From a virus: a stretch of 32,619 bases of DNA. A program made the translations under genes and the position numbers. Under the pieces are notes generated by a model. It was not told the origin of the DNA. It was given only the letters and a program-made list of their open reading frames with translations, and ran no database searches. Location: the IMG/VR virus record IMGVR_UViG_3300020406_000001, positions 1 to 32,619 of that record, one strand, 5' to 3'. Positions 1 to 32,619 of this stretch are shown one piece after another; position 1 is the first letter of the stretch; each line of letters starts with the position of its first letter.

Positions 1-55
1 TAGTATCAGTTAATCCTACATATTGACCTGTGCCACTAGCATTTTGATGTGACCA
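1..55. repeat. Terminal direct repeat, left copy (assembly overlap)
   Basis: These 55 bases are identical to 32565-32619. The bases next to the two copies differ, so the repeat is exactly 55. A 55-base exact overlap is what a k=55 assembler leaves on a circular contig, and a tail-fibre reading frame continues without a break from position 1 to 32564. It is therefore most likely an artefact showing circularity or circular permutation, not a true packaging repeat, which in T7-like phages is longer. Confidence 0.93.
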
Positions 56-1849
56 AGGAGAAGGATAAGGAACTGCACTTGTATAAGTAGCTGCACTATG
101 ATTGTTTAATGTACCCCTTGACTCATATCCAAAGTACCAATGCCTACCATTAGTATCTATCATATAAACTGCCGGAGATTGATAACCAGATGTCATCTTA
201 GGATACATCTTAGCTATTGCAGTTCTTGGAAATTGTAATTCTGTTGTAGATATAGATCCGTCAGTAGAACTATTAATAGTATTATATTTGTTGGTATCAA
301 ATACATCTGTGATGGGTTGATCCCAAGAAGTCTGACCCGTTGTATTGCCTCTGCCTAATGTTCCGACACCATTGTATCCGGCATTATAAATAGTATTGTT
401 CGGGTTACCGGGAGTTCCACCAAAGGCGTGAACAGATGATGTTGCCCCATATCCTGTTACCATTATAGAACTGAATGTTAGAGATCCACCAATGTCTGTC
501 CAAGCAGATCTGTTACTCGTTGTGCCATCTCCGAGTTGGCCGTTTCCGTTATAGCCTATGCCATATAAATCTCCATCTGATTGAAGTGCATACACAGGCC
601 CATTGACATTACCATTATAGTAATAAGTAGTTTGATTTAAAATTTGTACTACATTAGATACACCCGTAATTATAGAGAATGTTGTTTTAGCAGATCCACC
701 TTGGTTGCCTCCGTCATTTGCTCCTGTGCTATGTACTGCACCATTTGTATCAATTAGATGTGCAGATCTATAACCGGCAGAAATAGAAAGGATAGATCCT
801 ACTGTAGATATAAGTTGAGGTTTAGTAACATTAGATGTAGATCCTTGACCAAGACATCCATTTGATCCGGCTCCCATAACAAACAATCTGTTATTTTCAT
901 CAATTAAATACCATCTCTGTAATCCCCCCATACCTTGGTATCCACCAATATTAGGTTGAGCCACACCAATGATACGAGATTGTAAACTATTCCAAGTAGC
1001 ACCTACTCCAACATAAGGATTTTTAACCCATTGGTGTCTGTCTACAGTAGAGTTAATTCCTAATGCACCTTCATTGTTCTGACCATTAACAAAGATGTTA
1101 CCTTTGTTTGTAAGAAACAATCCGGTGTTATGCATATACCAAATTCTTACAGGATGCTCATCTGCTGCCATACCACCAAACTCAGTATTGATGGACATAA
1201 CAACTCTACGACTATGATTGTTGTATCCGGCTCCACTATATGCACCACCTAATCCACTTTCTGCCGGAGAGTATCCGGTGTGAACTATTTCATAGTTTGT
1301 ATTGATGTACATAAAGAATGGAGAAGATGTTGTCGGTAGCGTCCTGTCTCGTTTCACAGGGCCACAAGCTCCATTAGGCATTCCGTCATAAGGAATATAT
1401 TCAGATCCACTTGTATAATTAGCTAACCAAGGATACTTACCATTACTAGCATATGTACTAGAACTATCCATATCTGCAATGGGTGGTATGTTAGATCCTA
1501 GGATCTTATAACCTTCATATCCACTTTGAGCAGCAAAGGTTAAACCAGAAGATGATGCAGATAACACCTCTCCGGCATTGCCTTTAGGTATTCTGATTTG
1601 GCTAGATCCATCGTGTGAAAGAATATCTCCGGCAGTAGTAAGAACTGTTGATCCTTCTGCCATTACTAGCCAATGTGTTGAGTTTGATGATGAAGGGTTG
1701 CCGGCAGCAGAGCCGGTCTTACTTGTTGAGTTTACATATATCCAAGAACTACCACCAAAAGAAACCACATCGTCTTTCTCATATGTAGTTCCGGTAGCAA
1801 ATGCTCCTTTGAATGTGAACTTTAATTTTCCTATGTCAATTGTGGCCAC
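1..1849 (-). CDS. RCC1-repeat tail fibre / receptor-binding protein (N-terminal part; continues at 32564-32395)
   Basis: Starts at GTG 1849 behind a strong AGGAGG (1860-1855), 11 bases after the upstream fibre gene stops. The frame stays open to base 1 and resumes at 32564, ending at TAA 32397-32395: 672 residues in all. The N-terminus (VATIDIGKLKFTFKG... with YEKDDVV) looks like a short carbohydrate-module-like or fibre-joining segment. From about residue 190 on there are at least six repeats of the RCC1 type, e.g. LFVMGAGSNGCLGQG, LYGIGYNGNGQLGDG and AGYNGVGTLGRG. RCC1 repeats fold as blades of a seven-bladed beta-propeller in known proteins. Position last in the tail module suggests a virion-surface adhesin that binds the host receptor. 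RCC1 assignment is from visible motifs; the receptor role is inferred. Confidence 0.85.
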   Translation of the reverse strand, partial: MATIDIGKLKFTFKGAFATGTTYEKDDVVSFGGSSWIYVNSTSKTGSAAGNPSSSNSTHWLVMAEGSTVLTTAGDILSHDGSSQIRIPKGNAGEVLSASSSGLTFAAQSGYEGYKILGSNIPPIADMDSSSTYASNGKYPWLANYTSGSEYIPYDGMPNGACGPVKRDRTLPTTSSPFFMYINTNYEIVHTGYSPAESGLGGAYSGAGYNNHSRRVVMSINTEFGGMAADEHPVRIWYMHNTGLFLTNKGNIFVNGQNNEGALGINSTVDRHQWVKNPYVGVGATWNSLQSRIIGVAQPNIGGYQGMGGLQRWYLIDENNRLFVMGAGSNGCLGQGSTSNVTKPQLISTVGSILSISAGYRSAHLIDTNGAVHSTGANDGGNQGGSAKTTFSIITGVSNVVQILNQTTYYYNGNVNGPVYALQSDGDLYGIGYNGNGQLGDGTTSNRSAWTDIGGSLTFSSIMVTGYGATSSVHAFGGTPGNPNNTIYNAGYNGVGTLGRGNTTGQTSWDQPITDVFDTNKYNTINSSTDGSISTTELQFPRTAIAKMYPKMTSGYQSPAVYMIDTNGRHWYFGYESRGTLNNHSAATYTSAVPYPSPWSHQNASGTGQYVGLTDT

Positions 1850-1860
1850 CTATACCTCCT

Positions 1861-2811
1861 TTATGGTAATGTTACTTGCAAATGTCCGTTGGTATCTATT
1901 GCAAATGTTACACTACCACTTGCAAAAATGTAGTTGTCATCGTACTCCGACAATACTAAAGCCTCACTACCACCAGATGTTGTCTGATCTACCTTGAGAG
2001 TTCCTGTTGCACTATCTTTGTATATACCAAAAAATCTAGATCCACTTGAGGCAGAGACTTGTGTACTTATTGCCTGTGATACTCTTAGTGGTGTCATACC
2101 TTTGGTATTTTCTGTGCCGGCTTGTGCCTCTGATTGTGATGCTATTGCAGAAAAAACGCCATTAGCACCGGCAGATCCTTGTGATCCTTGAGGTATACCA
2201 AAACTAAAAGATATATCTCCTGTACTTGAAGTATAAGTAGCACTTGCAGTAGCACTAACTCCGGCTCCTAATGTCGTAACTGCTCCAATAGATGCAGATG
2301 AAACTGCCGGATCTGAGACTTCTGGATTTCCTGTTGAACTATTAAAGGATAATAACTTACCTAATCTTGCAGATTTGCTTGGTATTGTGAAACTACTTGT
2401 TGCCGGTTCATCAACCGGAGCTTTTATAGATCTATTGTTCTTCTCTTCTAGATCTCCTATTTGCATTGTTATTGTGTCAAAGTCTCCTTCTAAGGCTTGT
2501 GCAGTTACATTACCACCAGAAGAATAAACACTAGATCTGGCAACGGGTACATCTGATAATATAACAACTGTGTCTGAAGAAGTAGGTGCAGAAACAAATC
2601 TAATTGTTCCTGTTCCATCGGCGTTAAGACCGGCAGATCCGGTAGAAGTAACTACAGAGTAATCGTTTGTCTCTTGTTTTTGTGTGGAACCTAGAAAAAC
2701 TTTAAGGTCAGAGGTATTATTAACTTGGAAGGAAAAATTAAAATCTACTAGATTTCCATTACCCTGTGCAGTTACTCTTCGTACTTGGTCATTAACACTA
2801 AATGTAGCCAT
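1861..2811 (-). CDS. T7 gp17-like tail fibre, N-terminal attachment type
   Basis: 316 residues. The first ~120 residues (MATFSVNDQVRRVTAQGNG..., F-N-F-S-F, DYSVVTSTG, IRFVSAPTSSDTVVI, ALEGDFDTITMQIGDLEE) match the layout of the T7 tail-fibre N-terminal domain that docks the fibre on the tail. The middle has a short collagen-like stretch (GIPQGSQGSAGANG, near residue 207-220), then a small C-terminal domain with little resemblance to a receptor domain. The protein is short for a complete fibre, so it may serve as an adaptor for the RCC1 protein encoded just downstream (11-base gap). The adaptor role is inference; family membership is fairly sure. Confidence 0.85.
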   Translation of the reverse strand: MATFSVNDQVRRVTAQGNGNLVDFNFSFQVNNTSDLKVFLGSTQKQETNDYSVVTSTGSAGLNADGTGTIRFVSAPTSSDTVVILSDVPVARSSVYSSGGNVTAQALEGDFDTITMQIGDLEEKNNRSIKAPVDEPATSSFTIPSKSARLGKLLSFNSSTGNPEVSDPAVSSASIGAVTTLGAGVSATASATYTSSTGDISFSFGIPQGSQGSAGANGVFSAIASQSEAQAGTENTKGMTPLRVSQAISTQVSASSGSRFFGIYKDSATGTLKVDQTTSGGSEALVLSEYDDNYIFASGSVTFAIDTNGHLQVTLP

Positions 2812-2830
2812 ATGTTACCTCTTTGTTCTA

Positions 2831-2836
2831 ATTATA
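2831..2836 (-). promoter_or_regulatory. Possible -10 box before the fibre genes
   Basis: Read leftward, the 60-base AT-rich gap 2812-2871 contains TATAAT (complement of 2831-2836), about 20 bases before the fibre ATG at 2811, with AGAGGT as ribosome site. No convincing -35 hexamer is present 17 bases upstream, so this may be only an AT-rich spacer. Confidence 0.2.
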
Positions 2837-2871
2837 TACCATATTTTGATTAATATTCCACTTATTTATTT

Positions 2872-5800
2872 TTAAAACCTTCTTTCCGGAAACATCTCTC
2901 TAAGGTTATCTTGGTTAGCTTTTAGAGTTTCTTCTCCTGTAGGAGAGTTTAAAACTCTAGGTTTCTTAATATTGTTTTCTATGAATACATCTCTTTGTTG
3001 TTTAAGAGCAGTTATATCTGGGTATTCATATTGTAATAATTTGAATGCATATTTCTTATAATCATAGTGCAATTCATCTAGCATATCTGCTTTATGCTTT
3101 TTACTTGCCGGTATTTTTGTTCCTGTTGATCTTAAAAATTCATAATTGTATTCATCTGATTTAATTAATAGATGCATAGCATCTAACAATGGCATAGGAA
3201 TTTCATTTACTCCCGGGATTATATCAGATCCAAAAACCTCTTTGGCTCTGGGAGATCTATCTGGATAGTTATATAATTCTATATATCTATCTTGTTGTTC
3301 ATTATTTAGCTTAATCATAGGCTCTGGGTTCATAGACATATACGGCAAACCATAACCTAGTTTTTCTAATTCTTGATTTATTTGTTTCTTTGCCGGATGT
3401 TTAATAACTCTAAAAGGCAAGGTATTTACCCATCCTCTTGTCGGAGTTTTAGGTAATTCCTCATACCATCTATTCTTTCTTGATGGCAAAGAAGGAGAGC
3501 AGCTAGGAGTTTTTGCACATATTTGATTTAATGCTTTGTAATAATTCCTAGTCATTTCTTGTTTGAACATATTGCCTTCCGGGTACATATCTTGTGGTGT
3601 AGTATTTGATTGCCCCGGTTCATACATTCTTTCAAAGTTACCAGATAACTGAGGTGTCGCTTTTCCTGTGTATGGATTGTAAACCCCTACGGCTTGTATA
3701 TGTTCGCCCACCATAGTTCCGGCCTCTATAACTTGACCACCAACTAGCTTTACAATTCTATCAATTTTTTGTTGAGTGCTTTCATAGTTACCACCCATCA
3801 CTCTTGTTAACTCTCCAATGAATTGTGTCATAGGAAGAGCCGTACCTACATATTTAGCAGATGCAAATCCACCGGCTAAGATCAATGAGGTAATATCAAC
3901 TTCATCTTCAGAGTTATATATTACATCTTTAGCATCGGCCATCATAGCTAATACTCCAGAGTATGGATCGTATCTAGCGTATGATACAAATGTGTAACCA
4001 CCATCATCATCTTTTATTGCTATAGAATAAGGAACATTACTTTCTAACCAAGTTTGTCTTACTTTTGGATCACTTGGGCCATAGCCTGTAATATAATAAT
4101 CTGGCTTATCTTGTTCATCTCCTGTAGCACCACCGGCAGCGTGATACATTCCAAGGGCAAATATACTAGATGGCCCTAAAGCCGTAGCAATAGCTTGCCT
4201 TCTGTGAACGCCACCTTTTCTAAGATTATCTCTTACTTCTTTAACAAGGAAGGGTGCCAATATGCTACTTCTTTCAAATATTCTTCTAACAATTTGTGTA
4301 GGAGTTTTATAAAATGGGATCCATATTTTCATAACCGGATTGTTTATAATTCTACCAAATGTAGCAAAACTCTCTGGCAGATCATCTTGGAAAGTTATCA
4401 TTCTGGCAAACCCACTTGCCTCATCAAAAGTTTCTCTATCGCCTCTTGCAGTATAATATTTTGTTAGTGCTTGTTGTTTAGCGTCTGCAAGTGCATCAAA
4501 ATAATCTGTAGCTACTTTGCCATCTGACTTTTTATATTCACTTGGGTTCTTATCGTATTGGTTCATAAGATCCTTAAAGGTCTCACTTTTTTTTCTAAAT
4601 GCTATAGCCTCCATCTCCATACCTCTAGCCATACCTTTGAAAAATTCATCTATAGCTAACATAGGACGATACCCGGCCATTCTCATCATTACTCCAAAGT
4701 AATCAATAACATAAGACATAGCCGTTTCTGTACTATTGCCTAGATCTCCAAACCCTTTCTTGTGCAAACCAAAAGCAGATCCAGATATAGATCTCTGATC
4801 AACATCTAATTTAGAAACATTGTCTACCATAGACCTTTCATTCTTTAGAGCAAAAGCCATACCCTTTACGGCTTGTGTAAAGTATTGAGGTACTGCCTTA
4901 TACATAGCAAAAGCCTCGCCAAACCTTCCGGCCATCATTCTTTCTAAAGGCATCATACCCATAAAGGTCAACTGACCGGCAGTATTAAAAGCGTGAGTTG
5001 ATATAGAAGATAATAAAGTTGTCTGATAAAGTTCTACTAGAGCTCTGGAAGTTACAGATCCGGCGTGCATTAACCAACCTTTAGTAAATGCAGTTTGTGA
5101 TCCGTCTTGTGGTAATCTACTAAATTTTTCTGCTAGTATCTTTGCATTTGTAACACCACCATTTTGTTCTAAAAATTGTACTGCATTTTTTTCATTAATA
5201 ATAAATGTGCCATCCTGTGGTATCATTGTTTTTATTGGATTGCCATCGCCGTCAACACCAACAAGATGATCATTCATTAGATCTCTCATATGATTTTTGC
5301 CGGCTTTTGATTGACTAACTATTAATCTTTGACTTACTAAGGCTCTTGCTAAGTCGGCCTCGTTACCGGCTAGACTAATACTAGCATAACCCATCAAACC
5401 TATAGCTTGTTGTAGTTTAGCAAGCGTTACAACATTGCCGTCTTTCTTATAATCTCTTAAAAGTTTATGAGCCATTAACTGAAAACTCATTAAGACTTTT
5501 CTTGCTGCAATGCTTTCTGCATAACTGAGAGGTCTATCTCCCGGTTTTCTTTGTAGTAAATTTATAAAGGCTCTGGTTGATCCGATTTTCTGTGCATCGT
5601 TCAACATTTCTTTAAATGTTACGCCACCTTCTTTAACAAAAGTTTTAGTGCCATCCTCGTTTTCAAGAACTTTTGTTAGTTTTCTTGGCTCTATTCTAAT
5701 CTTTTTGCCATCTAGTTTTTCATCTTTGTAGAGTTTATAAACCTCTACCATCATACTTTTTAGAGCAGTATCTAAGTTACCACTTTCTTTATACCCTGTT

Positions 5801-6288
5801 TCAAACTTACCCATATTAAGTAGTTTGATGTCTGCATCTTTAATGTCATCTGGATTTTTAAATGCAAATTCCGAAAGTAATTGTAGTTCTTCTGTTTTAG
5901 CAGGCCGAACAAAAACATTACCTTCATCATCTACTTTTGCTAAAGGATCGCCTTCTAAAGGAGGATCGCCCTCATCTGGTTTTTTTTCTTTAAATACTTT
6001 TGGTTTGTTAACATTTGGGTTTGCCGGTTCTACGATCTCGCCGGCTTTATTTTTTTTTGGTTCTGGATCTTTTAGTAGAAAATCATCTACCTTTTTACCA
6101 ACATCAGAGAGAACTTGAGTACCTTTTTTAGCTAATGTCTTTACTCCCCCAAGCATTGCTACTTGAGTGTAATCATCAGTTAACTCTGTTTTTTCTTCTT
6201 CAATTAAATCTTTTTTATTATTAACGCCTTCGCCAATAATGTCGGTAGTAGTATCTTCTGGAAAGGGATTATCTCTATTGATCGCCAT
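2872..6288 (-). CDS. Very large internal virion / DNA-ejection protein (gp16-like position)
   Basis: 1138 residues. The N-terminal ~130 residues are charged and low-complexity (Lys/Glu/Pro rich). The rest is long, helical and without membrane segments I can defend. The part around residues 640-700 (TFQDDLPESFATFGRII, PFYKTPTQIVRRIFERS), followed later by YARYDPYSG, resembles a segment shared by very large internal proteins of podovirus-like marine phages. In T7 the last and largest gene before the tail fibre encodes the gp16 ejectosome protein that crosses the cell envelope at infection. Size and place match this, but I see no lytic transglycosylase motif. It starts at ATG 6288 with a GGAGGGG-type ribosome site and overlaps the upstream gene by 14 bases. 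Function is inferred from position. Confidence 0.6.
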   Translation of the reverse strand: MAINRDNPFPEDTTTDIIGEGVNNKKDLIEEEKTELTDDYTQVAMLGGVKTLAKKGTQVLSDVGKKVDDFLLKDPEPKKNKAGEIVEPANPNVNKPKVFKEKKPDEGDPPLEGDPLAKVDDEGNVFVRPAKTEELQLLSEFAFKNPDDIKDADIKLLNMGKFETGYKESGNLDTALKSMMVEVYKLYKDEKLDGKKIRIEPRKLTKVLENEDGTKTFVKEGGVTFKEMLNDAQKIGSTRAFINLLQRKPGDRPLSYAESIAARKVLMSFQLMAHKLLRDYKKDGNVVTLAKLQQAIGLMGYASISLAGNEADLARALVSQRLIVSQSKAGKNHMRDLMNDHLVGVDGDGNPIKTMIPQDGTFIINEKNAVQFLEQNGGVTNAKILAEKFSRLPQDGSQTAFTKGWLMHAGSVTSRALVELYQTTLLSSISTHAFNTAGQLTFMGMMPLERMMAGRFGEAFAMYKAVPQYFTQAVKGMAFALKNERSMVDNVSKLDVDQRSISGSAFGLHKKGFGDLGNSTETAMSYVIDYFGVMMRMAGYRPMLAIDEFFKGMARGMEMEAIAFRKKSETFKDLMNQYDKNPSEYKKSDGKVATDYFDALADAKQQALTKYYTARGDRETFDEASGFARMITFQDDLPESFATFGRIINNPVMKIWIPFYKTPTQIVRRIFERSSILAPFLVKEVRDNLRKGGVHRRQAIATALGPSSIFALGMYHAAGGATGDEQDKPDYYITGYGPSDPKVRQTWLESNVPYSIAIKDDDGGYTFVSYARYDPYSGVLAMMADAKDVIYNSEDEVDITSLILAGGFASAKYVGTALPMTQFIGELTRVMGGNYESTQQKIDRIVKLVGGQVIEAGTMVGEHIQAVGVYNPYTGKATPQLSGNFERMYEPGQSNTTPQDMYPEGNMFKQEMTRNYYKALNQICAKTPSCSPSLPSRKNRWYEELPKTPTRGWVNTLPFRVIKHPAKKQINQELEKLGYGLPYMSMNPEPMIKLNNEQQDRYIELYNYPDRSPRAKEVFGSDIIPGVNEIPMPLLDAMHLLIKSDEYNYEFLRSTGTKIPASKKHKADMLDELHYDYKKYAFKLLQYEYPDITALKQQRDVFIENNIKKPRVLNSPTGEETLKANQDNLREMFPERRF

Positions 6289-8209
6289 CTTTATCCCCTC
6301 CCGGATCTATTAATTGGTCTGTTTCTTGTTTTGCCCCTGTTGTCTTTCTATTATCTTCTGTAACAACATTGCTCCCAGATCGTGAGCTCTTGCTCTGTCC
6401 TTGAGGGTTCTGAAACTTTGAGACGAGTTCGTTGATTGCATCTCTTCTTTCTTCAATTGCTTTTTTGTAGTCTCTGACATCTGTTAAATCTACTCCTTTC
6501 CTTTTTACTATATCACTATCTTTGATTTGATTAAAGCTCCAAACAGCTGCTTGAGTTTCTTTAGGTGTCCAACCCAACTCATTAGCAATTTCAGTTATTA
6601 TTCTTTTACCTTCTGCCATAGAACTATTGTTAACTTGTGCTTTTTCTCCAAACAATATTTGGATCATATGCCTATCCATTGTAACAACTTCATCAGTTCC
6701 TTCAAACATTGCCTCAACAAAGTCTGGAACTTTATTGCCACCTAAATAAGTTTTTATACCAAAAGTAGTTTCTGTAGGCTCATAACCCATTCTTTCCCGG
6801 ATACCTTTTTGAGTAGCAAGTTTCCCGGTAGCAGATGGATCTACACCTTCTAACCTTCTAAGATTACCTATTACTCCAGATAATAGAGGTAAATGATGTT
6901 CTGTTGGATTTACTACATTTTTAGTTTTTGCTTGTAATTTTTTAAAAGTGCCGTGTGTTTTTAGATAATCATACGCCATCATAGCTCTAGCTATATTCTC
7001 ATCTACAGAGGCTTGTTGTGATGTTACTCCAATAAGTTCTTTAAATAATTGTGCATCCTCTCCAAACAATTCTTCTATTGTTTCATTGTGCCTAGTATAC
7101 CAAGTTCTAGCGTCTTCGGATATTTTCGCACCTTCAATTAGTTCTTCTTTAGATGTAGCCAGAGAAAATGTTTTGGTATTCTTTTCAAAAGGATTATCTG
7201 GAATAGCAAAAGGCTCTGGTTTGTTCGCAGTATTATCTACATTAGTTCCCGATCTAATCTGCTTTACTTTATCTATACCTTTCTTAGCAACATCAACACC
7301 TACTTCTGTTGCTCTTGTTATACCACTACCTAACACGGCTCCGGCAGTAAACATTGCTCCACCTTGAAGTTTGCTATATTCTTCTTGGACATCTGCATCT
7401 ATACTAACATTCTGCCTTACTGCATCGTCTAGCAATGTATATGCCCCGGCATCTGCACCTACAATCACTTGCATTGTAGTAGGCTTACCAAATATCTTTT
7501 TCATTAATGATTTTTTGATTGCCTCTTTTGTTGCTCTTTTGCCCAGATACTTTGGTATAAGTGCTAATCCTAATGTAGTTAATCCAAAGTAGTTCGCTGC
7601 ATCTTGGAATGTGTAGTACAATCCTGTCTTAAAGTTTTTCAAAAGCAATCCATCTCTATCTGAAGTTTCCATAAGATAGTAGAATGATTGTGCAACCTCC
7701 TTTGGGAGATCTCCCATCCTTGTGTAGTCTGCAACAAAGTAACTTAGATTGTTATTAACAGAACTCATCCAATCTCTACCCCATTCTGCATAATCATTAT
7801 CAGACATTTTTTCTCCTTTAATGTCCGGATCTTGATTAACAATTAAATTTTTAGTGAGATCAATTTTTTTATCAGTAAGATATGTATGCATAATTTTAGA
7901 TGCAGTAATCCAATTCTTGTCTGTAATCTGAGATCCCTCTTTCATCTTCCGTACTTTGTCAATCTCTTGTGGATCTAGAACTGCATCCGGAAAACCAAAT
8001 ACTCTTAATCTTTTTGCATCGTAGGTTTGTGCCTCATCGCTATCTACATCCATTATTCCGGGATAACCTTTTTCCATAGGGGCATCGCCATCTTCTATGA
8101 CTTGATTATTCTTTTTTTTATCAAAGTAGATAAATCGGCTCCCATCTCCAAACTCTTCGGCGTTAGCCTCTTCCATATATATTTTACTAAATAATTCTAA
8201 TTCACTCAT
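6275..8209 (-). CDS. Internal virion protein with a C-terminal enzyme-like domain
   Basis: 644 residues. Residues ~210-310 include hydrophobic, Gly/Ala-rich stretches (YFGLTTLGLALIPKYLG; MFTAGAVLGSGI). From about residue 368 (WYTRHNETIEELFGED) to 570 there is a compact pattern: GVTSQQASVDENIARAM, GIKTYLGGNKVPDFV, VVTMDRHMIQILFG and ELGWTPKETQAAVW. I recall this pattern as a recurrent domain of phage virion and polyvalent proteins (DUF7178-like); the TMDRHM segment and the helical layout recall helix-hairpin-helix glycosylase folds, but that link is weak. The protein ends in a charged, Gly/Asp-rich tail. It shares TAATG with the upstream gene. Probably delivered with DNA as part of the ejection apparatus. 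Confidence 0.55.
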   Translation of the reverse strand: MSELELFSKIYMEEANAEEFGDGSRFIYFDKKKNNQVIEDGDAPMEKGYPGIMDVDSDEAQTYDAKRLRVFGFPDAVLDPQEIDKVRKMKEGSQITDKNWITASKIMHTYLTDKKIDLTKNLIVNQDPDIKGEKMSDNDYAEWGRDWMSSVNNNLSYFVADYTRMGDLPKEVAQSFYYLMETSDRDGLLLKNFKTGLYYTFQDAANYFGLTTLGLALIPKYLGKRATKEAIKKSLMKKIFGKPTTMQVIVGADAGAYTLLDDAVRQNVSIDADVQEEYSKLQGGAMFTAGAVLGSGITRATEVGVDVAKKGIDKVKQIRSGTNVDNTANKPEPFAIPDNPFEKNTKTFSLATSKEELIEGAKISEDARTWYTRHNETIEELFGEDAQLFKELIGVTSQQASVDENIARAMMAYDYLKTHGTFKKLQAKTKNVVNPTEHHLPLLSGVIGNLRRLEGVDPSATGKLATQKGIRERMGYEPTETTFGIKTYLGGNKVPDFVEAMFEGTDEVVTMDRHMIQILFGEKAQVNNSSMAEGKRIITEIANELGWTPKETQAAVWSFNQIKDSDIVKRKGVDLTDVRDYKKAIEERRDAINELVSKFQNPQGQSKSSRSGSNVVTEDNRKTTGAKQETDQLIDPGGDKDGDQ

Positions 8210-10206
8210 TATGGACTAGGCTCCCATCCCGGTATCATATTTCTAGGATTAGCTTTATTATAATCTGCTATCCTTTTATTAAACGATTTAAATAAGTCTG
8301 CTTGTTCTTGATCGCCATCTCTAATAAATTTTTCAATCATTTGATCTGCAGCTTTTTTAGTACCCCCTCTTGTGTTTACCCAATCCATTAACTCTGCATA
8401 TTCTTGCCCATAAAACTCTTTATCAGTTTCTAAAGTAAATCCATCTATATTAGCATTAACCCATTCAACGGCATCAAAAGTTCCTTCTCCTTCAAACTTA
8501 TCTCTTTCTGCTAAAAGCCTACTTTCAAATCTTTTGTATATTGCTAGTTTACCTTTTTTTAGATCGCCGGCTCCATAGATAGCGTTAGTAGGTATACCCA
8601 TTCTAGCTCTGATTATTGATTGAGCCTCTTTGAAATTTCTATCTCCTTGTGCTTGATATAGTTTAGAATATTCTTTGTATGCTTTTCTTGTTAATAGACC
8701 AGAGCTATACATAACATTTATATCTGCCGTATTATATTCTGGGTTTTCTCTATTTAGATCATTTACAAGTGCAGTTTCTGTATCTAACTGAATGGCACTT
8801 TCAACAATAGGAATGCCGGCTTTTAGATTTTCTAAAGCCTGTAGATTTTTTTGATAGTCACTACCAACGCCTGTATCTAAACCTTCTGCTTTATATGTTG
8901 CTAGTAAAACATCCATTTGATTAAAAATATCAATTTCATTATTTTGTGTAAGAGATTGACTTAAATTAAAAAATGAATTGTTTTTTATTCTAGTTACATC
9001 ATCTCTAATTTTGCTTGCCGTATTAAGATTAGAAGTAGTGTATTCATTTTCTGCTTTCTTCTCATCTCTAATAGCTTTTAAAATATCCAATGTATCATTG
9101 CTATCTCCAATAACTAAAGCGTTTACAACTTCTTTTGGAATTGCACTTAGTTGTTTTTTTTGTGCATCGCTTGGTATTTTAAGAGTTCCATCTTTTTTAG
9201 TAAGTGTAGATATAATCTTAGCTGCTTTCTTAATGTTCCCTACAAGTACCTCTGGGTTTTCATTTTCAAGCATATGTTTTTTAATAACTACCATTTGAGC
9301 ATTTAGAACTGCTTTATTAAAATCATCTCGCATCTGTCTTATAGCCGGACTTTTAAAACCAAGACCGGGCATCTGTGCAATTATAGAGGCAAACTTGTCA
9401 TCTATTCTTTTGTTGCCAACTATACTTCTAATTGCAATTTCATCTTTAACAACTTTACCATCTTTATCTTTTACACCTTCCTTACTTAGTATTTCTGCAT
9501 TTACTAAATATTGAATTTCATTAGGCAATCCTTCAAAGAAAGTTTCTGTGGTAACTGTAAATTCTGCTTTTCTTTTATCTCTTAGTTTAGCTAATTCTGA
9601 TCTTGCATAATCCTGGCCCTGTGAGTATGCAAACAAAGATAATTCTGAATTTAGCAGTTTACCTACAAACTGATCTTGATCTGCTAATGTCTCTGTGTAG
9701 CCATCAACAACATCCTGTAATTGATCTTTGATATCTGCATATGGAGTGTCGTTCTGCTCGGCTATAGTTATAAGTGAGAGTATTTCTTTTTTAGCAAGAG
9801 TTTCAATTGTCTTACTAGCACTATCAAGATAAAAGGCTTTAGCAGTTTTACCAAAGACGCTATAGCTATCGCCGACACCTTCTAATTTTTTTAGATCTTG
9901 TTCTGCTAGATCTTGTTGTTCATCAGATCTTTGATCTTCCGGGATAGCTCTGGCATCTTCAATGCCTCTATTATAGTTGTATATATCTTCTAGTTGTTCT
10001 AAGCCGGGAGCATTTTCTACTCCATATCTTTTTGCTCGTTCTTTGACTACGCCTTCTAATTGACCAAACACAAATTTATTCATAGTGGCAAGATCATTTG
10101 CCATTTGTCTTTGTGATTGGACTAGAGATCGTTCTGCAGCGAAATCAATTCGGGGTATGTTTAGTTGTCCTACCCTTCTTCTCTCATATACCTTTGCCTC
10201 TGCCAT
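8209..10206 (-). CDS. Large helical internal virion protein (gp15-like position)
   Basis: 665 residues, almost entirely charged and helical, with no Cys-rich, membrane or signal segments seen. The start (MAEAKVYERRRVGQLNIPRIDFAAERS) has the typical look of podovirus core proteins, with a short structured lead then long helices. It lies between the gp14-like gene and two further large proteins, the place of T7 gene 15, whose product forms the periplasmic tube of the ejectosome. No catalytic motif is recognisable. The stop TAA overlaps the next start by one base (TAATG), indicating coupled translation. Assigned by gene order and composition, not by clear sequence identity. Confidence 0.55.
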   Translation of the reverse strand: MAEAKVYERRRVGQLNIPRIDFAAERSLVQSQRQMANDLATMNKFVFGQLEGVVKERAKRYGVENAPGLEQLEDIYNYNRGIEDARAIPEDQRSDEQQDLAEQDLKKLEGVGDSYSVFGKTAKAFYLDSASKTIETLAKKEILSLITIAEQNDTPYADIKDQLQDVVDGYTETLADQDQFVGKLLNSELSLFAYSQGQDYARSELAKLRDKRKAEFTVTTETFFEGLPNEIQYLVNAEILSKEGVKDKDGKVVKDEIAIRSIVGNKRIDDKFASIIAQMPGLGFKSPAIRQMRDDFNKAVLNAQMVVIKKHMLENENPEVLVGNIKKAAKIISTLTKKDGTLKIPSDAQKKQLSAIPKEVVNALVIGDSNDTLDILKAIRDEKKAENEYTTSNLNTASKIRDDVTRIKNNSFFNLSQSLTQNNEIDIFNQMDVLLATYKAEGLDTGVGSDYQKNLQALENLKAGIPIVESAIQLDTETALVNDLNRENPEYNTADINVMYSSGLLTRKAYKEYSKLYQAQGDRNFKEAQSIIRARMGIPTNAIYGAGDLKKGKLAIYKRFESRLLAERDKFEGEGTFDAVEWVNANIDGFTLETDKEFYGQEYAELMDWVNTRGGTKKAADQMIEKFIRDGDQEQADLFKSFNKRIADYNKANPRNMIPGWEPSP

Positions 10207-10210
10207 AGAC

Positions 10211-10945
10211 TTACACTACCTTTTTAAATTCAAGACCAAGAACATTATAGTCAACGGCTAAGAAGTGATCTGAATGATCAACTGCTTTTGGAAATTTTTC
10301 TAATACTTCTTGAGCAATTACTCCTATGTATTTAGTTTTATCCCAAATGTAATTAAACATATACAAATTCAATCCTGTCTCGTGATGTACTCCAACTTTC
10401 TTAATGTTTTCTTTTGCTCTTATATCACTTGTTGTTGTTGTCTTACTCATATTCGGAAATAAACTTGGGGCAGCAGAAGGCCCATAAGTTAATCCAACAG
10501 TAGCAACATTTGTAAATACTCCGGCCATTGCACTTTTCTTAGCAGTTCTAAGAGCATTCTCTCCGGCTACTCTATAGTTCGCTGCTTGGAACTGACCCAT
10601 TTGAGTTGATATAGTTGCATTGTCTCTAGCTACTGTAAAATCGTTTACTGCCTCTCTAAGTGAATAACCCATAAGAATATCTGTTGTATCTCCTGTAGAG
10701 TATGGGTTCATATTCCCAGATCCGGCACGGGCATTAAGGGTAGCCATAGTTTTGTTTAGTTGTTTTAAATCATCTATTCCTTTTTCTTTATAGTTGATTG
10801 CATCTCTTCTACCTTGGATCTCTGCCTCACGAGCTCTAGCCTCCATCAATCCTTTCTCGGCCTTACCGGCATCAACAGTTGCCATATATTGTAAAGCAGT
10901 TCCTCCGATTGCAGCTGCCAAAAGTACAGGTTCTAATCCACTCAT
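10211..10945 (-). CDS. gp14-like internal virion protein with C-terminal peptidase S74 (intramolecular chaperone) domain
   Basis: 244 residues. The N-terminal ~165 residues begin with a hydrophobic helix (VLLAAAIGGTALQYM) and continue with Ala-rich helices of the kind seen in T7 gp14-like core proteins (MGQFQAANYRVAGENAL). From residue ~172 comes SDIRAKENIKKVG, then YMFNYIWDKTKYIGVIAQEV and FLAVDYNVLG, the classic S74 chaperone signature. In endosialidase-type S74 domains a Ser and a Lys five residues later make the self-cleaving pair; S173 and K178 have that spacing. S74 is usually on trimeric fibres, so its fusion to a core protein is odd. The gene sits directly after tail tube B, as gene 14 follows genes 11/12 in T7. 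Confidence 0.8.
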   Translation of the reverse strand: MSGLEPVLLAAAIGGTALQYMATVDAGKAEKGLMEARAREAEIQGRRDAINYKEKGIDDLKQLNKTMATLNARAGSGNMNPYSTGDTTDILMGYSLREAVNDFTVARDNATISTQMGQFQAANYRVAGENALRTAKKSAMAGVFTNVATVGLTYGPSAAPSLFPNMSKTTTTSDIRAKENIKKVGVHHETGLNLYMFNYIWDKTKYIGVIAQEVLEKFPKAVDHSDHFLAVDYNVLGLEFKKVV

Positions 10946-10957
10946 TTTACTCTCCTT

Positions 10958-13021
10958 CTATTGTCCAACACTAACCTTATAATCTAAACTCAAAACAGTT
11001 AAGAATACCGGTTGGTCTTGTGATATTGTTATTCTTGCCTCTTGGTTATAACCTAAAAATCCCGGAGTTTTAGTTACTCCTGTATAACTAAATACTCCAC
11101 CTACTCCAGATGCCGGGTAAGTGTTAAGAGGTATTTGTCTACCATTAATTGTAATATTTTGTGTTTTATATAAAACAGGAGTTATCTCTAATATTCTTTT
11201 CTTCATTCCTTGGATAACACCAGAAGGCAATCTTGTTTCTACTGATTGTGTAACGACATTTATAGAAAAGGGTATTCCACTTTCTACATACGATGTTGGT
11301 TGTAATGATGTGGTAAAGTTACCACCGGATACAGTTGATCTCGGATCTACTATATCATCTCTGATAACATCTACTGACTTACCATTTATATGTGATAGTC
11401 CTCCGTAGGTAGTTCCGGAGAAACCACTAGTAACTTGAACACCACTATCTGTAGTAAAATCATCATCAAAAACTTCTACAAAATATTTATCTGATCCACC
11501 TACAGATCTTTTTACAACAACAAATATATCGTCTAGATCTGTGCTAACATCTGTAAATACACCATCAGTAACCAACAAAGATGGTGCCACAATATTTTGT
11601 CCTTTGTTAAGCATATAGGCAGCTATACCACCAATAGCACTTTGACTTGCAGATCTATAACCAGATGCATCAGTACCATTCAAGACCATAAGTAAGTCTC
11701 CCTCGGTAGTATCTGTAGCTCTTCTAAGTGCTAATCTTTTGGGATCTACAATAAGATGTGACGCTAAAAGAGAAATGTTATTTGCAACATAAGATAATTC
11801 AACATCAGAAAACAATAACTCTCTAATACTTTTACCCTGTCTTTGAATAAATAAAGTACCACCTTCGGCAGCTTGTGGTCTTATGTTAGGCTTTGCTCCT
11901 CTTTTTGTTGCAGACTTAATAACAATATTGCTTGGTGTTATAGGATCTAGATCGCCTTGAGGTACAAAAAACTCAGAGCCGGTTGTAAAAATCTGAAGGT
12001 CTCTCCCGGATCTAAGAGCCGTAATAGAGTTAACTTGGTCTGTAGCTAAAGTTACTTTAAGTGCATCATCGTCTAAACCTTCGGCAGCTTTGAAGTTAAA
12101 GAAGTCATTTACCTTAGATCCAAACAATGTTGAAGGTAAGGATGCCGATCCACCAAAGTAAAGTCTACCCTCGTGAAAGGTTGCCGTCCTCGGCCACCCT
12201 CTCTGATCTGACCAACTATTCTCATAACCTCTTTCTATGATGTAAGTATTTGAAGATATAGCCGTAGTATCAAAAAAAGGAACTTCTGTTATTCCCTTTA
12301 CTTCGGTACCAGATATAAATTGAGTAATCCTTAATCTACCAAATCCGTCATCTACTTCAACAAACTGATCTACATCTGTACTTTGAAAGATACTTGAGCC
12401 GGCAGTAAGAGTTACTGTTCCGTCTACTTTATTTGGAGTTAGTGTTGTTGTTGGTCTGGTAGTAACTAATGTAAAAGCGTGTCTTGGAATTGTTAGTGAT
12501 CCGGCAAGACTAGTAGCCGTCCAATCACTATCAGTCGCTCCTCTTACTAAACTAAATGGTCTAAAGGAAGGATGAACACAAATTAAAGTATCTGCACTTT
12601 GTGTATAGTACATTTCATTAATATCAAAACTTGTTGTTCCATATAAAGTTCCGACACCATATTCTAAGTAATCATCCCCAGATCCATTTATATTAGTAAT
12701 GAGTTGTTGATTTTTATATATTCTAAATCTAATTTTTGCATTAGGCATAGTAGTTATAGTAGCCGATGCAACTACCATAAAGTTTGATGATGTACTAAAT
12801 TCAAAAGGAATAAGCATATGTCCATTTTCTGGACTATCGCCTGTTATATCTTGTACAAATCTCAATCCCGGTCTACGACTAAAACCACCTTGAGGTTCAA
12901 AGATTACATTAGTAGCCTCTGATACAGAATTATAATATTGTTGTAGATCTACCCTTCCCCTTAGTAAAGGATCCATCTCTCCAACTGTAAAGGAGGCTTG
13001 ATATTGTTGTATTCTGCTCAT
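10958..13021 (-). CDS. Tail tubular protein B (nozzle)
   Basis: 687 residues, close to the usual size of T7 gp12-like proteins. The N-terminus (FTVGEMDPLLRGRVDLQQYYNSVSEATN, then PQGGFSRRPGLRFV) is the conserved opening of this family, and the body is beta-rich, including the repeated W-x-x-R-G-W-P / FHEGRLYFGGS segment typical of it. In T7 the protein builds the tail nozzle below the gp11 adaptor. The start ATGA overlaps the stop of the upstream adaptor gene by four bases, consistent with coupled synthesis of the two tail-tube parts. Confident on family; symbol left blank because naming differs among phages. Confidence 0.93.
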   Translation of the reverse strand: MSRIQQYQASFTVGEMDPLLRGRVDLQQYYNSVSEATNVIFEPQGGFSRRPGLRFVQDITGDSPENGHMLIPFEFSTSSNFMVVASATITTMPNAKIRFRIYKNQQLITNINGSGDDYLEYGVGTLYGTTSFDINEMYYTQSADTLICVHPSFRPFSLVRGATDSDWTATSLAGSLTIPRHAFTLVTTRPTTTLTPNKVDGTVTLTAGSSIFQSTDVDQFVEVDDGFGRLRITQFISGTEVKGITEVPFFDTTAISSNTYIIERGYENSWSDQRGWPRTATFHEGRLYFGGSASLPSTLFGSKVNDFFNFKAAEGLDDDALKVTLATDQVNSITALRSGRDLQIFTTGSEFFVPQGDLDPITPSNIVIKSATKRGAKPNIRPQAAEGGTLFIQRQGKSIRELLFSDVELSYVANNISLLASHLIVDPKRLALRRATDTTEGDLLMVLNGTDASGYRSASQSAIGGIAAYMLNKGQNIVAPSLLVTDGVFTDVSTDLDDIFVVVKRSVGGSDKYFVEVFDDDFTTDSGVQVTSGFSGTTYGGLSHINGKSVDVIRDDIVDPRSTVSGGNFTTSLQPTSYVESGIPFSINVVTQSVETRLPSGVIQGMKKRILEITPVLYKTQNITINGRQIPLNTYPASGVGGVFSYTGVTKTPGFLGYNQEARITISQDQPVFLTVLSLDYKVSVGQ

Positions 13022-13647
13022 CTAATATCTGTAAGCAAATAATCCCCAATCACTTGAGGTGTTTGCCCTCCACTATCTATTGCACAGGCTTGTCTAAAAA
13101 AACCACCTCTTAATCCTTCTGCTGCCGTTCCGAGGGCAACTGTTCTCCAATACTCTGCTTTTGTTGTCTGATCTGTTATAGCCTCGGCAATATGCCAAGC
13201 CATCTGATATGCAAGCAAAGTAACAAAGTAAACAGGCATATTACCTTCACTTACATTTTTCTGATAATCTATGTGTATCTCTGTGCTTTCTGTCATTAGA
13301 ACTGCACCACCACCAGAACTTTGATTTATTTCCCATCCTGTGAATAATGCTCCTCCCGGGGATCCTGTAGTTCTTACTGCCTCCGGAACTCCTGTTATCA
13401 TATCATTTGGTAATAAATACTGATATGTCCATTCAGATTTTGGAGTAACTGTGTCTCTAGCTAATTGTGATTTAGCTATAGTAAAACTCCATCTATACAT
13501 TCCCAATGTAGATTGTTTTACATTATCATATAAATTCTTGGATATTGTAGCTTGTGGTGTTCCATCTTGAAAAGATGTTATGACATCGGAACCTAGGAAC
13601 AAGAGAGCTTTATTTACAATTCCAACATCGGTATCTCCAACTGCCAT
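13018..13647 (-). CDS. Tail tubular protein A (head-tail adaptor)
   Basis: 209 residues from ATG 13647, chosen over an upstream in-frame ATG at 13671 because AAAGGAA lies six bases before it. The sequence (MAVGDTDVGIVNKALLFLGSD, YDNVKQSTLGMYRWSFTIAKSQ, WTYQYLLPNDMI, IDYQKNVSEGNMPVYFVTLL) is that of the T7 gp11-like adaptor family, a helical protein forming the ring between portal and nozzle. It opens the tail part of the operon, separated from the capsid genes by two hairpins (13662-13704), and overlaps the nozzle gene by four bases. Confidence 0.92.
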   Translation of the reverse strand: MAVGDTDVGIVNKALLFLGSDVITSFQDGTPQATISKNLYDNVKQSTLGMYRWSFTIAKSQLARDTVTPKSEWTYQYLLPNDMITGVPEAVRTTGSPGGALFTGWEINQSSGGGAVLMTESTEIHIDYQKNVSEGNMPVYFVTLLAYQMAWHIAEAITDQTTKAEYWRTVALGTAAEGLRGGFFRQACAIDSGGQTPQVIGDYLLTDIR

Positions 13648-13661
13648 AACATTCCTTTCTT

Positions 13662-13677
13662 TGTTCCACAAGGAACA
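13662..13677 (-). terminator. Second hairpin between capsid and tail genes
   Basis: Perfect 6-bp stem with a tetraloop: TGTTCC-ACAA-GGAACA. It lies just before the ribosome site of tail tube A and after the GC-rich hairpin at 13685-13704. It could assist attenuation or protect a processed mRNA end. It has no T-run, so it is not a classic terminator on its own. Confidence 0.4.
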
Positions 13678-13684
13678 TTTGAGA

Positions 13685-13704
13685 AGAGGGGATCTCTCCC
13701 CTCT
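13685..13704 (-). terminator. GC-rich hairpin downstream of the capsid genes (attenuator or processing site)
   Basis: Perfect 8-bp inverted repeat AGAGGGGA / TCCCCTCT around a 4-base loop, in the 67-base gap between the decoration gene and the tail adaptor. T7 has its main early-late attenuator (T-phi) at the equivalent place, after gene 10 and before gene 11. Downstream in the transcript the sequence is TCTCAAATG, without a T-run, so partial termination or RNase processing is as likely as full termination. Confidence 0.6.
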
Positions 13705-13714
13705 CCTAAGTTAA

Positions 13715-13996
13715 TTAATCGCTATCAGTTTGTGCGATTGTCGTGCCGTCACTTAGATCTACTACATTAGATGCATTACTAACTACTGTGTGTATTGATG
13801 CAGTTAGTGTGCCTCCTGTAGATGCATTGACAAATATTATATCGCCAACTGCAAGATCTTGTGCAACTTCATTCATATATCCAGACGCTCTAACAGTAGC
13901 TTGGCTATCTGTTGTAGTGTAACTGAACATTTGTGGTGCAGTACCTTTTTTGGATTGCCCACCAATAGGGTTCCATTGTTTACGATCAAAAGCCAT
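13715..13996 (-). CDS. Small capsid-associated (decoration-like) protein
   Basis: 93 residues, opening MAFDRKQWNPIGGQSKKG then PQMFSYTTTDSQATV, followed by a beta-rich part (AVGDIIFVNASTGGTL) and an acidic end. Small proteins with this opening commonly sit immediately after the major capsid gene in marine and other phages and are found in virions, so a head decoration or stabilising role is likely. It starts two bases after the capsid stop and ends before the GC-rich hairpin, so it would share the high expression level of the capsid. The family match is from memory of the pattern; the exact role is inferred. Confidence 0.6.
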   Translation of the reverse strand: MAFDRKQWNPIGGQSKKGTAPQMFSYTTTDSQATVRASGYMNEVAQDLAVGDIIFVNASTGGTLTASIHTVVSNASNVVDLSDGTTIAQTDSD

Positions 13997-13998
13997 AA

Positions 13999-14859
13999 TT
14001 ACGCCTCCCTACAAGTTACATCAACTAGACCATCCGTATCAATCACGACACTTCCCATACTTAATTTTCCGGTCACTAAGAAGCTCGTTTTTTCGGCGAT
14101 GTAGTTAATTTCCGTTGATGGTGCTATACCTACTGCAACACCTACGGCAGATTGATGAAAGGCAAAGCAAGAACGATCATTAGATCCATCTACGCTTAAT
14201 CCACCCTCATCTCTATCCCCTAGGATATGAAAGGTAAATCCCATCATCTGGTTAATAGATCCTTGAACTAAGGCTTGGATTGTCTGGAAGTCCGAACTAA
14301 TAGCTCTTTCATCTGAGAGCAATCCACTAAGATTATTGGCGTGAATAATCATATGACGATTTTGTGATGGAACATTTTTCTTATCCAACAACTTTTTCGC
14401 CTCAATAATCTTACCTACATTAAGGTTTGATGCCGTAGCAGATCCTGTTGTAACAACAGTATTCGCTACTGTGGAACCGGCAGACGCTGTTGCAAGTGCA
14501 TCTAATAGCACCTGATCTTGCCTCCTACCAATCGCATTTCCCACTACTTGTGCCAATTCTCTTCGCTCATCAAAATTAATCTTGGTTTGCAAAAAGATGT
14601 CGCTGTACTCGGCTGCCACATAGTCTGTGAGACTACAAGACACCGAACTAAAGGCCGTATTAAGTGGCACCACATCAGTAGCCGGTGTTCTCACACTAGC
14701 TTGTCCTTTTCCAACCTTGGGAAAATTTACTGTGGATCCCACTACTCCTGTTCTTGTTCTCGCTGCACCATTCAGAACTGCCGAGCTCTGATAGGCTTGA
14801 TGCACTTCTGCATCAAATAATTGAACAAAAGCCGGAGATAGATTTGCTTGAGTAGTCAT
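13999..14859 (-). CDS. Major capsid protein
   Basis: 286 residues. The sequence reads as a HK97-fold coat protein of the podovirus type: MTTQANLSPAFVQLFDAEVHQAYQ, then TVNFPKVGKGQASVRTP, LTDYVAAEYSDIFLQTKINFDERRE, a helical spine with RRQDQVLLDAL, KKLLDKKNVPSQNRHMIIH and a C-terminal ITYIAEKT-like stretch (here INYIAEKTSFLVTGKLSMGSVVID). It is flanked by scaffold (upstream) and decoration gene (downstream), as expected. A ~200-base leader with an AT-rich inverted repeat separates it from the upstream small gene, so it may have its own promoter. Ribosome site AAAGGAG lies at suitable distance from ATG 14859. Confidence 0.93.
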   Translation of the reverse strand: MTTQANLSPAFVQLFDAEVHQAYQSSAVLNGAARTRTGVVGSTVNFPKVGKGQASVRTPATDVVPLNTAFSSVSCSLTDYVAAEYSDIFLQTKINFDERRELAQVVGNAIGRRQDQVLLDALATASAGSTVANTVVTTGSATASNLNVGKIIEAKKLLDKKNVPSQNRHMIIHANNLSGLLSDERAISSDFQTIQALVQGSINQMMGFTFHILGDRDEGGLSVDGSNDRSCFAFHQSAVGVAVGIAPSTEINYIAEKTSFLVTGKLSMGSVVIDTDGLVDVTCREA

Positions 14860-15058
14860 AACTAAACTCCTTTACTCATTATTAAATTAAGCGAGGTTAG
14901 TTATCCAAGAACACCTTGGGCTGTCCTCTACCTAGTTCTATAGGCATTGACAGAATTTGATCTGCAACAGAATGGCAGTAATCCAACTGTTATCATTCAC
15001 TTATAATATTTATCATACAATGTGTGGCTTGTACAGATAATTAATACAATATGTTGTA
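14860..15058 (-). promoter_or_regulatory. Long untranslated leader before the capsid gene
   Basis: About 200 bases without a gene, the longest gap of the genome. It is AT-rich at its upstream end. It holds a small stem CCAAG-aacac-CTTGG (14905-14919) and, near 15000-15050, TTGTAT and TATTAT-like stretches that could be a leftward promoter, though no pair has both good hexamers and a 16-18 base spacer. In T7 the capsid gene has a strong promoter at this place, which makes a promoter here plausible but unproven. Confidence 0.35.
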
Positions 15059-15061
15059 TTA
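15042..15061. repeat. AT-rich inverted repeat at the end of the 36-residue gene
   Basis: TAATACAA-TATG-TTGTATTA, a perfect 8-bp inverted repeat with a 4-base loop. It overlaps the stop codon of the small membrane protein gene. It could be an operator for the capsid leader or a weak hairpin; being AT-only except for two C/G pairs it is a poor terminator. Confidence 0.5.
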
Positions 15062-15169
15062 CAAGATTATTAGAATGATAGAATAAATAGCAAATAAAAC
15101 TAATTGGATCTTCGGAGGAGTTCTCTGCCAAAGATCTTTAGCCTTATCAATAATATCTGGTAGTGTCAT
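15059..15169 (-). CDS. 36-residue single-span membrane protein
   Basis: Starts at ATG 15169 with CTAGGAG placed seven bases before it and ends at TAA 15061. The first 20 residues are charged (MTLPDIIDKAKDLWQRTPPK), the last 16 are a hydrophobic helix ending at the C-terminus (IQLVLFAIYSIILIIL). The good ribosome site, the clean amphipathic-then-hydrophobic layout and the position in an otherwise empty gap between scaffold and capsid support a real gene. It could be a tiny holin-like or tail-anchored protein; I do not recognise a family. Confidence 0.65.
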   Translation of the reverse strand: MTLPDIIDKAKDLWQRTPPKIQLVLFAIYSIILIIL

Positions 15170-15274
15170 TTTTCTCCTAGGTTGGTGGGGAGTTTAACGA
15201 CATCCCCTAAGTCGGTAGAGAAGGTAATACTAGAGGTCTCACTAACAAGCTCTCTCTGTGAATTATCCTCTGAC

Positions 15275-16117
15275 TTATCTGTTATATCTCTTAACAAACT
15301 TCTGTTCAACCTCTCGTGTAAAGTTAGCGTCAACCCCATAACGAGGATCATTCATAGATTTAGACATTTCACTTTTAAACTCTTGTTCACTTTCCAAACC
15401 ATCTGGAGCAGAAACAGTTGGTATAGGTGCCATATCTCCTTGCATCTGCCTTAACTTAACAAGTATTCTTTGTGCTGCCGGAGTTCCACCCATAACATCT
15501 AGTTCTTCTCTCTCATCTTCTGAAAGTACGCCTTTAGCAACTAGACCATCTGCCCATTGAATATTTGATTTTAAGATATTATCTGCATCTGCTCCAAGTT
15601 CTGACTTCATATCTGCAACTGTTTGTGCAGTATCAACTTGATTAGACATTGCTTTGCCAATCATACCTCTTGCCAGATCATCAAAAGCAGCTTGAGATAT
15701 CCCGTACTTATTTGCCCAATCTACATATGTATCAAGCATAGGATCATCTTCATCAATCCCTAATTCTTCTAAGACTTCTTGCGAGTATTCCCCGTTTTCC
15801 GGTGCTTTGTGTTTTCCTTGCGAGATGAGTTTCCTCGCTTCTGAGTAGCTTTGTTTCGTGTCTTTGAGTTCTTTGACGATACCTTCAAGGTCTGGGCCTT
15901 CGTCCTCATCCCAATGGTGTTCAACTCCTTGGAAGAACTCCGGTGCCTCAAGGGGTTCATTGTTATCAACGCCTTCTTGATCATCAACCAGATGTGGTAT
16001 AGATTTGTTTTCAACTTCTTCATTAGTTGCTCCTTGGTTACCTACCACAGGAGATGAAATACTTTGATCACTTTCTACCTCTTGTGTGGCAGCTTGGTTA
16101 TTATCTACTTGGTTCAT
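15275..16117 (-). CDS. Capsid assembly scaffolding protein
   Basis: 280 residues, strongly acidic and hydrophilic, with a low-complexity Asn/Glu-rich N-terminal third, long helices (EYSQEVLEELGIDEDDPML, YVDWANKYGISQAAFDDLARG) and a basic C-terminal end (REVEQKFVKRYNR) that would bind the coat protein. The motif DPRYGVDANFTREVEQKF near the end is typical of T7 gp9-like scaffolds. It lies between the Bbp19-like gene and the capsid gene, and is expected to guide procapsid assembly and leave the head before DNA packaging. Overlaps the upstream gene by 17 bases. Confidence 0.9.
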   Translation of the reverse strand: MNQVDNNQAATQEVESDQSISSPVVGNQGATNEEVENKSIPHLVDDQEGVDNNEPLEAPEFFQGVEHHWDEDEGPDLEGIVKELKDTKQSYSEARKLISQGKHKAPENGEYSQEVLEELGIDEDDPMLDTYVDWANKYGISQAAFDDLARGMIGKAMSNQVDTAQTVADMKSELGADADNILKSNIQWADGLVAKGVLSEDEREELDVMGGTPAAQRILVKLRQMQGDMAPIPTVSAPDGLESEQEFKSEMSKSMNDPRYGVDANFTREVEQKFVKRYNR

Positions 16118-16406
16118 TTGCCCTCCTTATTCGTTGTTCAATTTCCCTAACTATTGAGTTCTGTCCTTCCCTAGCATAGCCATAACTAACATCTGCCCCG
16201 GGTGTCCAACAGGGTTGCTCAATAGTTACTTTTCTTAAATATTCCAATACCTTTTTACCATCTTCTGTTTGAAATGTCTTTTTAAAAATAATATCTAAAG
16301 ATAGTTGATTTTCTTCATTGGTAATAGTCAGTTGATCGGCACTAGCGTTAACGCCATCCCATCCTACTGAATTTATGTCTCTTAGCTTGTCGGCTACTCC
16401 TCGCAT
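16101..16406 (-). CDS. Bbp19-like small structural protein
   Basis: 101 residues. The pattern FKKTFQTEDGKKVLEYLRK ... WTPGADVSYGYAREGQNSIVREIEQRI matches the small Bbp19 family usually encoded between portal and scaffold in podovirus-like phages: an F-x-T-x-x-G-x-x-VL helix then a Y-x-x-REGQxxxVRxIxxRI helix. Molecular role is not established, probably at the head vertex or in early assembly. Starts eight bases after the portal stop and overlaps the scaffold gene, fitting tight co-expression. Confidence 0.75.
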   Translation of the reverse strand: MRGVADKLRDINSVGWDGVNASADQLTITNEENQLSLDIIFKKTFQTEDGKKVLEYLRKVTIEQPCWTPGADVSYGYAREGQNSIVREIEQRIRRANEPSR

Positions 16407-16414
16407 TATTTATC

Positions 16415-17998
16415 CTATTCTGGTGGTGGTTCCTGTTGATTTTGCTCTGGAGAGGCTTGGGAACCACCTTGACCTTGCATCTCTGCTTGCATCTGTGCTA
16501 CTTGTTGAGCCTGTGCTTGAGCCTGTTGTACCATTGCTTTTACTTCTTCCGGTGTGTTTCTTAATCTAGCGTCTATGCCCATCTGATCAAGAATGTAATC
16601 TGCTATAGCGTCTTGCTTTAACGCCATCATACCACTTGGCCCTAAACCTTGAGCCATTTGCATATATTGTAGTAGAGGTTGTAGTTTAGACATATTACTA
16701 GCCATAGCCAATTCTGACACCGGTTGAATAGTAACTTGCAATCCATCAATCTTTAATGGGAGTTCTATCATTCCCATCTCATCCATTAACTGCAATGTTC
16801 TTCTAACAATTGGAAACATTGTTTCATTAATTAATCTTCCAAAGGCACTACCTAAGTTCTGTGAAAGATCTTTCATTCTTTGTGAGATCTCTAAAGCAGT
16901 ACGAGGATTGCCTGTTTCTGGTGGTAATCCTTCATCTAGTAAAGCCTTCTTAATTGCTATCCTTAGTTCATTAGCTTGTATCTGAGATAAGTTAGGATCT
17001 CCAGATCTGGGAAGGGGTGCTAGGCTTGGGCCTCTACCACCTCCATTAGATGATACACCTATGATCGCTCCCGGTTGGATCTTAATAGTTTGAGGATTAA
17101 GAACGCCATCGTCTACTGCCGTAAATACTCCACCAATACTTAGTGATGCATTCTTTAAAGTTAGTTCCATAACTTTATTTAATGTCTTAATATCTGGTAA
17201 TGCATACAGGCAAGGCCCTCTTCCGAATACTTCTCCGGACACAACCATATATCTTGAGATAACAAAAGGCATAGACTTTAGTTTTCTAGAAACTATTTTG
17301 TGATCGCCTTCCATTGTCTGGACACAATAATGAACTTGATTATCTTTTCTGTAAGATACCTCTAGCAGATCTACATTAGCTTGAGGCTTTTCTGCATATT
17401 TCTTTTTTAATTCATCTGGTAATGTACCATCTTTATATTCTTGTAGAATAACTTCAAAAGGTCTTTTATATTTTCTATAAACATATCCAACATCTCCATC
17501 TGGGCCTTCATCAAAAGTAATTTGATATAGAGGTATAGATGTATATCTTATTGGTATATCCCCAGATCCCGGTTGAATAAGCATAGCTGCCGTACCCACG
17601 GCAAGATCTAATAAGTATTCAGAAAGAGCTAAATCAAAATTTGATTGTCTCATTACAGAGAACATTCTTTCAGAATATATATCTAAAATTCTTTGTGCTT
17701 GTACTTTTTGATCCGGAGGTACATCGTTCCCCGGCATAAGTCTGCACCAATTTTGTTGTGGTGGAAATAATGATGATTGTATTCTGTTAGCAAATCTAGA
17801 GGTAGAATGAATAGCCGTGCTATCAAATACCCTTTTCATTTTGTCTTGCCCGGGAGTACCATCCATCTCATAGTACCCATCGTAGAGGTTCCTCATTGGC
17901 AAACAAAATTCATATGCCTCTTCATATATAGTTCTCCATTGCTCTTTTTTAGTTTGAGCAATTTTATATCTTTTTTTTATTTCTTTTGGAGATAACAC
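16415..17998 (-). CDS. Portal (head-tail connector) protein
   Basis: 527 residues from a GTG start at 17998 that overlaps the stop of the small basic gene (TAGTG). The opening MLSPKEIKKRYKIAQTKKEQW...EEAYEFCLP followed by KRVFDSTAIHSTSRFANRIQSSLFPPQQNW is characteristic of T7 gp8-like portals. Later come PETGNPRTALEISQRMKDLSQNLGSAFGRL and a Gln-rich C-terminal tail (QQAQAQAQQVAQMQAEMQGQ) that faces the head interior in the family. It forms the dodecameric ring through which the terminase pumps DNA. Confidence 0.95.
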   Translation of the reverse strand: MLSPKEIKKRYKIAQTKKEQWRTIYEEAYEFCLPMRNLYDGYYEMDGTPGQDKMKRVFDSTAIHSTSRFANRIQSSLFPPQQNWCRLMPGNDVPPDQKVQAQRILDIYSERMFSVMRQSNFDLALSEYLLDLAVGTAAMLIQPGSGDIPIRYTSIPLYQITFDEGPDGDVGYVYRKYKRPFEVILQEYKDGTLPDELKKKYAEKPQANVDLLEVSYRKDNQVHYCVQTMEGDHKIVSRKLKSMPFVISRYMVVSGEVFGRGPCLYALPDIKTLNKVMELTLKNASLSIGGVFTAVDDGVLNPQTIKIQPGAIIGVSSNGGGRGPSLAPLPRSGDPNLSQIQANELRIAIKKALLDEGLPPETGNPRTALEISQRMKDLSQNLGSAFGRLINETMFPIVRRTLQLMDEMGMIELPLKIDGLQVTIQPVSELAMASNMSKLQPLLQYMQMAQGLGPSGMMALKQDAIADYILDQMGIDARLRNTPEEVKAMVQQAQAQAQQVAQMQAEMQGQGGSQASPEQNQQEPPPE

Positions 17999-18147
17999 TA
18001 TTTACCTACTTTCTTCATAGCTTGAGTATGTGCCTTGCTAAAAGAAAGTCCTTCCTTCATTAAAAGTCTCATCCTTCTCATATGCTTTTTGGAGTGATGC
18101 TTTTTATGTTTACTTAAAGTTTTTTCTTCTTTTTTATTTATACTCAT
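17998..18147 (-). CDS. 49-residue basic protein
   Basis: ATG 18147 overlaps the stop of the DUF6321-like gene (ATGA) and its TAG stop overlaps the portal GTG start by one base, so the gene fills its slot exactly. The product is very rich in Lys, His and Arg (MSINKKEEKTLSKHKKHH...KKHMRRMRLL) and ends in a short helix. Such small basic proteins are common next to portal genes and are often packaged with DNA or bind nucleic acid. No named family is recognised. Confidence 0.7.
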   Translation of the reverse strand: MSINKKEEKTLSKHKKHHSKKHMRRMRLLMKEGLSFSKAHTQAMKKVGK

Positions 18148-18437
18148 ACTTTTGCTTTATGTGTGTTGGCAAAGTTTCTAGCACTTTCCTCGTTTCTAAA
18201 TCCCCAAGCTCTAAGAGCCAGAGCCTTTCTAGTAGGTCTGCCTTTATCATCTTTCATTGGGCCTTTCATACCGGCAAACCGAGCAGCAAAACTAACCTTT
18301 CTTTTAAACTCTGCCGTTCCTTTGGGTGGAGTTTTTTTGACAGGAGGTTTAAGATTAGATCCTTCTTTCTTTTTAAAATGATCTCTACCTTTTTGATTGA
18401 GACCACCTTCCGGGTTCTGAAATGCTTTCTTAACCAT
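18144..18437 (-). CDS. DUF6321-like basic protein
   Basis: 97 residues, pI clearly basic. The order of motifs GGLNQKGRDHFKKKEGSNLKPPV, KRKVSFAARFAGMKGPM and RKALALRAWGF is the one I associate with DUF6321, a family scattered in phage structural regions. The core looks like a small helical nucleic-acid-binding unit, but function is unknown. It overlaps the downstream 49-residue gene by four bases (ATGA) and follows a pair of overlapping short frames. Confidence 0.65.
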   Translation of the reverse strand: MVKKAFQNPEGGLNQKGRDHFKKKEGSNLKPPVKKTPPKGTAEFKRKVSFAARFAGMKGPMKDDKGRPTRKALALRAWGFRNEESARNFANTHKAKV

Positions 18438-18446
18438 AACACAACC

Positions 18447-18566
18447 TTATGCAGAATATGTCTTAGTCTTTTTTTTGCCGTACTTCTTTTTCAGAGCTTT
18501 GCGACTTGCTTTCTTGTTCTTTTGCTTTTCGCTCATCTCTTTCATCGTTTTGCTTTTGTGATACAT
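18447..18566 (-). CDS. 39-residue Lys-rich protein (overlaps another short frame)
   Basis: Starts at the second of two adjacent ATGs (18566; the other at 18569) with GGAG five bases before it, and ends at TAA 18449. Product MYHKSKTMKEMSEKQKNKKASRK...KKYGKKKTKTYSA is like the tiny Lys-rich proteins often found in marine phage structural operons. It overlaps a 47-residue frame (18463-18606) in another register. Either or both may be translated; the better ribosome site favours this one. Confidence 0.5.
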   Translation of the reverse strand: MYHKSKTMKEMSEKQKNKKASRKALKKKYGKKKTKTYSA

Positions 18567-18606
18567 CATCTCTCCACTTGGGGTTTCTTATCCATTGCCT
18601 AGGCAT
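18463..18606 (-). CDS. 47-residue highly charged frame overlapping the Lys-rich gene
   Basis: ATG 18606 overlaps the stop of the gp7.3-like gene (ATGCCTAG), the arrangement used by many coupled genes in this genome, and the frame ends at TAA 18465. The product begins MPRQWIRNPKWRDDVSQKQ and then is almost only charged residues and Gln/Ser. The coupling geometry supports it. The low-complexity tail may be just the other register of the Lys codons of the overlapping frame. Confidence 0.4.
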   Translation of the reverse strand: MPRQWIRNPKWRDDVSQKQNDERDERKAKEQESKSQSSEKEVRQKKD

Positions 18607-18859
18607 TGTCTCTTGGGTTCCTTGATGCACCTAACTTAGTTTGTTGTCCTTGGTTAGTTGTATCTCCCATATTTTCAAATCTCGCTGCCGTCATAAGCAT
18701 TCTAGTTCCACCACCGGCTCTAGACTTTCTCTTTGCAGCGATCCTTCTTCTTTCTCTTCTTTCGTCCTCGGCAGCTTTTTTTTCTCTACGAGATAAAGTT
18801 TCGTCAACGACAGGAGGAGGAGGAGGAGGAGGTTTCGGTCTACTAAATATACCACCCAT
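18599..18859 (-). CDS. gp7.3-like small virion/tail assembly protein
   Basis: 86 residues: MGGIFSRPKPPPPPPP, a charged helix (LSRREKKAAEDERRERRRIAAKRK), then SRAGGGTRMLMTAARFENMGDT. The last part resembles the conserved C-terminal end of T7 gp7.3-type proteins (basic, then R-A-G-G and an L/M-rich ending). In T7 gp7.3 is a virion protein needed for proper tail attachment. It lies between the GNAT-like gene and the portal module as gene 7.3 does before gene 8. The proline run and the short length make homology uncertain. Confidence 0.5.
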   Translation of the reverse strand: MGGIFSRPKPPPPPPPVVDETLSRREKKAAEDERRERRRIAAKRKSRAGGGTRMLMTAARFENMGDTTNQGQQTKLGASRNPRDNA

Positions 18860-18861
18860 AA

Positions 18862-19374
18862 TTATACCTTTTTTCCTTTCTCATAATATCTTGCAAACAT
18901 TATGTAATCATCAGAAAGTATTCCATAATTCTTTAAAATACCCTCTTCTATAAACTTACACGATTTTGCCCATTTTACTGCACGAATATTTCGGGAACAA
19001 ACAGAGAATTGTAGACGATTTAGTTTCATTATGTTCGCTACATAGTCAAAAAACTGCAAACTTACCTTGTGAAATACCATTGCTTTTTTATTTATATGCT
19101 TGCTTGGGATCAGAAAAAATTCTGCATTGCCTTTCCATAACTGATAAAATCCAAAGATTGCATAAATAGTTCCTTCAGATAATCCTGTATAACATAATCC
19201 TTGACGGGTGTATTGTTGTAAGTAGTGAGAATAATCTGGAAACTCTCTTGCATATTCTTGATCAAAAGGATTAAGATCTATCATATGATAATGAAACTCT
19301 GAGAAGGGTACTATCTTGTCCGGCTCTCGTAAAAATGGGCAGTAATCTTTTTTAAAAGTGTCAAGAGAAAACAT
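18862..19374 (-). CDS. GNAT-type acetyltransferase-like phage protein
   Basis: 170 residues from ATG 19374, overlapping the terminase stop (19361) by 14 bases. Visible GNAT features are a central beta strand region (GTIYAIFGFYQLWKGNAEFFLIPS) and the typical end, RNIRAVKWAKSCKFIEEGILKNYG, where a conserved A-x-x-W helix precedes a G/E-rich turn. The usual acetyl-CoA loop (Q/R-x-x-G-x-G/A) is not clear. T7 gp13 and many podovirus small proteins have the same degenerate GNAT look and are needed for assembly rather than as known enzymes. Confidence 0.6.
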   Translation of the reverse strand: MFSLDTFKKDYCPFLREPDKIVPFSEFHYHMIDLNPFDQEYAREFPDYSHYLQQYTRQGLCYTGLSEGTIYAIFGFYQLWKGNAEFFLIPSKHINKKAMVFHKVSLQFFDYVANIMKLNRLQFSVCSRNIRAVKWAKSCKFIEEGILKNYGILSDDYIMFARYYEKGKKV

Positions 19375-20902
19375 CAAAATCTAATACCCTTGCTTGTTGT
19401 TGATTACCAAATTGACCGGCTCTACTTACCATTCTTTTATGTTCTCCTCCTCCTAATAGTGCATAACCAAATGCATCTCCAATATGTGAGTGATTATTTT
19501 TTACGGGTTGATCCTTGTAGACCTCGGTGCCAGATCCCTTCATAACTCTTTGGAAATGATACCCACCATTTAATGATTTAATTAATTGAGTACATTTTTT
19601 AGAAACAATTAATCCCGGCTTGCCTTCTATCAATCTTGTCATTGGTATGGCTCCGGCCTCTCTTCTAGTTCTAAAATCATTTGTATTTGTTGGACGAGCT
19701 AAGATACCATTTGCATTTAGATGTTGAAATGCAGTAGTCTCATAGATCTGGTCTCTCTGATTTCCTGCCGGATCTCCCCATACATTGAATTTAAATTTTG
19801 GAAAATATAATTCCATCTCTGACTTTAACAAAGATACAAATCTATTTAATCCAATATCAAATGTAACTAACTCGTGTAGTATGTGCCATCTACCATTAGG
19901 CATTCTCTGGGCGAACACGGCAGCCGGAGTAAGTCCAAAGTCTAATCCGATATTTACAGGATACTTTGGATCTGGCTCTAGTTCATCCCCGATCATATTT
20001 TCTGGATCAAACTCGTGCCATACACTCTTTCCTTCTTTTACAAAAGTATATTTACCTTCTGCATAACATCTGATCCAATCAAGACTTTTTCCTCCAAGTA
20101 ATTGTTCATAGTATCCATCCGGAAGGTTTATTAAATTTTCTGCTTTAGGATTTGTTCTCCACCATCTACCCGATGCAAAATAATATCCTTGTGCCTCTGG
20201 CATATCTTGAGGTACTTTTGAATGAGGTATTTCTAAAACTCCACTTGGTTGTTTAAAAAACTCCCAAGAAAATTTTCCTTTAGGTTTTTCTTTTTCTGCA
20301 TATCTGTAGTACCAATGATCATCATCCATACTATTGGTATCAAGTATAATCCCATATTGCGATGGGCCACCATCAGATCTGGTAGGGTATCTACCCACAC
20401 GATGAGACAAACCTTGTATAATCTGAACCGGGAGTTCTCTCGCCTCGTTGATCCAAGCACCGGTTAATTCTAAAGATAAGAGCTTTCTAACATCTTTAGC
20501 GTCATCTAATGCAAGAAAGATAACTTCCATATCTACGCCGGCTGCTCCATCTCTTGCCGGTAATTTTATGTGATGAGTTATTGGAGGAGAGTATTTGACA
20601 TTGCCCCAATAATTTTCTGGTAGTAATTCAAGCCAAGTTTTTAAAGTAGTTGTTCTTAGCATTGGATGTGTATTTCTTACGATGGCAAATCTAGAATACT
20701 TTATGCCATCTCTCGGACTAGGCTTTTGGGATAAAGCCATCTTTAAAATTTCTGCACAACACCCGTAAGATTTTCCAGAACCAACTGGCCCCATTAGTCC
20801 TCGGATAAAAGATTTAGATCCCATAAACTCTGCTATAGTAGGAGCATTGCTAAAATCAAATTGTAATGTAGAGGGCGTGTTTTTAATTTTTTTTTCTGTC
20901 AT
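19361..20902 (-). CDS. Terminase large subunit
   Basis: 513 residues. Walker A is GPVGSGKS at residues 38-45 and a Walker-B-like segment with acidic residue is GAWINEARELP near 160, which together power packaging. The C-terminal nuclease shows IGLDFGLTPAAVF near 320, WGDPAGNQRD near 385, and the third acidic site NNHSHIGDAFGYALLG near 480. ATG 20902 overlaps the methyltransferase stop (ATGA). The small subunit candidate is encoded 1.4 kb upstream at 22319-22747. Complete and intact. Confidence 0.97.
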   Translation of the reverse strand: MTEKKIKNTPSTLQFDFSNAPTIAEFMGSKSFIRGLMGPVGSGKSYGCCAEILKMALSQKPSPRDGIKYSRFAIVRNTHPMLRTTTLKTWLELLPENYWGNVKYSPPITHHIKLPARDGAAGVDMEVIFLALDDAKDVRKLLSLELTGAWINEARELPVQIIQGLSHRVGRYPTRSDGGPSQYGIILDTNSMDDDHWYYRYAEKEKPKGKFSWEFFKQPSGVLEIPHSKVPQDMPEAQGYYFASGRWWRTNPKAENLINLPDGYYEQLLGGKSLDWIRCYAEGKYTFVKEGKSVWHEFDPENMIGDELEPDPKYPVNIGLDFGLTPAAVFAQRMPNGRWHILHELVTFDIGLNRFVSLLKSEMELYFPKFKFNVWGDPAGNQRDQIYETTAFQHLNANGILARPTNTNDFRTRREAGAIPMTRLIEGKPGLIVSKKCTQLIKSLNGGYHFQRVMKGSGTEVYKDQPVKNNHSHIGDAFGYALLGGGEHKRMVSRAGQFGNQQQARVLDFDVFS

Positions 20903-21936
20903 AATCTTTCCTGTATTATTATTGCTTTAAAAAATTCTGCAGCGACTTGAGGTACTATACTATTTCCCAACGCCTTCAACTTTTGAGATCTTTCTTTTTG
21001 GTTTGTGGCAACTCTTGGAACTCCTTCTGGTTCTTCTCGGAAATGTCCAGATAGTTCTTGGGGTAACCCATTAACCAAGTTACCCATTCGTAATTCAAGT
21101 TCCCTTCTACTTTCTGGGTTGGGTCTTTTATCGCTAGTGTTAACGGCGTACCTCCTTGAGAGTATTTCTTGGTTCTGTCTGTCACTATGTCTTGAGTAGG
21201 AGTAGGAAACATTCTTTGATTGTGTGCTACTGCCGTAACTAAAGTTGTTTGAGATCCCTTGTTCTCCTGTAGATGTTTCTCGGATCTTGGGCCTCTCTGT
21301 CCATCCCAAGCATTCGGTGTCGGCCACATCATCTTCACTCGGTCTGCTAAATTCAAAGAGTGACTGCTCTTGCCCTTGGTCGGTTCCCTTCTGCCTTTCT
21401 CGTTCAAAGTCATATTGGGGTGTTCTGTATCTTGGGTTGTCGGAGTAGGCAACAATCCAAACTCTGTCTCTTCGGTGTGGTGCATCTTGGGAGCAAGCCG
21501 GAACAATAAACGATTGTACTTCGTAGTTGTAGTTTTCCAAGTCAATGCACAATTTCTGGAATAGATCCCCATCGTCAATGTTAACAATGCCCGGCACATT
21601 TTCTCCAATGATCCATCTGGGTTTACAATCTTGTATAACTCTAAGCATCTCATCCCAGAGCCAACGATCATCTTTTGCTCCCTCTCTTTTTCCACTTTGT
21701 GACACCGGTTGGCAAGGGAACCCTCCAACAACGACATCTGCTTTAATTTTTCTTGCATCCAATCTCCTTATATCATCATAGATGGGTACATCCTTCCAAT
21801 GTTTTCTGAGAACTTTTCTACAAAAATTATCTTTTTCACAGAACCCTATGGTCTCGTACCCACCTACAAGTCTTTCGGCAGCGTAACTAAAACCTCCAAT
21901 CCCAGAAAATAAATCTAAGATTTTTAGTTTATGCAT
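20899..21936 (-). CDS. C5-cytosine DNA methyltransferase
   Basis: 345 residues with all main motifs in order: I LDLFSGIGGFSYA (8-19), IV GGFPCQPVSQSG (71-82, catalytic Cys75), VI GENVPG (111-116), VIII QDAPHRRDRVW (150-160) and X LGNSIVPQVAAEFF near the end. Between VIII and X lies a target-recognition region with three V-A/S-D/Y-S/T-like segments (VAYSDNPRYR, VADTECLGW, VSYSYSRHS). Recognition site is not deducible; CCGG, strongly enriched in this genome, is a candidate. It probably protects phage DNA from restriction. Ribosome site GGAG, ATG 21936. A second open frame covers most of the gene (20976-21758). Confidence 0.95.
   Translation of the reverse strand: MHKLKILDLFSGIGGFSYAAERLVGGYETIGFCEKDNFCRKVLRKHWKDVPIYDDIRRLDARKIKADVVVGGFPCQPVSQSGKREGAKDDRWLWDEMLRVIQDCKPRWIIGENVPGIVNIDDGDLFQKLCIDLENYNYEVQSFIVPACSQDAPHRRDRVWIVAYSDNPRYRTPQYDFERERQKGTDQGQEQSLFEFSRPSEDDVADTECLGWTERPKIRETSTGEQGISNNFSYGSSTQSKNVSYSYSRHSDRQNQEILSRRYAVNTSDKRPNPESRRELELRMGNLVNGLPQELSGHFREEPEGVPRVATNQKERSQKLKALGNSIVPQVAAEFFKAIIIQERL
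20976..21758 (-). CDS. Nested 260-codon open frame inside the methyltransferase gene
   Basis: Same strand, other register, 260 codons without a stop, far longer than any other overlapping open frame in the window. The product has three Pro-Thr-Pro segments (LLPTPTTQDT, MWPTPNAWDG, MFPTPTQDIVTD) and a terminal YEWVTWLMGYPKNYLD. I have seen this PTP / W-V-x-W-L-M-G-[FY]-P pattern in many database proteins linked to phage C5 methyltransferases. Those may be genuine dual-coded proteins or the shadow of a conserved gene. If translated, the start is more likely one of the internal ATGs (MIVGSG..., MCRALL...) than the first. Reported as a candidate, not as an established gene. Confidence 0.3.
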   Translation of the reverse strand: MQEKLKQMSLLEGSLANRCHKVEKEREQKMIVGSGMRCLELYKIVNPDGSLEKMCRALLTLTMGIYSRNCALTWKTTTTKYNRLLFRLAPKMHHTEETEFGLLPTPTTQDTEHPNMTLNEKGRREPTKGKSSHSLNLADRVKMMWPTPNAWDGQRGPRSEKHLQENKGSQTTLVTAVAHNQRMFPTPTQDIVTDRTKKYSQGGTPLTLAIKDPTQKVEGNLNYEWVTWLMGYPKNYLDISEKNQKEFQELPQTKKKDLKS

Positions 21937-21937
21937 A

Positions 21938-22090
21938 TTACACTCCGAAAAAATGAGCCGGATATCTCACATACTCCAAAAACTCTATCAACAATATGCC
22001 GGCTAGTAATATTACTATTAAGGTATGATAAGCGTTCCAAAGAACTTCATACCTATTCTCTTTTATTTTTTTTATTAATCTCTTTCTCAT
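21938..22090 (-). CDS. 50-residue single-span membrane protein
   Basis: Start taken at ATG 22090, which overlaps the stop of the upstream gene (ATGA); an in-frame ATG at 22126 has no ribosome site. The product starts with a strongly basic segment (MRKRLIKKIKENRYEVLW), then a hydrophobic helix (TLIVILLAGILLIEFL) and a short tail (EYVRYPAHFFGV), i.e. N-terminus in the cytoplasm by the positive-inside rule. It lies one base before the methyltransferase start region. No family recognised; could be a small accessory membrane factor. Confidence 0.6.
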   Translation of the reverse strand: MRKRLIKKIKENRYEVLWNAYHTLIVILLAGILLIEFLEYVRYPAHFFGV

Positions 22091-22338
22091 AACAAGCTCT
22101 GCTGCCTTGGATCTACCGGATCCCATTGGAAGTAATAAAGTTCTACATCCTGGCCGGTAAACTTATCCGGAACCCTCGTTGTTCTTACAGGCTTATTTAA
22201 TTTACTATTCCCAATAATCATATGCTTTCCTTGGTATACAATCTTGAGATCTGTTTTCTTTTGCTTGGCTTTGTCCACATATTTGCCGTGTACAGGAGCC
22301 AAATTATTCCAGATAGTCTTAATCGTCTTCTGTATCAT
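22087..22338 (-). CDS. Unknown 83-residue basic protein
   Basis: Start taken at ATG 22338 inside the end of the terminase small subunit gene, preceded by AAAGGGAAAG; a longer start at 22380 would double the overlap. The product (MIQKTIKTIWNNLAPVHGKYVDKAKQ...LKIVYQGKHMII...ELYYFQWDPVDPRQQ) is basic with beta-strand character in the middle. No motif is recognised. Position between the small terminase subunit and the membrane protein, with overlaps on both sides, supports that it is translated. Confidence 0.55.
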   Translation of the reverse strand: MIQKTIKTIWNNLAPVHGKYVDKAKQKKTDLKIVYQGKHMIIGNSKLNKPVRTTRVPDKFTGQDVELYYFQWDPVDPRQQSLL

Positions 22339-22747
22339 TCGCTTTCCCTTTCTTATTTTCTTCTGGCATAACCATTTCAATAGAAACTACTGCCGGTTTA
22401 TCGGCATCCTTCTCTTGATCAAGTAAGCCGGAGGACTTGGCAAGCATTTGCATAACTCTTACCTTATCCACCATTTCTATATCAATGACATCTCCGTTCT
22501 TGGTAGGGGTAATTTTTACCCTTTTAATCGCATTTAGAGCTCCCTCATTGATGTCTTTAACATCTTTGAGGGTAGATACTCCATTTTCCCAAGAAACGAT
22601 ATCTGTGATCTTCGCAGAGGCAATTTCAAGCATAACCCTTGCTAGGTCATCCCTGTTCTCGTAGATGATCTGAGATCCTCGTAATCTCTTCTGTAGATCT
22701 CCTATCCCTCCAAATCTGCCTACCGGTGGTATTACTCTATTTCCCAT
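22319..22747 (-). CDS. Terminase small subunit (candidate)
   Basis: 142 residues. Helical, with DLARVMLEIASAKITDIVSWENG, then ALNAIKRVKITPTKNGDVIDIEMVDKVRVMQMLAKSSGLL, and an acidic tail (PEENKKGKANDTEDD). The segment D-K-V-x-x-x-x-x-LAK-x-x-GLL after a short beta hairpin is the familiar ending of small terminase subunits of the Terminase_2/xtmA-like kind. The N-terminal part would be the DNA-binding helix-turn-helix. Expected to recognise the packaging site and load the large subunit. No other gene in the window fits this role better. Confidence 0.7.
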   Translation of the reverse strand: MGNRVIPPVGRFGGIGDLQKRLRGSQIIYENRDDLARVMLEIASAKITDIVSWENGVSTLKDVKDINEGALNAIKRVKITPTKNGDVIDIEMVDKVRVMQMLAKSSGLLDQEKDADKPAVVSIEMVMPEENKKGKANDTEDD

Positions 22748-22759
22748 AATATCAACTTA

Positions 22760-22975
22760 CTACAAAGGTTCACTATTGTCATTGTTGTCTTGCTTTTTCT
22801 TCTGCTCAAACAAGCGTAGCCAGATCTCGCCCTTATTGTCCGGGATCGGCAGCACATCAATCTTGATGCCTGTGATATTCCCTTCCTTTTCAAAGGCAGT
22901 ACCGATATTCAACCACTTAGGCTTTTCTCGGTCTGGTATTTCCTTCGCTTGTACTACATCATAGACTTTTTTCAT
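22760..22975 (-). CDS. Small conserved-looking phage protein, unknown
   Basis: 71 residues: MKKVYDVVQAKEIPDREKPKWLNIGTAFEKEGNITGIKIDVLPIPDNKGEIWLRLFEQKKK. The core K-P-x-W-L-x-I-G-x-A-F-x-K-x-x-x-I-x-I-x-(I/L)-D-x-L-P-x-P is a beta-rich pattern I have seen in many small phage and plasmid proteins of unknown role. Excellent ribosome site (AAAGGAG, before ATG 22975). The start overlaps the stop of the 57-residue frame (ATGA). It may bind single-stranded DNA or nucleotides, but that is guesswork. Confidence 0.65.
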   Translation of the reverse strand: MKKVYDVVQAKEIPDREKPKWLNIGTAFEKEGNITGIKIDVLPIPDNKGEIWLRLFEQKKKQDNNDNSEPL

Positions 22976-23099
22976 TGTTCTCTCCTTTCAAAAAGTTTTC
23001 TATGTTTTCTGCCAAAAATTTTGGAGCAATGCCCCCTACGATATGCACCCGGCAGAAGGGGTGATCGTAATTTTTTTTTTCTGACAAGTCTTGAGACAT
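22959..23099 (-). CDS. Alternative 46-residue frame sharing an A10 run with the 57-residue gene
   Basis: ATG 23099 to TGA 22961. MSQDLSEKKNYDHPFCRVHIVGGIAPKF..., more protein-like in composition than the overlapping 57-residue frame, but with no ribosome site. Both frames pass through a run of ten A (complement of 23071-23080), so slippage or a homopolymer sequencing error could fuse the N-terminal half of one to the C-terminal half of the other. Confidence 0.3.
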   Translation of the reverse strand: MSQDLSEKKNYDHPFCRVHIVGGIAPKFLAENIENFLKGENNEKSL

Positions 23100-23145
23100 T
23101 GTCGTATCGTACAAAATTCAATCGTTCCTTTGGGTTTTGTATCAT
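22972..23145 (-). CDS. 57-residue Arg/Lys-rich protein
   Basis: Four-base ATGA overlaps at both ends, with the replication gene upstream (ATG 23145) and the 71-residue gene downstream (TGA 22974), which strongly suggests a coupled gene. The product is very basic (MIQNPKERLNFVRYDNVSRL... ending RKHRKLFERREQ), suitable for nucleic-acid binding. AGGA lies ten bases before the start. It passes through ten consecutive A, where it could change frame into the alternative 46-residue frame. No family recognised. Confidence 0.5.
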   Translation of the reverse strand: MIQNPKERLNFVRYDNVSRLVRKKKLRSPLLPGAYRRGHCSKIFGRKHRKLFERREQ

Positions 23146-24071
23146 TTTAGTTTCATCCTGTTAGCCATATGGGATATGATGCCCTGTACATCCTTTGGTT
23201 TATCCTTGTTCTTCCTTCTGGATATGAAGTATTGCAAGGATTGTATGGGTGGTTTGTTCTGGTTCCTCTTCCATTGCAACATCTTCTTAGCGTCATTCAA
23301 GAAACTATCCTTGGTATATCCTAACTTCAGTAGATCTTCTGCAATTGCCTCTTGTCTTAGATCGTATCTCCAATCAGTTCCCCACATCTCGTAGACCAAT
23401 TGCTTGTACGATAAGCATATACTTCTACATTCATTTTTATCTATATATATATTATTAGTTATATCATTGGAGTTATTCACTAGGTGTGGCTTGTTCTCTT
23501 GTACAAGATCAGACTTGTTATTATTACTATTACTATCTGCACCTTGTACAATCCCCGGCTTGTTCTCTTCTATCTTATCCACAGGATGTGCAGAGTTTCT
23601 TTTAGATCTATAATTGTTGTGAACCATTGCCATTGTATTCTCGGCTATCTCATTCTCCATTGCCGGGTCTCTATCTTTGGTAGGTTGTTTAGTTAGACTA
23701 TCTTTATAACTCATCCTTGGATCGTAGATCACTCTCCACAATGCACCCTTCCTTCCATACTTCCTCCGGATATCTGCATTGCGAAGTTTCTCCAAGTAAC
23801 CATACTTTAATAATCTTTGCATATGTTGTGAGATTGCTTGTTGCGATGATCCCATTATCTTTGAGATCGTAGATTGATTGACAAAGAATACTCCCGTCCA
23901 CGAATTAGCGTGAGAACAGCAGAGTGCTAGGCATCTAAAAGTCATTGGGAATTGATTAAATCTTTCATCTCCATATGCCCTTGCCGGCATTATCATATGA
24001 CCTCCCGGGCATTGAAACTTTCCTACCGGTGGATCCCTTACCGGATCCGGAGTGACTTTACTTTTTTCCAT
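23142..24071 (-). CDS. Winged-helix replication initiation/organiser-like protein
   Basis: 309 residues. Residues ~30-125 form a winged-helix DNA-binding domain (MTFRCLALCCSHANSWTGVFFVNQSTISKIMGSSQQAISQHMQRLLKYGYLEKLR), with a recognition helix ISKIMGSSQQAISQHMQRL. A hydrophilic Asn/Ser-rich linker (~165-215) has the repeated peptide ENKPxxV. The C-terminal part (~225-300) is helical, with EMWGTDWRYDLRQEAIAEDLLKLGY and FISRRKNKDKPKDVQ, possibly the helicase- or partner-binding end as in lambda O-like proteins. The linker DNA carries repeats, an AT-rich stretch and a DnaA box. No helicase or polymerase is encoded, so this protein likely recruits host replication machinery. Confidence 0.7.
   Translation of the reverse strand: MEKSKVTPDPVRDPPVGKFQCPGGHMIMPARAYGDERFNQFPMTFRCLALCCSHANSWTGVFFVNQSTISKIMGSSQQAISQHMQRLLKYGYLEKLRNADIRRKYGRKGALWRVIYDPRMSYKDSLTKQPTKDRDPAMENEIAENTMAMVHNNYRSKRNSAHPVDKIEENKPGIVQGADSNSNNNKSDLVQENKPHLVNNSNDITNNIYIDKNECRSICLSYKQLVYEMWGTDWRYDLRQEAIAEDLLKLGYTKDSFLNDAKKMLQWKRNQNKPPIQSLQYFISRRKNKDKPKDVQGIISHMANRMKLK
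23403..23583. other. Candidate replication origin inside the replication gene
   Basis: Elements in order: CTTGTAC at 23403; an AT-rich stretch 23431-23470 (possible melting region); GGCTTGTTCTCTT at 23488-23500 joined to the palindrome CTTGTACAAG (23498-23507); CTTGTACAA at 23543-23551; a second exact GGCTTGTTCTCTT at 23557-23569; and TTATCCACA, a perfect DnaA box, at 23575-23583. An origin within the initiator gene linker is the lambda O arrangement. Part of the repetition follows from the repeated peptide ENKP. Confidence 0.5.
23575..23583 (+). promoter_or_regulatory. DnaA box (TTATCCACA)
   Basis: Exact match to the high-affinity E. coli-type DnaA box. I found no other exact copy; a near match TTATCCACC lies at about 22465. 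Chance expectation for an exact copy in this window on both strands is about 0.2-0.3, so its place next to repeats and a phage DnaA-domain gene matters more than its mere presence. Confidence 0.55.
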
Positions 24072-24525
24072 CTAGTTCTTTTTCAATTCTATAAATTAAT
24101 TCTTGTAAATTCTTATTTGTTTTTAAAAGCCGAGCAATTTTATTCACGCCATAAATTATTGTGGAATGATCCCGGGATAAAATGTGTCCGATCTTGGGAA
24201 AAGAATATCCTGTATATTTAGAAGATAAGTACATTGTTATATGTCTTGCCAGAACATAGTCCGGAGATCTGCGATCCGATAGTACCTCATCCAATCCAAC
24301 ATTAGTTATTCTGGAAGTGGCAATGAGGATATCTCTGACTTTAAATCTTTTGCAGAGATCACTAAGATTTTCATATGAGGATAAAGAGCTCTGACTAGTT
24401 TGATTTTTAATTTGTAAACATCTGTCTTGTACCCTTTTACTTCTACCAAAACTTGGCAACCAACTGCACCTTGTGGACTTTCTGATAACTTGTCTGAGTA
24501 TCTGAAGTCTGCCGTGTAATAACAT
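24058..24525 (-). CDS. DnaA domain IV (origin DNA-binding) protein
   Basis: The last ~90 residues (about 24060-24340) are a clear DnaA domain IV: VGLDEVLSDRRSPDYVLARHITMYLSSKYT, SFPKIGHILSRDHSTIIYGVNKI, matching the bacterial [20 protein letters not shown] signature that contacts the DnaA box. There is no AAA+ ATPase domain. The start is uncertain: ATG 24525 has a perfect GGGAGG site but would overlap the nuclease gene out of frame by 220 bases, and no ATG/GTG/TTG lies just before the domain. TTG near 24456 or a -1 frameshift from the nuclease frame at an AAAA run near 24350 are alternatives. Its stop overlaps the replication gene start by 14 bases. Confidence 0.8.
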   Translation of the reverse strand: MLLHGRLQILRQVIRKSTRCSWLPSFGRSKRVQDRCLQIKNQTSQSSLSSYENLSDLCKRFKVRDILIATSRITNVGLDEVLSDRRSPDYVLARHITMYLSSKYTGYSFPKIGHILSRDHSTIIYGVNKIARLLKTNKNLQELIYRIEKELDGKK

Positions 24526-24692
24526 ATGTGCCTCCCTTCTATTTCGCATTTAACTTTTGGATGAAATTCCAAGTTAGAAATTTCTCCCCGATCTAATCTT
24601 GGTTTTAAATGTGATAGGTAATAACTAGCCTCGGCTTTACTATCAAAAATTACCCCATCATATTTGCATTTTATATTCTTGTACTTACTCAT
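24306..24692 (-). CDS. DUF1064-like PD-(D/E)XK-type endonuclease
   Basis: 128 residues. KYDGVIFDSKAEASYYLSHL, then EFHPKVKCEIEG, YTADFRY, VLVEVKGYKT, YKLKIKLVRALYP follow the order of the DUF1064 family: an F-D-S-x-x-E helix, an A-D-F strand and an E-V-K-G catalytic strand. The motif set is that of a PD-(D/E)XK nuclease fold, often proposed to resolve recombination junctions in phages. The gene starts inside the last codons of the ribbon-helix-helix gene and overlaps the DnaA-domain gene at its 3' end. Nuclease activity is predicted, substrate unknown. Confidence 0.8.
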   Translation of the reverse strand: MSKYKNIKCKYDGVIFDSKAEASYYLSHLKPRLDRGEISNLEFHPKVKCEIEGRHICYYTADFRYSDKLSESPQGAVGCQVLVEVKGYKTDVYKLKIKLVRALYPHMKILVISAKDLKSEISSLPLPE

Positions 24693-24870
24693 TACTTGCC
24701 TTGGAAGTGGGTAGCTGCTCGGCGATCTTGATCCTTGTATCTTCTTCTAAGATCTCTTGAACTAATGATGCTTGCGATCTCCTTTTTCTCTTGCAAACGA
24801 TATCCAATTTATCTTTCAGATCTTTTGGGATCCTAATAAATAATGGAACTAAGTCTTGGTTTTCTTGCAC
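24685..24870 (-). CDS. Ribbon-helix-helix DNA-binding protein (repressor candidate)
   Basis: 61 residues from GTG 24870, chosen because AAGGAG lies six bases before it; an upstream in-frame ATG at 24912 has no site. The layout is Arc/CopG-like: a beta strand LVPLFIRIP, helix A (KDLKDKLDIVCKRKRR), the turn, and helix B (SQASLVQEILEED). Such proteins act as dimers on short inverted or direct repeats. It is the first gene of the leftward operon, faces the early operon and borders the 8-bp inverted repeat at 24940-24966, so it probably regulates both directions, including itself. Confidence 0.75.
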   Translation of the reverse strand: MQENQDLVPLFIRIPKDLKDKLDIVCKRKRRSQASLVQEILEEDTRIKIAEQLPTSKASNE

Positions 24871-24996
24871 TTCTAACTCCTTGTAAAAAAAATATATATT
24901 AGCTATTGACACGATATCACAGAGATATAATATGTATAGTAGAACAAGTTGAGTTTATTTGTTCTATAATACAAACCCAGAACAGGAGAGCAAAAT
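24871..24996. promoter_or_regulatory. Divergent control region of the two transcription blocks
   Basis: The only place in the genome where genes point away from each other. Rightward there is TATAAT at 24965-24970, about 25 bases before the ATG, with AGGAG as ribosome site. A second set is TTGACA (24906-24911) with TATAAT at 24926-24931, but the 14-base spacer is short. Leftward the AT-rich sequence offers several -10-like hexamers (e.g. TATTAT near 24930) but no clear -35. Confidence 0.6.
24940..24966. repeat. Inverted repeat, likely operator
   Basis: TAGAACAA (24940-24947) and TTGTTCTA (24959-24966), a perfect 8-bp inverted repeat with an 11-base gap. It overlaps the rightward -10 box (24965-24970). 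The adjacent ribbon-helix-helix gene makes a repressor site the most natural reading. Confidence 0.6.
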
Positions 24997-25410
24997 ATGG
25001 GAAAAGTAACTAAACTAAATCAGAAGGAAAGAGATTTCCTAAACTCTTATGAGCCGGAAGGCAAAGTAAGAACTAGAATACATCAAGATCTAAACCTTAT
25101 TGAAAGTGCAATGATTGATGTATGGAATGACATCTCTGATCTCGGAGATAAGTTAAGAAAAATAAAATATCTTAGAGTGTCAACTCATTGTCCGGAGTTG
25201 GATAGCGTTTACGATTATCTAGACAAAGGCTTGGGAGATCTAAGACAAACTCTTACAAAAGTAACTGACGAAGAGAAAAGTGATTTAGGTTCTGACATTC
25301 TAGATCAACTAGATAAACAAACTAGAAAAGTTCAAAAAGTAAAACACGATTGGGGTATGGACTTTGATGATTATCAAAATGGTAAAACAGATGGTAGATG
25401 GGATGACTAA
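24997..25410 (+). CDS. Early protein of unknown function
   Basis: 137 residues, acidic and almost all helical (MGKVTKLNQKERDFLNSYEPEGKVRTRIHQDLNLIESAMIDVW..., then LDQLDKQTRKVQKVKHDW) with a D/N-rich end (FDDYQNGKTDGRWDD). First gene of the rightward operon, with AGGAG eight bases before ATG 24997 and directly downstream of the putative operator. First early genes of phages often encode host take-over or anti-defence proteins, but nothing in the sequence identifies this one. Confidence 0.8.
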   Translation: MGKVTKLNQKERDFLNSYEPEGKVRTRIHQDLNLIESAMIDVWNDISDLGDKLRKIKYLRVSTHCPELDSVYDYLDKGLGDLRQTLTKVTDEEKSDLGSDILDQLDKQTRKVQKVKHDWGMDFDDYQNGKTDGRWDD

Positions 25411-25606
25411 ATTATCTACCTCTACTTATTTTAACCTAGGGTGTTTCGGCATCCTAGGTATCTTTGCAATGATGATCATATTCTTTATTGATCCCAATGC
25501 AGATATTGAACGAGTGCTAATTGGAATTTTTGTTAATGGCTTATGGTCAATAACAATGGTTGCGATTGCTTTTATTAAACTTGATGGAGAAACAAATGAC
25601 AAATAA
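25403..25606 (+). CDS. Two-span membrane protein
   Basis: 67 residues from ATG 25403, which overlaps the end of the upstream gene; longer in-frame starts (25364 on) would run far into that gene. Two hydrophobic helices, NLGCFGILGIFAMMIIFFI and VLIGIFVNGLWSITMVAIAF, are separated by a short acidic loop (DPNADIER), with a charged tail. Topology (two spans, short loop) fits small phage membrane effectors and some holins, but the early position argues against a lysis role. Confidence 0.65.
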   Translation: MTKLSTSTYFNLGCFGILGIFAMMIIFFIDPNADIERVLIGIFVNGLWSITMVAIAFIKLDGETNDK

Positions 25607-26318
25607 AAATAATAATTATGCCGGAGATATTTTAGTCTCAATATACAATGCTTGGGGAGATCGTAATGATCTGCAACCTTTACCAAGTGCAGATGAAATA
25701 GACACAGATAAACTTACAAGAAAGCAAGCAGACTTTGTTGTCAAATTTCAAGAGGCTTGGGAAAGTGCAAACCAAGTGGATGAGTTCATATACTTTGCAA
25801 AGCAAGATGAGAAGGATCATCGCAAGAGTAATGTAAAGACCGACAATGAAACTACCAAGAGTTTCTTTGATAGTTGTCTTGAGGATATAGACATTCCGGA
25901 ACATTGGGTAGATATCTCTTATGGCAATGACGCTTGCCCATCATTCCAAGTTGGTAGGTATCATATCTTTGTTGATCACAAATTACAAAGCAAAAGAGAA
26001 AGTGGATTACCTAACAGATTTCACATTGGATATTGTGCAGACTATGGAGAATTTGCAGAGAGTAATTTCTCTCAAGTTTGTGACACTCTTGATGAGGTAA
26101 TTGCAATCATAAAAAAAGATGAGATTAGAGAAGTTGTTAAGTTTGAGTTCTGTACACAAAAGCAAATGCTTTTCTTTATGTATGGAGACCAGAAAGTTTT
26201 CAATGCAAGATGCTTTCCCGGAACTAGTAGGTCTGCTCAATTTGATGTGGATTACAAACTTACATTAAAACAATTCGCAATGATGACTAACTTTAATGAG
26301 AGGAATATCAATGCCTAA
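25596..26318 (+). CDS. Unknown early protein
   Basis: 240 residues from ATG 25596, chosen because GGAG lies six bases before it and it overlaps the upstream stop. Acidic first half (SADEIDTDKLTRKQADFVVKFQEAW, DFVVK, LEDIDIPEHWVDISYG), then a beta-rich second half (PSFQVGRYHIFVDHK, RFHIGYCADYGEF, VVKFEFCTQKQMLFFMYGDQKVF). No catalytic motif is recognised. It shares ATGCCTAA with the next gene, so it is part of the early operon. Confidence 0.75.
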   Translation: MTNKNNNYAGDILVSIYNAWGDRNDLQPLPSADEIDTDKLTRKQADFVVKFQEAWESANQVDEFIYFAKQDEKDHRKSNVKTDNETTKSFFDSCLEDIDIPEHWVDISYGNDACPSFQVGRYHIFVDHKLQSKRESGLPNRFHIGYCADYGEFAESNFSQVCDTLDEVIAIIKKDEIREVVKFEFCTQKQMLFFMYGDQKVFNARCFPGTSRSAQFDVDYKLTLKQFAMMTNFNERNINA

Positions 26319-26523
26319 ATTAACAAGAGCAAGAAAAGAATACGATTGCTATCAATGTAAATCAATCATTGAGAAAGGCAGTATGTATTCAAAGAAGTCT
26401 ATCTCAATCGGAAGTCCAAGCAAGGAAACTTTTGAGAACAGGGATGGTATCCCTACCATAATAATGCACGGGATCAGAGTTACAAAACCCATCTGTAATA
26501 AATGTTCGGAGGATCTAAAATGA
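26311..26523 (+). CDS. Zinc-ribbon protein
   Basis: 70 residues from ATG 26311 with GAGGAA before it. Two CxxC knuckles, C13-x-x-C16 (CYQC) and C62-x-x-C65 (CNKC), would bind one zinc, with a basic N-terminus (MPKLTRARKEYD). Zinc ribbons in early phage operons often bind DNA or RNA polymerase. The stop overlaps the start of the recombinase gene by four bases. Confidence 0.7.
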   Translation: MPKLTRARKEYDCYQCKSIIEKGSMYSKKSISIGSPSKETFENRDGIPTIIMHGIRVTKPICNKCSEDLK

Positions 26524-27206
26524 AGTGTGTATTGTTGAGAGTATCTACTGATAAACAAGAAGAAGATAATCAGTTACATCCTATCAAAAAGAAATATCCC
26601 GGGGAGGATCTAAAGATCTTCCGGGAGTGTGCCGTGTCCGGAGGATTGTCTTGGGATCAGAGACCGATCCTCCACGAGGCGATCCGATATTCTAAAAAGA
26701 ATAAAGTTCCTCTGGTAGTTTATTCCCTGTCAAGATTGGGGAGAACTTCAGAGGTTGCTACATTCTTTGAACAGGAAGTAGCCAAAGGTAAAATAGAAAT
26801 TGATGTTATTGATATGCCAAACCTAGATCAGAAGATGATCGGTGGTCTTGCTTGGGTAAATACTCTGGAGAGGATTATGATCTCCGAGAGAACCAAGATG
26901 GCAATGGATAGGATCAAACATATCATAGCCACAGAAGGATCATATACGACTTCTGAGGGCATAGAAATTACCCACCTAGGTAGGAAGGATACCAAAGATG
27001 CATCGGTCATTGGTGTCGCTAAGATCAAGGAGAATGCAGATAACTTTGCAGACAATACTTATCCTCTGATCAAGTCACTACAGGATCGGGGAATGAGCCT
27101 CAAGGCGATAGCACTTGAGTTAAATAACCGAGGGATCCAGACCAGAAGAAAAGCAGAATGGTATGCCTCATCAGTAAGAAATGTGTTACAAAGGAGAGCA
27201 ATATGA
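26520..27206 (+). CDS. Small serine recombinase (resolvase/invertase family)
   Basis: 228 residues from ATG 26520 (GGAGGA site; ATGA overlap). The catalytic opening is LLRVSTDKQEEDN (nucleophile Ser9, Arg7), followed by VYSLSRLGRTSE, and a long E-helix with SERTKMAMDRIKHI. The C-terminal ~60 residues (NTYPLIKSLQDRGMSLKAIALELNNRGIQTRRKAEWYASSVRNVLQRR) form the helix-turn-helix. The size is that of resolvases and invertases, not of the large serine integrases (>400 residues). Possible roles: resolving genome multimers, inverting a segment, or integration. I saw no convincing pair of inverted crossover sites. Confidence 0.9.
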   Translation: MKCVLLRVSTDKQEEDNQLHPIKKKYPGEDLKIFRECAVSGGLSWDQRPILHEAIRYSKKNKVPLVVYSLSRLGRTSEVATFFEQEVAKGKIEIDVIDMPNLDQKMIGGLAWVNTLERIMISERTKMAMDRIKHIIATEGSYTTSEGIEITHLGRKDTKDASVIGVAKIKENADNFADNTYPLIKSLQDRGMSLKAIALELNNRGIQTRRKAEWYASSVRNVLQRRAI

Positions 27207-27370
27207 AGTTCACATTTAAAGAAATCCTTATTGGATTAATAGAGATGGTTGCGATGTTAGGCGTACTCGTAGCCGTCTATTTTTTTTCTGTTTTACTTTG
27301 TGCATTGTCAGATAAATGTGCAAACTATTATGGAATGATTGACGCTACAACTAAACTAGGAGGAATGTAA
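27203..27370 (+). CDS. Single-span membrane protein
   Basis: 55 residues from ATG 27203, with AAAGGAGA before it and an ATGA overlap with the recombinase stop. A short basic start (MKFTFKE), one long hydrophobic span (ILIGLIEMVAMLGVLVAVYFFSVLLCAL) and a polar end with two Cys (SDKCANYYGMIDATTKLGGM). The good ribosome site and tight packing make it a likely gene. Could be a superinfection-exclusion or other envelope factor; no family recognised. Confidence 0.65.
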   Translation: MKFTFKEILIGLIEMVAMLGVLVAVYFFSVLLCALSDKCANYYGMIDATTKLGGM

Positions 27371-27372
27371 CA

Positions 27373-28365
27373 ATGCCAAAGTTAACTATTGATGGCAAGC
27401 AAGTTGGATCATCTGACATTGCTTGTCTTGTTTTACAGAAGGATAGTTTCCAAACAAGAGACCAGATCTACGAGAGACATTTTAATGCGAGGCATAAAGT
27501 TTCTACGATGAGAGATCATCAACTCAAAAAGCTCTGGGCAATACAAAGAGGTAATGAGTTAGAGTTACCGACATTTAAATTGTTCTGGAATAATCTATTG
27601 ATGGAGATTGAAAGTACCTACGGGGATCTCCCGGATCTGGATGACTTGTCTTGGATCCAACCGGACTTTGCCTATGTTCCAGAATATTACAACAAAAACC
27701 ATAAGGCTCTGGGAATGGGTTCAAGTATAGACTTCATAATTAAATCGTCAAAAGAATATGAAGTCCAAGTCCGGGGGCAGCCGATCAAGATCTTCCCGGG
27801 AAAAAACATTATTGAAATCAAAACAGATTTTTATAAGGGAGGTAAACTCAAACCCGAATGGAGTTTGCAAGTACAACATCAGATGATCTGTGCCGGAGTA
27901 AAGCACGGCATTGTAGTTTGCTTTGCAAGTGATGGAGATCTACATCTCTATCCAATGGAGATCAATGAAAAGATCTGCAAAGTTATTATGAAAAAGTGTA
28001 AAGAATTTTGGGAGATGATTGAGGATGGAAAAAGATATCCTCCAATATCTGAAACTCAAGATACATCTCTGCGAACTAAAACTCTTGATGAAACTATTCT
28101 AAAGAAAACAAATCAAGATATGGTTCAAATGTCCGAGGACTATCTGGTTGCCTCGGTTGAAGAGAGGAAGTGGAAGAAAACTAAGGATGGTATTAAACAA
28201 GATATAGTAGAACTCTTGGATAATCTTGAGATAGATGTTCTTACAATACCAGATCAATACCAAATAAAATCTGTTACTACCGAGGTTCCCAAAAAGAAAA
28301 TGGTGGAGACCGGGCATATGACAGAGAGACATTCATTTACAATAAAGGAGATAAAGGATGAATAA
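27373..28365 (+). CDS. YqaJ-type recombination exonuclease
   Basis: 330 residues. The PD-(D/E)XK catalytic set is visible: RGNELE (E62), GSSIDFII (D120), IIEIKTDF (E148-x-K150) and SLQVQHQMICAG (Q168-H-Q170), the typical order of YqaJ / lambda exonuclease-like proteins. It degrades one strand of double-stranded ends for a RecT-type annealase, which is encoded immediately downstream with an ATGA-like overlap at 28358. The pair would support recombination-dependent replication or concatemer formation, consistent with the lack of a phage DNA polymerase. Confidence 0.9.
   Translation: MPKLTIDGKQVGSSDIACLVLQKDSFQTRDQIYERHFNARHKVSTMRDHQLKKLWAIQRGNELELPTFKLFWNNLLMEIESTYGDLPDLDDLSWIQPDFAYVPEYYNKNHKALGMGSSIDFIIKSSKEYEVQVRGQPIKIFPGKNIIEIKTDFYKGGKLKPEWSLQVQHQMICAGVKHGIVVCFASDGDLHLYPMEINEKICKVIMKKCKEFWEMIEDGKRYPPISETQDTSLRTKTLDETILKKTNQDMVQMSEDYLVASVEERKWKKTKDGIKQDIVELLDNLEIDVLTIPDQYQIKSVTTEVPKKKMVETGHMTERHSFTIKEIKDE
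27695..27713 (+). repeat. 19-bp exact direct repeat, copy 1 (inside the exonuclease gene)
   Basis: AAAACCATAAGGCTCTGGG, identical to 29551-29569. Here it encodes the residues around NHKALG just before the GSSID motif of the exonuclease. A 19-mer repeat is not expected by chance in 32 kb. Confidence 0.9.
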
Positions 28366-29320
28366 TAAATTAGTAAACATAGATAACAAATCATCTATGG
28401 ATCTAGCAAATCAGTTGGCTAAAAGTGAATTAGTTCCGGTAGCCTACCGAGGTAAGCCAGAGAATATTCTGGTAGCAATGCAATGGGGAAGAGAGATCGG
28501 ACTAACGCCGATGAGATCACTCAATAGCCTTGCCGTTATAAATGGAAAGCCGGCAGTTTATGGAGATGAACTTCTTGCTTTAGTTAAGTCACATCCAAAG
28601 TTTGCCGGGATGAAAGAATGGTTAGAGAAGGATGATAAAGGAGATCAGACTACTGCCTTCTGTGAAATTAAAAGGCAAGTCGGTAATGAGATTGAGGTTA
28701 CCCTTGGTAAGTTTTCTGTAGAGGATAGCAAGAAGGCTAGGCTCTGGGGAAAGCAAGGGCCTTGGTCGCAGTATCCTTGGAGGATGTTAAAGATGCGAGC
28801 AAGAGGCTTTGCTATTAGAGATAGTTTTCCGGATGCTCTCAAAGGGATAATCACTTACGAGGAGATGAGAGACTATCCCGATGAGGCACACGGGGAGGAT
28901 GCAGAAAAACAAATCAAAGTTCTTCCATCGGATGCATCTAATCTTGATGCTCTTGCCGACAAGGTTCAGAGCATTGAGGATCAGACAACGCCAGACTTAA
29001 CAAGAGAACTCATTATACCCGGTAAGGAAAGCAGAACCTTTGACAACGAGTTAGACTTTTGCAAAGCCTTCGCCGATATAATACTAAGAGTAAACCAAGT
29101 AGAGCATTGGAGCAATGCTACAAAGAGAGAGAAAGTAGAGGCTTTCCAGAAAGCAAATGCAGAAACTCTTGAGAACTTGGAAGATAAAGATCTGCAACAA
29201 GAGATGATGGATAAGTTAAAGAACTTCTATCAATGGCAAGAGGCAGAGGAGATAGCAGAGACCGAGAGGCTTTCTGCTTTAGCCGATGAGATGGATCCAG
29301 AGGGAGATCCAAATGAATAG
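28358..29320 (+). CDS. RecT-family single-strand annealing protein
   Basis: 320 residues. Characteristic segments are NILVAMQWGREIGLTPMRSLNSLAVINGKPAVYGDELLALVKSH, TAFCEIKRQ, KFSVEDSKKARLWGKQGPWSQYPWRMLKMRARGFAIRDSFPDALKGI, and then an EEMRDYPDE end; this is the RecT/Bet-like core fold. The last ~130 residues are an acidic helical tail, possibly for partner binding. Translationally coupled to the YqaJ-like exonuclease (8-base overlap) and to the next gene (ATGAATAG). Anneals complementary strands at the ends left by the exonuclease. Confidence 0.92.
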   Translation: MNNKLVNIDNKSSMDLANQLAKSELVPVAYRGKPENILVAMQWGREIGLTPMRSLNSLAVINGKPAVYGDELLALVKSHPKFAGMKEWLEKDDKGDQTTAFCEIKRQVGNEIEVTLGKFSVEDSKKARLWGKQGPWSQYPWRMLKMRARGFAIRDSFPDALKGIITYEEMRDYPDEAHGEDAEKQIKVLPSDASNLDALADKVQSIEDQTTPDLTRELIIPGKESRTFDNELDFCKAFADIILRVNQVEHWSNATKREKVEAFQKANAETLENLEDKDLQQEMMDKLKNFYQWQEAEEIAETERLSALADEMDPEGDPNE

Positions 29321-29552
29321 AGTAGGACTTACACCACAACAAAGTGCAGTTTATAAATTCCTTAAATTGTACTACAACGAGATGGGATACTATCCAACTC
29401 AAAGAGAAATTGCAGTAGGTAAAATATCTGGAGAACAGATCATTCCAATGAGGAGATCTCCTTCTACTGTTCATAGGATTATGGGTATACTTCAAAAGAA
29501 AGGATGGATAGAAAAGGTACCCGGTAATGCAAGAGCTCTAAGGGTTAGCTAA
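29313..29552 (+). CDS. LexA-like winged-helix DNA-binding protein
   Basis: 79 residues from ATG 29313 (AGGGAG before it). LTPQQSAVYKFLKLYYNEMGYYPTQREIAVG, then SPSTVHRIMGILQKKGWIEKVPGNARALRVS is the winged-helix domain found at the N-terminus of LexA, without the peptidase half. The recognition helix would be SPSTVHRIMGILQKKG. Last gene of the early operon, adjacent to the convergence point. It may regulate early or late transcription, or answer to host SOS. Confidence 0.85.
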   Translation: MNRVGLTPQQSAVYKFLKLYYNEMGYYPTQREIAVGKISGEQIIPMRRSPSTVHRIMGILQKKGWIEKVPGNARALRVS

Positions 29553-29569
29553 AACCATAAGGCTCTGGG
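29551..29569 (+). repeat. 19-bp exact direct repeat, copy 2 (fills the convergent junction)
   Basis: Same 19 bases as 27695-27713. It starts at the second base of the stop codon of the LexA-like gene and ends at the base before the amidase stop codon, so it occupies the whole space between the converging operons. No good terminator stem is seen there (only AACC/GGTT-like pairing). Confidence 0.9.
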
Positions 29570-30001
29570 TTACAAATGAACTATGGGATTAGAGATTTCC
29601 CGGTACTCTTCTTTCGCATCGTAGGATGGGCAAGGTTTATCTGCGAAATCTCTATGACCATACACTTTAATATCTGGATACTCCTCCATAATATCTTGTA
29701 TCAAGTCAATCAAACTTTCTTTCTGCTGCGGAGTTCTGGTATCCTTCGGGTTCATATCTTTATCAACTCCACCGACATAACAGATACCTATGTTGTGGTT
29801 CTCTCCAACACAATGAGCTCCACTAGTTCCAACAGATCTGCCCTTGTGTATTGAGCCATCAAGTTCCACTACAAAATGGTAACCAATATCTCGCCACTTC
29901 CTTTCCTCTGTATGCCACCTTTTAATCTCGGATGTTTTAACATCCCGGCCTTCCGGAGTAGCAGAGCAATGGATAATTATTTTATCTATATCTCTAGGCA
30001 C
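29570..30001 (-). CDS. N-acetylmuramoyl-L-alanine amidase (T7 lysozyme type)
   Basis: 143 residues, the same size class as T7 lysozyme (151). Zinc ligands and catalytic residues are all present: H11 (IIIHCSAT), Y41 (IGYHFV), H63 (SGAHCVGENHNIGICYVGG), H116 (VYGHRDF), K122 and C124 (DKPCPSYDA), equivalent to T7 H17, Y46, H68, H122, K128 and C130. Cleaves the bond between N-acetylmuramic acid and L-alanine of peptidoglycan at lysis. T7 lysozyme also inhibits T7 RNA polymerase, but no such polymerase is encoded here. No signal peptide, so a holin should release it. Last gene of the leftward block. Confidence 0.95.
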   Translation of the reverse strand: MPRDIDKIIIHCSATPEGRDVKTSEIKRWHTEERKWRDIGYHFVVELDGSIHKGRSVGTSGAHCVGENHNIGICYVGGVDKDMNPKDTRTPQQKESLIDLIQDIMEEYPDIKVYGHRDFADKPCPSYDAKEEYREISNPIVHL

Positions 30002-30368
30002 TTCTTTTTTCGGTAGCAGACTTAGTCTTCTCTACCTTCTTCCCAGATAAGTTTGTTTCGCCGGGAGTGAGATCAGTATCTGCAAAAGCCTGTGCCATAA
30101 GAGGACGATCAGATGCAGCAGTAGTTCCTTTGTCTGGTTTATATCTAACTACACCTCTTGCAGTTTTACCAACTCTATTCTTTTTGACTATTACTTTGTT
30201 AATAGATTTACCTACGATCTTACCAACTAGTTCCTTCTCCAAGCCTTTGCCTGTTCCGGCTCTAGATATGTCTCTTGCAATCTGGGTAGCAAGTTCTTCT
30301 GCCGTAGTATTCTTAGGAAGTTTAGTTCCTTTATTGGTAGAGGTAGTTGGTTGTTTTTCTTCTGCCAT
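29994..30368 (-). CDS. Basic Thr/Lys-rich protein, unknown
   Basis: 124 residues: disordered-looking N-terminus (MAEEKQPTTSTNKGTKLPKNTT), a helix (AEELATQIARDISRA), then a basic beta-like part (GKIVGKSINKVIVKKNRVGKTARGVVRYKP) and a Lys/Thr tail. Eight-base overlap with the amidase gene. It could be a DNA-associated or virion protein like its small basic neighbours. No family recognised. Confidence 0.6.
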   Translation of the reverse strand: MAEEKQPTTSTNKGTKLPKNTTAEELATQIARDISRAGTGKGLEKELVGKIVGKSINKVIVKKNRVGKTARGVVRYKPDKGTTAASDRPLMAQAFADTDLTPGETNLSGKKVEKTKSATEKRSA

Positions 30369-30372
30369 ATTA

Positions 30373-30579
30373 TTATCCTTTCTTTTTAAATAAATCCCCG
30401 TCTGCTTTTTTAACAGTTGCTTTACCTTTAGCGTGTGCTTTAAGTCTAGCTACTGCCCATTGATGTGCAGACATTCCGGCCTTGGATCCCGAGGAATAGT
30501 ATGCCCCTAACCCTCTCTTGTAGATCTTGTTAGCTCGGTCTGCCCCAAACATCTTTTGATATTTCTCTGGTGCAGCCAT
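30373..30579 (-). CDS. Small DUF5824-like phage protein
   Basis: 68 residues: YQKMFGADRANKIYKRGLGAYYSSGSKAGMSAHQWAVARLKAHAKGKATVKKADGDLF. The core A-x-x-I-Y-x-R-G-L-x-A-Y-x-x-x-G-x-x-x-x-x-S-x-H-x-W-A-x-A-R is a pattern I associate with the DUF5824-like segment found alone or at the end of phage head-morphogenesis proteins. Function is not known; probably a virion or assembly component. Four bases downstream of the next small gene's stop. Confidence 0.6.
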   Translation of the reverse strand: MAAPEKYQKMFGADRANKIYKRGLGAYYSSGSKAGMSAHQWAVARLKAHAKGKATVKKADGDLFKKKG

Positions 30580-30582
30580 ACG

Positions 30583-30771
30583 CTATGCCTTATCCCGGGA
30601 TCTTGCTTTAGATATCTTATCCATTTGTTCCTTTGTTAACTTACCTTCTTTGTATGCTTTTTGTGTTGCCATAATTTCTCTCATCCTGGCCCTCTTGTTC
30701 TTAGATCCGGACACATATTTCTTTGGAACTTTAGTGCCGGGAACTTTTGGAACCGGTTTGTATCTACTCAT
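30583..30771 (-). CDS. Small very basic protein
   Basis: 62 residues: MSRYKPVPKVPGTKVPKKYVSGSKNKRARMREIMATQKAYKEGKLTKEQMDKISKARSRDKA. The segment YVSGSKNKRARMREI...YKEGKLTKEQMDKISKARS looks like a two-helix unit seen in other small phage proteins paired with the preceding family. No reliable name. The start overlaps the holin-like gene stop by four bases (30768-30771), so the small genes form a coupled string. Confidence 0.55.
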   Translation of the reverse strand: MSRYKPVPKVPGTKVPKKYVSGSKNKRARMREIMATQKAYKEGKLTKEQMDKISKARSRDKA

Positions 30772-31175
30772 TTTTTCATATTCTCTCTAGCTATTCCTTT
30801 GCTCTTCTCCCACGATCTCATTCCTCCTAATCCAAGAAGGCTAAGTGTTAAAGTTAAAAGTCCTTCTGTCTGTAGTTCCGGCATAGGTATGTCGGATCCA
30901 GAAACTAATAGTACCCAATTTAAAAATGGTGCAAGCACATAAGACCACGCTAACCCAAAGGCACAGATCCACATTATAGATGGACGAGCTCCGGATACAA
31001 ATATGCTAGGGTGCTTGGCTTGTTCTAAGTTAGTTTGTATCTGCCCCATATTCAGAGCAATCATTTCTTTTTTAAGTTCGGCGTTGATCTTGGTTTTAAG
31101 ATCTTTGTCCTCCACAAACTTGTCAAGGATCTTACCACTTATTCCAATAATACTATCTGCTATACCTAATACCAT
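30768..31175 (-). CDS. 3TM-holin-like membrane protein
   Basis: 135 residues from ATG 31175, which lies two bases after the stop of the upstream gene (a longer start at 31247 would run into it). An amphipathic start (MVLGIADSIIGISGKILDKFVED), a charged helix, then ARPSIMWICAFGLAWSYVLAPFLNWVLL, and LLTLTLSLLGLGGMRSWEKSKGI. The order helix - R-P-x-x-x-W - two hydrophobic spans - G-x-R-x-x-E-K-x-K-G is the layout of the gene-transfer-agent 'holin of 3TMs' family. Together with the amidase it would form the lysis pair. Confidence 0.75.
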   Translation of the reverse strand: MVLGIADSIIGISGKILDKFVEDKDLKTKINAELKKEMIALNMGQIQTNLEQAKHPSIFVSGARPSIMWICAFGLAWSYVLAPFLNWVLLVSGSDIPMPELQTEGLLTLTLSLLGLGGMRSWEKSKGIARENMKK

Positions 31176-31177
31176 AA

Positions 31178-31636
31178 CTAACCCATAAAAATTTTTATAC
31201 CTACGACTAAAGCAATCCCACCTACTACGGCTCCACCTACTATCCAAGTTAATAACATTAATGTGTCCATCAATTCTTTCTTTTTTAGTTCTCTTTCTTT
31301 CTCATCTTGTTGCCTTCTTTTTCTTGCCTCTACTTGGAACTTAACCCAATCACTATGTAATCCCGGTCTGCCCAAATAAATCATTAGTTGTTTCAGTTCT
31401 TCTTCTTTCTTCTTGAGATCTTCCAGATGCATAAACTCTTCTAGATCACTCTCATCTTTTCCTGTAAACTTACTCCATATACTATTCTTTTTTTTATCCT
31501 TTCCTTTTCTTACTTCATCCGTTGCATTTGTAAAAGCAGCTATATGTTTTCCTACCGAATGCAGTTCCCTCCCGTTCTGGATCGCAGATCGGATTGTCTT
31601 GTAGGCAGCGTTGGCTATAGCTATATATTCTAACAA
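31178..31636 (-). CDS. Coiled-coil protein with C-terminal membrane anchor
   Basis: 152 residues from TTG 31636 (GGAG six bases before). N-terminal helix (LEYIAIANAAYKTIRSAIQNGREL), a Lys/Glu-rich coiled coil (EEFMHLEDLKKKEEELKQL, then ARKRRQQDEKERELKKKELMD) and a C-terminal hydrophobic span (LLTWIVGGAVVGGIALVVGIKIF). The same layout is found in cyanophage and pelagiphage genes near the holin and is usually of unknown function. It may be an envelope-linking or lysis accessory protein. Confidence 0.65.
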   Translation of the reverse strand: MLEYIAIANAAYKTIRSAIQNGRELHSVGKHIAAFTNATDEVRKGKDKKKNSIWSKFTGKDESDLEEFMHLEDLKKKEEELKQLMIYLGRPGLHSDWVKFQVEARKRRQQDEKERELKKKELMDTLMLLTWIVGGAVVGGIALVVGIKIFMG

Positions 31637-31649
31637 TCATAACTCCGGA

Positions 31650-31826
31650 TCATCCTACCGACTTGAGGAGAACATTTGCTAACATTACTATAATAGTACC
31701 GGCAGATCCTAAGATTATAAGTTCTAATCTTTTTACTCTGCCTAATATCTCTGCCCACCGGATTGCACAAATCTCCTCGTGATTGTCAATCTTTTGTTGA
31801 ACTGATGTTACTGTTGGTTTAGGCAT
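31650..31826 (-). CDS. Hemolysin XhlA-like small membrane protein
   Basis: 58 residues: MPKPTVTSVQQKIDNHEEICAIRWAEILGRVKRLELIILGSAGTIIVMLANVLLKSVG. An N-terminal helix with E-x-x-x-x-x-R-W (HEEICAIRWAEI) is followed by one membrane span ending near the C-terminus, the form of XhlA-type lysis accessory proteins and many similar phage genes. ATG 31826 lies inside the stop region of the AT-hook gene (8-base overlap) and the stop is 13 bases before the next start. Confidence 0.65.
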   Translation of the reverse strand: MPKPTVTSVQQKIDNHEEICAIRWAEILGRVKRLELIILGSAGTIIVMLANVLLKSVG

Positions 31827-31986
31827 TTTCCTTAACCTCTACTTTCCTTGGTCTACCTCTTTTAGTCTGAGGCTTGGAGCTTTCCCCTTGCTCCTCCCCA
31901 GACTTTGGTTGTGCAACAACTTTGGCAGTTTTGCCTTTCCAATTCTTTGGTGCGAGATGTGGATTAAGATCATATAGATGTGGCAT
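31819..31986 (-). CDS. Small AT-hook protein
   Basis: 55 residues from ATG 31986 with a strong AGGAG five bases before it. MPHLYDLNPHLAPKNWKGKTAKVV..., then a Ser/Glu/Gln-rich linker and KRGRPRKVEVKEN at residues 42-54. K-R-G-R-P-R-K is a standard AT-hook core (GRP flanked by basic residues) that binds the minor groove of AT-rich DNA. A role in DNA condensation or regulation is inferred from the motif only; the rest of the protein is disordered-looking. Confidence 0.65.
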   Translation of the reverse strand: MPHLYDLNPHLAPKNWKGKTAKVVAQPKSGEEQGESSKPQTKRGRPRKVEVKENA

Positions 31987-31994
31987 CAATACTC

Positions 31995-32381
31995 CTAGCT
32001 AATGTTAAACTCTGTATCCCATTTATCATCAATCGCTTTGACCATAGCTGCAATATCACTAGCCATAGCTTTTGATGTTTCACTATCTGGCGTTCTATTC
32101 ATTTTTAATTCTTCATCAATAGAATACTTATCTCTAATATCTTTAGTCTTTTCCCCATTGATTATTTCAAGGATATCTACTCTAGCTAACAATTCAGTTT
32201 TTTCTTTAGAGGTAGCCTTTGTTAGCGTGTAACTTAGATCTTTATTAAGAGACAAATAGTTTGTCCTGTCATCTGGTTCCATCACAACATAATCAACATA
32301 CCATTTAATAATCCCTTTAGTTTCTACAGGATGATTAATTATATCGTGACTTAAATTTGCTTTATATAATGTTCTTGCCAT
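31995..32381 (-). CDS. Unknown protein following the tail-fibre gene
   Basis: 128 residues from ATG 32381, preceded by GGAGG eight bases away and only 13 bases after the fibre stop. Sequence MARTLYKANLSHDIINHPVETKGIIKWYVDYVVMEPDD..., then a helical, acidic second half (KATSKEKTELLARVDILEIINGEK...). A gene directly behind a tail fibre is often a fibre chaperone or a small fibre-associated protein; this is a guess from position. No motif recognised. Confidence 0.6.
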   Translation of the reverse strand: MARTLYKANLSHDIINHPVETKGIIKWYVDYVVMEPDDRTNYLSLNKDLSYTLTKATSKEKTELLARVDILEIINGEKTKDIRDKYSIDEELKMNRTPDSETSKAMASDIAAMVKAIDDKWDTEFNIS

Positions 32382-32394
32382 ATACCTTTCCTCC

Positions 32395-32619
32395 TTAACC
32401 CGGTGTTAGCTTTACCCATTGGGCAGATCCATAAGCGTGATTGTTACTAAAGATACCATAGTTATTATCGTATCCGGTTGCCCACAAACTACCGGCACTA
32501 TCTCTAATTATAGATACATAGTATCCAGAATAGTGATGACCAAAACAGAACATATCTTCTACAGTAGTATCAGTTAATCCTACATATTGACCTGTGCCAC
32601 TAGCATTTTGATGTGACCA
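32395..32619 (-). CDS. RCC1-repeat tail fibre, C-terminal part (continues from 1-1849)
   Basis: The last 56 codons of the fibre read leftward from 32564 (LTDTTVEDMFCFGHHYSGYYV...) through another RCC1-like blade end, SLWATGYDNNYGIF, to WVKLTPG and TAA 32397-32395. Bases 32565-32619 only repeat the left end of the window. Joining the two parts gives one uninterrupted 672-residue frame, which also argues that the circle closure is right. Confidence 0.85.
   Translation of the reverse strand, partial: WSHQNASGTGQYVGLTDTTVEDMFCFGHHYSGYYVSIIRDSAGSLWATGYDNNYGIFSNNHAYGSAQWVKLTPG
32565..32619. repeat. Terminal direct repeat, right copy (assembly overlap)
   Basis: Exact copy of bases 1-55, see left copy. 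Removing one copy gives a genome of about 32,564 bp. Confidence 0.93.

Follow-up and report, generated by a model that had tools for sequence, protein, structure and literature searches.

The stretch of viral DNA analysed here (the window; 32,619 nucleotides) has ends that share an exact overlap of 55 bp, bases 32565-32619 repeating bases 1-55, and its map is therefore circular, with a length of about 32.56 kb. On the minus strand, positions 1849..1 followed by 32564..32395 form a single open frame encoding a protein of 672 amino acids, with a GTG start and a strong AGGAGG ribosome-binding site just 5' of it. Codons 1-616 of this putative tail-fibre gene, hereafter the RCC1 gene, occupy 1..1849, and its final 56 codons and stop, which complete blade 7 of the predicted propeller, occupy 32395..32564. 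The gene was found unbroken in homologues from three other marine viral contigs (L004, L005 and L006), which encode 670, 670 and 669 amino acids and are 92, 89 and 79% identical to the window protein over the part compared. Because three independent contigs carry the gene uninterrupted, the frame across the join is real and not an artefact. A sequence-only reading of this DNA had placed a fibre gene with a 672-residue product across the circle join, as the overlap and the unbroken homologues confirm. It had also expected standard gene callers to truncate or miss the gene. The linear map does truncate it, but leaves 616 of the 672 residues in one open frame, so that a caller permitting open ends would still see it.

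The protein can be divided into three parts, all on the minus strand. Residues 1-107 (1529..1849) form an N-terminal module that matches the tail-fibre family phrog_9851 (E=4.3e-15), weakly resembles CBM5/12 and is common to fibres with other heads. N-terminal to the propeller lies a conserved middle region (residues 108-232; 1154..1528), delimited by sequence comparison, the AlphaFold model and the blade assignment. The rest (residues 233-672; 1..1153 and 32564-32395) is predicted by Pfam, AlphaFold, Foldseek and the blade assignment to be a seven-bladed RCC1-type propeller. The RCC1 gene is flanked on the same strand by a candidate fibre anchor gene 11 bp upstream (316 amino acids; 1861..2811), whose product matches podovirus tail proteins (phrog_1640) at its N-terminus, and by a small gene directly after it (128 amino acids; 31995..32381), of which most RCC1-type cassettes have a homologue. 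Searches of the window for tRNAs and Rfam families found none.

The core proteins of the window phage matched HTVC010P-type and, chiefly, MEP301-type podophages. Capsid, terminase and nozzle are 62, 60 and 46% identical to those of the Methylophilales phage MEP301, and the core gene set and order are those of MEP301 and the HTVC010P-type pelagiphages. MEP301 differs in its tail genes, which include a SPRY and DUF7483 protein, and an RCC1-type fibre is absent from its annotation. The host of MEP301 is the OM43 strain HTCC2181 (PMC8024684); an OM43-like host for the window phage is a guess, since the two phages are only distantly related. Bacterial genomes searched with the nozzle protein yielded no relative, and the host could therefore not be fixed in that way. 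Elsewhere in the window, a gene for a dcm-like C-5 cytosine DNA methyltransferase (20899-21936) lies beside the terminase gene, and one for a serine recombinase (resolvase; 26502-27206) lies beside RecE/RecT-like recombination genes (27373-29320); the MEP301 annotation also includes a recombinase-family gene.

Profile searches and structure prediction point to an RCC1-type propeller

The sequence-only reading had described repeated G-x-N-x-x-G-Q-L-G-x-G blades and proposed RCC1 profile searches. These searches bore it out: the fibre protein matched the Pfam families PF00415 (RCC1; E=4.5e-14, 53.2 bits against a cut-off of 21.7, in three stretches) and RCC1_2 (E=3.6e-6, 27 bits against a cut-off of 22). 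The RCC1-like domain PF25390 was matched with E=2.5e-24 and 86.7 bits, below its whole-domain cut-off of 150, which is a measure of stringency and not a requirement for the fold; judged by this score, the window protein appears to be a divergent RCC1-like member. All 35 gathered relatives matched both RCC1 and PF25390, and the same RCC1 family match was found in none of 14 control genomes. The solved structures reached from the fibre protein by phmmer were RPGR, HERC2, UVR8 and RCC1, while a search of NCBIfam gave no match. As for the motif itself, repeats are present, but the strict form G-x-N-x-x-G-Q-L-G occurs only once, the remaining copies being degenerate (GQNNEGALG, GAGxNGxLG, GYNGxGTLG and so on). 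The glycine-rich motif, in this degenerate form, is carried once by each of the seven predicted blades, in the c-d loop.

An AlphaFold model of the full-length L004 copy, which is 92% identical to the window protein, was obtained from 35 diverse sequences with a pLDDT of 81 and a pTM of 0.78; prediction from four close sequences only gave an unusable model (pLDDT 30). The strands of the L004 model group into seven blades of four strands each, which span residues 231-666, so that the blade assignment for the window protein rests on the predicted model of a relative. Foldseek ranked UVR8 highest (E=2.6e-22, TM-score 0.69 by target length), followed by RPGR, RCC1 and HERC2, and the best 50 matches listed were RCC1-type propellers, with no sialidase or glycosidase propeller among them. 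Prediction and fold comparison thus agree with the RCC1-type propeller that had been proposed, and assign it seven blades. The eukaryotic proteins UVR8, RPGR and RCC1 are the best solved fold matches to the phage propeller; they differ from it in their cellular signalling roles and share about 16% identity with it, and the phage protein has in addition an N-terminal fibre module and a hairpin inserted between blades 5 and 6.

The RCC1 gene lies in a tail-fibre slot

In all 26 RCC1-type loci with a detected anchor gene, the RCC1 gene lies within 30 bp behind it, the anchor proteins all being short (296-325 amino acids). An anchor homologue was undetected in three further RCC1-type loci (L121-L123). 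In sister phages, the same N-module of about 107 residues heads fibre proteins that occupy the same slot and have quite different C-termini: it is joined to an ALK/LTK glycine-rich head (PF12810) in L064 and to a Gly_rich_2 head (PF21722) in L066. In the sister phage L016, the fibre slot is occupied by a DUF7483 protein. Glycine-rich sandwich domains are known as adhesin tips from other phages, for example gp38 of S16.

Four loci of sister phages (L064 9773-12532, L065 7237-9663, L068 9772-12045 and L078 2007-4379) encode two consecutive proteins with the same N-module and different heads, which suggests that a single tail bears two types of tip. In the window, the gene after the nozzle gene (10211-10945) matches several families of tail-fibre and virion-structural proteins at their C-termini.

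With regard to the small gene, 19 of the 26 RCC1-type loci have a homologue or a same-sized gene (121-138 amino acids) at the corresponding position, and in 14 of these the copy aligns with that of the window. At a threshold of at least 120 amino acids, six loci (L071, L072, L074-L076 and L083) have no small ORF there, and one more contig ends. Comparison of the small gene with PDB chains, PHROG and Pfam gave no convincing match. From its position only, we propose that it encodes a fibre chaperone or accessory protein.

The head varies on one face and has been exchanged by recombination

In the L004 model, the a-b and c-d loops lie on one face of the propeller and the b-c and d-a loops on the opposite face. 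Using the full 672-residue window sequence, we counted variable positions among the four closest alleles and found 66 of 138 in the a-b and c-d loops compared to 14 of 116 in the b-c and d-a loops (Fisher p=5e-10, to be taken as a guide as positions are partly dependent). Among the other clades, two had the same bias (p=1e-4 and 0.011) and three lacked it. Across the family as a whole, the d-a loops vary more than the c-d loops, which do not rank as the most variable, so the recent face bias is more than a property of the fold. Positive selection was considered and found no support, as dN/dS is well below 1 throughout (less than 0.3 everywhere, the variable face included), which is purifying selection; in comparisons with the window protein, dN/dS was 0.17-0.27 on the variable face and 0.05-0.12 on the other.

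Synonymous divergence is incongruent along the locus, and from about residue 181 it delimits a head tract that includes the small gene (1..1309 and 32564-31995, minus strand; synonymous differences and nucleotide identity). Between the window and L006, synonymous differences per site were 0.17-0.23 in the anchor gene, codons 1-60 and the downstream genes, compared to 0.43-0.74 over residues 181-660, with the small gene at 0.67. Comparison with L004 gave the reverse: 0.56-0.74 in the three regions that are close to L006, and 0.15-0.25 in codons 181-420, climbing to 0.72 in codons 481-540. The small gene has diverged from both L004 and L006 (0.53 and 0.67, respectively). Since it is synonymous sites that show the incongruence, its cause is recombination rather than selection at the protein level, and the propeller has been swapped between lineages by recombination inside the gene. 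More than one exchange is likely on these sequence comparisons, because the pattern is patchy toward the C-terminus and the small gene has diverged from both relatives. The loop diversity that the sequence-only reading had suggested seeking among related phages thus takes the form, in close alleles, of variation mainly on one propeller face, in a head exchanged by recombination. No reverse transcriptase, as part of a diversity-generating retroelement, was found among the window proteins scanned, a set that omits some small ORFs.

Discussion

The above findings make it highly probable that the product of the RCC1 gene forms the distal part of a podovirus tail fibre and binds the receptor. The adhesin reading of the RCC1 head is well supported but indirect: we infer where the protein sits in the virion, its oligomeric state, its binding to a receptor and what the small gene does. 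In our model, the upstream 316-residue protein would anchor the fibre to the short tail, and the N-module of about 107 residues would attach the RCC1 protein to the shaft of this anchor. The C-terminal seven-bladed propeller would then be the head contacting the host surface, with the a-b and c-d loops of one face as the most likely site of contact, and the small downstream gene would probably aid the folding or capping of the head. Recombination inside the gene would swap heads between phages and so change or tune host recognition.

The family name invites another reading, in which the RCC1 protein serves in the virion to condense or organise the packaged DNA, a role suggested for RCC1-like proteins of jumbo and Vequintavirinae coliphages. 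RCC1-type phage proteins are filed under "DNA metabolism" in PHROGs, where phrog_4219 is the best match of the fibre protein. RCC1-type repeats also occur in virion-associated proteins of coliphages W70 (phrog_4219) and phAPEC6/121Q and of Cronobacter phage GAP32, and DNA condensation has been suggested for those of W70 and phAPEC6 (PMC11370258, PMC7247149). The virion proteins of all these phages differ from the one described here in standing alone, with a mass of about 40 kDa, and are often present in multiple copies (PMC11370258, PMC7247149, PMC5259590); the DNA role proposed in the papers cited derives from the name RCC1. We rejected this reading, which we regard as very unlikely, because the fibre slot behind an anchor gene, an attachment module shared with non-RCC1 heads and the exchange of alleles all indicate a fibre; allele exchange and one-sided loop variation would be unexpected in a DNA-binding core protein.

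Two further alternatives keep the protein at the tail. One is that the propeller degrades a surface glycan, as the sialidase-type propeller enzymes in the tailspikes of phages K1F and phi92 do (passages of PMC4901313). The location of the gene in the fibre slot and the weak CBM5/12 likeness of the N-module would fit such an enzyme; however, the best 50 fold matches listed were RCC1-type with no sialidase or glycosidase among them, and no catalytic motif was identified, outside any systematic search, making this quite improbable. The other is that the propeller is a structural spacer or cap and that the true receptor binder is encoded elsewhere, for instance by the small downstream gene. That gene belongs to no known family and has strongly diverged from its L006 counterpart along with the propeller, and separate small tip proteins have been proposed in some phages with non-contractile tails (PMC12309495). 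Conversely, the propeller is a large distal domain with variation concentrated on one face, and the six loci named above have no small ORF of at least 120 amino acids; we consider a spacer or cap unlikely.

A receptor-binding propeller has precedents. According to passages of PMC4901313, phi11 has a known receptor-binding protein with a propeller (Gp45) and others are proposed in PRD1 (P2) and phiKZ (gp131C), the propeller likewise occupying the host-facing end of the tail or vertex; those of phi11 and PRD1 are five-bladed and that of phiKZ is seven-bladed, and none is termed RCC1-type in these passages. RCC1-type tail fibres are present in databases for the Pseudomonas phages PollyC and Littlefix, the Littlefix tail fibre protein sharing with ours an RCC1-type propeller. 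In PollyC gp38, a T7-fibre-like N-terminus (just below the Pfam cut-off) is fused to RCC1 repeats, and its propeller matches the fold of ours (rmsd 4.3). It differs in having another attachment module, 16% identity in the structural alignment, and anchor and head in one protein of 867 amino acids instead of the two genes and small third one of the window. In the C. difficile phage LIBA6276, a 1627-residue protein with six RCC1-like-domain stretches (L173 5331-10214) is encoded between annotated tail-fibre genes, and a gene for a glycine-rich protein comes next. With two RCC1-region patterns, 128 matched stretches of uncultivated phage contigs were found to encode a relative. The initial view that RCC1 proteins are best known from eukaryotes and some bacterial surface proteins must thus be toned down, as they are common in phage databases and two cultivated Pseudomonas phages have RCC1-headed fibres. 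In the open-licence literature, no paper was found in which RCC1 propellers are treated as adhesin heads that phages exchange. An RCC1 head on a phage fibre has precedents, and the evidence for head exchange in the present case is unusually clear.

More generally, we give an even chance to the idea that RCC1 propellers form a widespread, general class of adhesin heads that phages exchange for one another and for glycine-rich or DUF7483/SPRY heads, often on a common module, and that many phage proteins annotated "regulator of chromosome condensation" or "DNA condensation protein" in fact bind receptors. Our data suggest that the PHROG category DNA metabolism misleads the annotation of RCC1-type proteins. 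The one-sided loop variation gives a direct, checkable prediction of the receptor-contact site. In abundant ocean phages, receptor-binding proteins are often overlooked as they resemble nothing so labelled; a recognisable fold together with a named attachment module would make RCC1-type heads findable, countable and assignable across viromes.
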